Positions 1 through 64,000 of a stretch of DNA of 64,000 nucleotides are shown piece by piece. A model generated the notes under the pieces. That model had not been told where the DNA came from. It did not search any database and was given only the letters and a program-made list of their open reading frames with translations. The DNA is from Phanerodontia chrysosporium (Eukaryota > Basidiomycota > Agaricomycetes > Polyporales > Phanerochaetaceae), in NCBI GenBank assembly GCA_001910725.1, contig MJGA01000013.1, forward strand, positions 496,001 to 560,000, in the 5' to 3' direction. Position numbers and translations under genes: made by a program. Position 1 is the first letter of the stretch, and each line of letters begins with the position of its first letter.

Positions 1-717
1 CACTGGCTCGCTTCAGTCGTCTGTAGCACTAGCTCGTGCAACCCCGGCGCGCGGCGGAGAGCTTTGGCTAAGCGAGACGTCATGCGAGCGCATTGTAAGT
101 TGGTGTATGTCTTCTGGGAGGAACGGGAATTATTAGCATGAGGGAGGGAACCTCAACGTCGGACGTACCAATGCTGACCATGTACCATCGTTCAGACATT
201 CCGCAATGGCGTTGCATATTTCCCGTTTTTGTTGATTAGACTCCCGGGAGGCGTCTCGTACGAGGAGAATTTGTGGATTGAGAAGTGGTATAGACCTGAG
301 CAGCCCATTGATCCGCGCTGATGCCTCCAAATCCATGTCGATATACAGCGTTTGGACCTTAGGTGTTAGTTTCACGATGTCCACGAGCTTCTTCGAGTAA
401 GTTCCTTCAAGCCGCAAGCACCGGACCGCGCTTCCTACGCGTGGGTTTGCCTGCAAGAGCTTGAGAATCTTACTGGCATGCTTCCGGCGAGAGATACGCA
501 GGCATTCGTACAGCAGAGGGGTACCAACGCGAAGCCAGCGTTTTGAGACCAAGAGTAGGCCACAGCGAGAGGCGGAGCGTCTTGCTTCATCTGTGTTTGC
601 ACAGTATGCCGCAGCTGAGTCGAGCTTCGGCGGCTTGCAGAAGTCTTCGTGGGGGATGTATAGTGCGTAGGCAAGGATCTCGCGCAGCAGCTCCTCAGGC
701 AGCTTCGAAAAAGACAT
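1..717 (-). CDS. F-box-like protein, 3' end outside window
   Basis: The N-terminus MSFSKLPEELLREILAYAL is an F-box-like helix. It is followed by LLLVSKRWLRVGTPLLYECL, the hallmark of a large Agaricomycete F-box-like family, and then by leucine-rich segments (VRCLRLEG, PKVQTLYIDM). Exon 1 runs 717-169. A GTACGT donor and a CTCCCAG acceptor bound a 55-base intron (168-114). The next exon continues as MTSRLAKALRRAPGLHELV and leaves the window at base 1. Family members are thought to be substrate adaptors of SCF ubiquitin ligases; the substrate cannot be read from the sequence. Six more relatives lie in this window, three of them broken. The reading frame here is intact as far as visible. Confidence 0.75.
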
Positions 718-1432
718 CGTCGAGGTGGTTCAGGTGAAAGCTAGGTCACGCAAGTGTAATACGTGCTGAACGAGATGTGGCCGTAGGTCTTTGTCCGGGG
801 CCGTGTGGCCTAAGCATCTTTGTCCAGTGACAAAGCGCAAGAAGTCCACAGCGCAAAGATAAAAGGATTGCGAATGAATCCCACCCAGTAAGCATATTTC
901 AGCCGGTATGTTGCTGGGTAGAGCATGGTACCTGGTGAAGCGACTGGGAGCAAGCCAAGTAGGTCGGAAGAGGCGTTCACGCGTCAGAGGCTACTCTGAT
1001 CGCCTCCCGATCGTCTCAATATTGTTGTTGTAGAAATACACTACATATCATTGCATTACTCATAGCTGCACTATTGAATGTCCACTAAGAAATATGCATG
1101 TGTCAGAGCAAAGCCAAATAGAACGAAAAAACCCAAAAGAGATACAGTGGGGAACGACTAACTACCAACTACAGTAAATTAAATGAGGCTCCAGTTCCGG
1201 AGCAGTACTCTTCGTGTGTAACGAGCATGTCCTCGGAGTGTAGCGATACATATGAAAACAAGAGGGTGCGACCAACACTTGCGATCGCGAATAAGGATAA
1301 TTGCGTGTGAATTGCAGGAACGTGTGTATGTGCGAGATGCTGAGACTGATGAAAGCAAGGGCAAAGCTATGCAGACATGCGATTGAAGTTTGGTTGTTTG
1401 AGTTCGGGTATGCGTGGAAAAGGTATGCAGGT
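718..1432. other. Intergenic, nothing recognised
   Basis: The start of the F-box-like gene and the 3' end of the phytochrome gene both face this stretch. The open frames in it are short, carry no recognisable domain and overlap the phytochrome 3' untranslated side. Confidence 0.5.
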
Positions 1433-4400
1433 TCATGAGCAAGCATCGATTTCAGGACCACGATGAGCAGACGTGAGCCAACCGCCGAGCTCCCAGCTGC
1501 AGCCGGGCATGTAGACGTCCTTCTCGCGCTGGGCAATGTCGGTCACGCCTCGGAGGATCACCCGCAGCCGCTTGAAGTCGATTGGCTTCAGGATCCATCC
1601 ATCGATCCCGAGGCTGTACATTTCGTGCCTCTGGATCTCCAGGAGTGACGCGGAGACTGCGAAGATCGGAAGACGTCCGTTGAGCTGGTGCGAGAGACGT
1701 GAAGACGGCGGGTCCTTCCCATCCTGCTCCAGCGCTCGTATCCGCTCGGTTGCCTCATATCCGTTCAAGAGGGGCATTCTGTGCGAGAGTCAGCCCATGC
1801 AAAAAGGAGAACCTACGACGACGTACTGAATATCCATGAGAACACAATCGAAGTCGCGGTCCTGCTCGATCATGTCGTAACCCTCCTGTCCATTCGTCGT
1901 ATTCACGACGATGTGGCCGTCGAGTGTGAGTCGCTTGGCGAGAATCGTTCGATTAATGTCGTTGTCCTCGACGATGAGAATGCGCAACTGCTGTGGCTGC
2001 GGTAAATCTGGAGTAGCAACTCCCCGCAACATGGATCGACTGGATTTCTTCACCAGGTCCGGCGTCGAGACGGCGAGCGAGCGTGCCCCGCTACTGGTGC
2101 CCGTGCGCGAAGAAGACGCTTTGCCCTTGCTACCGGATGCCGGAGAAGAGACGCCCGAAGATACACCGGTCATCGGATGCGGGTGGTTCTGCAGCGCGTT
2201 CACGAGCGACTCAATCTCGTTCTCGCGAGAGCTTTTGCTCTGGGACTGCGACTTCTGCGACGATGCGGCGCTACCACTCTCGGCATAGATCGAAAATGGA
2301 ATCAAGAACGAGAACCGACTACCCTCGTTGACACGGGAGTCTACGCGCAGCTGTCCGCCGAGCTGCTCGACTATTCGAGCAACGACCGCAAGGCCTAGTC
2401 CTGATCGACGAATGACATCAGTATTACATCAAACGCGAGAACTGTGCCGAGACACACCTAAGCCCTTTGTCTGAGACGGTGGCGTAGATGTTGGGGTCTC
2501 GACCTGCTCAAACTCGCGGAAGATGCTCTCGAGCTTGTCCGCGGACATGCCACAGCCCGTGTCCGCAACAACGATCTCGACAGCGATATTTCCGGCGTCG
2601 CGCAAGCCATCAGGCTCCCCAAACGCGCGACACTCCACAGAAATGGTGCCCTCGCGCGTGTATTTGACTGAGGTGACAGGTGAAGACTGGATAAACGAAG
2701 GAGGATGAAGGCACGTACGGGCGTTCGCAGTCAAGTTCGCGACCACAGTTCGGATCTTCTTCGCATCGCCGACCACTGTCTGAGGACAGTGATCAAGGTC
2801 AAGCTCGAAGTTCAGACCGCGTCTACTGGCTTCGTTCCTGTACACGACGGTTGCTTCGTTGACGACACTATGCAGGTTGAACGGTTCATTGAACGACGTC
2901 TCGCCTCCACTCTCAAGGCGGGTCAGATCCTGACAAACGTGCTGTTAGGGTCACATCGAAACTGATCGCTTTGCACTAACCAAGAGATCATTGATAGTGA
3001 ATAGCAAACTCTTTGATGCTGCGTGGGATTGACTGAGGTTCTCGCGAGTTTCAAGGTCCAACTGGCTGTTGAGCGCAAGCTCGAGGTAACTATGTGACGA
3101 TCTGTAAGTCGATGTCTATGTAGATACCGCAAGCACGCGTACTTGATGATGTGGTTCAACGGCGTTCGCACCTCGTGGCTCGCATTCGACAGCAAGATGT
3201 TGGTCAGCTTCGTCGCGTGCAGCGCGCTCTCCTTCTGCCGCCAAACCTCGATGAACTTGCCGTACACGAGCGCGAGGACGCCCGCAGTCTCGAGATGCTC
3301 GTCAGTCCACGCTCGGCTCCGCCCAGCCACGGTCTCTGACCACGTCTTGAACGACTTCCGTGGCTCAAGCGTGTTCTTCTCCTCGCCAGTCCGGTACGGC
3401 CGTCCCGCCCACTGCACTTGCCGCGGCTGTCCTTTGCGCAGGAAAGCAATGAAGTCACCGCCGGCGACGGAGAGTGGGATGTAAAGCAGGCCGGCGATGA
3501 CCTCCAGTCCGGTCGAGAGCTGGAGGTCTGGGTAGTCGACCGTCACGGCTTGTGAAACTTGCATCGTACTGCGAGTCAGACTGTCACAATAATGTACTGA
3601 ATTGATTGTATGAGATGGTCGTACTTGAACTGCTTCATGCGAAGGTACTCCGCGACCACTAAGATCTCTTGTCCGTGCTGGTTCGGTCCTAGTATCTTCG
3701 CGCCTTCTCCGATGACGAGCACACCGTAGTCGGCGTCGAAAAGCCCCAGCAGGTCGTCGGCGTCCGAGACGATGTAGCCCGACGGATGCTGATCTGTGGG
3801 CATCGTGTTGATCTGCGGTAACGGTGAGGTCTCAGCGCGAAACCGGTCATACAAGGAACTCCATACCAATTTCCGCGTGTGTAGACGCTGCGCAAGGCTC
3901 AAGCGCTCTACATTACGAGAAATTGACTGGCTCAGCAACCGGAGCATCTGCCGTACGGGGAACGACACTCGCATGCCGTTCGGACCGTACGAATGGCATG
4001 CCACCAGTCCCCAGAGCTGGCCAAAGGCCATGATGGACTACGAATGCGGGTGAGACTACCAGCACAGGGAGTGCGGGGCGCACGTACGACAGACATCGAT
4101 GCTCGGACACCCATGTTGCCGAGATACTTCAAATGTATGGGGCTCATTGCACGAAGGTAACAGTGTGTCATGTCCTTGCGAGGCGTCAGCATACGCTACG
4201 GTGACAAATCGACCATCGACATACAAGAGGAGTTTGCAAGTCTCTCTTGCTGCGGACGACGAGACGTGCAGTCGGCTGACCACGATCATACAACAGTCGT
4301 ACCTTGTCTGGTAGACGGTCAGGACCAAACGGGAGATGATAAAACCACGGGCCACGCACTGAGTGCGTATAGCTGCCTCGCCTGTGCAGGAATATCCGAT

Positions 4401-6924
4401 GCCGGGAAGTGCAAGCCCTTGTATAGGTCGTGCGTCTTGTTCCAATCCACGAGCTCCGCGACGACCTGCCCGTTCCACGCCTCGTCGAACTGGTAGACGA
4501 GCACGCGGTGGAACTGAGAGAGGTCTTTCATAACTCCGACGACGATCTTCACGAACGTGTCCATGTCGTTCGCCGCGCCGAGTTGCTCGTTGACCTGCGC
4601 CATGACGGCAAAGACGTCCATCATGCCGACGACACCAGGACCTCGCCGCCGGCGCGCCGCGACTCCCCCACCCCTTCTGACACTGGCACCGCGCTCAAGC
4701 CCGCTGTTAAACGAAGCAGGCGACGCAGGAAGATCGCTTGTATCCCGCCGATTCCGGCGCAACCGCTCGAGTGCGAGGAGCGGTCTCGAATAGCTTGTCG
4801 TACTCTCGAGAATGGCCTCCCGGCTCGGAACCCACTCGTCGGGGTCAGCTGTCTCTGACGGCGCGCTGCTGTCGTCTTGTTGTGATGGCGGCGTGGGGAG
4901 AGCGTTGCGGTACTCGCCATACTGGCGGGGTCACTGCTGTTCAAGCTCGGTGACGAGCTCTCAGGCGAGACGCCTGACAGAGCATCTTCAGAGCCAGTAG
5001 ACTCTGTTCCCGACCCTGACGAAACTAACGTCCGCCCAGAGCTCCCCGAGTTAGATCCAGACGCATCTGACGGCGACGACACACCGGATAGGTAGCGTTC
5101 GTCGCCGTTCTGCGAAGGATATAGGGGGTTGAACGGGTCCCTCTCCAGTTCGAACTCTAGGATGATGATGGATTGCGTGGGGACGTCCGTAGAAGTCGAG
5201 GCCTGGTCCAGATTCGCCGGTGCCTTCATCTCCGGTCGGTGTGCGGCCACCCAACAATGCCAATTTCGTCGCTGCTGGGGATCATGGGAATCCTCTTCAG
5301 GTAACGCACTCTCTGGTTCTCCAAACCCGCTGAGCATGAAGACGTGCAGGTTCTCTGCTAGTTCCTCCGAGGTCAGAGCGGCATCGCTGAGATACTGGAT
5401 ATTGTCCAGCAACAAGTCCGCCTGGATGTCCGAGAGTGTTTGCGTGAAGCATTCAAGAGAAAAGAGATATGCTGGCGAAAGGCCCAAAATTTCGGTTGAG
5501 TTCTACGCGAAATGAGAAGACAACCAATATCAACACGTATGTACGTACCTCAGATACCTGTCGAACAGAGAGGTTGCCGTCGTCCTCTTCCTCGAGAGCA
5601 ATGAGCACACCAAATCCCTGTACCGCGCCTGGAGTACGAATGGGCTACGATAGCAGTGAGATGAAGTTTATAAATGGAAAACAAACACCACAGGAAGTCC
5701 GACGATTCGCTTATGAATTGCACGGAGACCATACAAGCCTTAATTGAGCGGAGGGACGATCATATAGTCTCGCTTCAGACTAGAAAGGGCGCAAGGTATG
5801 CGATCGTGGTGCGCAGCACCAGTGGGCACGGATAGGACAATCCCGCTGCCGAAGCCCTCTGCGGCGCCGACACAGACAGAAATGAACGCACCTCATCCTC
5901 GCACCGTGTAAGCTTTCCCTCGCGTCCCACCACGAGGTGATGGCCCTCTCCGTCCTCTATATGCTGGTAGCGGAAAGTGATATGCGGACCTTCGGATGAC
6001 GTCCCGGTCCCAGTGCTCTTGCTGGATCGCGACATGGCAGGCGACCCCGACGCAGAGACGTCGTCCGACGCGGGTCCAGACGTGCCGGAATCTCGCCTGT
6101 GCGTCGACGGCATCTGCACGACGTCTATGTCGCGAGTAGCGTTCACTGTTGCACTGCCAGAATTCGGGCTAGCCCGTCCGATCGACGAGCCAAGAGAGCG
6201 CGAGCGAGCGGACGCAGGAGAGTCAATAGGGCCCAGATGCACAATTCCGCTTTGGGAGAAGTTGCTCGGCGGCTCGGTAGCCGCATGAGAGAGAGTGGGG
6301 TCGAGAGTAGACGGAGTAGTGACTGCAGTGAACGCATCACTCGCAACTTCTGATAGCTGGGGCGGATGTCGCGGGTTATACACGTCTTTATCGTCAGACG
6401 ATTGGAGTTCCGCAGGGTTATACGCGACTGGTTCTCCGGCAGGACCTGAGGTGAATAACGTACTCGCGCCGCTAAACGTGTGCTGGTGAGAGGAGCCAGG
6501 TAGCCAGGGTTGTGTCATGAAAGACCGAGGGCTCAGCGGATCGTCATCGATGGCAAAGTCCCTAAAGTTCGCGTTCCGGGTCTTTTTGCGTCGCGAACCT
6601 GAGCGGAGGAGCGAGGACGAGGATGCCGATAGCAGTGGGCTATCTTCCGTCGGAGGATGTCCTTCGATGGCTACTTCGCGTAACTGGTCTGCAGGACGGT
6701 CATGCGACAGCCGAGAGCAATATGAACGACTACGCACCGGCCAACGCATCCATGTCCACTGACGAGCCTGCCTGCTCTACCTCATGAATCCCGCTGCTGC
6801 CCTGGGCGCCTTCGTCGGCAACTTCGTGTGCGAGTGCTGACCGCTGTATACCGGAAAGTAGCGTTCGAACTGGATACACGAAAGAGCTCGTCTTCGGGTC
6901 GTCTACATCACCTTGCCGAGACAT
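1433..6924 (-). CDS. Fungal phytochrome, hybrid histidine kinase with receiver domain
   Basis: Red/far-red photoreceptor kinase. Exon 1 starts at 6924 (MSRQGDVDDP) and splices through a 49-base intron (6737-6689). A Ser-rich N-terminus of about 300 residues precedes LTRCEDE|PIRTPGAVQGFGV. The Cys (about residue 324) sits where bacteriophytochromes and fungal phytochromes bind biliverdin. A 240-base intron (5891-5652) interrupts this PAS segment. Next come NSTEILGLSPAYLFSLE, a Ser/Gly-rich insertion (about 5100-4700), a GAF domain with FPASDIPAQARQLY and SPIHLKYLGNMGVRAS (chromophore-pocket His), and a PHY domain. The kinase has the H-box SNASHEVRTPLNHII, an N-box region and DTGCGMS/GLG boxes. 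The receiver has ILIVEDND, CVLMDIQ (phospho-Asp) and a KPID lysine. Roughly 1,500 residues after about ten introns. All key residues are present, so it looks functional. Confidence 0.93.
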
Positions 6925-8224
6925 GCAGATTTTTTGGGATGGAGGGCGGAGGGAAGCAGCTCATGCTCGACTCCACATAAGGGCGGCAACAAAGCTCATT
7001 TGTCTGATTAGGGCAATAAGCTAGCAATTATTTACTCCGGTAACCTCGAATTTGATGCGATACCTTATACGTCACAGCCGGTTAACTTCTGCCACCACGT
7101 TCGTCTGCACCGCTCACTCGCCCCTGTTCAACTTTGCCTGGAGACTCTCTGTCGCTGTAGAGCTCGACCATGATGGTGTTGCATCTAATGTTGAACAAAA
7201 ATCTTCACTATTCCAGTTCCTTTCGCCTTCGAGTGCCTGAATTTTAGCGTCGAGCGGAACCAGCACGATCACCCTGGCGGATGAAATCGAGCCAGGAAAC
7301 GGAATGCGCAGTTCAGGTGAGTTCAAGGTTGTGGTGCTAACTGACAGCACCCTCGATATGTTCCTGGAGGGAACTCGAGAGGGCAATGAGCGTACGCCCG
7401 CAGTGTACGGATGTCCAAGAAGATCCATGAGGCATGGGACACGAGAGCTACGACGCCCTAAATCAGTCGTTTTATCTAGGCGTCATCAAGACATCGACCA
7501 TTACCATCGCTGAGCGTCCGACGTTACCGTGAAGCCTCAACTATGGATTGCATCCGTGTCCGGGGCGTCTTCGCCATTGGACGCTCGCAGGCCGATAGGC
7601 CGTACCGAACACATTATGAGCCGGACGGGGTCTTCTACCCTCTACAGCAGGCTGGATTAACGTTCGTTTTACTTAGTTTGTAGGTTGTAGTGCCTCTGCT
7701 TGACCGTTTCGGATCCGATACGTTTTCTTCAAAGGTTTTAGGAGCGACAGCGGGCCCGTGGCGTTCATGCAGGCATAGGGACGCAGCAACGTAGACTAAC
7801 CCAATCTTCATGAGCATAACACCCTCCTGAACAGCTGTTGTCTCTCGGCTCGCTTTCGAAGAAGCCATAAGGTTGTGAACACATGTTGTCAAGCCACCAT
7901 TACGAGCAACAGCCTCAACCATCAAGAGGCTTAGTTCGTCGTCTCTTGGGTTCAGGTCGCCGATGGAAGACCTGGGTAAGTCTGCATGTCTAGTGATGCA
8001 TAAATTGGCAGGGCTCGGCCGTTTTCTCATATGCTTCAAAGCGACTCTTCCCGCTGTGCGGACATGTTCACCTTGAGAACCAATACGGCTGCTCCTGAAC
8101 ATCGCAGGCGCGATATGGTTTGAGCACAAGATCGTCCTAGCCCTTTCGCTCCTGTGGTGGATTCTCATGATCGGTCCGTTCCCTGCCCCGTTGTGCAGTT
8201 CAAATCTCACGAAGACCTTATCCA
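6925..8224. other. Intergenic, phytochrome upstream region and unassigned sequence
   Basis: This holds the presumed phytochrome promoter and about 1 kb without convincing coding signal. A 204-codon minus-strand frame (8249-7635) shows no domain, no family-like pattern and no matching introns, so it was not called. Confidence 0.4.
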
Positions 8225-9023
8225 GTGAACGTGCTGGTGCATGCCTCACATTGGCAGTCAGGCGTGTCTACTACCAACTATGGAAAGCTCTGCAAGGTAA
8301 CAGACGTCTCTGCACCGGCGCTGTCCATCATGACCAATGTCTCGGTCATGTTACTCGTGATGTGGAAGGCATGGTTGGTCTCCCATAATATGCGTTTGGT
8401 CACGCTGTTCGTGCTTATGGTGCAGTCTGGGCTGCTGTACATCGTGATTTTGGTGAGAAGCCCCGGTCGTCAAGTATATGCTTTGTTTCTCTGTCTGATA
8501 GTGCTCTCTAGGTAACCGATCTACTCGTAACATCTGTCGTAACCGGAGGAAATGATACTGCGGCAGAATGGTCGACTATATATCTGGTTATGCTGCAGTC
8601 CAGCTTCTGCCAGTGGTGCGCCCTTACCAAGTCTGCTGAACCTACGCTAATGCTCGAGCACTCAGGGAAATACCCCACTCTTTGGTGCTCGTGCTACATG
8701 AGTCCCTCTGGACCTCTGGTTCGACGCCTAGCTCAGGTCTCGCGGTCACCACATTACAGTTTGCGCCTCCGATGCTGCAGTCCTCAGCCGCAACCAGGCT
8801 GGGATCGTCAGGGCATTCGTGTGTGGAGAGAAGGAAGAGATATATCTGTTATATGCACGAGACCTGCTACTTCACAACAACCGTAGGTGCAATGAACAGG
8901 CAGTCATTCATCGTGTCACTCATGGTGAGACAAAACTTGATACAGGACTTGCCAAATGTGGACAGTCGTGTGAAACCTCCTTGCGATGTTTACGTAAACA
9001 CATCGACGTCACTTGAACGATAA
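8225..9023 (+). pseudogene. Probable remnant of a fungal multi-helix membrane protein
   Basis: The translation reads as successive hydrophobic helices: SIMTNVSVMLLVMWKAWLV, then LVTLFVLMVQSGLLYIVIL. A good intron (GTGAGAAG...CTCTAG, about 8454-8513) leads to VTDLLVTSVVTGG and IYLVMLQSSF. A second intron (GTGGTG...CTCAG, about 8613-8667) restores a frame reading SLVLVLHESLWTS and TTLQFAPP. The layout (a helix with a VQSGLLY-type sequence, then a proline-rich tail with TLQFAPP) resembles the C-terminal half of Agaricomycete DUF6533-type membrane proteins. The expected N-terminal helices were not found upstream, so this looks truncated. It may instead be a gene with further upstream exons I could not place. 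The open frame ends at 9023. Confidence 0.4.
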
Positions 9024-9242
9024 TATTACTGCGAGCTCATCACTACACATCGCGGAGACAGCCAATTCAGATTTTAATGTGAGTGCTACGGGCATATGCT
9101 GCTCGTTATATGATGTGTAGCCGTCGTGTACTCATTGAAACCAAGCTAAAATCCTAGCCCCAACCCGGAAGCAAGCGAGAACGACGCCTTCGACGGATCG
9201 AGTCAATCTTCACAACCAGGCAAAACGTGTTATGATTCATGT

Positions 9243-9867
9243 TCATGTTAGACCCATTCCGTAGGCAAGATACAGCGTCTCCTTAACATCTAGGGGGCGT
9301 ATGCGTGTCGCCCAGTGGACGGGCTCGTCAGTGTATTCGTCGCCATCCATAATGATGTATATGCCATCTTGCTTCTCTCGCGCACGGGACACGAAGCGTT
9401 GCATACACTCGATTTCGTCCCACGGTGCGACGCCAGGGCACATAACGACTGTGGGCTCCAGCATGGGTGTGTCGGGTACAGGGTGCGTAGGTCCGCGCGG
9501 AGTTCAAGGTCCGTACAGACCTTGCGCAGGACGGCGTCGCTTCCCTTGAGCGTGCCGATCGGGTGCTTGACGGGTACGAGTTCCTGCTCTTCCTTGTCTC
9601 TGGCCAGCCGCACGGAGCACAGATCGACGGGGTACTCATGACGCAGTCCAAACCCGAGGAGTCCCCACCGGGGAGGTGGTGCTCATCTGCCAGCAGCGCG
9701 CGGAAGGCATCCTTGAGTGCGAGCTCGTACGCAAGGAGAAAGTCTGCTTGCAGGCACAAACCTCGATAGCGTGTAATCGGTCTTCTCATTACACCACGTC
9801 CTCGAGGCTGTTTCCCAAGAATTGCCAAGAGCCAGAACGTGAATAGTGCACCTCGAACTCTATTCAT
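9243..9867 (-). CDS. Hypothetical protein, frame interrupted
   Basis: No family recognised. Three overlapping minus-strand frames seem to form one protein: an N-terminal part ending GGDSSGLDC, a middle part beginning DKEEQELVPVKHPIGTLKG, and a C-terminal part from MLEPTVVMCPGVAPWDEIE to YLAYGMGLT. The middle and last parts join at CCG ACA CAC CC/ATG (about 9465) with one base missing and no splice signals, which suggests a single-base loss. The first junction could be a short intron or another indel. The C-terminal part has acidic and aromatic clusters (DGIYIIMDGDEYTDEP). It is cytosolic in character, with no signal peptide or membrane helix. It could be a pseudogene. Confidence 0.4.
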
Positions 9868-9936
9868 GATGAGTTTCCTGAGTCATTTGCTTGGATGGAT
9901 GGCATTGTGCAAACGTAAAAAGTGAGAACTTGGAAG

Positions 9937-10894
9937 CTAACTATCTTCATCTTGATCAAGAAGTGATAATATGTATGCCCTGTGAAGCGGGGTCAGTTGA
10001 CCACGGCCATACCCAAAGAATTGAGGGACGTACATACGATCATGGCGTGTACCGCGTCTGAAAGTAAACATATCCATGACCGCAGGTTCATAGCCGCCTT
10101 CCTGCAGACCTGTCGCACTCTCGCCTCCAAGCTCGCACCTCGACATACCACCCGTTTTAGTCGCGGAGCAGCGAGTATCGATCTCATTTGTCCGTGCGTA
10201 ACCCAGCTTGAGGCGTCTCCAGCGTCGCAGATGAACTCTTCCATCGAGCAGTGAGCAAGCGTATCGACCAACTGTGGGGTCATCTCGAAATAGCCTTCCG
10301 GCAGTGACACGGTCCGCTGAGATGACAGTGTGAGCGAACGCTCCCGCATACATCAAGAGCACTGTCACTCACCAATGACTTCCACACGTCCCTGACGTGT
10401 GTGTGCACGAGCGTACGGACCTCCATAGCATTCTTGTTAGGTTTACAGATATTCTCCTGGATGTACAGGTTCACGGGATTGAATATGGAGAGTGCCTTCT
10501 TCAGTCCCGCAATGCTGTCGCAAGACTTGATCTGCAGGTTGATGTATATGCTGTGCAGCCTTGGTGTAAGCTTCGCGATATGTGCGAGATGCTTTCCGTA
10601 ACCGCCTACAAGCCGGAGGCAGCGCACGGCCTGGCCGATATGAGGCTGGGCGCGAAACAGCTCCGCGAGGGTGGATGTGTGCTCCCGGTTCGAGAGCTCC
10701 ACGCACTCGTACAGCAGTGGGGTACCGACACGGAGCCATCGCTTCGAGACGAGGAGCAGATAGGCATGACGAGGACCCGGGCTGAAAAGTGGTGGTACGT
10801 CGAACGAGAAGAAGGCATCGCAGGGGATGGAGATGTTGTACGAGAGGATCTCGCGGAGGATTTCGTCTGGAAGCAAGCCGTCCATGGTCGTCAC
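9937..10894 (-). CDS. F-box-like protein with one frame disturbance
   Basis: Starts MTTMDGLLPDEILREILSYNI (F-box-like) and continues with AYLLLVSKRWLRVGTPLLYE and leucine-rich stretches (AVRCLRLVGG, KLTPRLHSIYINLQIKS). Exon 1 ends at VRDVWKSL with donor GTGAGTGA. The acceptor CTCAG is followed by RTVSLPEGYFEMTPQLVDTL and RLKRVVCRG, matching the layout of the intact relative at 32002-32986. After VRQ the frame seems to slip near 10110 (one base short of ...VLQEGGYEPAVMD). A last intron (GTATGT...CACAG) leads to an acidic C-terminus, LLDQDEDS, that resembles DDSDEDWD in the relative. The exact last splice site is uncertain. Putative SCF adaptor; substrate unknown. Confidence 0.65.
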
Positions 10895-11400
10895 GGGGAG
10901 GGACAGAAAGCTCCCTGAACATTATATATGACGTGGATCAGCAAGATCTTTTGCTGCGAGGGTACCGGGTTTTATAATACGCAGGACTTACTAGGAACTC
11001 CTTGGAACCTGCACCCGCAAGGACGCGACGAGGAGAGCGGGGCTGACACTGATTACAGCATTTGTGTATGACGGGGACATGGCGTCATAAAGAGCTCCGA
11101 CCACAGAAAGCTGCGAGTGTAGATGGCGCACGACAGCGAAGATATTTCGACCAGTCCGCTGAGCTCAGTTGCGGAAGGGGATGCTGGCGAGGGTAACTGA
11201 TAGACGTTGCAGATAATGCCTTCAAGCCTATAGTCAAAGGGTGTTCCTCTTCCAAGTTGGCATTTCTTACACAGGCGTCTAACATGTAGACCATGGTAAG
11301 TAATTGTTTGTAACGTGCAGGGTGGTTGTAAGCTTGACCCGCTTCATGTCATTACCACGAAGTTTCCGAGCGTGCATACGTTTCCTCGACCTCTACCTCG
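10895..11400. other. Divergent intergenic between two F-box-like copies
   Basis: Shared upstream region of the minus-strand and plus-strand F-box-like copies. No clear TATA box or other signal was identified. Confidence 0.4.
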
Positions 11401-12274
11401 ATGGACGCGATATTGCCAGACGAGATTCTCCACGAAATCTTGTCATACAATGTATCTGTCCTGCACAACGACTTTCTTGGCCTACACAGTGAATATACAC
11501 AGCAAACCGCCCGCAACAGCCATCTCCTCCTCGTCTCCAAACGTTTATTACGCATTGGGACGCCGCTGCTTTATGAATGTCTTCAACTGCGACAACCAGG
11601 ACACACGTCCTCCGTCGCGCAACTCTTTCGCGTGCAGCCGAATGTAGGCAAAGTCGTACGCTGCCTCCGGCTTGTGGGTGAGCTCGGGAAGGACCTCGTG
11701 CACGTCGCGCGCGGAACACGCCAGGCTTGCACAATCTCTACGTCGACCTCCAACGAGTTGACGCGGCGGAGAGCATCGCTGAGCTGCAGGAGGCGCTCCA
11801 CCAATTCTGCTTTTCCCGCCTTTGCTTAGACAAGACCTCGTTAGACCGTAGCAGCAAGAAGCTTGTCGAGCTTAAGCAGCTCTTGTGCGCGTACATAGTG
11901 ACTGCGCAGTCGCTAGAGAGCACCATAACTCGCCTGTTTGGCTGGGCATGCACTCAGCACCTCAATATAGCGCACCGTGACGCTCGCAGAGTGCTTTGGC
12001 GGCATGACACCAGGGCTAGCTAAGGCACTAGCCGTGTCTTCCGTCGAGGAGCTTAATTGCGCGACTTACGACGCGAGCGAGTGGGTCTTGCGCCGTTGGA
12101 TGAAGAATATTTGTGAAAATCTACGGCTGCAGCGTGTGGTTTGCAGAGGTACCCTGTTTGCTCGTAGGACGCAGGCACGTGCATCTACGGGACAATGAAT
12201 TCTCTGAGGCCGTTGCGCAGAAGTTCACCTTCGTCCGCACGTCAGACGACGTCCTATGCTGTGAAATCATCTAA
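11401..12274 (+). pseudogene. F-box-like gene copy with frameshifts
   Basis: MDAILPDEILHEILSYNVSV opens an F-box-like protein, followed by SHLLLVSKRLLRIGTPLLYE and VVRCLRLVGELGKDLVHVAR. The frame then breaks at 11706-11713, where removing one CG pair from GCGCGCGG restores NTPGLHNLYVDLQR; relatives have KLTPRLHSIYINLQ there. Later segments (LVELKQLLCAY, VTLAECFGGMTPGLAKALAV, LQRVVCRG) are family-like but lie in changing frames. The final frame reads FSEAVAQKFTFVRTSDD to a stop at 12274. Two or more shifts suggest a pseudogene; an assembly problem cannot be excluded. Confidence 0.6.
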
Positions 12275-12543
12275 GAATGCAGCTCATGCAGGTTCAGTGA
12301 ACAGCTGGATGTGAGTCCTAATACTGAAGAACTTGAGCTGCCAGAGGGCGATGTCTAGTATCATGTGTGGCCCTCGTCTCAAAATACTTCCCCCTTCCCT
12401 TCATTCAGTCCTGATGCGTTTGTACCGCATATGCATGTCTCTTCATGTCATGCAGAATTCTCACTTATATCAGCTCAGCGAAGACTCCACAGTTCCTACT
12501 ACATCTAACGATAGCTTTGTCTAGCTCGTACCTATATTCTAAA

Positions 12544-14461
12544 TCATTTCGCGTGCACATGCACGAACTGCCTCGTCCGCAGGCAAAACGCAACCAGCGT
12601 GCACAGCATTAACATGACCTGTCGACACACCGTCAGCACTTGATGCAGCCAGAAAGTCAGTGTTCTTGCTCACCGCCGAAATCCACCAGATTGCGCCCGG
12701 CGCCTTGTCGAGCGTGGCATTCAGGATCGGCGCGTAGAGCGGGCCCCGCAGGCCGATTGCAGCCGACTGCAGCACAGACAGCCCAGCGAGCACACGCCCG
12801 ACCTCACCAGGCGGGGCGGCCAGCGTGAGCAGCGCCTGCAGCGACGGTCCCGCCGGCGCGCCGAATGAGCTGATAATCGTTGCTGGGAGTACGCTCAGCG
12901 GGGTGCGGAGAATATCAATCTATGCGTGCACGGACCGAGGATGATTTCGCCGGCGTTGCGGCTGCGCTCGATAGCGACCATGCCCACAGCGTCGAGCACT
13001 AGGCCGATGCGAACAATAGTGAGCTCCTGCGAAATTGAGGTCGCCTCGGCTTCTGGAGAACCATGGCGGACCTCCTGCGGATTCTCGCTCAGCAGAGGCG
13101 TTGCCTCTTCGGGTGCCGAGGTAGTCGCGCTTTGAGGCTGTGGTTCTTTGCTGCGTGCGATGCATTGGTAGGCAGTAAGGAAGATTGGAAGCAGGAATAT
13201 GACAGAGATGGCGCGTGAAACAGACCAGGACGCGCTGATAATCGCAGCCTAAGTTTTGCATGTGAGTTGGGGTTCGAGGATGCAACTCGTCGAGGTACGT
13301 ACCTCGCTCGGCCCCAATCCAAACTTGGTATCGCAGTACGGGATGATGAAATTAAAGACGCCTACAGCTAACACGGTACCGGCCATGGCGATGGAGAGCA
13401 GCAGAAGCGGGGTGTGCTGGACGAGAACGATCATGGGCTCAAGCACAGCGCACGCAACGGAAAGCAGGCGCTGTACAAGCGACGTCTGCAGAGCGGGTCC
13501 ATTGGCCACCACGTCTTCGCTGGCGGTGTCCTCTGCAGCCGGCTCGCGCACTTCACGCACGACCAAGGCGAGATACGACAAGTACACCGCCCAGACGAGG
13601 ACGGAGCCGGAAAAATTGGCGGCGTAGAGCCCTTGGTCGAGAAGCAGTCCGCTGAAGAGAGGGCCAATAGCGTTGCCCGCCCACCACATGACGAGCGCGA
13701 GCCCCATGTAGTACGAGCGCTCGCGCGGCGCGGTCGTGTCTGCGAGGAACGCGTTCTGGCCAGCGAGCACGACAGAGAAACCACCGCCGAGCCCCTGCAG
13801 CACCGCCGCGAGTTGGAGTGGCCATGGTTTTCGCAGCACTGGCGTGACGGCTAGCGGGGTAGTAGTGAATCAGTGCCAGGCGAGAACGCCATATGTGCTG
13901 CGACGCACCACACAGCGCGAACCAGGCGTCCCCGAGCATATTGAGCGCGACAGCGAGCCCCAACGCCCGCTTGCGACCGCGTACGTCCGAGAGTCGGCCG
14001 TACGGACCCGAGAGGACGATGCTGAGGACGGCCAGGAGAGTGGTGAAGACCGCAATGTCGGTCGAGTACGCCTTCTGCACAGCGGGCGCGCGGCAAAGGT
14101 CGTCCTCGGGCAGGTGCGGTGGTGCTGTCGCGCGGTACTCTTCACAGCGCACAGCGCGAAAGATGTATGTGCTCGGGAGGCCATCGAGCCCGACTGCGAG
14201 GGCCTGGAGAAAGGCGAGAGGTAGGACGGCGGAAGGACGCGCGCGCCATTCGTGGAGAGCGGAGAGAAGTTTGTGCATATGCAGGTTCGGGCTCGTCGCC
14301 GCCTTAGTCCGGTGCAGAAAGGTGACTGAAGACCGACGTTGACTGGCACACTTGAGTTGTTTTGTATATGAAGGTCTAGAAAGATAAGTAGGTGCCTCCG
14401 ATGCGACGTCGCACACCATCCTCAGTGTAGCGCTGCTCAGGCTATCACCGGCGAGCAGCAT
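12544..14461 (-). CDS. MFS transporter (12-helix facilitator)
   Basis: Membrane carrier of the major facilitator superfamily. The first visible helix is AVLPLAFLQALAVGLDGLPS. Next come VFTTLLAVLSIVLSGPYGRL and SDVRGRKRALGLAVALNMLG, the conserved loop 2-3 signature (G..SD..GRK). Later helices include LQLAAVLQGLGGGFSVVLAG, MWWAGNAIGPLFSGLLLDQG, and the C-terminal half VLEPMIVLV / LLLLSIAMAGTVLAVGVFNF. Introns lie near 13860, 13290, 12920 and 12620; the last exon ends VMLMLCTLVAFCLRTRQFV with TGA at 12546-12544. The arrangement resembles SLC46-like or general-substrate MFS proteins of mushrooms. The substrate is unknown. The start at 14461 is the first in-frame ATG; a start nearer MHKLLSALHEW is possible. 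Confidence 0.8.
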
Positions 14462-15335
14462 GCGTTCTTTCTAAGGGCCCTGAGACATTGAGCATGGACG
14501 CAGCAGAATGTACGCAGTGTATACAAGATAAAATCATGGGCGGGCGGGAGGTTGATGTTCAACGTTCAACGTCGTCGTTGAGCGTGAGGGCGGGATGTGA
14601 GACACGGCGCTCCGCGTCCTCTGGATCTCCCGCTGCCACGGTCGCTGCACTTCTGAGGACAAACCCAACGCGCGAGTGATGGCAAAAAATATAACAAACC
14701 TGCTTTACGGAGAATGTGCAAGGCGGCAGGTGGGTAGGACGGGGCGTGGTGCGGCTCTGCATTCATAGACGTTACAGATCTCGCCGTTGACTGATGTCCA
14801 GAACTGAGCGGCACTCAGCACTATCGTACCAAACGCAGTAGAATCTCATTATTGCTCTCAGTCTTTTCGCAACCCATAAGGTACGTGCCAGATAGCTCTC
14901 GCACCAGCTATGTCTTCTATACTGAGTATCATCCGCGCACCTCATCCAGGCGCGCACGTGCGCATGCGCACACTGTTCGCTTAATCGCAAGCCAGCTACA
15001 ATTTCGCTCTGGACAGCTCTGAAACGAAGCACTACGAGCAGTACCACTGCTAAGCGATTCAGCCGACATAGGCCGGTGAACCCAGCAGTTCTAGTGACGA
15101 GAAATGCGATTCGCCGTGTAGAGCCATTGAGGTGATTGGTACGAGGACGCAGTGCTTTGGGCACAGTGGAGACGGGAGCCTGGTCGATGCGGACTAAGCA
15201 CTCTTCAAAACCCGTGAAGGGGACTTGCGGCGTAGATGTATGCAAACGACGACAAATTAGTCTAAGCAGAATAGTAGACAGCGCGACTGACGCGGGTTGA
15301 GCCTTAGCAATTTGAGAATGATAAGCTACGCACCA
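14462..15335. other. Intergenic, nothing recognised
   Basis: It holds the upstream side of the MFS gene and the 3' side of uL5m. Several short frames occur on both strands without domains. Confidence 0.5.
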
Positions 15336-16310
15336 TTATGCCCTAACGAATGGTATTTGGAACCCAGACAACAGCTGCCTGACCCTATTTTGTGCACCCT
15401 CTCCCCTCGCGCTTGTGATGAAGTGTATGTGCATACCATAGTTTCTGGGGTACGCGTCGAGGTTGTACTCAATCTGCGGGAAGAGACCCATGGCCATAGG
15501 CGGGAGACCGAACGAGACCACACCGGACGCCGCGCTGGCTGAGAAAAGCGACGAGGATGGACGGGGCAGCGGGATGCCGTTGAACTCCCGGATGCGCGGA
15601 AGGACAAAGTGCACGAGGGTGCCAATGAAGTCGTACATGTAGGGGCCTTTGAGGTCGACCTTGACACCAACAGGCGCGTTCCGTCGCATCCAGCCCTGAA
15701 CCTGCTTTTTACCGCGGACGATTTGGACACCCTCGGTCTGGCGCTGGCCGCCCTGTTCGTTCGAAAGACCCGAGATGGCGCGGAAGGCCATGATAGCGCC
15801 GAGCAGATGGCTCTTGCTTTGGAGAGCGTCCTTGACCATCGTGTGCAGCTGAATCCGCTCGAGTTCAATCACGTTCTCGTAGGTCACCGGCGGGAGGGCC
15901 TGGCGCGTCCAGGCAAAGCTTCCTCCGATGGGCGGGTTGTAACGGTGCTTGACGTACGGGTCCTCCGGGTCGTACGAAAGACGAATCTTGCGCGGCGGCT
16001 TGGAGTCTGCCGGCTTGTGGGTGTAGGTCATGTACATGAGGTCGTCCCGGAGTGTATTGTAGTAGTGGTCGGCGACGCGGGACTGGTGCGTGTCGCGGAC
16101 GATGATATGGACATGTGGTATGGGAAGGTCGTTTTCGTCACGCTTGAGAGGCTTTTTGGGAGTGAGGACCTTGGCTCGCCTGGTAGCGACGACTACCCGC
16201 CATGGACGTTTCGGCTTCGCTGCTGAGCGTGCAGCTTTGACTGCTGGTGCAGCACTCATCTGGCTCGTTTTAAACAAGAGGCTCAGGCGGCGAGGTATCG
16301 CGAAGCTCAC
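15336..16310 (-). CDS. MRPL7: Mitochondrial large-subunit ribosomal protein uL5m (MRPL7-type)
   Basis: Intronless 324-residue protein. The N-terminus MSFAIPRRLSLLFKT is basic and amphipathic, as expected for mitochondrial import. The ribosomal L5 features are RIQLHTMVKDALQSKSHLLG (N-terminal half), a central RGKKQVQGWMRRNAPVGVKV (5S rRNA-binding fold) and the conserved end YGMHIHFITSARGEGAQN, GFQIPFVRA. Known members sit in the central protuberance of the mitoribosome. The gene is complete, unbroken and highly conserved, which makes it a useful reference for coding quality in this window. Confidence 0.93.
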   Translation of the reverse strand: MSFAIPRRLSLLFKTSQMSAAPAVKAARSAAKPKRPWRVVVATRRAKVLTPKKPLKRDENDLPIPHVHIIVRDTHQSRVADHYYNTLRDDLMYMTYTHKPADSKPPRKIRLSYDPEDPYVKHRYNPPIGGSFAWTRQALPPVTYENVIELERIQLHTMVKDALQSKSHLLGAIMAFRAISGLSNEQGGQRQTEGVQIVRGKKQVQGWMRRNAPVGVKVDLKGPYMYDFIGTLVHFVLPRIREFNGIPLPRPSSSLFSASAASGVVSFGLPPMAMGLFPQIEYNLDAYPRNYGMHIHFITSARGEGAQNRVRQLLSGFQIPFVRA

Positions 16311-16809
16311 CAGGCTGGCCGGTACGGGACGGGTGGATGACGGACGGAGGTCGAATTGAGCTCTCCGAGCTCAAGTAATGGCGCGGGGAAGAAAATACCA
16401 ACTGAGATAAGTGCACTGAATCACTGGGGTAAACGACCAAGTGAAGTGTGTTAGCCTTGCTTCTTACAAAGCGTCTAGCTGGTCAATTCCAGTAACGAAA
16501 TGTCGGTAAGGCATGTAAGCAAGTTATAGCGCCTATCATCTTTCCCAACCAACTTCCTCAGTCAGAGGTTGTAGATCGTGATCGACGCTGTGCACGACGA
16601 GTTGAAGGTTTCTTTCGGTCGAAGCCCTCCTGGACGACATGTTTTCCACATCACACACGGGTGCTGGAGGTAGTGCTGCCCTCTTCTCGCAGGTGCAAAT
16701 TCCAAGGTGTTCCTAGCAACTTGCAATCTCTGGACATTATAAATTTGCTAGTGAACGACGTCGTATATAGTGCCCAGGTACGCCTTTCCGCCTCTCTCTT
16801 GCGACGACA
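16311..16809. other. Intergenic, nothing recognised
   Basis: Separates the divergently oriented uL5m gene and a plus-strand F-box pseudogene. No distinct motif was found. Confidence 0.4.
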
Positions 16810-17580
16810 ATGGACGACGTACTTTCAGATGAGACCCTACGCGAGATTCTCTTGAACAACATCGCTTTCTCCCGCGACACCTTCTTTTCATTCGACAGGC
16901 CACCATTCCAGTAACAAGGCGGACCCTCGCCTTGCCTATCTGCTGCTCGTCTCAAGCGATGGCTCCATGTCGGCAGCCCGCTGCTTTTTGAATCCGTTCA
17001 ACTCTCAACCCCAGAGCACGCCTTAGTCCTCGCCGAGCTCTTTCGCGCGCACTCGCATATTGGTCAGGCCGTGCGCTGCCTTCGGCTGGAAGGCGGCTAC
17101 GGGAAGCACCTCGCACATATCGCGAAGCTTGCTACGAAGCTGCACAGCATATACATTGACCTGCAGATCAAGTCTTGCGATAGCATTGCGGGCTGAAGAA
17201 GGCTCTCCCCGTCTTCAATCCCGTGCGTCTGTACATCCAGGAGGCCCAGAAACCCAACAATAATGTCGTGAAGGCTCGTACCCTTGTGTACGCCCACGCC
17301 AGGGACGTCTGGAAGAATGTAGTAAGTAGCAGCACTCTTGATGTATGCAGATGCGCTTACTCATGCGGCTATAACAGCGGATTATGCGTCTGTCGAACAA
17401 TTACTACGACACGATGAACCCACAGGGACTTGGTGCTGTTGCTTCCTGTTCTATGGAAGAGTTAGTCTGCGCCGTGGTCAGATGAGATTCAGACCCGCTG
17501 CTCCGCAGCTGAAGCGGGTAGTGTGTCGAGGTACAACCTTGGAGTCGGGAGTACGACAGATTCTCTCGGAAAATGAGTAG
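16810..17580 (+). pseudogene. Degenerate F-box-like gene copy
   Basis: Begins MDDVLSDETLREILLNNIAF, clearly related to the copy at 9937-10894, but breaks early. An in-frame TAA follows PPFQ near 16912. A base is lost in the LLLVSKRWL segment near 16953 and another near 17188 (GGG CTG became GG CTG before KKALPVFNPVRLYIQEAQ). The readable pieces AVRCLRLEGGYGKHLAHIAK and LKRVVCRGTTLESGVRQIL are close to that relative. Several independent lesions, including a stop, support a true pseudogene that arose from a nearby F-box-like gene. Confidence 0.75.
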
Positions 17581-18427
17581 CACCTGCAGTCACGGATATC
17601 CTTCATACGCAATGGACATGACCGTCATGGGTACGTCTCTCTATTCTCATGCGGTGACTGCGGTGACTAATTTCGCATCACAGAGAATACATACAGTTCA
17701 TTCTAGATTAAGAGTAGCTTCAGAGCATCGTTTTTGGCACCCACGCCCCGTCAGCTATTATTCAAGCGATGACCTAGAAATAGAACTCAGGTGCGCTCGC
17801 GGAGGACGACCAAAGGCTGTCGACTGTATGCAAGGCGCGATGCCGGACCGACTCACTATGGTGTCTGGCCATTCGCAACTCAAAGAGACTCATTTCCGAA
17901 AAGCCGTAAGGTGGGAACGCCACCTGCCCTCGATGAACGCCCGTATTTGCACACAGTCTCCTCGTTGACCCTAAGCGAAACGAGACGGCGGGAGTCACCA
18001 GCACTGCGATGCTCCACATTGCGGGAACGCGATCGCTGACACGTGGGACTGTTTATAGCACATCGTTGAGTCGTCTGGTCTATTCAAGGCACACGAGGAC
18101 TCACATTCTTCGACAGGCAATGTCTCGCATCACGCTGAATCATGCACCGAGGAGGCGCGCCGGCGGGCGGCGGGCGCTGCTACTCATTGCCTGTGCGGAT
18201 GATTCAGCTTGTCTGCCAGTGTCCAGGCTCCTTTGGTGCCTCTCGGGGTCCTCGAGTGAGCACGAGGGAAGGTGAGAGCGCGGGATTCCTTGGTTTGGGT
18301 TGTGTGTGACCGCATCATCGAAACAGACTTCCACCTCAAGCAGACTCGAAATCCACCGCAGTCCACTCGACTAAATTCTTTGACCACAAGACTTGGGTCA
18401 TGTATGACCAGGAAACGGGCGTATGGG
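17581..18427. other. Unassigned sequence upstream of glycine-rich gene L1
   Basis: No coding family recognised. The conserved promoter of L1 begins at its right end. Confidence 0.4.
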
Positions 18428-18676
18428 GTTTCAACCAGCAGTGGCGGTATACCGCGACCCTCACCCAGACCCAGACAAGCACGTTTGCGCCCCAAAAAGC
18501 CCCAACACTCTCCAACCGAGACAACACGCAGTATGGCTGTTCAACCAAGGTAGCAAATTGGACTTGACGTGGCTGCAGGCTCACTCTCTGACATGGTTGC
18601 AAGCCCAGCCTACCGGGACGATCGTGTCTGGCCGATGGTGTGGCACGCGAATCGCACATCTACTGCTGTATAAAAG
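18428..18676 (+). promoter_or_regulatory. Conserved promoter of glycine-rich gene L1
   Basis: Module A (18428-18456) reads GTTTCAACCAGCAGTGGCGG then TATACCGC. Module B (18531-18546) is TATGGCTGTTCAA. Module C (18617-18638) is GACGATCGTGTCTGGCCGAT. The TATA box TATAAAAG is at 18669-18676, 158 bases before the ATG. The same modules, in the same order, precede the other three glycine-rich genes. Confidence 0.8.
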
Positions 18677-18826
18677 GCAGAGAGCCGAAGACTCCAACCT
18701 TCACTGCAGGACGCCCCTAGCACTCGTCAAATCTTCGTCCTTCTCGATAGATCTTCGCCCAGCTCAGCTTCTATCATACGCCTTCGCAATTATTTATCCT
18801 CCGACCTCCCCTCTATTTATTGAAAA

Positions 18827-20509
18827 ATGCGGAGCTCCTTCGTAAACTTCGTAATCCTCGCGGCTACCCTTGTCCCCGCCCTTGCCCATCCTGTTGCGCT
18901 GGGTCGCAACGGTGGCCTCGCTAAGAGTGAGTTGCATCTTCATGTGCATGTCATTCCTGTCCTCAACTGTTGTATAGGGCGCAACGCCGACGGCGGTCAC
19001 GTCATCACTGGCAATGGCGGCTTTGGTGGCGACGGCACCGTGTTCGGCAACGGAGGCGACGGCGGCGATGGCGGCGACGCCAAGGGCGGAAATGCCGGCC
19101 ACTCCATCTTTGGTGACGCCAACGGCGGAACCGTGCAAGCCGGCAACGGTGGCGATGGTGGCGACGGCGACAGTGACGACATCCTGCGCCGTTTCTTCAA
19201 CGGCGGAAACGGCGGAAACGGCGGCAATGCCCACGGCGGGAACGGCGGAAACAGTATTCGTGAGTCTTGACTCTCTACAGGGGAATACTTCCACCGTCTA
19301 ACTTGCATTCCTACAGTGGGCAACGTCAACGGCGGTAAGGTAAACGCCGGAAACGGAGGCAATGGTGGCGAAGGCTCCTTCGGCGACGGTGGCGACGGTG
19401 GCGACGGTGGTGACGCTCATGGCGGAAACGGCGGCTTCTCGCCCTTCGGCGACGCCAATGGCGGCACTGTCAACGCCGGTAACGGCGGCGACGGCGGCGA
19501 CGGCGACTTCCGGCGCCGGCGTTTCTTCGATGGTGGTAACGGAGGAAGCGGAGGAAACGCTCATGGTGGCAATGGCGGGCACAGTATCTGTGAGTCTTCG
19601 GTGTTTAGTGAACGCGATGCCTTGCTAACTCGTTTTTCCTCAGTGGGCAACGTCAACGGCGGTAAGGTGAACGCCGGCAACGGAGGCAATGGTGGCGAAG
19701 GCTCCTTCGGCGACGGCGGTGACGGTGGCGATGGCGGCGATGCCCGTGGCGGAAACGGCGGCTCTTCGTTCTTCGGCGACGCCAATGGCGGTACCGTCAA
19801 CGCCGGTGACGGCGGCGACGGCGGCGACAGTGACTTCCGGCGCCGGCGTTTCTTCGACGGTGGTAACGGAGGAAACGGCGGAAACGCTCATGGCGGCAAC
19901 GGCGGGAACAGCATCTGTGAGCTTTTGGTCTCTAGCTGTGAACGCAGTGCCTTGCTCACTCTTGTTTCCCCAGTGGGTAACGTCAACGGTGGCAAGGTGA
20001 ACGCCGGAAACGGAGGCGATGGTGGCGAAGGCTCCTTCTTCAGCGACGGTGGCGACGGTGGCGACGGCGGTAACGCTCGTGGCGGGAACGGCGGCCACTC
20101 GTTCTTCGGCGATGCCAACGGCGGTAATGTCAACGGCGGCGACGGCGGCGACGGTGGCGACAGCGATTTCCGCCGCCGGCGTTTCTTCAACGGCGGTAAC
20201 GGAGGAGATGGTGGCAAGGCGCACGGCGGTAATGGAGGAAACAGCATCCGTAAGTTTCCCTCCTGTATTGCCGACAACTTGCCAAACTGATCACTGTCTG
20301 CACACCCAGTGGGCGACGCCAATGGCGGTAGGGTGAATGGCGGAAACGGAGGCAATGGCGGCGATGACTCCTTCTTCAGCGACGGTGGTGATGGTGGCGA
20401 CGGCGGTGACGCCCATGGCGGAAACGGCGGCCACTCGATCTTCGGAGATGCCAACGGCGGTACTGTCAACGCCGGCGACGGTGGTGACGGTGGCGACGGT
20501 GACTTCTGA
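18827..20509 (+). CDS. Secreted glycine-rich repeat protein L1
   Basis: Function unknown. A signal peptide (MRSSFVNFVILAATLVPALA) is followed by a short pro-region ending at a spliced KRR dibasic site. Then come five repeat units of about 70-90 residues, each dominated by GGDGGDGG, GGNAHGGNGG and FGDANGG blocks. Each unit is one exon. The separating introns (about 50-60 bases, GTGAGT or GTAAGT) all fall after the first base of a codon (SI/L-G), so the exons are symmetric. Units 1-4 hold one Arg cluster (LRRFF, then RRRRFF three times); unit 5 ends at GDGDF and stop. The frame is intact throughout, unlike L2-L4. The composition suggests a flexible extracellular protein processed by a Kex2-like protease, comparable in design to fungal Kex2-processed repeat proteins. 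Paralogues are at 22386, 25603 and 34105. Confidence 0.85.
18978..20509 (+). repeat. Tandem exon repeat array of L1 (five units)
   Basis: Unit starts lie near 18978, 19317, 19645, 19973 and 20310, so the period is about 330-340 bases including one intron. Each unit starts LGNVNGGKVNAGNGG or a variant. Neighbouring units are similar at DNA level in both exon and exon-edge sequence. Confidence 0.85.
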
Positions 20510-21980
20510 GCCATACACTGGCATTTTCCACTGGGAGCTCTTCGAGTTACCGCAGCTGCAGTCTGGGTAGCGACACTGGCAGTATCGAACTCACACTAGG
20601 GACTTGGCAATATTTATAGTATTCAGGCTGGTTCCTGTACAATACTGTGCCAGAGTACAACATCGGCCAGTTCACTCCCATCCCCCAGTCTCGCGATCGA
20701 CCCCTCAAGCAAAGGTTGATCGGTGAGTTGTTTCCCCAACTCGTGCGACCATCCATTCCAGTTCGTGCTGCTTTCAACTTCGCCCGATGCGGGTCCACCG
20801 TCATTCTTCCAGCCGGGAAGCAGCTGTCGACACTCCCTCCCTATGTGACCACATGCCATTGTCGATACACGCCAGCGACGCGCCCGCATATCCATTGATT
20901 TACCCATGTGGTGCGACCTTACAACTCTGCAGCGAGTCGCGAAGTCCTGCGTGGGGGCGGACAAGGTATGTGCCTGGGGCTGTAACCTCGTTGTCGGCAC
21001 TCATCGCATATCCGATAGACTCGGAGAAGACGCATCTTCTCACGGTCGGGCATCCGTCGGTGCCTTTGCAGACGCTTGATCGAGGCCAGTCAAGGCCGAA
21101 AGCCTCCGAATTGTGAGTAGATTATTCCGTACGAGCTCCCTGTCATATTCATCGAGTTAATGTTTGTCGCTGCAGGCGCGGTAGGAAGTGTTCGGCATCA
21201 CGATGCGCCCCGAGGTCACCCTAGGTGAGTACCCACACAATGCCGCGGTGCCCGCCTCGGCTGACGAAGCGCTCCTCCGCTCATTTTGCGCGCTATTGGG
21301 TTTGTCGCTGCAGTGCTCCTCTCTCTGACTGCCTCAACCAGCAAGATGGTGCGTGCACTGTCCATGTGCTCTCTCACACAATCGCTTCTGGTGATAGGCG
21401 GCCTACGAGACCCACGTTGGAGGGCACTCCTGAACTACTAGACACCGCGTTCCACAAACAGGAGGCGTGATCTACAAGGTTTCCCGGTGAGTAGGTGTCA
21501 CGAGTCCACGACTAGAGCCTAGCCTGAGGCTGACGGACCCACTGCGCAGCTACAGGTGGGGCTGCATGTGTTTGTTGAACAGTTGCTGGCCTTCTAACGC
21601 GCACCCAGCAGTTTGAGACGAGGACTTGTGCCTTGACAGGCTATGCACGACGACGCATCGACGTCCAGTGTTACGCTGCAGGTGCGGGAGCGGGCGGCAG
21701 AAGCTATCGGTCCCACGCTGATGCAAGTGGGCCTGGTGAGACCGATGCTGCCCCCGTAGCAGACTAGAGGAGGCCGTCCGCAGACAGCGAGCGCCTGCAG
21801 CTCGCCAGGTCGTCACGTGAGCGCGGCGGGGGGGCGGGACCGCGAGGTGCGTTGGCTCGAGTTGGGTACGACCACATCCGCGAAACAGTTTTTGCCATAG
21901 GAAACACTCAAAGCAGCCCCGGCGATTCACTCGACAAGCAGAACGACGACGTCAATTTATCAAAGAAACAAGCGTCTCGA
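20510..21980 (+). other. Unassigned stretch with intron-like signals
   Basis: Several good donor/acceptor pairs occur: GTGAGTAG (21113) to GCTGCAG (21176), GTGAGTAC (21222) to GCTGCAG (21312), GTGCGTGC (21346) to GATAG (21400), and GTGAGTAG (21487) to GCGCAG (21549). The exons between them are tiny and do not translate into a recognisable family; in-frame stops appear. This may be the remains of an intron-rich gene. Confidence 0.3.
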
Positions 21981-22244
21981 GTTTCAACGAGCAGCGGCGG
22001 TATGCCGCACTCCTCCTCGGTGAAGCACGCACGCGCGTCAGAGGCTCCACAACGCCCTCAGTCTTCACGCCGTACAGGATATGGCTGTTCAAGTAGGTTG
22101 CAGGCCCGGCTTGTCACCGTTGCAGGCGCGTCCCGACCCCGTTGCAGGCCCACTCTGACATCGTCGCGTGTCCAGCCCGCCAGCGCGATCGTGTCTGGCC
22201 GATGGCCATCGCACGAGAATATCCAATCCGCCGCCGCATAAAAG
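21981..22244 (+). promoter_or_regulatory. Conserved promoter of glycine-rich gene L2
   Basis: Module A at 21981-22008 (GTTTCAACGAGCAGCGGCGG then TATGCCGC), module B at 22080-22094 (TATGGCTGTTCAAGT), module C at 22186-22205 (CGATCGTGTCTGGCCGATGG), a CCAAT box at 22223-22227, and a TATA-like CATAAAAG at 22237-22244, which is 149 bases before the ATG. Confidence 0.8.
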
Positions 22245-22385
22245 GCAGCGCGGCCAAGGGCCAGGAACCCCAGCTTCCAGCTCTTGGACGATTACAGCCT
22301 TCACATCTTCGGGCTCTGCACCCCATCTTCCTATCGCCTCTTTTATCGCTATTTATCGTCCACTCCTCCACTTCTCTGATCAAAC

Positions 22386-23817
22386 ATGCGTTTCTCCCTC
22401 GTGAACTTTGTTCTCCTCGCTACCGTTCTCTCTCCCGTCCTCGCATCTCCCGTTCCTAACGTCGGTGCCGGTGAGTTTCTATCTGCGTGTGGACATACAC
22501 CATCTTAACGGTTTGCACCTCCAGGTTACGGCGTCGTCGCTAGTAAGTACCCACACCTCCCGTGCACGGATGCCATCTCACCGCTTCGTCTTGTCAGGGA
22601 GCTCCGTTGTCACTGGTGTCAACGGCAAGGCTGGAGGCAGCGATGGAGGCGACGGCGGCGACGGCGGCAACGCTCACGGCGGCAACGGCGGCATCGGGTT
22701 TTGGGCAACGCCAACGGTGGCACCCTGAACGCCGGCAAGGGAGGCGATGGCGGCGATGGCGACAATGCAAGCGTCGCCGCTCTCCGAGTCCCAGTGGCGG
22801 AAACGGCGGCAAGGGCGGTAATGCGAAAGGAGGGAACGGCGGATTTGGCATCGGTGGGTCTTTCCACTTTGGCACGCGGACTTCGGACGCTGACTAGAAT
22901 TCATCTGCAGGGGGCAACGCCAACGGCGGGAAGTTGAACGCCGGCGATGGTGGAAATGGCGGTCACGGTTCTACTGACAACGGAGGCAGCGACGGCGGCG
23001 ACGGTGGTGACGGCGGTAATGCACACGGTGGCAACGGCGGCATCGGATTTTTGGGCAACGCCAACGGTGGCACCCTGACCGCCGGCAAGGAGGCGATGGC
23101 GGGGATGGCGACAATGGCAAGCGTCGCCGCTCTCCGAGTCCCAGTGGCGGAAACGGCGGCAAGGGCGGTAATGCGAAAGGAGGGAACGGCGGATTTGGCA
23201 TCGGTGGGTCTTTCCACTTTGGCACGCGGACTTCGGACGCTGACTAGAATTCATCTGCAGGGGGCAACGCCAACGGCGGGAAGTTGAACGCCGGCGATGG
23301 TGGAAATGGCGGTCACGGCTCTACCGACAACGGAGGCAGCGACGGCGGCGACGGCGGTGACGGCGGTAATGCACACGGTGGCAACGGCGGCATCGGGTTT
23401 TTGGGCAACGCCAACGGTGGTACTCTGACTGCCGGCAAGGGAGGCGATGGCGGCGATGGCGACAATGGCAAGCGTCGCCGCTCTCCGAGTCCCAGTGGCG
23501 GAAACGGCGGCAAGGGAGGGAATGCGAAAGGCGGGAACGGCGGAATTGGCATCGGTGGGTCCTTTCCCTTCGACATGCGGAATACGGATGCTGACTAGAA
23601 TTCGTCCGCAGGGAGCAGCGCTAACGGCGGACACTTGACCGCCGGCGATGGCGGCAACGGCGGTCACGGCTCCACCCAAAATGGAGGCGGCGACGGCGGC
23701 GACGGTGGCGACGGCGGTAATGCCCACGGCGGCAACGGCGGCCTAGGGTTCTTGGGTAGCGCCAACGGTGGCAACCTGACCGGCGGAAAGGGAGGCGATG
23801 GCGGCGACGACGACTGA
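22386..23817 (+). CDS. Secreted glycine-rich repeat protein L2, frame damaged in first units
   Basis: The signal peptide MRFSLVNFVLLATVLSPVLA is followed by two short exons, GAGYGVVA and GSSVVTGVNGKAGG, then four repeat units. Units contain DGGDGGDGGNAHGGNGG, FLGNANGGTLTAGKGGDGG and the basic site NGKRRRSPSPSGGNGG; the last unit ends GGDGGDDD at a stop. Introns between units are phase 1, as in L1. Unit 1 lacks one T (22699-22702) and one G (about 22767), and unit 2 lacks one G (about 23090), relative to the intact unit 3. So the gene is either a recent pseudogene or carries homopolymer errors. The Arg cluster sits at the same place within the unit as in L1 but is followed by SPSPSGG rather than FF. 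Confidence 0.7.
22740..23600 (+). repeat. Near-identical exon-intron duplications in L2
   Basis: About 210 bases around 22761-22971 recur almost unchanged at about 23110-23320, including the intron. The only clear differences are a missing G and synonymous changes at the far end. The period is about 350 bases. A third, slightly diverged copy follows around 23460-23600. Confidence 0.85.
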
Positions 23818-25218
23818 TCCATAGAGGCCCCCTCGGAATGCTCAGCGGCAGACTCTGGAACAGTATTTATTCAGACTGACTCTAGTAGTCTGAGTCCTTC
23901 ATCTGCGCCCCGTTGTACTTTACCAAAAAACTAGTATCCTCTGTAACCTTCCCATCGTTTGTCAACGCCGGTTCGTTACATCGATTATGTACTATATTTC
24001 AAGAGAATATAGCACATTTGATGGGTATTCTTGAAACGTTGTGCCTCTGGGGATATTGGACAGCGACACTGCAATTCCGGACCCATGAGCATCACAACTC
24101 TCTGGTTGACTTGGAAGAGCTTTGACGCAACACATCTCACCTTCGGATTGTCATCGTTCCCTGCACGCTAGCTATGACATGGCATATCTAGCCTGCAGCC
24201 GGGAAGCCATTGCCGTGACAAGTTGGCCCGCATGGTGTTGTTCGACGCCGATATCAGTTTTTTTTTCATTCTATTTTATTGTATTTTTCGCTGTCTGGTG
24301 GTTGAGATTTTCGAGTTGAATGCACAATGCTAATATTGGAACTTACGCGCTCTAAACAGCTTGCCACCGCCGAGGAAGCCACGCGAGCAAACTTCCCTGC
24401 AGGAACGTGACATGGTGCACATGACCGTTCCTCCGCCTGTCACGCTTGCCCCTCTTGTTTCCCGCTACCATCATGCCGTTCTGCTCTGCGTCGTGTTACA
24501 TAACTAAGATGCCTAAAAGAAAGGAACATAGCCCTTAGGCTTAGCTGTGCAAGTTCTTGCTAAACTTGTCATGTTAAGCCCTGTGAATTACCCCGGAATC
24601 ATGCTAACTCGGGCAGACTCGCCATAGGTTTCTGGGACCTTTTCCTGCCGTTTGTCTTGTGCTTTGCTGATAAATCCCTGAAAGCAGCGTGCAAGCAGGG
24701 GCCCGGGATATATGTACGTCCTATGCTTGTTCTTTCATAGCACACGGTGCTCAGGCGCAGGTCTCTTCAGAGTAGGCAGGCACCGTCCAGCGATTGTGCT
24801 CGACTGCCAAGCAGATCGACGGTTTGCGTTCAGGTCTATGGCGCATTACGCGTTCGGACATCTTGCACAGCGTGTTAGACATCCCTCTTGAGACGTCCCC
24901 CATGCACGCATGCGGGCATGTCATGTCCCAATGAAACAGACCTTGGTTCTGTGCGGGCGCTCGTCACCGGGACGGCCGGGGGCTCGTCCACTGCAGTCGA
25001 CAAGGCCGACAGTTTGCCTGCGAGGGTGTGCACGCATTGTCCAGAGGTAAGTCATCAAGTGGCTATGGTGGGACGCGGTACAGCGATCTGACGGCTGTCT
25101 ACGGCTTCTGCGAAACAGGCGTTAACGTACGAGCAGGTTCGAAAATCATCGCCATTTTCCCGGGCGAACCCACTGCTATGAGCATTGGCGCATGCCCGCG
25201 AGAGAAACAATCATTCCC
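23818..25218. other. Intergenic, nothing recognised
   Basis: Contains the 3' region of L2 and AT-richer sequence with a T run near 24260. No coding pattern, RNA gene or repeat could be supported. Confidence 0.4.
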
Positions 25219-25453
25219 AGTTTCAAGCTAGCAGTGGCGGTATACCGAAATTCCCAGCTAGCCCGTACCAGAAGCACCACGACGCTGTCTGTGCCAAGAC
25301 AGAACGCGGTATGGCTGTCCAAGGAAAGCCGCAGGATCATCTAGATCGTGTTGCACGATGATTTTGACTTTGCTGCTCACATAGCCTGCCAGAACGATTT
25401 CGCCTGGCAAATGACGCCGCACCAGAAAGAGCAACTTGCAGGCGGTATAAAAG
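25219..25453 (+). promoter_or_regulatory. Conserved promoter of glycine-rich gene L3
   Basis: Module A at 25219-25246 (AGTTTCAAGCTAGCAGTGGC then GGTATACCG), module B at 25310-25324 (TATGGCTGTCCAAGG), a weaker module C at 25393-25407 (AACGATTTCGCCTGG), and TATAAAAG at 25446-25453, 157 bases before the ATG. The 5' untranslated region shares CAGGACGCCCCT (near 25488) with L1 (near 18710). Confidence 0.75.
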
Positions 25454-25602
25454 AGGCTACTGCGCGGTCCTTCTGACCCAGGACGCCCCTGGCATTCTTC
25501 AAACCTCCGCGACTTACATCTCTTGTTCGCCCTCTTGGACTTCAATTGCTTCCATCGGTCGCAATCATCTTTATACACCACTCCCCCTTCCCAAGTAAAA
25601 AT

Positions 25603-26751
25603 ATGCGCAACTCCTTTGTGAGCCTCGTCACGCTCGCGGCCTTCCTGGCCCCTGCTCTCGCAAGCCCGATTGCCTCTGGCGGCGAGGGAGGCAACAGCGG
25701 ATCCCTTGGTCCGCGCTTCTTCATCGGTGAGCCACCTCTACCGTGCGCATACACCGCCACTTCCAACCTCACACGCCCCTACAGGGACCGTCGCCAACGG
25801 CCGCGTTGTTGGCCAGGACGGCGGCATCGGTTTCGGTACGTCCTCATCGACGCGCATACATTTGCCTGTCCCTAAAGCTCCTTTCAGGCAATGAGGACGG
25901 CCAGAGCGTGCGCACGGGGCCGGGCCAGACCGCCGTCGGCGGGCGCGGCGGCGTCTCGGTGGGCGGCGGCACCGCGAACGGCGGCAACGCGATCGCCGGG
26001 CCGGGCGGGACGGCCGTCGCTGGGAACGGCGGCTTCTCGTCCTCGGGCTCCGCCAGGGACGGCGACGCGATCGTCCTCGGCGCGCGGTTCTTCGACGGCG
26101 GAGACGGCGGCGACGGCGGGAACGCGGTCGGCGGGAACGGCGGCCAAGCGAACGGCGGCTTCGGGTTCGGCGGCTTCACGTTCGGTAAGTCCTCAGCCCC
26201 GGAGTGGGCGCAGCATCTGTTGTCCTCCCCCTTGCTGACCCCGCATCGTCTAGGTGGCGGTGGCAGCGCGAACGGCGGGCGTGTCGATGGCGGAGACGGC
26301 GGCGATGGTGGCGATAGCGTCCACAGCTCCTTCTTCGGCGGCGGAACCGACGGAGGCGATGGCGGCGACGGCGGGAACGCAAACGGCGGGAACGGCGGCT
26401 TCGCGTCCTTCGGCAATGCCAACGGCGGCATCGTGAACGGCGGGGACGGCGGGACGGGGCGACAGCCGCGTCCTGCGCCGAGGCTTCCTCGTAGGTGTGC
26501 GTTCCACAGACGCGTGAGCTCCGCGTTCTCACGCCTTCTGTTTTTTGCGCGTGCAGGGACCATCGCCGATGGCGCAGGCGTGAGCAACGGCAGAGGCGGC
26601 GTGGCGGGCAGGTGGCAACGCCAAGGGGGGAAATGCTGGTACCGTGTTTGGAGCTGGAGCCACCGCCGCCGCTGGCCATGTCACGGCGGGCGGCGGTGGC
26701 GAGGGTGGCTTCTTGCGCCGGCATTTTCTCAAAGCAGGACTCTTCGAATAG
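25603..26751 (+). CDS. Secreted glycine-rich repeat protein L3, frame disturbed near end
   Basis: The signal peptide MRNSFVSLVTLAAFLAPALA leads into GGEGGNSGSLGPRFF. Short exons follow, then a long exon reading GGTANGGNAIAGPGG, NGGFSSSGSARDGD and GARFFDGGDGGDGGNAVGG. After an intron (GTAAGTCC...TCTAG, about 26185-26254) comes GGGSANGGRVDGGDGGDGG and GGNANGGNGGFASFG. Near 26458 one extra base displaces DSRVLRRGFL, the position matching LRRFF in L1. Near 26609 a second shift displaces GGNAKGGNAGTVFGAG. The last frame ends GEGGFLRRHFLKAGLFE and TAG at 26751. The most divergent of the four paralogues, with more Ala and Ser. Confidence 0.7.
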
Positions 26752-27290
26752 CCGTGTCAGCAGACTCTAAATTGTACTAACAGGATGAAAAGCAGAATAT
26801 GTGCGTACTGTCGTGATCAGTGTAAGCTACCAACGAGGTTCCTTCACATTATTTTCCGAGACACATGATATTGCGGTGTTGATAGGCTACACTTGTCCAG
26901 AGACAATGCGAAAGTAAAGGGAGCGTATGCAACTGAATTGCTCACAAGAACGTGGAAGCTTGCCTGAACATGTCCGCATCAGACTGGTGGACGGCACGCA
27001 TGTACTTTCAATATCTTGCGAAGGTTTACTCCCTGCGACGCTCCATTATTTCACTCCACTTTCAGTAATTTGCTTACCAGTCAGCCCCACTTATTTACTA
27101 CTGCTTAATACGTAAGCGCCTCCGTAAGATATCAGATCTTACCCTCCTTACAAATGTGCTTATCGTGTTTGTTAGCCGCTAAGAAACGATGATGATCGAC
27201 CGCACTCTCCACTTACCATCATCTTGTCAGACAGTGGTGGAAGAGCAGGTGCTATTGGCTGAAGACCGTGTGACAAAATCACGCAGCAAG
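26752..27290. other. Intergenic, nothing recognised
   Basis: Lies between L3 and the plus-strand alpha/beta-hydrolase. An upstream in-frame ATG for the hydrolase exists at 27189, but the paralogue's length supports the start at 27291. Confidence 0.4.
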
Positions 27291-28723
27291 ATGCCAGGTA
27301 GTAAGGCGACTGAATCCGCTGTCAAGCGTAGTCTGCTCCAGCGGATTTATGGGTCGTTCTTCTACGTCGGCCTCTTGTATCCGGTGCTCATTGCAGTCCT
27401 GGCTAGTCCGGCCGTGCAGAGACAGTGAGCTAAGTTCAATCCTCGTATATGCACGACTAATTCGTCATTTTCTAGTGCCACGTTCCAACACGCCCTCAAG
27501 TTTCCATTTTTTGTGGAGTATGACACCCCAGAAAAGTACAGCCTCGCTCGTAAGTCCACGACACAAGAACATGATGGTGCGCTAACAACTTGTTCTAACA
27601 GCCGGAAAGACCCTGAACACGCACTTCAGCACACCAGACAACTGCACGCTCGGCGCGTGGTTTGTCCTTGCAGACCCATACTACCAGACATTGCGATCTA
27701 CAGCGCCTCGAGGCTCTCACCCTGGGACGAGTCCACCGTGCTCGACGCCATCCATACGCACCCGACGATCCTCTTTCTGCACGGCGCGGGCGGCACGCGC
27801 GCAGGGTCAGCCCGCGTCGAAGCGGTGCGCGCGTTCTCGTCGCGGCTGCACGCGAACGTCTTCGCCATCGACTACCGCGGCTTCGGCGACAGCTCCGGCA
27901 CACCGAGCGCGTCCGGGCTCGCGCTCGACGCATACACGGCGTGGAGCTGGCTCCTCGAGCGCGGCGCGGCCCCTGAGGACATCGTCATCGTCGGCGAGAG
28001 CCTCGGCACGGGCGTCGGCGGGCAGCTCGCGCGCCGCCTTGCCGCCGAGGGCGTCCGCCCGCGCGGCGTCGCGCTCCTCGCGCCGTTCTCGAGCGTCAGC
28101 AGGCTCGTCGAGTCGTATGCGCTTTTCGGCATCCCGCTGCTGCAGCCGCTGCAGAGCTTCGCGTGGGGCGTCAGTGAGTGCCCCCAGTGCTGTACCGCAC
28201 GAACGTGCGCGCTGACACGCCGTCGGCAGAGCTCCTGAAGCGCATCGTCCGCGTCGAGTTCAACACGCTTGAGGCCGTCGTGGACTTCAACGCGCCGACT
28301 CTCATCGCGCACGCGCAGGACGACATGGAGATCCCGCACGCGCACTCCCGGACGCTCATCGACGCGCTGCTCGAGCCGCTGCTGCCCGCAGCCTCCGTCC
28401 AGCTTCCCAGTGCGCCCGGCAAGACACTCACGACGGAGGAGTTCCTTGCGTTCCGCAAGCAGCAGGAGGAGCGCAGCGCACGGCGTGGCGAAATCGTGAA
28501 AAAGACGGAGGTCCCGACGTTCGGCGTCATCGAGGAATTCAGGGGCGTCCGCGCGCCGGTCGTGTACGTTGAGACGTTCTGGGGCTCGCACGCAATGATC
28601 GGCGCGCAAGAGGGGGTGCAGGACGAGATGGCGAAGCTCTTTGGGCTCGGAGCGTACCGTGCTCAGTTCAAGCGCGACGACGAGTCAGTCGTGGACCGTA
28701 TCCTGCACCACCTAGTGGACTGA
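27291..28723 (+). CDS. Alpha/beta-hydrolase, ABHD12-like, copy 1
   Basis: Serine hydrolase with an N-terminal membrane anchor (FFYVGLLYPVLIAVLASP). Introns near 27429-27475, 27556-27600 and 28174-28230 separate the exons. Motifs: TILFLHGAGGTR (oxyanion region), ANVFAIDYRGFGDSSG, VIVGESLGTGVGGQL (nucleophile Ser in GESLG), the acid region TLIAHAQDDMEIPH and a late VYVETFWGSHAMI (catalytic His). Known ABHD12-type enzymes hydrolyse lysophospholipids or monoacylglycerol at membranes; the substrate here is inferred only by family. At 27720-27724 one base seems lost between TAPRGSHP and WDESTVLDAI compared with copy 2. Copy 2 (30139-31542) lies inverted on the other side of a dehydrogenase gene. 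Confidence 0.8.
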
Positions 28724-28897
28724 ACGACGGGTACCTTGTTGAATGCTCACTGCCTGAACATCTGATCGAAATATTTGTTTATAATACAGCGACGTCCTTT
28801 CTCCCCATGCAACTCAGCCTCTGCCAACAAACGGCATGGTAGTCGCCCTGGAACGCAGTTCGACATCAGCAGCCAAACCTCGGAGGCACATGAACAC

Positions 28898-29836
28898 TCA
28901 CAGGATGTTGAAGTTGAGCACCGTCACGTCCAGCGGCAGGCTCGCGATGTGCACGATGGTGTCCGCGACGTGCTGCACGTCGAACGTGCCCTCGGGCTTG
29001 ATGCTGCCGTCAGGCTGGAGCGCGCCGGTCTGGTGTCCGCGGCCATGTCTGTGTGCGCGTTCCCGATGTCGACCTGTGTGCAGGTGATGTTGAAGGCGCG
29101 CCCGTCGAGCGCTGTGGCGCGCGTGAGGCCGAGGACGGCGTGCTTCGTCGCGGTGTACCCCGCCGCGTGCAGCCGCGGAGAGTGCGCGGCGATGGAGCCG
29201 TTGTTGATGATGCGGCCTAACGGGGCAGCATGATCTCAAATTGCACTACCGGGATGGGGCGGGAACGCACCGCCAGTAGGATATTGGTTCTTGAAGACCT
29301 TCATCGCCTCCCTCGTGCAGAGGAATGTGCCAATCAAGTTGACGTTCACGACGTTCTGAAACGTCGCAAGCGAGATCTCGTCTAAGGGTGCAGCCGGATG
29401 GGAGACTCCAGCGTTCTGCAAGGGCATGTCTAAGAAACTGAAGTCTGCAGGAGAGCGAGCGAACCCACGTTGAATAGGAGGTCCAGCCGACCTGCAAGCC
29501 TGTCATCACTCTGCTTTATTCCACTGGTCTCGCACACGTACCGAAACGTTGCAGGGTAGCCTGGAAGAGCTCCCTGACACTTTCTTCGTTCGTGACGTCG
29601 CCCGTAATCACCAGCACTTTGTCGGGGTGCGGACATTGTGCCTGTGTCTGCCGCAGCTCGTCTGCACGGCGCGCAAACAGCGTGAGGGACCATCCTGCCC
29701 TCGCGAGAGCAATCGCGGTGGCCTTTCCGATACCTGTAGTTGAAGCGAGGGTCGCGGACGATTCGTGTCATAGGAGCTAGATAAAAGTACCGGAGGAGGC
29801 TCCTGTGACAATCGCGACTTTCAGTTCTGCAGCCAT
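28898..29836 (-). CDS. Short-chain dehydrogenase/reductase (SDR)
   Basis: NAD(P)-dependent oxidoreductase. [26 protein letters not shown] gives the Rossmann TGxxxGIG motif across an intron. [17 protein letters not shown] gives NNAG after splicing GTGGGTTC...[23 protein letters not shown] supplies the catalytic Ser region and [15 protein letters not shown] the YxxxK pair. The C-terminus is [14 protein letters not shown]. All catalytic residues are present. Near 29037-29043 one base is missing between HTDMAA and [12 protein letters not shown]. Substrate unknown. It sits between two inverted hydrolase paralogues and is transcribed toward the plus-strand copy; a joint pathway cannot be claimed. 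Confidence 0.8.
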
Positions 29837-30138
29837 CTTTTGTTGTCTCCGTTCGAGAGCCTGTGATAGAGACGTATGTTAAGTTATCAGGTCGCCCCTG
29901 CAAGATGTATGTGAGTGTTAGGTTGAGAACAGCTTGCACACTGCGACGGTGAGAGCTACGACTCGCAATTCCCGAGGAACTGGTTCCGCTCGGTCCATCG
30001 GGCCGGAAGCGCCGGCCGTGGACGCAAATGAACCACAATTTCAGGCCCAAGTCAAGGTAAAGGGCATGGATAAAGCATAGAGAGTGCATGTACAACATTG
30101 AAACCTGCTCTAATGACTCAGCTGACGCAGTGCCTGAC

Positions 30139-31542
30139 CTACGAGTCGCCGGCTTCATGACGATACATACCCAGACGGAAGAGCCGCGCCATCTCGTCCT
30201 GCACGCCCTCCTGCAAGCCGATGCGGGCGTGCGCACCCCAGAACGTCTCAACATACACGACGGGCGCGCGAAGGCCCTTGAACTCCTCGACGGTGCCGAA
30301 ACTAGGTATCTCCGTCGTCTTGACGATCGCGCCGCGCCGTGCGCCGTGCTCTTCCTGCTGCTTGCGGAGCGCGAGCAGCTCTTCGGGCGCAAGACTCGCT
30401 TCTGCATCCGGGGACGCCGCAGCGGCGAGGCGGGGCAGCAGCGGCGCGAGCAGTGCATCGATGAGCGTCTGGGAGTGCGCATGCGGGATCACTTCGTCGG
30501 CCTGCGAGTGCGCGATGAGCGTCGGGGCGTGGAAGCCTTCGATCGCCGCCAGCGTGTCAAACTCGTGGCGCACGAGGTACTTCATAAGTCCTATGGCGGC
30601 AGTCTCAGCGGGATCACGACGCGCGAAGCCAGACGAAAGGCTCACGAATGCCCCAGGACGACATCTGCAGCGGGCGCAGGATCGGGACGTGCAGGATGGC
30701 GTAGGTCTCGATGAGCCTGCTCATCGTCGTAAACGGAGCGAGCAGCGCCACGCCACGTGGGACAACATCCTCCGCCGCGAGCTGCCGCATGAGCTGTCCC
30801 GCGACGCCGGTGCCGAGGCTGTACCCGACGACGACGACGTCGCTGGGTTCCGCACCGCGCGCGACGAGCCAGCGCCACGCGGTGTATGCGTCGAGTGCCA
30901 GGCCCTCCGTGTCGGGGCTGCCGGTGCTGTCGCCGAAGCCGCGGTAGTCGATCGCGAGGACGTTCGCCTGCAGACGCGCGGCGAACGCGCGATATGACCC
31001 GACCCTCCAGACAGACGCTCGTGTGGCACCCGCACCGTGCAGGAAGAGGACCGTGGGGTGCTTGGATATGGCATCGCGCACGATGTCCTCGGTGAGCGGC
31101 GGCGCGCGCTGCTCCGGGGACGAGACCCTCAGTCCTTGGTAGAAGGGATCGGCGAGCACGAACCAAGCACCGAGCGTGCAGTTGTCCGGGGTTGAGAAGT
31201 GCAGATTCAGCGTTTTGCCAGCTATATGCGTCTTCGCGTGAATATGACGGGTTTCTCATTGTATAATGTGTGCTTACGTGCCAGGCCGTACTTCTCGGGT
31301 ACGTCGAAGTTCGCAAATAGCGGAAACTTGAGGCCGTGCTTGAACACGGCACTGGAGAAACGGTGCGTAAAAACGAGATACAAGCCAACTGCTGCTTACT
31401 GTTTCTGGATGGACGGGATAGCGAGAAGCCCTATGACCACTGGATACAGCAGCCCTAGGTAGAGCAGTGACCTGACGATGCGTTGAGAAAGGCCTTTCTT
31501 CGGCTGCTTCTCCGATGATTTCGAATGTGTTCCTTGAGCCAT
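30139..31542 (-). CDS. Alpha/beta-hydrolase, ABHD12-like, copy 2
   Basis: Starts MAQGTHSKSSEKQPKKGLSQ with the membrane helix SLLYLGLLYPVVIGLLAIP. Introns match copy 1 in position: after SIQKQ (GTAAGCAG), after KYGLA (GTAAGCAC) and after MSSWGI. Motifs: TVLFLHGAGATR, ANVLAIDYRGFGDSTG, VVVGYSLGTGVAGQL (nucleophile Ser in GYSLG), TLIAHSQADEVIPH and VYVETFWGAHARI. The frame is intact to a stop at 30139. Likely a membrane-associated lipase or lysophospholipase by family. It shares close sequence and intron positions with copy 1, indicating a local inverted duplication. Confidence 0.87.
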
Positions 31543-32001
31543 TCCACAGTACGGCTATCCCAGATGCTGGTACTACTCGGCAGCGGCCTAAGCCGCGTTG
31601 TGAAGGCGAGAGAAAGAGATGAGTTGCAAGATCAATGAGGCTGTTGAGCCGCTACTATAGACGCTAATATTGAGACGCCTAATAAGTAAGTAGATTATTA
31701 TTGACAGGTAAGTGAGACCGAGTAAGCTTGAGTCGAACCGATTAATAACTGTACCCCTGGCACAGAATCGAATAGTGTATCCAGCTTCCAGGACGTTGTA
31801 AAGAAGAAACTTGCTACGTAGCCAAATTAAAGCGTTGTAAATGTGAGAAAGAGACATGTCTGCATAATGTGTTCCAAGTGCTTTGAATCCCGGTCCGCCT
31901 GCAAGCTTGACGTTGGCGTAGTGATACGCCTTGTGGCAGTGTCAATCAGGTCCGAATCCAGCGGAACGTAGGTAGATACGTGTCAAAGTATTCGGGAAAG
32001 T
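31543..32001. other. Intergenic, AT-richer, nothing recognised
   Basis: Upstream of the minus-strand hydrolase copy 2 and the 3' end of an F-box-like gene. No motif was supported. Confidence 0.4.
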
Positions 32002-32986
32002 CTAGTCCCAATCTTCATCGGAGTCATCTGAAAGGACCATTCTGCGGAACAGCTTCAATCCGCCTATCCGTTGTTGCAATCAGACTCGGAGACACTCACT
32101 GGAGGAAGTCATCGCGCCATCCAGGTACGAAGCTGAACCTCCGGACTTCTTCGGCAGGGACTTGTTTCTCCTGGAAGAGCTTCTGTATTGTAAATTTACT
32201 CTTATTTCCTCTGCACTCAATGCGCTTCAACCACGGGCTTCTGAGGATCTTGTGGATTGTTCCGTCCTCGATCCAGTGTACAACATCACAGGCGTCGGAG
32301 GAAAATTCCTCTACAGACGATCTGGCAATGGCGTCTGCCAGTCCTCGTGTTAACATGAGGCTGGAAAATTCAGATAGGGATACTGATTTCTAGGAGGGGG
32401 CGAAAGCGTGCTGTAAGAATATGGCTAACACCCAGAGCCCTCGTGTACGGACCAGTGATATCCAGTTCCTGTGGATACAGCTATGCAAGATCGACCGTGC
32501 CTCGGAAATCTTCTTGTTGTCGCGATGGGTCTCCTCTTGTATGTACAGGGCTGAAGGCTGGAGCAGCGGCAGTGCCTTCTTCAGACCGGTGACACTGTGG
32601 GACGATTTGATTTTTAGGCTGAAGTAAATGGTGTGTACCTTGGGAATAAATTTTGTGACGCGCGCGAGGTCCTTCCCGAGCCCTCCTTCGAGCCTGAGGC
32701 AACGTACACAGAGGCCGAGGAATGGATGCGTGCGGAAGAACTCGGCGACGGTGGTGGTGTGCTCTGGAGTGCGTAGCTGCAGGCATTCGTAGAGCAGCGG
32801 TGTGCCAATACGGAGCCAGCGTTTCGAGACGAGCAACAGGTGGCCGTTGCGGTCCCTCTCCGACTCGCGGTCGTCAGGTTGCATTCCGAAAGGCCGCCTG
32901 TAGGCGACAAAGTCTGCGTACTTGACCGAGATGTTGTGCGAGAGCACCTCGCGGAGGAGCTCCTCGGGGAAAAGCCTGTCTATCAT
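32002..32986 (-). CDS. F-box-like protein, intact
   Basis: MIDRLFPEELLREVLSHNIS is the F-box-like start. HLLLVSKRWLRIGTPLLYEC and leucine-rich stretches (CVRCLRLEGGLGKDLARVTK, IPKVHTIYFSLKIKS, LKKALPLLQPSALYIQEE) follow. Exon 2 contains LADAIARSSVEEFSSDACDV and WLKRIECRG. A last intron (GTGAGTGT...CCGCAG, about 32100-32041) joins FLQ to MVLSDDSDEDWD and the stop at 32002. No frame damage is visible, so this is the best reference for the family here. Probably a substrate adaptor of a Cullin-type ubiquitin ligase; target unknown. Confidence 0.8.
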
Positions 32987-33395
32987 CGTCGTCGAAGCAG
33001 GAACAAGAGACGCGAGACGAGAGCCTCGGGCTGGGAGTTTGCCTGTGACAAAAGTAAGAGCGATCACGTGCCGCGTGACCTTCGCGTTTCCGCGTTTTTG
33101 GCCGGCGCGCACGCATGGCTACGGGCATGTCCAAAAAAAATTGGGAAAGCCGGATCTCAAGTCAGCCTAAGTAGTTCATCTTGTGATCCCGTTTCTCTCT
33201 GAAAACTCTATGAAGATCACGGTTGCCTCCAATGCTAACAGACAGGAAAGACATAGCACACGCCGCTATTTTTCTGCAGAACAGCTAGTGATAAATATAG
33301 TCTCGTACCGCCAGGGTAAGAGTTCAAACGTTCAAATCCTACACTGATAGCACTGCTAGTGTGTCGGTCACGGCACCTAGTGAAAGAGCTCTCCC
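32987..33395. other. Intergenic between F-box-like gene and L4 3' end
   Basis: No coding or RNA signal was supported. Confidence 0.4.
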
Positions 33396-34105
33396 TCAGA
33401 AGAAAGAGAAGCGGCTGTCTCCGCCGTCGCCACCGTCGCCGCCAGTCACGAAGCCACCATTGGCGCTGCCACGGAACGCATTGCCGCCGTTTCCGCCTAT
33501 GGCGTTACCACCGTCGCCACCGTCACCTCCATCGCTGGAGAAGGAGCCACGACCGCCGTCACCGCCGTCACCGCCATTCACACGTCCGCCGTTGGCGTTG
33601 CCGACTAGAGGCGCAAGGCGTCAGCAGCGGAAAGGAGCCGCAAATGCAGGGGCACGACTCACAAACCGCATGGCCACCGTTCCCGCCGACGGCATTGCCG
33701 CCATCGCCCCATCGCCGCCGTCTCCGTGGAAGAAACGCCGACGCAGGAAGCCATTGTCGCTCCCATCGCCGCCGTCACCGCCGTCGCCTCCGGTCACGAA
33801 ACCGCCGTTGGCGCTGCCATGGAACGCACTGCCGCCGTTTCCGCCGATGGCGTTACCGCCGTCTCCGCCATCGCCTCCGTCGCCGCCGAACCCGCCGAAC
33901 CCGCCGTGCACGCTATGGCCGTTAGTGTTCCCTGGGCACGCTGCCACGTTAGACAGGGTGCAGACAAGGACAAGAACAAAACCTCACCAAACCCGAAAGC
34001 GCCATTTCCGCCCGTGATGTCGCTTCCCTTGCTGCCAGCTGGGCGAGCAAGAACCGGGGCGAGGGAGGCCGCAAGGATAACAAAGTTCAGAAAAGCGCAG
34101 CGCAT
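33396..34105 (-). CDS. Secreted glycine-rich repeat protein L4
   Basis: The signal peptide MRCAFLNFVILAASLAPVLA is followed by RPAGSKGSDITGGNGAFGFG. An intron (GTGAGGTT...GCCCAG) leads to GNTNGHSVHGGFGGFGGDGG, GGNAIGGNGGSAFHGSANGG, FVTGGDGGDGGDGSDNG and the basic site FLRRRFFHGDGG. A second intron leads to GRVNGGDGGDGGRGSFSSDG and the end DGGDSRFSFF. Near 33709 one base is missing in a G run compared with the expected GGDGG pattern. L4 has two repeat units, fewer than L1. Its promoter shares all modules with L1-L3, but in inverted orientation and about 7 kb away from L3. Confidence 0.8.
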
Positions 34106-34257
34106 GTCGGGCTAGACTAAGGATGATTCGCAACATCAGTACACCTGAACCTGTGGAGAGGTAATTAAACGAACACAGGTAGCAGAATGTGGAGGTGTTG
34201 AGAATGCTTGAAGGGTCTACAAATGTGGATGGTGCTCCTGGTTTTCGAGCCTCCTGG

Positions 34258-34470
34258 CTTTTATGAAGCGACGGATTGGTTATACTCGCGCCACGCCATC
34301 GACAAAACGCGATCGTCCTGGGCTGCAACCATGTCACGGAAAGTCTGAAGTATGCCTTGGACAGCCATTGCAAGTCCTCTCAAGGCACAGGGAGTGCAAT
34401 GGTGCTTCTGACGCGGGCACGGCTTCACTGAGTGAGCGTCGCGCGCATACCGCCATGGCTAGTTGAAACT
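34258..34470 (-). promoter_or_regulatory. Conserved promoter of glycine-rich gene L4
   Basis: On the minus strand: module A at 34470-34443 (AGTTTCAACTAGCCATGGCG then GTATGCGC), module B at 34370-34355 (CAATGGCTGTCCAAGG), module C at 34320-34297 (CAGGACGATCGCGTTTTGTC then GATG), CCAAT at 34279-34275, and TATA-like CATAAAAG at 34265-34258, 160 bases before the ATG. Confidence 0.8.
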
Positions 34471-34859
34471 GGGACGCCTGCTTCTTCCCCGTACATGATC
34501 CAATTTTCTTTGCCAATGGGTTTGCTCGGGTGGTTTCCGGTGAACGTCGAGCATTGATGTGGGTGGAACGCTGTTTCGTAGCTGCCGTAGATAGCCGTCA
34601 GATACAACCCAGACGAATATTGCGCCACGCTCACGTGATGACATAGGCTCGGAGGTTCGAGTGTGCGTATAGGCCGAGAGTCTTCTTTCTTTCGTTTCAC
34701 CAATGTGCGAGCAATGCGAATCATGGGTGCGATCGCAACGACGACACAGAAGCAGCGGCGCTCGCCGCTCCATCATCGTAATATGGATCTGCGAAGCGAC
34801 ATGACCAACAGAGCGCAAGAAGCAAAGCAGCAGACGTACAAGTGATTCTTGCATACACG

Positions 34860-35424
34860 GCCGGGGCGTCCCAAGTTCAAGATCTGCTTCTGAAGCAGGG
34901 ACGTGCCCATCCTGAGCTGAGGCTCTAGGTCTTACGCCAGGCCTCAGGGACATTCCACACCGCACCCGGCAGGCGACCCATACTGGACGACATGCAGAGT
35001 GGTAGGTAGGCTTGAACAATGAGAACGCCTTCTTGAGACCTGCAATGCTGTGCGCAGACTTGATCTTCAGGCTGAAGAGTACGACGGCCGGCTTTGGCGT
35101 GAACTTTGCGACGTGCATAAGATCCATGCCGAACCCGCCCTCGAGCCGAAGGCAGCACACGCTCAGTCCGACGAGCAGGTGCGTGCGGAAGAGATTGGCG
35201 ACGCCGGCGGTCTGTTGTTGCGTGTGCAGCTGCAGGCATTTGTACAGCAATGGCGTGCCAACGCGGGGCCAACATTTCGAGACCAGCAGCAGCTGGCTGT
35301 TGCGGTCTAGAGACTTGGAACTGTGGTGGTCGGACCGAACGTGGGCAAGGAGTTCTGTGTGCTAAATTGAGATGTTGTACCAGAGGATCTCCCAGAGGAT
35401 CTCCTCGGGCAACACGCTGTCCAT
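34860..35424 (-). pseudogene. F-box-like gene copy with early stop
   Basis: Starts MDSVLPEEILWEILWYNISI, but an in-frame TAG follows immediately. Afterwards it reads QLLLVSKCWPRVGTPLLYKC, CCLRLEGGFGMDLMHVAKFT and HSIAGLKKAFSLFKP before the pattern is lost. The W in KCWPR and other changes depart from the family consensus. It is closest to the intact copy at 32002-32986. Upstream of its start lies the BOR1-type transporter on the opposite strand. Confidence 0.7.
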
Positions 35425-35816
35425 CGTCGCGCTGGAAGAATTGGGAGACCGCGAGACTCTCAACCCGGGAATCCTACCTCGAATCTGAGAAACTTATTAT
35501 GTGGAGTAGAAAGAAAGAAAAAGGGCTACCTCTGCGCAACTTTGCCCGGCCCTAGACTCATATGCTATGCGCAAGCCGGGCTACACACAATCGTGACCTA
35601 ATGGAGAACGGTCCCCTGCCCACGTGACCCATGCAGCCGTCGTCGGCATTTCCCGATAAGAGTTGACCCGCCCCGCATGCCGACGCCCAGCACCCTCACC
35701 GCCGAAAATGTTCCCAGCCCTTTTCTCGTCCGCCCCTCCACGACGACGACGGCCTCGCCGCCCCTTCACGATCTCTCTTGCATGGCCTAATAGATCAAGA
35801 ATACCCTAATTTCACG
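35425..35816 (+). other. Upstream region of SLC4 transporter
   Basis: Divergent region between the F-box pseudogene and the transporter. A pyrimidine-rich stretch precedes the start codon; no TATA box is evident. Confidence 0.4.
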
Positions 35817-38084
35817 ATGTCAAACGTTACATCGCGCACCGCGACGCCTACGCCTGCTCGTGCTCTGTCAGTGGAAGGAGCGCAGGGAGGGAAACCGGCT
35901 CAGGTTCCCAGGTCACCGTCGGCGACTGTTGTCGACCGGTCGCCAAATCGCTTTCTCTCGTGTGCACAATCCATCGCCATAGGGAGGGGAATCATCCATG
36001 ATATTCGTCGCCGTGCTCCGTACTATGTCAGCGACTGGACGGACGCCTGGAACTATAGAGTGATACCTGCAGTGGTCTTGATCTTTTTTGCAAAGTGCGT
36101 GCCATATCCTCCTTCAGCCTTCCTCTACTCACAATTTTTGTAGTGTGTTGCCAGGCATTGCATTTTCGCTAGACCTCATAGAGACGACTCAGCAATATGG
36201 TGTTGCTGAAGTCCTGCTGTCCTCATTCATGGCTGCCTTCATATTTTCGGTCTTCGGCGCACAACCTCTCTGTATCGCTGGTGTCACTGGACCTATCACT
36301 GTATTGAACAAGACCATTTACGACATCATAGAACGACAAGACAATCCACCTAATTACCTACAGTTCGTCGGCTGGGTGTACCTCTGGGGTGCCATTCTCC
36401 ATTGGATCACGGCGGCGTTGAATTGTGCGTATGGATGTTGGGCTATATGCGTCATTATCGCTAACCTATGGTCCAGGGTGCAACTTCCTGCGATACGTTA
36501 CCCTATTTTCCTGCGACACTTTCGGATTCTACGTTTCATGGGTGTACCTCCAGTACGGCGTCCAAGTGATCACTCGCCAGTTCCCCACTCCTTCTTCTCT
36601 ACCAGAGGACTCACAGGACGGTGCTTTCGTGGGCATCATCCTAGCCCTGCTCATGGTCGGATCATCATACCTCTTCCGAACGGCATCTCAATCGTCATAC
36701 TTTCATCGCCACGTGCGACGTTTCTTCGCTGATTATGGCATGCCTCTTTCGCTGGTGGCTGCATCTGCCATGGCGTACTGGGGCCGCTTCAATCACGCCA
36801 ACCCTACAACCCTTCCTGTGGGTAAGGCGTTCCAGCCAGCCGGGAACAGAGATTGGCTCGTCAGGTTCTGGCAGCTCGACGGAAAGTGGGTCGGCATCGC
36901 CTTCCCATTCGGATTCGCGCTTTGGGTCTTATTCTTCTTTGATCACAACGTTTCGGTACGTCATCAAGGCTACCCCTGCATCTTGCTGCTGCTAACTGAG
37001 TTGCAGTCGCTCATGGCCCAGGGGAGTCAGTTCCCGCTGCGGAAGCCGCCCGGTTTCCATTACGACTTTTTCATTCTCGGTATCACGACATTCATCGCAG
37101 GATTGTTAGGCATTCCTGCTCCCAACGGCCTGATCCCCCAAGCTCCTATTCACACCGAGTCTTTGCTCATTATGGAGAGCACCCACAAGAAACTAGACGA
37201 CATCGAGACGCCTTCACGTTCGCGAGAGAAAACCCCAAGTCAACCTCACGAGCTCGGCACCGCGCAAGCACCGTGCACATGCCCCGTTTTCAAGAGGAAC
37301 TAGAGCCGATCCGACGCTCGCTCGGGACGGAGATGGCGAGGCCCGCCAGCACGAACGGCCGGTTGCTGTCGTAGAACAGCGTGTATCAAACCTTGCTCAA
37401 GGTTCCTTGTGCCTGGTACTGCTATCAGGACCATTCCTGCACGTCCTTAATTTGATCCCGCGTGGGGTCCTTGCCGGACTTTTGTACGTGCCTCTTCCCC
37501 AGTCGCGGACGGAGGTAGATGTTAACGATTCATCACGTGGCCAGCTGGTATATGGGGCTCGATGCCCTCGAGGGAAACGGGATCACCCGCAAGCTCTTGT
37601 ACTTCCTTAGGGATAAGAGCCTAACTCCTAAAGACGAACCCCTGCGGAATGTGCGCAAGTCTAGAATTCTGTTATTTGTAGCCGTGCAGCTGGCTGCGTT
37701 CGGCGCGACGATGGCCGTCACACAAACCATCGGTATGTTGCCGTTGCCGCAGTGCCGTCGTCCGGTGCCTAGCTGACTCCGACCCGCAGCTGCCATCGGG
37801 TTTCCTATCATCATCATGCTCCTGGTGCCGATACGCACGCTCTTAATACCCCGCCTGCCGTTCACTGCCGAGGAGCTCAGCATCCTCGACGGCCCGACAG
37901 CGTCGCCATTCGTGAGTGCCCCAGTATGAAGTCGTATCTCGCGCTGCTGACATGTGCATTCATCTAGACTATGGAATCCGTCGGGGCATACACTAGCCCA
38001 GGGGCGCAACCCATATTCATCTCGCATGACTTAATCCTGTACTGTAGTTCCAGAGGACGACGGCATGGATCACGCGCCCGCTGA
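35817..38084 (+). CDS. SLC4-family borate/anion transporter, BOR1-type
   Basis: Plasma-membrane anion exchanger; yeast Bor1 exports borate. Start MSNVTSRTATPTPARALS. The cytosolic RRAPYYVSDWTDAWNYRVIP leads into helices such as LLSSFMAAFIFSVFGAQPLC and IAGVTGPITVLNKTIYDII, the core substrate-site region of the family. Later come FFILGITTFIAGLLGIPAPN, GLIPQAPIHTESLL, VVEQRVSNLAQGSLCLVLLS, LIPRGVLAGLFWYMGLDALE and IGFPIIIMLLVPIRTL. Introns are short and well formed (36092-36143, 37491-37547, 37731-37789). Between 37303 and 37375 the variable linker holds TAG codons in the expected frame and no clear intron, so one or two indels are likely. The C-terminus TMESVG is conserved, then extended to a stop at 38084. 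Confidence 0.85.
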
Positions 38085-38319
38085 TCCCAAATGACAGCCC
38101 TGTCAGATTGAAAAGCGTGCTAGCGGCGGCGGATGCCCTTGACGTCGAACCGGAGGTAGCGCTCTTTTGATCCTGTGCGGTCGTATCCCCGACATGTGGA
38201 GTGATCTGTGGCCGTATTTCGCTGCCGAGCGCGTACCCTACGCGTGAATTATAAGCTGTAAAGGCGAAAGTGAGCCTGCTGCCTCCTCACTCCTCTGCCC
38301 CCTCGCCCTGCTCGTGAAC

Positions 38320-39599
38320 ATGGCGTTCCGCGCGGCTGTTGTGTCATTGTTCGTCCTGACCGGTCTTTTCCCCCAGTCTTCTGCGGCGTGCGGACCGGGC
38401 ACGTTCTCCCCAGGTGGAGGAGTCTGTATACCTGTAAGTTCACCGAACCTCGGGTTCATGTTGCGGGACTAACAGTGCCTAATGTCAGTGTCCGCCTGGC
38501 ACCTGGCAAGATCGTGAGCCTCTTCCAGACTGCCTCTGCTGACGCTCACCTGAGCCCTGCCACAGAGAGCAACGCCTCTACTTGCAAGGAAGCGCAGCCA
38601 GGCTATTCAGCCCGTGGCCCAGGCGCGGCCTCGCAGACACCGTGCCGCCGGGCTACTACAGCACGGGCCTTGCGTCGAGCTGCACCATCTGCCCTGCGGG
38701 CACGCATTGCAACGGGAATTCCAACACGCAGCCCACGCAGTGTTCGCCGGGCTCGTACTCGAGCAAGCCCGGCGCGAGCCAGGACTGTACGCCATGCCCT
38801 GCGGGACGTTCACCGCCATCAACGGCGCGACGTCGTGTTGCCAGTGGTGCGTCGCGCATGTGAATGTGCTCGTTGTAGCGTCCACTTACGTCGCCGCCGC
38901 AGCTGCTCGGGATGGTACAACGTACGTTCGCGTTCGGGTCGCGTCTCATTCGCGAATGCTGAGGACCGCTGCAGGACCAAACGGGCCAGACGCACTGCTT
39001 CCAGTGTCCGAACGAGGGCAGCTTTCATCAAGGGTACTCGCCCGCAGGCTCGACGAGCGCAAGCGACTGCAGAGCCGCCTCAGGCGCAGCGTCGTCATGC
39101 AGCCAGACGGCCTACGCATGCCGTACGTCCTTCCTGCTGCCGCACGCACCCCGATGCTGACTGCCAGCAGCGCTCACCGGCGGCGTGAGCCCATCGCGCG
39201 GCGCGCAGAAGCGGTCGCCGCCGCGCCGGCAGACGGTGACGTGCACGCGGGACACACGAAGTGCCCTGTGTTCGGGATGCTCTACGGCGCGGGCTACACG
39301 CGCGCGTACGAGTGCGTCGACACGCAGAACGACCTCGAGGCGTGCGGCGGCTGCGTCGATGGTGACTCGTGGAACGGCGAGCGCGGTAGTGCTGGTGGGC
39401 GTGACTGCAGCGCTATCCCGAATGTGGACAGTGTGCGATGTGTGAAGGGCGAGTGTGTGATTGGTGAGTGCTGCTGGGTTGCGTGCTCGTGAGTCGGTGC
39501 TTATAGTTGGTTCATGCAGAGCGGTGCAAAGAAGGATATGCTGTCTCTCATCAGGGAACGAAGTGTCGCCCGTTGTTCGTCCCGAGCAACCAGTGGTGA
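38320..39599 (+). CDS. Secreted cysteine-rich protein with CPL1-like C-terminal domain
   Basis: A signal peptide (MAFRAAVVSLFVLTGLFPQS) is followed by CGPGTFSPGGGVCIP and Cys-rich repeats (CTICPAGTHCNGNSNTQ, CSPGSYSSKPGASQDC) of the ephrin-receptor-like/GCC2-GCC3 kind. The C-terminal domain reads YECVDTQNDLEACGGCV, GGRDCSAIPNVDSVRCVKG and ERCKEGYAVSHQGTKCRP, the pattern of PriA (Lentinula) and CPL1-type proteins. The last intron (GTGAGTGC...CATGCAG) joins CVI to ERC, with TGA at 39599. At least one base is missing near 38803 (CPAG/TFTAINGATSC), and the segment around 39200 may hold another shift. Extracellular; PriA has been linked to fruiting and Cryptococcus CPL1 to host interaction, but the role here is unknown. 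Confidence 0.75.
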
Positions 39600-40918
39600 C
39601 AGCTGTCAATGCGGATATCGGGCTTCAGACTATTACGACTAGTTTACGAGACGCTCTCACATGGACAATTGATGCTCATAATGCTAGACTGCAAGTGCTA
39701 TTGTGTGGAATACACGTGAGAGTCTGTGTATCACTACACAGAGTGCATACACTTCGGTCGTCTATGCTAAGCAAGGGGCAGTGTCAAAGTTTGCTGCCAA
39801 AACCTTTCGATCGACGAGGCTGCTGTCTCTCTGCGCGTCCACCGGCCCCTGACCCCACAACCTAAAGACCAACATCCAAAGGCCCTCGGAAAGTATACAC
39901 TTTGCATAAAATTCAGTGTGGCGGTGGTCGAGGAAAGTACTAGTGTTCTGGATGGATACCTTGCCGGGACAATTTGGTCTCTGCGCCTCAGCCGCGACCC
40001 GGTGTCCGCGTCCATCGCAGACTCCTAAGCTGATACACTGATACTCTTTACAGTGTCGTTTTTAGATGCCTTACGCTGACGTGTATACATCATATCTAAT
40101 ACTGCGCACACAGAGCACGGCCGGGTAGTCTCGATGTCTATGGGCGTCTACGACGAGACAAATGAATATAGATATGGAAGTTCCGAGATAAGATAGCACC
40201 AAATCGTAGCAAACGGTCACTGCACGGACATGATCTCACTTTCGTCTCCTGCAACATGTATTCGAACAGTGAGCCACTCTCACAAGCATAGCTAGCTGCT
40301 CATCTTCACTGCGGTATGTTTTCAATAATGTTGTTTCGAAAAGTGACATTTAACACGGCGAAAGTACGGACGAGGCGGCGATGTTGGAGTCGCTCTACAC
40401 TACCCTTGCTGCCCGAGCGTCGCGTTCGGAAAGGTGTCATGAGCGATGACTAGCCTCGTAGGTCGTGTACCTTCCTGGCGATCCTGCTTATACCTCCAGC
40501 TGACCTGACGTGCTCTCCGTCGTTTCAAGCCCCTAAGATGCGGACAGAGTCAAGACAGCTTTGCTACGGGCACTGCATCTACAAGCATCGTCCAGGGTGG
40601 TCGGCTGCGCTGCCCGAGTTCGCCCCGTAGGCGTGTCCCTATATGGTAGCCATCGCCGGCGAAGCGTGCGCGTCCTGACAGCCCTCCGTGCTGGCGCTCA
40701 GGCAACGGTCCTCGGGGAGCTGCGCTGCCAGGAGGCATGCTAATCCTACACCGCACATTCTCGCAGTAGACCTGCTATCGGCTCGGTCATCTTGAGTCTG
40801 TACCCACCATGTAGACGCTATGTTTGCGACCTGCGACTCCATCCTTCTGGGCACCCTTATAAAATGTGGACAGTTACTGAGGTTCGTCCAGCACGTCCTC
40901 TCCTCCCCTACTTCCGAC
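39600..40918. other. Intergenic, nothing recognised
   Basis: About 1.3 kb between the CPL1-like gene and the DHA1 carrier. Short frames without domains only. Confidence 0.4.
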
Positions 40919-42946
40919 ATGGCACCCGCACTATTCCGCGATTCGTTTGTGGGATACCTCATCTACCAGCTTTCCGGTCACCGGCTTCTGCAATACCAGG
41001 AGGATCGTCCAGGCTTTGTTGTACCTCCGCCCACGATACCGAGTACCAACGAGATCAGCAATAGCGGTGCTGCCCCAAAACTGGACTCAAGGCTAGTACA
41101 GATACCCCCGTGGCACAGCGTCCGGACGATGAAGAGTCGCGTATATCCCACGACGCTAGCTCTGGCCACGAAACATTGCACCAATCAGAAGAGAAAAAAG
41201 GACCCCGACCGAACGCCGCGAAGGTGGAGGAAGGCGACCTTGCAGAAGAAAGGGAAAGAGCCTCCGTGCAGGGCGAGTTCGAAGCTCTCTTATCGTGTCC
41301 ATGGTATGGCCCGAATTATCCGAAAATCCGCGAAATGTATGTCTTGCTGTCGACGTATGGATTGCACCAACTAACCTTATACGCAGTGGTCCATGGCCAA
41401 GAAGTGCTTCGTCACGGCAGAGATCTGCATCCTCACTTTCAGCATCTACATCGGCTCCTCGCTCTACTCTCCAGGCATCATCAGCGTCGTGGAGGACTTC
41501 CACGTCTCGCCTGTAGCGGCGACCCTCGGCCTGACCTTGTTCGTCATCGGGTACGGCGTCGGGCCCATGTTCCTCAGCCCGCTCTCCGAGATCCCGCACT
41601 TCGGGCGGACGACAGTCTACATCCTCTCGCTCGCGCTCTTCGTCGTGCTGCAGGTGCCGACCGCACTCGCGAAGAACCTCGGCGCGCTCCTCCCGCTGCG
41701 CTTTCTCGCCGGATTCGCAGGCTCGCCCGCGCTCGCCACCGGGGGCGCGAGTCTCAGCGACATGTGGGCGCCCGAGACGCAGGCCGTCGCGATCGGCCTG
41801 TGGGGCGTGGCGGCCGTCAGCGGTCCCGTGCTCGGCCCGCTCCTCGGCGGCTTTGCGTCGCAGAGCGAGGGCTGGACATGGACGATCTGGATTCTCGTCT
41901 GGATGAGCGGAGGGTCACTTGCGTTCCTCATGTTCTTCCTGCCCGAGACGTCGGTAGCAACGTATGTGCTTCGTCTCTCCCTGTGCCAAGCCTCTTGCTG
42001 ATGAGCACTTCTATGCAGGCTTCTCTACCGTCGCGCGGCGCGTCTTCGCCGGATTACTGGGGACAAGCGGTACAGATCCGAAGGTGAAATCGAGGCCCAA
42101 CACATGAGGCTCAGCGACGTCGCCATGATGACCCTTGTCCGGCCATTTATTCTGATGTTTGTCGAGCCCATTGTGGCGTTCTGGAACATCTACATCGGCA
42201 TTGTATACGGTATCATCTACATCTTCATCGAATCTTTTGCCGTAGTCTTCGTTGAGCATCATGGATTCAACATTGGTCAGAACGGGCTCGCCTTCCTGGT
42301 TAGTGCTTGATTGCATGTTTGCTTGAGACTGTTGACTTATCTGTGATCCCAGGGTGTATTCGTTGGCGCCATGCTCACATTCCTTATCTATGTTCCCTAC
42401 GCTCTCAAGACCCTCAAGCCAAGATTCCTGGACGGCAGTACGTACATAAAGCAACGCTGCCCATCCCCATCTGACCACCCTTCCAGCCTTCGTCCCTGAG
42501 ATGCGCATGCCGATCGCGATGCTGGGCTGCTTCTTCCTGCCTGCGTCGCTCTTCTGGTTCGGGTGGACGTCGGGGGGCAGCGTGCACTGGATCGTGCCGA
42601 TCCTCGCGTCGGCGCTGTTCAGCGCGGGCGTGTACACGCTCTTCGCCGCGGGCCTCAACTACCTCACGGACTGCTACCCGCGCTACGTCGCGAGCGTGCT
42701 CGCCGGCAACGACTTCTTCCGCGCCATGGTCGGCGCCGCCTTCCCGCTCTTCAGCACCGCCTTCTTCCACAACCTCGGCGTCGGCCCCGCGTGCAGCATC
42801 CTCGCTGGCATCACGGTGCTCATGATCCCCATCCCGTGGATCTTGTAAGTGGTCCGCCTCTGGTCTCTTCGGGGTGCTGACTTTGCCGTCTGCCCAGGTA
42901 CTATTACGGCGCGCGTATTCGAGCGTACAGCAAGTATGCCGATTAA
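40919..42946 (+). CDS. MFS drug:H+ antiporter, DHA1 family (FLR1/TPO-like)
   Basis: Twelve-helix exporter. The N-terminus MAPALFRDSFVGYLIYQLSG is the typical cytosolic start of mushroom DHA1 carriers. ENPRN|WSMAKKCFVTAEICILTF crosses intron 1. Signatures: LYSPGIISVVEDFHVSPVAA, LGLTLFVIGYGVGPMFLSPL, SEIPHFGRTTVYILSLALFV, GFAGSPALATGGASLSDMWA and PVLGPLLGGFASQ. The second half includes IYIFIESFAVVFVEHHGFNI and LNYLTDCYPRYVASVLAGND. It ends YYGARIRAYSKYAD at 42946. Near 41312 one G is missing between WYGP and ELSENPRN. Family members export drugs, fungicides or polyamines; the substrate here is not deducible. Confidence 0.87.
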
Positions 42947-43701
42947 TAGAGCCTTCGCCACGGGCTGTCTTGGTTTCATGGATAGAATATCATATTTCCG
43001 TAACATGTAGAAATAATAGATGAATGTGCACATATTAATGTCCCAATTCATCCCTGTGTCGGGAGACAGCATATACTATGAGTCGTAGAAAGGCATAGAG
43101 TCGAGAGTAAAGTCCTGAAGAGCGTTCGTAGAGACGGGAAGCAAGAATCACATAAGGTATATCGGGACCCTCCTCGGTCCGCGACCATCCCCGCTCCTGG
43201 CATGCCACCGCTCCGTACCTCCACGTCTCCCAAGCGCGCCCGCTCGTGCCGCCTCCTCCGTCCCGAAGGCAAGCGTGCATACGACTTGGCTGCGCGTGGT
43301 CATGTCACGGATATGATGCGCCGGATTGTCCGCCTGTCATAGTGTGGGAGCCCGTCGGTGTGAGCCGCCCCGAGTGCGCGGCGCGCCCAACGAGGGCCCG
43401 GGGCCTCAGCACACGGGGCCATCGCGAGGCACGCCCGTGGTCCGTCCGTCGTGTGGGGGTGCGCTGCGCGCGGAGTGCGACCCGGTGCAGGTCCGCTTGC
43501 TGCGCTGACTGCGACTCGCATGGTGTCGTGGTAAGATTGAGGTGTTTTGTGCGGTTAAAGCGTGCTCGTGCGATCAATGGTTCTGCTTAGATGCGCAGCG
43601 GTGATGATGGGACGGTAATGGGAAGCGCGAGAATGCGAGTGGAGATGCAGCGTCGGTCGGTGGGTAGAAAAGAAAATGGACAGTGGGAAGCTGTCGCAAG
43701 G
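42947..43701. other. Intergenic, nothing recognised
   Basis: 3' side of the DHA1 gene and start of a GC-rich gene-poor block. The 43.3-43.5 kb frames on both strands lack domains. Confidence 0.4.
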
Positions 43702-43842
43702 CTAGAAGAATACGACGGCGACGGCAGCGGCCTGGGCCTTGATCGCGTTTTGTGCGCTGTGCGGACGCACAGGCTTCGCGGAGGAGGCGGCGACGTTGGC
43801 GGCGTTGCAGGCGGCAGGCACGGAAAACGCGGAGAAAAACAT
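43702..43842 (-). CDS. Microprotein 1 (46 aa) with C-terminal NAIK...VFF motif
   Basis: An open frame from an ATG at 43842 to a TAG at 43702 encodes 46 residues, starting MFFSAFSVPAACNAANVAAS and ending QNAIKAQAAAVAVVFF. Third codon positions are mostly C or G. A TATA-like CATATAAC lies at 43944-43936, about 100 bases upstream. The C-terminus matches two other small frames in this window (46046-46186 and 51157-51393): N-A-I-K, then 11 residues ending V-F-F. No signal peptide cleavage pattern, no CaaX box and no known family. The shared motif and promoter position are the main reasons to call it a gene. Confidence 0.5.
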   Translation of the reverse strand: MFFSAFSVPAACNAANVAASSAKPVRPHSAQNAIKAQAAAVAVVFF

Positions 43843-46045
43843 GAGTGTTTGTTAGCTCTGAGAATGGGAGTGCGTCTGAAAGACGAGTGTTTGTGTGGGC
43901 CGCAGGTGGTAGGACTATCCGGACGGCGAGTGGACGTTATATGCGGCGGCGCCAAGGATGATGTCTTCGTCGACCAGCGGTCTAGACATGTCGTTTCGCA
44001 AGAGGTACGACGCTTGTGAAAGAGGTAAGTTGCAGCATCGCGATATGATCACGGATACCGGTGCACGAGAGTGCAGTTCGACGTCAGGCGTGCCGTGGGC
44101 AGCGCGCCCAGGGCCCAGAAGGTTATCCGGGGAAGAATGGTCCCCGGGCAACATTTCCCTATGACGAAGTATATGTCAGAGTTGTGCACAATTTGTATAG
44201 CGAGTGAAAGTACAAACGATCCGCATGGCTCGGTGGTAGATGGTGGCAGTGAGCGGGTTTGACAGTCTGAGGTAGAGCGGTTCGGTTCGCTGGGAGACGC
44301 CGGAAATTCGGGACAAGCTGAACCACGTCTGCTTGCCTCCTACGTCCATCCGACCGCGAAATTCAAGTGTCGAATATTCATCTCGTACACGTTCTGCCAT
44401 TTGCAACGTCGAATTGCTGCATATCTAGCTGTCTTCAATTCGCGACGCGGACACGCCCGACACGCCAATCGATGCCGCGCTTTCTCCTCCAGTTCTGCCC
44501 ATCTACAAATTCATGTCAAGCTTCCGCGAGCAGTGCAGCGAACTAGGCCTCCACACCCAGCCTCCACATGCAATTAGCCTAAGCAGATCAAGCTGCGGCC
44601 AGCTCTCGCAGCCCCCTCTGCATCCGCACCCCCCGCAACAGACAGTTGCCATCTGCGCGCGATGATACTACGTCGCGCACCCTCCGGCCCACGGTGATCC
44701 CTTGCTGTGCAGCGTGCCGCCAACGCCACCTGCTGCTCGCGCAGGGGCCCGCGCTCGTGTCCCGCCGCCCGGACGTCCGTGTGCCCCGCCCTGTGCACGC
44801 ACGCTCGCGCAGGGCTTTCGCGCACACGACCAGCGTCGCGGCGGCCTGCGTCATCGGCACTGCATGATGCGGGGACGCACGACGGGCTACCCTGTGTCGT
44901 CCCGGTGTGCTTGTGTCTCTGCGTGTCGTCATCACGCGGGCCCGCGGTAGAGGAGGGGATGTCGTCGTCTCTTGAGGCAGAGACGTCTTGGTGCGTCCTC
45001 GCCGCCGCTTTGCTTCCCCATTCCCCACTCTTTCTTCGTGATCATCACCGAGGATGCGAAATGCGCAGGTGTCTTTGTTCTTGAAGTGTTTCGAATCACG
45101 CTCGCACCACATGAATGATCGATTCTGACCGGCCTCTTGTATTCAAACTTGCCTTTGCGGTCCGCATCACTTTCATTTCTCACTGCAGCGCTGACTGTGA
45201 GGCTAGAGCACTGGATGCTTGCGATCCTTGACACACAAGCCGACAGTTATTACGGCACATTCGTGTTTGGCATAGATGTGGCGTATGCCGAAAGCGCAGC
45301 CTATTACACTGATAGTTATGGTGATGCGTAGCAATTCCCGCAGTCCCGAAAATGGTGAGTCGTCCTGCCCCTTACGTACATCCGAAGTGGTGCTCATTTA
45401 CCTTCAAGTACGACACTCAGGCACGACTAGCGCAGTTCATCTGTCGGCCGCGGAACATCCGGGTCACTGCGCGCCCCTCTACTACCGGTGATCAGCACAC
45501 TGCAGCCGCTGCCAGCGAAATTGCACGATCTATCCATTATTGACAGAGGCGATACTACAGATGGACGGCGATGGAGACAGGTGTGATGAGATGGAAACAA
45601 GGGATCTGCATGCCGGTGAGTCCGCAATTACAAATGGAGGGGACTGGTACGGTAACATCCGAGATCTAAATACTACAGATACACTACACCCTGGAAGATG
45701 GAAAGCATTACGAGCACATACACGAATAGCATAGCGACCATATCTCAAAGTCCGAATTCCCTTCGACACGGCGTGTTGCGTCGAAAACGACGGCGAAAGC
45801 ACCAGCTCCCGCGACGCTTCAGGCGCTATGCGCCACAAAGCTTTGTGGCGTGCGATTGAGGCCAAGCCTCAACCGACGTTGGTTGCATGAGTGGTGGACA
45901 CGAGGTATGCAGGGTTCGCTGGGAACCCGACCAAGACAAGGCGAACGACTTTCGTCATCACGCGTGGCTGCGAGGGCACGTCAGCAACGCCAGCGCTGAG
46001 ACTTGGTCAAGCTAAGCGAACCTTTTGTTATCCCGCTTCCATCCT
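43843..46045. other. GC-rich, gene-poor stretch
   Basis: Includes the microprotein 1 promoter and a very GC-rich part (44.6-44.95 kb) with long frames on both strands that carry no domain. Such frames are expected by chance in high-GC DNA. A short plus frame at 44513 (MSSFREQCSELGLHTQPPHA) is unassigned. Confidence 0.35.
43936..43944 (-). promoter_or_regulatory. TATA-like box of microprotein 1
   Basis: GCATATAACG on the minus strand, about 100 bases before the ATG at 43842. Confidence 0.4.
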
Positions 46046-46186
46046 TCAGAAGAACACTGCGCCGCCAACCGCGTTGGCAGTGTTCTTGATGTTGGTTTGT
46101 GAGGAGGAGCCCTTGGTACCGGTGGCGGGCTTGGAGGCTGGCGCGAAGGCCTTGGTACCGGACGAGACGCGACGAGAGGAAGACAT
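46046..46186 (-). CDS. Microprotein 2 (46 aa) with C-terminal NIK...VFF motif
   Basis: ATG at 46186 to TGA at 46046, 46 residues. The N-terminal part MSSSRRVSSGTKAFAPASKP is Ser/Lys-rich; the end is QTNIKNTANAVGGAVFF. Codons are strongly biased to C-ending forms (TCC, AAG, ACC, GGC, ATC), as in highly expressed fungal genes. A good TATA box (TATATAAAAG) lies at 46304-46295, about 110 bases upstream, and the 5' leader is pyrimidine-rich (CACCTTTCCAACCCAACC). Same length and similar C-terminus as microprotein 1, with one extra residue after the Lys. Function and location unknown; no membrane helix or signal peptide. Confidence 0.6.
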   Translation of the reverse strand: MSSSRRVSSGTKAFAPASKPATGTKGSSSQTNIKNTANAVGGAVFF

Positions 46187-47796
46187 CGTGTGTATGTGTG
46201 TGGTTGGTTGGGTTGGAAAGGTGTCTTGTTGAGAGGTGCACGACGCGTCGGTTGTAGGCAAGGTGAGATGGTTCGCCAGCCAGGCGAGCACAGGCTTTTA
46301 TATACAACGGAAACCAACAACTGACGGAATCAGCTGAAACAGTGATGCCCAGCTAGTCAGTCCCAGTCAGAAAATGCGGCGGTGCGGACACGGTGCCGGG
46401 TCATCACACACTGCCTGCGGCGGCGCATGTCCTAGGACCACGGGAAGCGGTGCCGTCCACATCTCGCCGCGTGCGTGGACACGCCGCCCAGCCAGATACG
46501 CGGCGTGCGGGGCTCGCCCGGGGCGGTGGACGCTGCCCGCGGCAGCGAGCCGTGTGCTGTGCGCAGGCGGGCGCATCAACTGAGGTGCCCTCCAGGCCGC
46601 GTCTGCGCCCAGATCGGGGCAGACGCGCACGTGGAGACCCATCAACGCCAGCCCCCGTCGCAGGGCCCTGGCGTGGGCAGCCGTGCAGCTTGGGCCGCAG
46701 GCGGCCGTCAATGCAGAGGGAAGATGCCCTTTCGAGAGGCAGATGTGCGAAAGAGAGGAGCGCACTTGCCCAGGCACCGCGCGCGTCGTGCGGTCGCTGT
46801 GCAGATGCGGCGATGTCGAGATGTCCCTGTCCCTGTCAGCGGGGCGCCCATAGCGCAACTGCTTTGCATCGTCTGGCACGCCTCGCGCCAGGCACGTACG
46901 CCGACGTCTGCCTCTGTCGACGTATCATGGACGCGGCTCGTCCAGGCCAGGCGCGAGGCTGTCCGTCTTTTCTTGGGACAATGTCCCCAAGGAAGCTCGT
47001 GTCTCATCCTGTGCATCTGACAGAGTGCCAGCGAGTACGTACAAGTGGGTCACCCCGAAGAAAGAGAAGCTGTCCCCGTCAAGGCGCAGACACGAATAGC
47101 GTTAGGCCCCGGCCTGAAACGTTGGCAACAGCGACAGCCCTCGTTCAGCCAGAAGTCTCGAAAAGCAGCACGGCACGGCCTTCCCAGGCGGTAAGTCCGT
47201 GGCGTGATGAAGTGCAGGCCCGCAGTGATCGAACGCAAGACTTGCCGCCGGGCTGCGTTTGCTGCGCTCGTTGTGCGCCGCGGACGACATTGCGAGCGCA
47301 GCGGCCCGCCATCTGACACTCGCAGCAAGTGGTGATTGGCATGCCGCTCCCGTGCAACCCAGGCACGCATGCAATATATGCACACCGAAGGCAACTCCGT
47401 TCGGAGAGCAGACCCTGGGCGGCTAGGCGGACATTGGAGTGTGGACTGGGATGGTTGAGCGGCCGACGTGCTAGCGTCGCAGCACCACCGCCATCCACGG
47501 GCTCGTGGTGCTCCACGACTACGGCTAGCGAGTGAACGTGTCCCCACAATATTAGCGTTCCTTCAGGCTCCTGGGAGCTGACAGTTTTCCGGAGACATTG
47601 TCTGCGGACGCCCTGCGACGGGCAAGGTCGCGCCCCGAGCGTTTAGCCCGACTGGAAGCGATGGTTCAATCACGCTTTGACGTAGCTGCTATGTTTCGGA
47701 TACTATTACAACAGGTGCATTGCTTCTTAGTTGTGCATACGCCAGTGCCTCAGGCGGGCCCCTGCACTGTCGGATGTCGCGCGCAGACGGCGTTCC
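46187..47796. other. GC-rich, gene-poor stretch
   Basis: Open frames up to 307 codons occur in several frames at once, with Arg/Ala/Pro-rich composition typical of chance frames in GC-rich DNA. No family recognised. It ends at the 3' end of the quinone oxidoreductase gene. Confidence 0.4.
46295..46304 (-). promoter_or_regulatory. TATA box of microprotein 2
   Basis: TATATAAAAG on the minus strand, a near-consensus TATA box about 110 bases before the ATG at 46186. Confidence 0.55.
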
Positions 47797-49237
47797 TCAG
47801 GGAATCGTGACAATGAGCTTCCCGCTGGCCCAGGAGCATCAGCAACCCGAAACGGCAGACGAGGCGCGCATGGAGACGACGTACGCGTTTGCATCGGCCT
47901 CCATCGTGCGGTGCGCGTCCTGGATCTTCTCTAGAGGAAAGACCTCGTGGATGTACGTGCGGATCTTTCCCTCGCCCTGGCTGCCCGTGATATGGCCCAG
48001 GATCTGTTCCTGAAACCTGTGGAAGCTGTTCAGCACTGCCTCCTCACGCCCGGCGAGCAAGGGGGCCCCAGGAGACGCACTTGTCTATGAGGTCGGCCTG
48101 ATACTCTGCTGACCGACTCCGCAGCGTCGAGCCCTCGATGCAGAGCCGCTTGTACAGGATGGGGCCCAAGTCGACTTCGTCAACCTTGTTCCCTGACAAC
48201 GAAGATACCTGTGTCAGTCCTGCGAGGTTCCATGATTGAAGATGCACAGTACCGCTCAGTGTCGCGAGAAGCGTCATGCGCCCGTCCTTCGCAAAGGACG
48301 CAATGTTCTTGTGCCAGTGCGAGCGGCCAACAAAGTCGATGATCACATCGACGCCTTTCTTGTTCGTGATCTTTTGTGTCTCTTCGAAAAAGTCCTGCGT
48401 CTTGTAGTTGACCGCGTGCGTGGCGCCATTTGGCATCCTGAGCAGGAAGTCTATCTTTTGCTGCGTCGAGGTCGTCGCCGTGACCGTCTTCCTGCGGAGA
48501 GCCACCGTCAGCAGCCTGTGGACGACGTATACACGAAGGCACGCACGCGCCGTAGAAGCGCGCCAGCTGGATGGCCGCGATGCCCACGCCGGACGCGCCA
48601 GCGTGGACGAGGACGTCGTCGCCCTGCTTGCACTGAGCGATCAGGATAAGGGCCTGGAAGGCTGTACCGCACGCAACGCTGTCAGCACGGTCCGCGGCTG
48701 GGGGAACGCCGTCATTGCCGCACCGGTCAGGAAGTTCTCAGGGATGCTCGCGGCCTCTTCCCAGGTCAGGTGCGCGGGCTTCGGCATCACGTTCGTCTCG
48801 GGCAGGCGGATGTACTCTGCGTACGCGCCCTGCGGTGCGGCGCCCCGTCAGCACATCGCCAGCGCGAGCACACAGAAGGGCCGTCTCGTGCTCACCCCGA
48901 GGGCGAGGCCTATCACCTCGTCGCCGCGCTGGACCTTCGCGCCCGCGCCTTCGCCCAGTTCCGCGACAGTTCCGGAGAACTCGACGCCCAGCGTGTCCGG
49001 CGCACCTGGAGGCAGTGGGTAGCCCCCGTTGCGCTGCATGATGTCCATGCGGTTCAGGCCAAAGGCCTTGATCTGCGGGAGGATGCGGTCAGGCGAGGCA
49101 TGGGGGCTGCCAGACGGGGCTGTTACCTTCACGAGGACCTCGCCGCGACGTGGGACAGGCCGCTCGACCTCGCCGATGTAGAGGTTCTCGGCGGGGCCCT
49201 TGCCGTCTTTGATACAGACTGCACGCATGGTAGGCAT
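47797..49237 (-). CDS. NAD(P)H:quinone oxidoreductase-like, zinc-free MDR (PIG3/QOR type)
   Basis: Medium-chain dehydrogenase/reductase. MPTMRAVCIKDGKGPAENLY opens the GroES-like domain; KAFGLNRMDIMQRNGGYPLP and TLGVEFSGTVAELGEG follow. The nucleotide-binding domain has DDVLVHAGASGVGIAAIQLA, THAVNYKTQDF, KKGVDVIIDFVG and GRMTLLATLSG. The end is FQEQILGHITG, IHEVFPLEKIQDAHRTMEAD and, after an intron (GTACGTCG...GGCCAG), GKLIVTIP with stop at 47797. No zinc-ligand cluster, so it belongs with quinone reductases of the PIG3/TP53I3 type. Introns near 49140, 48860, 48540 and 48070. Probably cytosolic NADPH-dependent reduction of quinones. Confidence 0.85.
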
Positions 49238-51156
49238 GGTCGTTGCGATACTCTGTCTGGCTATGCTTTAGCGAGCAGAAGAACTAGATAGTTTGTAGAG
49301 CAGATATAAACCTGTTCTGCTTCTCGAGAGATATGCTGGGTTCTGCAAAGCAATGGTAAGTGATAGACACCGCGTGAGAAGCTGCGTTGGATATGTCTTT
49401 TTTGAACGATTTATCTTTGGATGCGGCTTACGAAGCCAGGCCTAAAGGCGAATGATGACGCAACCCGTTCTGGAATGGAGGACTGCAGCTCCACATTAGG
49501 AAGGTGCTGTAGTTCGTGGTGGGCTGTGTAAACCGCGAGCGAGAACAAAATGCTACCATGCTTCAATTGCGGCCTGGATTGAGTAGAGCCGCTTCCTCCT
49601 AGGAACGGATTTGACGGAATATGCCATTTGCTTGTGCCCCTCAAACTCCCCTTTCGCACGCTAATAGAAGTCGTCTATCGGAAGTAGCGCCTTGTAGGCA
49701 CCACGACTCCCGATACGCTGAGTGACTGTCCGACGACGAGGGATCAAAGATCCATAACGTTACGGCACACGCTATCTGCCCAGACTGTGCCCAGCGAGTA
49801 GAGGGCGCCATCTGCCTCGTGTTCGGGCCGGGCATGACTCTGGTGGGAACAGCGAACGACATCGTATACGCTATGACTTGCCACATCCTCACCGCAGCTA
49901 CCGACCTACTGCTGCGCGTTCATGAGTCTAGGATGTGCATGAGCGGAATGCTCCATTGACATATAGATTTCTGCCGCTCGGTCGGAAACCACGTTGCAAG
50001 CTGGACACTCTGCCGGGTGCGCAGAGCGCAGCGGTGCTTTGTCCTTTCCCGGAAGAAGAGAACGGATACGCTGAGCCTACTGAATGGCATCCCACAATCG
50101 CTTCTGCGCCTTTCCGACTCATCGGAAACGGAGAGGCGCCGTCCACGATAATCTGTGATACCACACCTTCTTCCTGTCTGCGTCGGACATGAGGTCAGGC
50201 GGGCCGACTGTCGCAGACGACGGCGCGAACAGACGGTAGGCTAGCACGAGCGTATCGCCTCCCGGCAGCACATCAGCCCCGTGCGTAATTAAGGGCGGGA
50301 GCCTTGTGGCGCCGCACAGGAGGAGATCGAATATTGTAACCCCACGCACCTAGGGACTCCCGCGAGCCTTGGCGGACTCCCAACCGCCGGCGACACTTCT
50401 CCTTGGAGCAGGCGACGTAGGCCCCGGGTGGCCTGTCGTGCTACACACACCGTATCGCCCTGTGCCTTAACGCATGACCTGCGACCATGCACTGGGCCCG
50501 CAGCTGAGTAGCCGAAGCTCGCCTGCGCCAGCCGGACGACGAGATGGGGGCTCGATAATGGCCAAAGCCCCGAGGGCAATCTTCGCATTCGGCGGTGCAG
50601 CACACCTCGCGAAAGGCATCCCTCTGGGCATGCGCCAGCATGGACGCTGAACGTAGTCAGAGAAGATCGCACTTTGCACAAGCCCGCGCGCCGAAAGCGT
50701 GCAGAAGACACCCATGGCGCCCATAGGCCTGCATTCCGAGTGGTATGTTCCCAGGGGGCGCGTCGTCTGCAGCGCGGGCGTCCACGGAAGGCGCACAAGC
50801 CCGGCGTCCTGATAGCACGCCGCGGGCGAGGCTGTGGACGGCTCTGCAGATCGTGCTCGATAAGTGCAGGGCGCACGTCCCTGCGCTCCCACTGCCTATC
50901 TTCGTAGGTTCATAGCCACGTCTGGGCGGCGTCTCCCTTCATCTTTCTGCGGGCGACAGCAGGAGCTCGCCATCTGCGGCACCGACACCGGGGAAATGCG
51001 GTGTCAATAGACGAAACCTATATAGGCCCGCGAACGCAGAGGGAGGTCGCCAAGCAACGCAGCCCTCGTACAACCCTCTGCACACCTCCCCTCGCGGCCC
51101 ACACCCAGTCAGCCCGCGCATTCACCCTCTTGATACGCATAGCAGAACACGCAGAG
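49238..51156. other. GC-rich, gene-poor stretch
   Basis: Nearly 2 kb upstream of the quinone oxidoreductase and of microprotein 3. Overlapping chance frames only; no RNA, repeat or domain seen. Confidence 0.4.
51018..51027 (+). promoter_or_regulatory. TATA-like box of microprotein 3
   Basis: CCTATATAGG, about 135 bases before the ATG at 51157. Confidence 0.4.
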
Positions 51157-51393
51157 ATGTCCACCTCTACCGCATACGCCGCGCTCCTCACCACCCTCGC
51201 GATGCCCGCGAGCCCCCGCCTCGCAAGCGGCGCACACCCACATCCGGCATCGTCACTTGCTGCACCTGCGGTGACGACGCCCGCACACAGCAAGCGTGCA
51301 GCGCTCTCGCGCTCGAGCTCGCCCGACGCGCGGAGACACCACGCAAACGCGATCAAGTCGAGCGCAGACTCGTACGCGCCAGTGTTCTTCTGA
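51157..51393 (+). CDS. Microprotein 3 (78 aa) with C-terminal NAIK...VFF motif
   Basis: ATG at 51157, TGA at 51391-51393, 78 residues. It starts MSTSTAYAALLTTLAMPASP, is rich in Ala, Ser, Pro and His, and ends HANAIKSSADSYAPVFF. The last 15 residues line up with microprotein 1 without gaps (N-A-I-K, Ala at +3, Ala at +7, V-F-F at the end). Small Ser-rich middle with basic RR near residue 59. No transmembrane helix or CaaX motif. The frame extends upstream to 51001, but this ATG has a favourable context and fits the sister genes. Confidence 0.5.
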   Translation: MSTSTAYAALLTTLAMPASPRLASGAHPHPASSLAAPAVTTPAHSKRAALSRSSSPDARRHHANAIKSSADSYAPVFF

Positions 51394-52043
51394 GCACGGC
51401 CGCGCTAGCGAAGCTACGATGGATTGAGCTCTGCTCTCCAAACATTTCGCAGAAGATGCTTCGGCGCCGCCGCTCAAAAGGAAGACACGCACCATAACCT
51501 CGTTACGCCCCCCTCGCTACGCCGCTGCTCCGGCCTCTCAATCAGAGCTGAGCTAGTAGGGCGACGCCGTAATTCGCTCCGCATGGGAATATGGTTGTAA
51601 TTTATCCGGTGTTGGGATCATAGGCACTGTTAATGAAGAGACATAGGAGAGGAGCGGGAGGATGGACTTCTTGCAAACGCGGACACTTTAGCGTATACGG
51701 ATACCTAGTAAAATACCTACGATACCTGCTGTAATTTTTCTTCTTCAAGGCTCTACGGGTCTTGCGCTACGCGATTGGCTGCCTTAGCTGTAACGACTGT
51801 GACAATAATCCAATGGGGCGCAATTTAGTGCATCTTACGAGGGCGTTAGCGAGATGGAGTTGTGCGCTCCCGAGGAGCGTCACAAGACACGAGACGCTGC
51901 ACCTGGCCCAAGAAGAAGAGTTCTCAGACAGCGACGCATCACGGTGAAATAGCCAAAGTGGATAACAAGCAGCAGAGCACTGGACATACGAGGGAGCGAC
52001 TAGAGACCCTTCTTCCCAATGAGCGCCTCCTTTGCGCTCCGCT
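51394..52043. other. Intergenic, nothing recognised
   Basis: Between microprotein 3 and the 3' end of the L1-domain protein gene. No supported feature. Confidence 0.4.
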
Positions 52044-53816
52044 TCACTTCAGCACCTTCTCCTTCTTCTTCTCCAAGCCCGACGCCGCAGCGATCTTGCG
52101 CTTCACGTCCTGCACCGACACGGATGCCGTAGGCGCAGCAGCAGCAGGCGCGTCCACGTCAGCGGCGGCGGCGGCGGCCTTGGCGCCCTTCGTCTTTTTG
52201 GCGGGCTTCTTCGCACTCGCGTCCGCCACGGGGGCTGATCCGCGTCCTTGGCAGCCTTTGCCCTCGTCTTCTTCGCCGGCTTTGCGCCCTCGCCGTCGGC
52301 AGCAGGCGCAGGCGGCTCCTCGCTCGCGGGCGTGAGCACGAGCGGCGTCTTCACCTCGGCGAGCTTCGAGATCGCGCCGCTCACGGGCGTCTGCGCCGTG
52401 CCCTTCTTGCGCTTCTCGCCAGGCGACCGTGCAGCCTTGAGGCCGTCCGCAGGCGTGTTCGGCGGCGGCACGGCACCAGCAGACGCGGTGGTCTCGTCAT
52501 CGAAGAAGTCCGTCGCGCTCGCGCGCGCTTTTTTCTTGGCCGCGACACTCGGCGTCGCAGGCGCCGCCGCCGCTGCGGTCGACGTCGAAGGCTCAGGGGC
52601 TGCGGCCTTGTTGCCCTTCTTCTTCTTCGCCTCTGGCGCTTGGGCGGGGGTTTCCTCCGGCGCCGCAGGAGCGACGGGTGCGTCCTTCGCGCCCTTCCGC
52701 TTCTTCGCTGCGGGTGCCGCCGCCGCCTCAGACGCTGCCGCGGACTTGGCCTTCTTTTTCGGTGGCTCGGCCTCCTCCTCTGCAGCGCGCTTCTTGCCCT
52801 TCGCAGCCTTCTTCTCGGGCACAGGCTGCGGCTCCTCCTCGCTCTCCGACGCCTCAGCCTCAGACCCGTCCTCAGACTCGCTCGCTGCCTCCTCGACCAG
52901 ACCAGACCAGCGTCCGCCCTCCTCTGCGCTCAGGTCGCAAGTCCATATTGGCAGGCTTGTAGATGTGCTGGTCTTGATGTGTAGGCTCTGGATGTTATCC
53001 CATCCGCCCTTGATGGCCTTTGCGATGGCAGGGAGAGCGGTCTTCAGGTTTGCCAGTACCTTGGCAGCAGGCTGGGACACGGTACCAATCTTTACCGACC
53101 TAGACAATGTGTGAGCGCTGCTCATCGTAGAAAATTAAATGCAACGTACGAGCAGGTGCCCTGATTTTGGTGGAAGTAGGTGGAGGAGATGGCGCGCTCA
53201 AGCTCTCCCTTGAGGTCCTTGCGTGTAAGGCACACCGGGATGGGTTGTCTAAAAGACAGGTCAGCGGATGTGTATACGATAAAGTATAGGAGCGTACTTT
53301 TTGGCTTCAAAGAACTTCTTTCCAGAAGACCTGGGAGCAATGGTACAACCCGCTCGTCCGCGAGGAACAGGTCGTTCTCCTTGAGGAGCAGGCGGCGAGC
53401 CTCAAAAGGCTTGAACTTGCCCTTCAGCTTCGCTACGCCGACCACACGCGAGATGAACTTGATGTTGTTTGCCTCGAGCAGGTCCTTGTATTCGCGTTGT
53501 GGGTCTTTCGTGATAAGGCAGACGGGAGAGGTGCGAGGATCTACGAGAGGGTGCGCAAGGGGACTACACCACCGTAAGCTTTGAGATTCGAAAGCATGAG
53601 CAAGAAAAGGACGTACATTCGGTGAGGCTTCAGCTTCTTCTCCGGCTGCATCTGCTTGACAGTAATCTGGAGCCATACATGCTGCTCCTTCCCTGGCAAA
53701 AGCTGAGTCTCCTGCAACTTCTCTTGTCGCCGTGTCTCGTGCTTCAAAAGAGCCTCGACGGCGAGTTTGCACTGTTTTTCTGAGACATGTTCGTCAATGA
53801 GCTCTGCAGCAGCCAT
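52044..53816 (-). CDS. Ribosomal-L1-domain nucleolar protein (Cic1/UTP30/RSL1D1 family)
   Basis: Ribosome biogenesis factor. MAAAELIDEHVSEKQCKLAV begins the L1-like domain. Core segments: PLAHPLVDPRTSPVCLITKD, IKFISRVVGVAKLKGKFKPF, EARRLLLKENDLFLADERVV, PIPVCLTRKDLKGELERAIS and, after an intron, SVKIGTVSQPAAKVLANLKT, GWDNIQSLHIKTSTS. A long acidic then Lys/Ala-rich tail (AEEEAEPPKKKAKSAAASEA and similar) fits a nucleolar protein. It ends DVKRKIAAASGLEKKKEKVL. In the tail near 52232 one C is missing from a C run between DADQPP and VADASAKKPAKK. Yeast relatives Cic1/Nsa3 and Utp30 bind pre-rRNA in pre-60S and pre-90S particles; which paralogue this equals is not clear. Confidence 0.85.
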
Positions 53817-54345
53817 TCTTGGGTCCCGGTAGTCCAGAAAAGCAAGACAAGAGCGAGGTAATCTGCAGGCAAGCAGAGGTTGAGCGGGAAGCAATTGATG
53901 CCGCCTCCAAATTTCTGCAGCGGAGAAAATACCGGTAAGTAACTGGTATAAGTCACAGCGGTAAGGTCCACTTGAAGCAGCGTCAGTACATTTACTTATA
54001 CGAGCGTCTGTTTTGTAAGAACTGGTAAGTAGACCCGAGTAACACCAGTCTCTAATGTGGTTTTATTTCTTGTGGCTCTTGCCTGTTGACCACTTACCTG
54101 CCAGAACATCCGCGTACTTTGCACTATTTATGCGCTACTGAATCCCTCTATCGTGACGACTAGTGCCGCGACAAACGACCTGCAGGTTTCGGCTGCCTGA
54201 CCAGGTGATATAACACGCCTTGAAAGCTTGATGCACCACGCGCACCCGGACACCGGACTTACCCACACCTACACTTTCGTGACCACATTGCGCTCGCGAT
54301 AAGCCTAGCAGCAGGAGTTTGAGGTTAACCCCTTACCCCCACGAC
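53817..54345. other. Divergent intergenic region
   Basis: Shared upstream region of the L1-domain gene (minus) and the M64 peptidase gene (plus). It contains three AACTGGTAAGTA-like segments (near 53940, 54020 and 54095) of unknown meaning. Confidence 0.4.
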
Positions 54346-56597
54346 ATGCATTTTGTCTGTGCATCCCTCGTCACACTTGCTCTTTCGCTCTCAGGGCTCG
54401 CCGCGTCCCTCGGGGCCAGTCGCTCGGCCGGGCGACCTCTGGAACTCATCTTCCTCCGAGGCAAGGACGGCACCTGCGATGTACTGACCGTACGCCAGAC
54501 ACAGAAGGTGCGCGGCCTACGCGCAGGGAAGTCCACAGCACGAGGCTCCAGACACAGCTCGGCGGTGGAGAACGAGTCAGCCTCGTTTCGTACGATGAAC
54601 GCGCCCTTTGGGCCGCTGCGCGAGCAGATTGCAGCAACACGGTCGCCCCTATATACGCAGATGGGCCGACAGAGCAGAGCGCGTTGACAGGAGTTGGGAC
54701 CCCAGCGTATTCCGACAACTTCGGGGGTCGCGCACCGCCCTTGCAGGTTGAGCCTCTCATTCAATCCGGAGACTCCAGCAACCGCATAGACTTGGTATTC
54801 TTTGCCGACGGCTGTGTGTATTCATACAGATGTGTATTGTCGTTGTACTGACTGTTTGTGCAGATACCGCTGATGAGTATAACAAGTTCATTGCGGACGC
54901 GCTGCGCCTCGCAGAAGACGTATCATATAACCAGACTTTCAACACCGTGAAGCCTCTCCTAAATTTTTGGGCTGCGTTTACGCCTAGCAAGGAGGTTCGT
55001 TATCTAGGAAACGTACTGTAGAACTATGTTGACATTTCTCCAGAGTGGCATTGGCGTCGGCGGAAAGCCAAAAGAGTAGGCCGTTCACGCCCAGCGACCC
55101 GCGCGTGTCCTAAGATTGCGTCGTGTTTAGCACTCCCTTCGGGCTCTATCGCGATGGCAACGAACTTCGCGGTGTATACTACAGCAATCCGGATGCTGCT
55201 AGGGCCGCGTGCCTCTCGCTGGGCGATGCATGCGACTACCCAATTCTCATGGGTAATGATCCGCTCTATGGAGGTCCGTGAAACCGTGCCTTTTTGTGTG
55301 CCCCGCTCATGCAGAAACTATAGGTCTGGGAGGAGAGTTCACGTACGTCTACAAATATACTTGTTAACTATCTCGTGGCTGAAGATCGCACAGCGTCATT
55401 ACTCCATCGCTCGCAAACGGACCGCTGGTTCTCAGGTGTGTTGTCTTGTTTAACGATGTCAGGTGGTGATACCAAATATTGAGACTATTGCCAGACATGA
55501 GCTTGGTCATTCCGTGATCGATGTCGGCGAGGAGTATGATGGAGGCTTCGCCTATTTTGGCGTGAATGCTGCTCAGGACCTGTCGCAGCCGGTCTCATGG
55601 GCTCACTGGCTCACTCCGACTTCCACATCCAGCGCTGCGCCAGCGACTCGAAGCGAACGCGCCGTTATGCCGCTCCAGGACTATGCCTGGACAATGCTCA
55701 ATGCAAGCAAACCCTGGTCGACGACCTTTAACGCGTCGGGCATGTACAACCGGCATCTCGTGCGTTTCTCGCTCTCGGGTCTGCCTGAGGCCTCGGACTT
55801 GAGTGTCGAGCTCGATGGCGAAGATCTTAGCTGGGTACCACGGCAGGACATAGGAGTTGACCGCTGGCACTACGATATCCACAAGAAGGGCGGTCTCGAC
55901 AATGGTGAACATGAGATAAAGTTCACGCTGAAGAACAAGGAGCGAGAGGGTGTGGCGCAGATGTGCAGTGTCGAGGTTCTCGAGTTCGGAGATGAAACTC
56001 AGTGGGTGGCACCCAGTATCGCCATGCGTCAAAACTGACTCTTGTCCGCCGTAGATTCAACGCTACCCCGGGACACTACAGCATGTATCCCACGTAAGCA
56101 TGCGTTACATACATCCTCCTACAAAACACTGAAGCCTCGGCTTTCTCATAGATTCTCCCTCAAAAACGAGACAACATTCCGTCCGACCAACGAAGATTGC
56201 CTCATGCGCCAGGTGACGACGCCCAACTTCTGCAAAGTCTGTATAGAGGGACTGTGGTGGTCGCTTTTACGGCGCGTCGATCTCATTGACGAGCTCACGA
56301 CGGCTTGCGCGCGACGGAACTTCCGGCACGGTCGACTTCACTGCGGACCTTCAACTTGTCCCCCTCGCTGGCTTCCGTGCGGACGCTGTCGCACCAAAGG
56401 AAAGCTATACGATACTTTGGACCAAGGACGGCGAGCCGTTGTCACAGTTCTCGAATAAGACGCGGCTGGCGGTTGACGGCGCGGATGCGAATGCAGTGTA
56501 CTCTGTCGACGTCACTTTTACGACCGAGGAAGTGCGCCTCGATAAAGATGGCCTGTTGACGTCTCATCTGGACATCGTACTTGCAGAGTTGTGCTGA
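54346..56597 (+). CDS. Secreted M64-family (IgA-peptidase-like) metallopeptidase
   Basis: Zinc protease. A signal peptide (MHFVCASLVTLALSLSGLAA) precedes a frame reading SNTVAPIYADGPTEQSALTG, NRIDLVFFADG|YTADEYNKF and IADALRLAEDVSYNQTFNTV. The active site is IARHELGHSVIDVGEEYDGG (HExxH with downstream EEYD). Further conserved stretches are GVDRWHYDIHKKGG, CSVEVLEFGDET, FRPTNEDCLMRQVTTPNFCK and VCIEGLWWSLLRRVDLID, then a C-terminal beta domain (YTILWTKDGEPLSQFSN). It has about seven introns. The N-terminal part near 54510 changes frame without a clear intron, perhaps another indel. This family is common in mushrooms, presumably for extracellular protein breakdown. Confidence 0.85.
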
Positions 56598-56817
56598 CAG
56601 GAATGAATATGAAATGAATGAAGATGACAATGGACATCAGATAGCAAGGTGGAAATTGTATCGAGCACGACGTGTGGATCTGGCGGGCTATTCAATAAAC
56701 TATGATATGTCATACATCTTGTTTATGGTCAAGATATGTGTACTGGCTGGTCATCTATGTGAGTGCTCTATATCTCGTAAATCGTATCTATGAAATGCCT
56801 TGGACGTCCTGCAAAGC

Positions 56818-59048
56818 TCAGCTCGCCTCGACCTTCCGCGCCTCTTTTTGCTCCTCGCTCTCGCGCCAACGGCCGCCACGCCACCAGACCAACAGGATCA
56901 GAAGCTCGGAAATGCACAACCATCCGGCCCAGAGGGAGTACAGGCCCCCGTCACCGATGGCATTTTGTAATGGCACCGCTATCTCTGCGGCCACGAAGCC
57001 GAGCGTGCCGCGGAAGCAACTATTGAGAGCGACAGCGGACGAAGAGCGTCCTGCGTTGGCGTCCACGATGTACGCAAGCGTGCTAGAGTAGATTGATCTG
57101 CAGAGCTGTCAGGCACGACACGAAGAGAAGGGGAGAGAAGACTGACATAGAGAAGAAACCTGCGAGGAAGAGCATTACGCAGATTGCGGAAACGTTGACG
57201 TGCTCCTCGCAGACCCATCCGTAGCCAACCACTGCGGCGGGAGGAAAAACATGAAGATGCGCGTAGAAAGTAAACGCATCTATGCAAGGTGTCAAAGGCG
57301 TATCATCTCAGAGTTCATGATGATGCGAACCTCAGGCTGACTCTCCCCGCCACCCTTCTCCTTGAGCTTCTTGTACACTCGGTCAGACCACCGTCCACCG
57401 AGTATACTGCCTAGCATGCTCCCTATTTCGCGAGTTAGCGAGATCCGCTGCCAAGTTCTCGGCTGCATACCAATGCCATAGCTCAGGAGCACCAGCCCGA
57501 TCTTCAACGCATCGTAGCCGTACTGGTTACCTAGCGTCCGTGCACAAGTGTACGCGATGCAATATGAGAAGCCGTAAATGAGGCCGCTTGCACTCAGGAT
57601 GGCGACGTTGTTGAGTCGCCGCAGCACCAACACCATCGGGCGAATTGGATTTACGTCCCGGAGCGAGAGGCGGACTTCACGTATTTCTTCTTCCGCCTTG
57701 TCTGCAGCCGGAGTAGCCGGCGTCGGAATCACCTCGATGATCTCCCGCGACTGGGATGGAGACTGCTCGTGAGGCACGTCCATCAGCTCCTCCTGGCGCT
57801 CTTCATCTTGCTTGCGAGGCTTCTCGTCATCGGAGTCCAAGCCTTTCTCCGGCACTCGCTCAACGACAGTGCCGTGACTCGCCTCCTCGCGTGCACGCTT
57901 CTCCCGTTCGAGCTCGCGGAGAGCGCGGCGTGCCGCTTCGCGTCGCCGCCTCCGGACAGCTGCGGCGTACACCGAACTGCGTTCGCGGCGGAAAGTGTCT
58001 TCAAACGCCAGGAACGCGACCACACAGAGACCTGTGAATATGGCGAGGAAGTAGAATGTGGCACGCCAGCTGAGACCCTGGGTGAGCGCGCCGCCGAGTA
58101 AGGGTCCAAGCGAGACTCCGATGAGAGGAGCGCTACACCATAGTGAGACAGGGAAACAGGCTTGAATGATAAACAGACATACCAGTAGTAGATTCCCATC
58201 ATTGTACCGCGTTCATGAGGCTCGTAAATATCAGCAAGGGTTGCCGCGCCGATGGAGATCACCGCTGCGCCTCTAGCGCACCAGTCTGACATGTTAGTTC
58301 AATGCGATGGTGATTTACACATGGAAGGCGTACCCCGCGCCTTGCAGACATCGCATGCCAATGAGGACTCCGATGCTCTTGGCTGTTCCGGCAACGACAC
58401 ATCCAATCATGCAAATCGTCATCGATGTGAGGTACACTTTCTACACTCATCGTAAGCATGTCAATAAGTCTGGTAGCAGCTGAGACAGCTTCGAGTTACA
58501 TCACGAACGAGCTTACCTTTCTCCCCGTGATCTCTGATACCGCACTCCATATAATTGGGAAGCCACCTTGAATCAAGATGAATATCGAGAGACTGAGCGA
58601 GATGCTCCCGGAGGAAGTATGCAGGTCGCGTTCGACTTCTGCTATACCGGCTGTGATTTGCGCGTCAGGAGAGAAGCATGTTGATGTGATGTAGCGAAAA
58701 AAGCTTACGATTGTAGATGTTGCCCGCAAGCCCTGCGATAGTCGACGCCGCAGAGACAAGAATGAGGACAAAAAGCTGGGCAGAAAAATTGGTGTGCTTT
58801 ATGAGGATGGTAGACCGGTGCATAAAGCCCTACCTTCTTTCTCCTTGACCACTCGCGAGGGTCGTTTTCGACTTGGACATGTTCTATGTCCGGCTTGGCT
58901 CGAACAGTGTCTGCCTGGGCCACATGCACGTCAAGGTTTCCCTTCTCGATATCTTGCCTATGTGGGGAGCATGTATCGTCGGTGTCGGGGTCACAGCAAG
59001 GGAAGGGGCATGCCCCGGAGCAGGAGACGCGAAAGGAACGGAAGTCAT
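56818..59048 (-). CDS. MFS transporter with long central loop (DHA1-like)
   Basis: Start MTSVPFASPAPGHAPSLAVT. The frame then slips near 58955-58963 before DIEKGNLDVHVAQADTVRAK and NDPREWSRRKK. Helices and signatures: FVLILVSAASTIAGLAGNIY, ISLSLSIFILIQGGFPIIWS, AVSEITGRKV (loop 2-3), MTICMIGCVVAGTAKSIGVL, AAVISIGAATLADIYEPHER and IGVSLGPLLGGALTQGLSWR (antiporter motif C-like). A charged central loop of about 120 residues (RRRRREAARRALRELEREKR) is followed by IRPMVLVLRRLNNVAILSAS and a second helix bundle, ending at 56818. EPHERGTMMG and the motif C-like stretch fit Dtr1/Qdr-type exporters. Substrate unknown. Confidence 0.8.
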
Positions 59049-60426
59049 CGTGGGTCTTGTGCACAAACCGCCGGAACAAGGGATCAAGCCACTGAAAGTC
59101 TGCGGACAAGTATGAGCACCGAACTAGCAGTGTGTAAACGTAGATATTGATGCCCTCAGGATGGTGCTGCTTTAAGCTGGGACGACCCTATAGGACCCTG
59201 CGGCAGGGGGGGCACGGGCATGCTGCTCGGGTTGCCGAGGAGACAGCCTTTAAAGAGCGCACGACCCGCGGCAGGTGGACATGCAGGGCGCAAGCCCAAC
59301 GCCACAAAGGGATCCATGAACGCTTCGCGCGACGAAGGCCGCGACCGTATATTCTTATCCCACAGGTGGTCCTTCGGCATCAGAGGCGATCGGTGCAGAA
59401 TACCGACGTCGCATATCATTGAGGCCAGCCGACACCCGTGCGGGGCAACCCCTTGCAGTTAAAGGTTTCCCCAAGGACTAGATAAGACGTCACCTGTGTA
59501 TGCACGCGGCACCACTGCGGCGGTGGAGAGCGGAGGTATGACACAGGGCATGTCAGAGAATGGTCGGACGCACCGTATTGAACCCTCGCTGTGCAGAACA
59601 CCGTGACCGTGTGCACCTCGCGAGACTGCCCAAGAAGAGCAGAAGAGAGACAATCTCGGATGCAACGCGACGGATGAACGTCTGCGTGAAAGAGGGTGAG
59701 CTCTCATATCAGCCCGCCGGCTGCCTTGCCACGACCTCTGCTCCCCGCGGGATACGATATACTGCCGTTGGCGACCAAGATAAAAGGCGAGTCGGAGTTT
59801 TCGGCCGAAGAAGAGTGAGGAGAGGTGCATACGGGTGCATGTGAGTAAATACGAGCGTTTCAGGAAAGGCGATGCTGGACATGAGACGAGACAAGAGTCG
59901 GCATTGAGCCGGTAAGGTGAACGATCATCGGGTACGTAAAGTGCGCGCCGAATCCACGAATCTACAGTTAGGTTCGAGGTTCGATGCTTGAAACTTACAG
60001 TTTCACGCAAGAAGAACGTACTATGGTCGTACGTCAATCGAACATGACATCGTAGTTGTTCACTCTCTGTAACCGTCGCTTGCCATGGTACTCAACCACT
60101 GAGGCCCGCAGCTATGTCGGCTTCAGCATGTGCATGCGTGAGCTAAGTGAAAGAATACCGGTTGGATGGCTGGCCACACGACATAAGCATTGAGGGTCGT
60201 GGTCGGGTTCAAGAAGGAGAGCACTGGCATGAAAATCAGATAGTAGTAGACTGGCGTCCGCAATTTTGTCATGGTTTCTGATTTTTTTTTTACGGCATTG
60301 AGCACAAGCAAACATATCGTACAACAATATCTGTCTACAATAGAGATGTCTTCAGTCAAACTTGCATGCTGTAGGTCATGACTCGATCAAAACAGTATAT
60401 CATGAAGGGTTTGAAAGCAAAAAAAG
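59049..60426. other. Intergenic, nothing recognised
   Basis: Between the MFS gene and the tRNA. A 192-codon minus frame (60037-59459) has no family features and was not called. Confidence 0.4.
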
Positions 60427-60516
60427 TGGTTCGGCTCGGGTTCGAACCAAGGACCTCCCGTGCACATGAACTACGTCATGTGAGACGGACGTGATAACCA
60501 ACTACACCACCGAACC
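60427..60516 (-). tRNA. tRNA-Val (CAC) with 16-base intron
   Basis: Reads GGTTCGG acceptor strand, GTGT-type D stem, anticodon stem TCCGT/ACGGG with loop CTCACA...C (anticodon CAC), AGGTC variable region, T arm CTTGG-TTCGAAC-CCGAG, and CCGAACC closing the acceptor stem with discriminator A. A 16-base intron follows position 37, the canonical place. Mature length is 74 bases before CCA addition. Confidence 0.9.
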
Positions 60517-60656
60517 GCGATATTTTCTCAGCACTATAATATTATTAGATACTTGTAAACCTCAAGAGAGTCTCCTTTCTGCGTCATTCCAGTATCCCTC
60601 TTTCGAACTTGAACCATACTCTGTACTCTCCTACTCCCAACTGTACCCTCTTCGCT

Positions 60657-61982
60657 ATGCAGATCCAACAGAGTCAGTCATCACAAGCAAACTACGCCAT
60701 CCTCCGAATCAAGCGCAAACGCAATGAAGAACCACTGGACGCGCTAGGTACCTCGTGCCCTGGAACCCGCTACTCAACAAACACTGACGTTGTGGGCAGT
60801 CATCGAGTCCTCGAAGCGCAAGAAGTCCAAAGGAAACCTCGGAGATGATGTCAGTGTGTTTCAGTTTGCAGAGACAGTGGAGCCGAGTGCGTTCGAAGAC
60901 GAGAAGCAGAAGCAGGATCTCGAGGTATGCACGCAACCTTGGATGCATGGAACGCTGTTTGACCCTGTCATAGAGTCGTATAAGCAGGATTGCGCGCGAG
61001 AATGCACGCAAGGAGCCTCAGCCTGCCCTGCCGCCACCAAAGGCAACGCGACCGCCGTCCCCCGCACAAACGCGCACACCGCGCGTGCCCCTTGCAGAGA
61101 CCCAGCCCGCGGAGAAGCGGTCGCCGCGTGTACGGCCTCGGATTGACGACCCTTCGAAGAAGTATACGATCGTTCCGACGCAGAGCCCGGCTCTGCGGCC
61201 CTCGGAATCCGAGAAGTGGGAGCGGGCAAAGCGGGGAAGGCTTATGGCACCGTACGTCCCGTCCGTCCTCTTCACATATGACAGCCTGGTTTGATGACTT
61301 GCAGACCAAAGATACACTCGTACAAGGACCTGCAGAAGGCCACCATTACTATGTATGATGCAATACCTTCCTCGTCGACCCTAGCTTCGCTCGCCTCGCC
61401 CAACCCATCTGCACAAGGTGACAGGATGGAGGTCGACCCTGAAGTCGCCAAGTTCCTGCCTCTCCTGCAAGACTACCTGAAAAGTACGTCCTTGCTACTA
61501 ACTCATTCTGGATTATGCTAACAGTGCATCTAGTCAATGGCGAGGGGTCCCCCTCGATCACTCCTTCCAGCTCGAATGCGGATGGCTCGTCAAACAGCGA
61601 TGATGACTACGTCTGGGATGTCTTCTACTCACGACCAGCTTCATACCGGGAGCTGTACGGTGACCAGCGGAAGGCGATTGGTACTGTGTACGTATAGCCG
61701 AAGTACCCCTTACTTATTGATTGCTGACTGCTCTGTAGTACTGGCCTCCCGGAAGACGACATGTACGGTTCTTCAGACGAGTCAGACCTCGACGACGAAG
61801 ACGACGAAGACTCGAATGCCGAGGATTGGTACAAGAATGATTACCCTGACGAAGAGTCTGACCGCTCCGACCCTGACGATGCAAGCGACTGTTTCCACGA
61901 ACACTCGGATTTCGATGAGGTCGTCCACGAGCGCAGGCAATGGGATCTTGGCCTTGAAGACGACTCATACAAAACGTTGTAG
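60657..61982 (+). CDS. IWR1: Iwr1-family RNA polymerase II nuclear import factor
   Basis: Adaptor that directs assembled RNA polymerase II into the nucleus in yeast. Start MQIQQSQSSQANYAILRIKR; intron 1 (GTACCTCG...GGGCAG) joins LDAL to VIESSKRKKSKGNLGDDVSV. The basic middle includes KRSPRVRPRIDDPSKKYTIV. The diagnostic Iwr1 motif spans DDDYVWDVFYSRPASYRELY, an intron, then DEDDEDSNAEDWYKNDYPDE. The acidic C-terminus ends GLEDDSYKTL at 61982. There are about five introns, and the basic N-terminus fits the nuclear localisation role. The frame is intact, apart from uncertain splice choice near 60930-61080. Confidence 0.88.
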
Positions 61983-62207
61983 TCTGGCAAAGTACTGCGG
62001 CTCATGGACTTCATTCTCTATCTCATGGTATATCTCTGATTCGGTCAACGGTACTCTATTCCCAACGTTGTAATTTCGCTAAGCATTTGTACATTAGCCT
62101 ATGTAACATCACTCTCTTACTTTGGCACGAGTATTACTATGTTTCCCTGCGGGACCATATGGAGACGTTCCTCTCGAAAAACCTCGAATACCCGGAGAAG
62201 TAGCTGT

Positions 62208-63114
62208 CTATATTGTGTTGTGGAGTACAGCTAGTCTTCTGAATCGCTCAGAATATGGTGCTACGACAGTCGCGAGACCTGCTACGTCAGTCAGCCCTCT
62301 GACGACAATGGCATCGAGACCTGGGTTGGTCGCCAGCCGGTCCAACGGCACGAATTCTCTACCCTGTGCACAGAGCCCGAGGTGCGCTGCGTCAAACGAC
62401 ACCGTTTTGAGTGACGGCGCCACGGCAAGGGCCTGCAGTAGACTGGACGGCAGCCAAAGATAGTCTGGGCAGAAATACACGGTCTCCTGCAGGATCATGA
62501 TCAGCATGCGTCACCGTGTCCTGCATCTACGCAGAGCTGACCATGTTCTTCCACTCGCGCACCATCGACTGGAGCAGCGCGTCGAGCTGGCCGTCCTTCA
62601 CGCCCCGTCCGCCCGGTTTTGCGCGTGGCGAGTACACACAGAGGACGCGCGGGTCCAGCGTTGGAAGCACGCGCCGCAGCCCAGCCAGCGAGTCACGAAC
62701 AGACATGGTGGTGGCGATGGAGATGCCGTCGAGTTTTGTGGCGGCCTTGAGGATGGTGTAGAGCTCGGGCCCGTACCCGCCGCCTCGGAGGCGGACATGC
62801 CGTATGGCTCGACCGAGATGCGGGTCTATCTGGATCGTTGCTGCGACCCTTTTGGTCTGTCGATCAGAAGACAGAGCGAGCGAGGTGTAGAGCACCGGGA
62901 GGCCGATGCGGTGCCATCGCTTGCACACAAGCAAGATATGGTACTGCGGGGGTGCTCTCGCGTCTGGGTCAGAGTACTCTAGTTTTGTATCGTACAATCC
63001 ATCGTATCGCAGGAAGAACTCTTCAAGAGGGATCCGCAAGGCGTATGTGAGGACATCGCGGACGAGCTCCTCGGGCAAGCGGTGGATGGTGGCCATTGGC
63101 GCGCCACGAGCCAT
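62208..63114 (-). CDS. F-box-like protein
   Basis: HRLPEELVRDVLTYALRIPL is the F-box-like helix, followed by YHILLVCKRWHRIGLPVLYT, IRHVRLRGGGYGPELYTILK and LAGLRRVLPTLDPRVLCVYS. An intron (GTAGATGC...CCTGCAG, about 62526-62483) joins MVSSA to ETVYFCPDYLWLPSSLLQAL. The end reads VRGLTDVAGLATVVAPYSER and stops at 62208. Two start codons are possible (63114, or 63096 at MATIHRLPEE). It is more diverged from the other copies (IRHVRLRG for VRCLRLEG), so it looks like an older member. Putative ubiquitin-ligase adaptor. Confidence 0.75.
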
Positions 63115-63726
63115 AGATGCTAAAATTATGGTCAGCTATGCAAACGAAAACTCTTCTTGAATTACCTGCTTCTGGTTTGCGTTGCGTGGCGAATGTACAG
63201 GGAGAAAGCAAAGCGGCTTCAAACCAGGAAGACGGCGCACGCGAGCGAATAGGCGCTCGCAGGAGGAAACGCGTCCGCGGCTGTTGCAAGACCTGAGACC
63301 TGCAAGCTTCTGCTTCATCACCTCCCCACCTCTCCGTCTACGTTCGTCCGGATGTTGCACGAGCTCTCGCTTGGCTTACCTCGCTGATGGTGTACGATGG
63401 GATTATTGGCAGGACGGTTGAGATGTCAGCGCGCGGTGATGGTCGGTGCAGAATGTCATGTAATGGTGCGTGCATATATCTCGCTATGTTTCTCCTGTTG
63501 TTTCATGGCTCTTACAGATACTAGGGTCCTGAAAACATATGTGTCTGTGTCGATTATCGCTACATTGCAGGTTCAAGAGATCTGGTCCGTTTCCTCCCAC
63601 CCTCCGTCTCCAAGATATAGTACACTCTGCACCCTAGCTCGGTGTGCGGCGATGTTCGTCAAGTCCATGCGGTCAGAGAATCAACCTTCACTCACATTGT
63701 GGTGGTACCCGCGCTCCTTCGCCGTA
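63115..63726. other. Intergenic, nothing recognised
   Basis: Upstream of the F-box-like gene and 3' of the small basic protein. No feature supported. Confidence 0.4.
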
Positions 63727-63978
63727 TTACTTCTTCCCAAGACGGAGGATAACCTTTGGTCGTTTGCTATCCGCCTCCTGCGATGCCCTCACTCCTGCTT
63801 GCTTCCTGTTTGTCTGATCAGAGGCCAATCCCTCGAACTTCAGACGCTTCAGCGACGAGCGCATAGAAGACTCTGGGTATTGCTCGTAGTTCATGTATTT
63901 GGCTAGCATCTCGGCGTGGCTCTTGTCCAAAGTCGGCTCCCTCCTTGCGGCTTCCGTTGGGGTGGGCTTGCCGCTCAT
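63727..63978 (-). CDS. Small basic hypothetical protein, possibly partial
   Basis: The frame from an ATG at 63978 gives 83 residues: MSGKPTPTEAARREPTLDKS, HAEMLAKYMNYEQYPESSMR, then a basic end KRPKVILRLGKK. No family recognised. Charged, no signal peptide or membrane helix; the Lys/Arg-rich C-terminus could be nuclear. It may be complete, or it may be the last exon of a gene that begins beyond the right edge of the window. Confidence 0.45.
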   Translation of the reverse strand: MSGKPTPTEAARREPTLDKSHAEMLAKYMNYEQYPESSMRSSLKRLKFEGLASDQTNRKQAGVRASQEADSKRPKVILRLGKK

Positions 63979-64000
63979 GCTGCAATGGGTCGAAGGGCTA

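Follow-up and report, generated by a model that had tools for sequence, protein, structure and literature searches.

A shared, ordered promoter array in a small family of duplicated glycine-rich genes of Phanerodontia chrysosporium, probably maintained by purifying selection

Upstream of four glycine-rich genes of Phanerodontia chrysosporium, L1 to L4, three short sequence modules (A, B and C) are found in the same order and are followed by a TATA box, all within a window of 64,000 nucleotides (assembly GCA_001910725.1, contig MJGA01000013.1, positions 496,001 to 560,000). A fifth paralogue, C64, which lies on another contig and outside of this window, carries the same array, i.e., the ordered elements are present upstream of five of five close paralogues (with C loose in L3). 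These promoters share ancestry. It is quite likely, judging from the comparisons below, that what has been retained is an ancestral promoter whose transcription-factor sites have been preserved by purifying selection across a small family of secreted proteins. Duplicated gene families can keep conserved cis-regulatory modules in their promoters.

The array was initially described, for L1 to L4, in a sequence-only reading of the window, and every element which that reading had named could be located. These elements, along with two CCAAT boxes, are as follows.

18428..18455, plus strand: module A of L1, GTTTCAAC..AGCAGTGGCGGTATACCGC, which includes the palindrome GCGGTATACCGC (CGG-N4-CCG)
18533..18544, plus strand: module B of L1, ATGGCTGTTCAA
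18619..18638, plus strand: module C of L1, CGATCGTGTCTGGCCGATGG
18670..18676, plus strand: TATA box of L1, ATAAAAG, 157 bases upstream of the ATG
21981..22008, plus strand: module A of L2, GTTTCAACGAGCAGCGGCGGTATGCCGC
22081..22092, plus strand: module B of L2
22186..22205, plus strand: module C of L2
22223..22227, plus strand: CCAAT box of L2, between C and TATA, with counterparts at the corresponding place in L4 and C64
22238..22244, plus strand: TATA box of L2, ATAAAAG
25220..25248, plus strand: module A of L3, with one extra base and ending in TATACCGA
25311..25322, plus strand: module B of L3, ATGGCTGTCCAA
25395..25414, plus strand: module C of L3, degraded, CGATTTCGCCTGGCAAATGA
25447..25453, plus strand: TATA box of L3
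34442..34469, minus strand: module A of L4, with a changed right half-site, TATGCGCG
34357..34368, minus strand: module B of L4
34296..34315, minus strand: module C of L4, CGATCGCGTTTTGTCGATGG
34275..34279, minus strand: CCAAT box of L4
34258..34264, minus strand: TATA box of L4

Module A starts at 18428, 21981, 25220 and, on the minus strand, 34469 (here and below, in the order L1, L2, L3, L4). Relative to the ATG, module B (ATGGCTGTYCAA) is found at -294, -305, -292 and -263, module C at -208, -200, -208 and -210, and the TATA box (ATAAAAG) at -157, -148, -156 and -159. The last are one base short of the distances originally given (158, 149, 157 and 160), an offset which comes from counting from the A of the ATG. 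Counted from the first base of GTTTCA, ATAAAAG lies 242, 257, 227 and 205 bases away, the earlier estimate having been about 207 to 256, and module C of L3 is indeed degraded, having been described as weak. The layout had been called almost fixed, which holds for the order of elements in all four genes and for the C-to-TATA distance (51, 52, 52 and 51 bases, and 52 in C64) but not for B-to-C, which over the five genes ranges from 40 to 105 bases, with A-to-B at 75 to 90. The C-to-TATA stretch, because it is short, would be expected to have gained few indels anyway.

Individual copies vary. Module A ends in TATACCG in L1 and L3 only, with TATGCCG in L2 and TATGCGC in L4, and module B of L1 is interrupted (TTCAACCAAGG). 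The CGG triplets of module A are inverted in four of five copies, i.e., as CGG-N4-CCG in L1, L2 and L3 and as CGG-N5-CCG, a dyad with a 5-base gap, in C64; the right CGG half-site has been lost from L4. CCAAT upstream of TATA, the criterion for a CCAAT-box (Hap complex) promoter, is seen in three of the five promoters (L2, L4 and C64), starting 15 bases before ATAAAAG or ATAAGAG, and none is found on either strand at the corresponding place in L1 or L3.

The genes that these promoters precede, along with two neighboring hydrolase genes, are these.

18827..20509, plus strand: L1, as predicted from the DNA in our own model; 467 residues, 39% glycine
22386..23817, plus strand: L2, a glycine-rich repeat protein whose glycine-rich frame shifts within exons as assembled
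25603..26751, plus strand: L3, glycine-rich, its glycine-rich frame changing toward the 3' end through either a shift or an intron
33396..34105, minus strand: L4, glycine-rich, the shortest member, its glycine-rich frame shifting as assembled
27291..28660, plus strand: H1, an alpha/beta hydrolase adjoining L3, ATG to end of aligned stretch
30160..31542, minus strand: H2, an alpha/beta hydrolase between L3 and L4, an inverted duplicate of H1, taken from its ATG to where the aligned stretch stops

The L1 model consists of a leader exon and five repeat-unit exons, with all five introns in phase 1 and the frame unbroken. As the glycine-rich frame is shifted in L2, L4, perhaps L3, and, as assembled, also in C64, some copies of the family could be decaying. 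The N-terminus is hydrophobic in all four of the L1 to L4 models, as read from translations, and the products of the five genes probably are secreted. A large protein database returned one weak match, 50% identical across 2% of the query, no Pfam family was found for the repeat unit, nor for the L1 leader exon, and no solved structure resembling the product was found (best E 0.33). AlphaFold2, as applied to one repeat unit, gave a mean pLDDT of 41.1, which is too low for judging a polyglycine-helix fold.

When 500 bases upstream of L1 to L4 are aligned locally, a comparison close to the 450-base one which the sequence-only reading had proposed, the six pairs score 125 to 188 against shuffle maxima of 32 to 40 (60 shuffles per pair). 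That similarity is unevenly spread. Over the ten pairs formed by the five genes, modules are 72 to 93% identical with 0 to 2 gap columns, versus 49 to 62% and 18 to 76 gap columns for the sequence between them, and 43 of 71 ungapped columns are invariant in modules versus 14 of 94 outside. The modules are conserved above background. The intervening DNA had been described as unrelated, and this is too strong, as the spacers are partly homologous: With C64 included, the A-B spacer lies at least 2 SD above shuffles in ten of ten pairs, B-C in six and C-TATA in eight. Nor is shared spacing by itself proof of selection since, as the sequence-only reading did not weigh, the layout is inherited via duplication. 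What argues instead for selected regulatory sites is that the modules are far more conserved than spacers and signal-peptide fourfold sites, that the promoters have outlived those of H1 and H2, and that the array recurs in C64.

The modules originally were picked for their conservation in L1 to L4, leaving C64 as the sole independent copy. In this held-out comparison, from which columns gapped in C64 (11 and 32) are omitted, C64 agrees at 89 of 119 columns invariant in L1 to L4, the mean for other columns being 114 of 247. All of this conservation is among paralogues within one genome. By promoter alignment against shuffles, the array is absent from two remoter glycine-rich genes, C69a and C102. 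For the upstream regions of C69a, C102 and C69b versus those of the family, 14 of 15 scores do not exceed the shuffle maximum, the exception being L2 with C69a (35 versus 34). C69b is counted here only as a leader-like ATG near C69a.

Might the modules simply be residue from duplication, that is, chance survivors of too little elapsed time? Upstream homology does extend beyond the array, to about -590 between L1 and L2, with -700 to -450 still similar among the four window copies (z of 2.9 to 18.8 in six pairs), and to this can be added the weak similarity persisting in spacers. Sites that should be closer to neutral, however, have mostly lost their resemblance. Divergence at fourfold sites of the signal peptides is close to saturated (35 of 94 identical, these being few sites over ten non-independent pairs), first introns of L1 to L4 are barely or not alignable (z of 0.0 to 3.4 in six pairs), the 500 bases downstream of these genes are not alignable (z of -0.4 to 2.7 in six pairs), and the region from -1500 to -1000 gives z below 2 in nine of ten. 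H1 and H2, next door, are an inverted pair and still 70% identical, yet their 450-base promoters cannot be aligned (z -0.2), versus a z of 40 for the L3 and L4 promoters. The L3/L4 similarity is concentrated in the A-B part, with the final 250 bases before the ATG scoring 28 (z 2.0), under the shuffle maximum of 34, and TATA-to-ATG giving z 0.7. Invariant columns also are clustered: Whether the window is 6, 10 or 15 columns wide, the variance of their counts is above that of all 2000 column permutations, and the largest count per window has p of 0.005, <0.0005 and 0.03 for 8, 12 and 20 columns. Mere duplication residue, already disfavored, accordingly is improbable. Homogenization of promoters by gene conversion (concerted evolution), without selection on sites, is somewhat more improbable still. 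The tandem placement of L1 to L3 would suit it, as would the 20 identical bases that L1 and L2 share at module C, but with L1 and L2 only 51% identical outside of modules (31 gap columns), tracts would have to be about module-sized (12 to 28 bases) and fall on the same spots in five genes, one of them on another contig. Furthermore, the promoter tree is star-like (supports of 26 and 42), with neither a clear grouping nor a resolved duplication order.

Two other explanations accept the conservation but differ over what is conserved or how it arrived. The stretches could serve another role, e.g., as a short upstream transcript or in nucleosome positioning, a suggestion to which the lack of a match between any module and a characterized site lends something; a site directly 5' of TATA, a short palindrome in A and loose A-B-C spacing nevertheless suit binding sites, and this role seems only a slim prospect, about on par with duplication residue. 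Delivery of module B, or of the entire array, by a mobile element is the least credible. It is true that 42 of the 46 B-pattern matches are TATGGCTGTGCAAGG, which differs from that pattern by one mismatch, and that 34 of these 42 sites form 17 pairs with about 7.8 kb between members, an arrangement such as long terminal repeats have. The region around the site in one such copy (L001), though, scores 26 to 34 against the five promoters, no better than the promoter-comparison shuffle maxima of 31 to 41, and by simple arithmetic about three one-mismatch B sites are expected by chance in 39 Mb.

Would modules also turn up at random places genome-wide? Single, loosely defined modules do, which was the outcome that the sequence-only reading had said would count against shared regulation, but the ordered A-B-C-TATA array is found, within the pattern used, only at the five family promoters. 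That is, one exact gapped A-then-B pattern, with one gap range, has eight matches in the whole genome, of which five are the family promoters (reversed control, three), and downstream of the other three neither TATA nor C was found, the C pattern employed there being loose and derived from the family genes themselves. The A core with up to two mismatches has 286 sites versus 297 in the reversed control, and a longer A pattern with up to three mismatches has eight places, including L1, L2 and L4, versus seven. Module C with up to three mismatches has 57 sites versus 41, with four exact matches, all from the family (out of which the pattern was built), none at one mismatch and two at two. A search for A near TATA had also been proposed. 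Among 30 of the 286 A-core sites, TATA lies downstream in four, B in four and both in three (L1, L2 and L3). One of those 30 sites is the reverse reading of the palindrome in L1. A gapped B-C-TATA pattern, whose gap limits and letters exclude four of the five known copies, matched L4 alone and is uninformative. When the L1 promoter was used as query in a DNA similarity search, L1 and L2 were the only loci recovered. As a marker of some wider regulon, loose single modules were rejected as non-discriminating, with counts little or no higher than in reversed controls.

Under the preferred reading, of sites kept by purifying selection, L1 to L4 and C64 would have come from one ancestral gene by duplication, the promoter being carried with each copy, i.e., in tandem for L1 to L3, perhaps by inversion together with a hydrolase for L3 and L4, and by dispersal for C64. 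Neutral DNA would largely have decayed since, with A, B, C and TATA retained by purifying selection. The modules most likely would bind sequence-specific activators. A zinc-cluster (Zn2Cys6) dimer possibly recognizes CGG-N4-CCG in A, B perhaps is a site with loose spacing, and C, 51 to 52 bases before TATA and followed by CCAAT in three of five promoters, may be bound by a factor acting in a fixed register relative to the core promoter. Binding at the modules, the kinds of factors and co-expression of the five genes all are things that we infer from sequence.

Seen against duplicated-family promoters generally, these too are homologous, with short conserved islands, TATA, sometimes CCAAT, and diverged spacers. 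They differ in that A, B and C fit no nameable site and in that the ordered array was found at just these five genes, all of one family. White-rot lignin-modifying peroxidase genes have TATA plus CCAAT promoters (PMC11561020), to which TATA in all five family genes and CCAAT in three may be likened. A, B and C are not among the elements described in the portion of that source drawn upon. The family TATA is 148 to 169 bases from the ATG versus 51 to 84 in peroxidase table rows from the same portion, a difference that cannot be judged as the table lists boxes within 100 bases only. Zn2Cys6 sites, as described in the relevant part of PMC5559640, are paired CGG triplets, inverted, direct or everted, and module A resembles these in its inverted triplets in L1, L2 and L3 (N4) and C64 (N5). 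L4, on the other hand, is without the right triplet, and conservation of A reaches well past the triplets.

Kex2-processed repeat proteins (KEPs; PMC7329392, PMC9769878, PMC6339444, each in part) provide a further comparison. These are defined, in the portion of PMC7329392 used, by an ER signal peptide, cleavage at dibasic sites, and at least three tandem repeats of at least 8 residues, none over 100, between KR, KK, RK or RR. L1, with basic runs at residues 33, 104, 193, 284 and 376, is similar in its hydrophobic N-terminal leader, its tandem repeats, and an RR run in each of units one to four, at intervals of 89, 91 and 92 residues. It is different in that repeats are about 90 residues, one per exon, in a 39% glycine protein. 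Judged from basic-run positions, L1 alone has the repeat arrangement so defined; the L3 and L4 models have one basic run each, and L2, given its frame shifts, was left out. A bolder and rather doubtful proposal is that the array is a dedicated ‘grammar’ of a lineage-specific secreted family, with its own factors and a rigid C-TATA register, and that Kex2 cuts at RR in each repeat so as to yield co-expressed, secreted glycine-rich fragments under one switch.

To our knowledge, few regulatory sites have been defined in such fungi. Here the paralogues of one genome serve as natural replicates which delimit three candidate sites with nearly single-base precision, and the H1/H2 pair provides an internal control for how far an ordinary promoter can decay alongside. 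If the array does mark a co-expressed family, then it could readily serve as a reporter of the stage of glycine-rich secreted protein production.

Upstream of all four glycine-rich genes of the window (L1 to L4), the regions as read and aligned hold modules A, B and C followed by a TATA box, in the order proposed by the sequence-only reading, and the distances it gave are reproduced with differences of at most one or two bases.

L1: ATG at 18827, plus strand
L2: ATG at 22386, plus strand
L3: ATG at 25603, plus strand
L4: ATG at 34105, minus strand

That the layout is fixed, however, holds for one interval. With a fifth paralogue (C64, on another contig) included, C-to-TATA spacing is 51-52 bases in all five promoters, while A-B (75-90 bases), B-C (40-105) and TATA-ATG (148-169) vary; the rigid part of the array, that is, is the piece adjoining the core promoter. 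Nor is the DNA between modules unrelated, as had been supposed, with spacers retaining above-shuffle similarity in 10/10 (A-B), 6/10 (B-C) and 8/10 (C-TATA) pairs. Conserved pieces beyond the three modules, absent from the earlier list, also exist. Among them is CAGAAG-NN-CCAC-N-ACGC between A and B, clearest in L3 and C64; in L2, L4 and C64, moreover, a CCAAT box starts 15 bases upstream of the TATA element. Module C is degraded in L3.

The assembly searched spans 39.0 Mb; the window is part of C33, one of its 145 contigs. Short introns, LTR-like repeats and the kinds of gene present would suit a filamentous fungus. An A core followed by a B core 62-92 bases further on has eight exact matches genome-wide, versus three for the same pattern reversed. 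Five of the eight are L1 to L4 and C64, each followed by C (by a loose pattern derived from those five) and a TATA box; neither follows A and B at the remaining three. In loose single-module searches A is no commoner than its reversed control and C only somewhat commoner. Random occurrence of the modules had been named as telling against shared regulation; by exact patterns the full array stands at the five family promoters only, and no wider gene set carrying it was found genome-wide by such patterns. A sequence one base off the module B pattern, TATGGCTGTGCAAGG, occurs 42 times in the genome (including loci L001-L005 and L008), with 34 of these forming 17 pairs approximately 7.8 kb apart, i.e., long-terminal-repeat-like; the one copy compared (L001) gave no sign of kinship with the family promoters.

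Protein search with L1 residues 1-218 also finds glycine-rich relatives outside the window, at C64, C69 and C102, and a 95-residue piece of C64, as second query, returns the same places and nothing additional. The C64 gene start, MRGSLVNFFILAATL, resembles those of L1 to L4, and its upstream region aligns with theirs at local scores of 115-154 against shuffle maxima of 35-38 (60 shuffles). Its promoter elements lie as follows, relative to the ATG:

-365: module A
-261: module B
-221: module C
-169: TATA box

Upstream regions of the remoter relatives C69a and C102 match the five promoters at shuffle level, as does that of C69b, a leader-like start codon close to C69a whose product may or may not be glycine-rich, 14 of 15 scores being no higher than their own shuffle maximum and the remaining one, L2-C69a, reaching 35 versus 34. 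As the five upstream regions align with one another and these do not, the array is, judging from such alignments, a property of a five-gene subfamily rather than of all glycine-rich genes. Both C69a (contig C69) and C102 (loci L040, L041) have hydrophobic leaders and lack the shared promoter.

From -450 to -160 all ten promoter pairs align at z 15.7-37.0 (score versus shuffled sequences), and the five promoters are, on this comparison, homologous; given that homology upstream of the ATG, the common layout is inherited. Similarity fades outward: from -700 to -450, z is 2.9-18.8 in the six pairs of L1 to L4 and 2.0 or less in the four pairs involving C64, from -1000 to -700 it is 3.0 at most, and beyond -1000 it is mostly lost, excepting one of ten pairs (L3-L4, z 4.5). 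It is uneven from -160 to the ATG (z 0.9-15.1), and over the 500 bases downstream of L1 to L4 z is -0.4 to 2.7. Within the A-to-TATA core, identity in all ten pairs is 72-93% across the modules (0-2 gap columns) versus 49-62% across the non-module part (18-76 gap columns), and invariant columns number 43/71 in modules and 14/94 outside (ungapped columns only). Because modules were chosen from L1 to L4, C64 is a fair held-out test; it retains 89/119 columns invariant in those four, versus a mean match of 114/247 at remaining columns (C64 gap columns excluded in both). The duplications appear old by the clock of fourfold sites and introns, i.e., 35/94 identical signal-peptide fourfold sites over ten pairs and first introns that are barely or not alignable (z 0.0-3.4, six pairs, L1 to L4 only), and the promoter tree is almost star-shaped. 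The idea of selected sites thus stands as regards modules conserved beyond their spacers and matched in C64, but not as regards the common layout by itself; among these five paralogues from one genome, descent and selection both appear to act.

An internal control is provided by two genes situated between L3 and L4, both alpha/beta hydrolases by Pfam:

H1: 27291-28660, plus strand, alpha/beta hydrolase, inverted pair with H2
H2: 30160-31542, minus strand, alpha/beta hydrolase, inverted pair with H1

These are 70% identical over 1336 aligned columns, and L3-H1 mirrors L4-H2, with additional sequence separating L4 from H2, an arrangement suggesting one inverted segmental duplication as the likely origin. 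Over 450 upstream bases H1 and H2 cannot be aligned with each other (z -0.2), whereas L3 and L4 reach z 40.3. If there was a single duplication event, then an ordinary promoter would have vanished while that of L3/L4 survived. L3/L4 similarity lies, though, in the A-B region, and the weak score over the 250 bases nearest the ATG (28, z 2.0, under the shuffle maximum of 34) advises against too simple a reading of this control. In and around the cluster are also three related stretches (17001-17244, 32533-33018 and 35008-35457; 65-68% identical), which may be copies or relics of a single gene.

As to products, L1 as modelled by our own scoring (18827-20509) consists of a leader exon plus five repeat exons. 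All five introns are phase 1, so one exon is one repeat unit and units can be added with the frame intact. Identity to the reference unit is 58-92% for seven other units or part-units, which come from L1, L2, L4 and C64. AlphaFold2 modelled one repeat unit at low confidence (mean pLDDT 41.1), too low to give a fold. The L1 protein is 39% glycine, and its RR runs, possibly Kex2 sites, are spaced 89, 91 and 92 residues:

Residues 104, 193, 284 and 376 (within 18978-20249): RR runs of the first four L1 repeat units, RRRRFF in three

L1 nominally fits, by its modelled sequence, a published screen for Kex2-processed repeat proteins (PMC7329392), which the models of L3 and L4 fail to fit. The glycine-rich frame shifts, as assembled, in L2 (22386-23817), L4 (33396-34105), C64 (L039) and perhaps L3 (25603-26751). 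These shifts are either sequencing errors or real decay, and decay would weaken the case that the genes form a functional set expressed together.

Regarding what might bind, the A core, GGCGG(C)TATRC, is present in all five promoters, with CGG-N4-CCG in three copies and CGG-N5-CCG in C64, L4 being without the right triplet. As paired CGG triplets are described in PMC5559640 as typical zinc-cluster protein targets, it is a fair guess, rather than a result, that such a protein would bind A. Module B has no nameable match to a site. A Pleurotus ostreatus table (PMC11561020) lists only boxes within 100 bases of the ATG, versus TATA at 148-169 here, but with that limit leader lengths are not comparable. 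The fixed register of C with TATA, lastly, suggests that C would be the site of a factor contacting the core promoter machinery.
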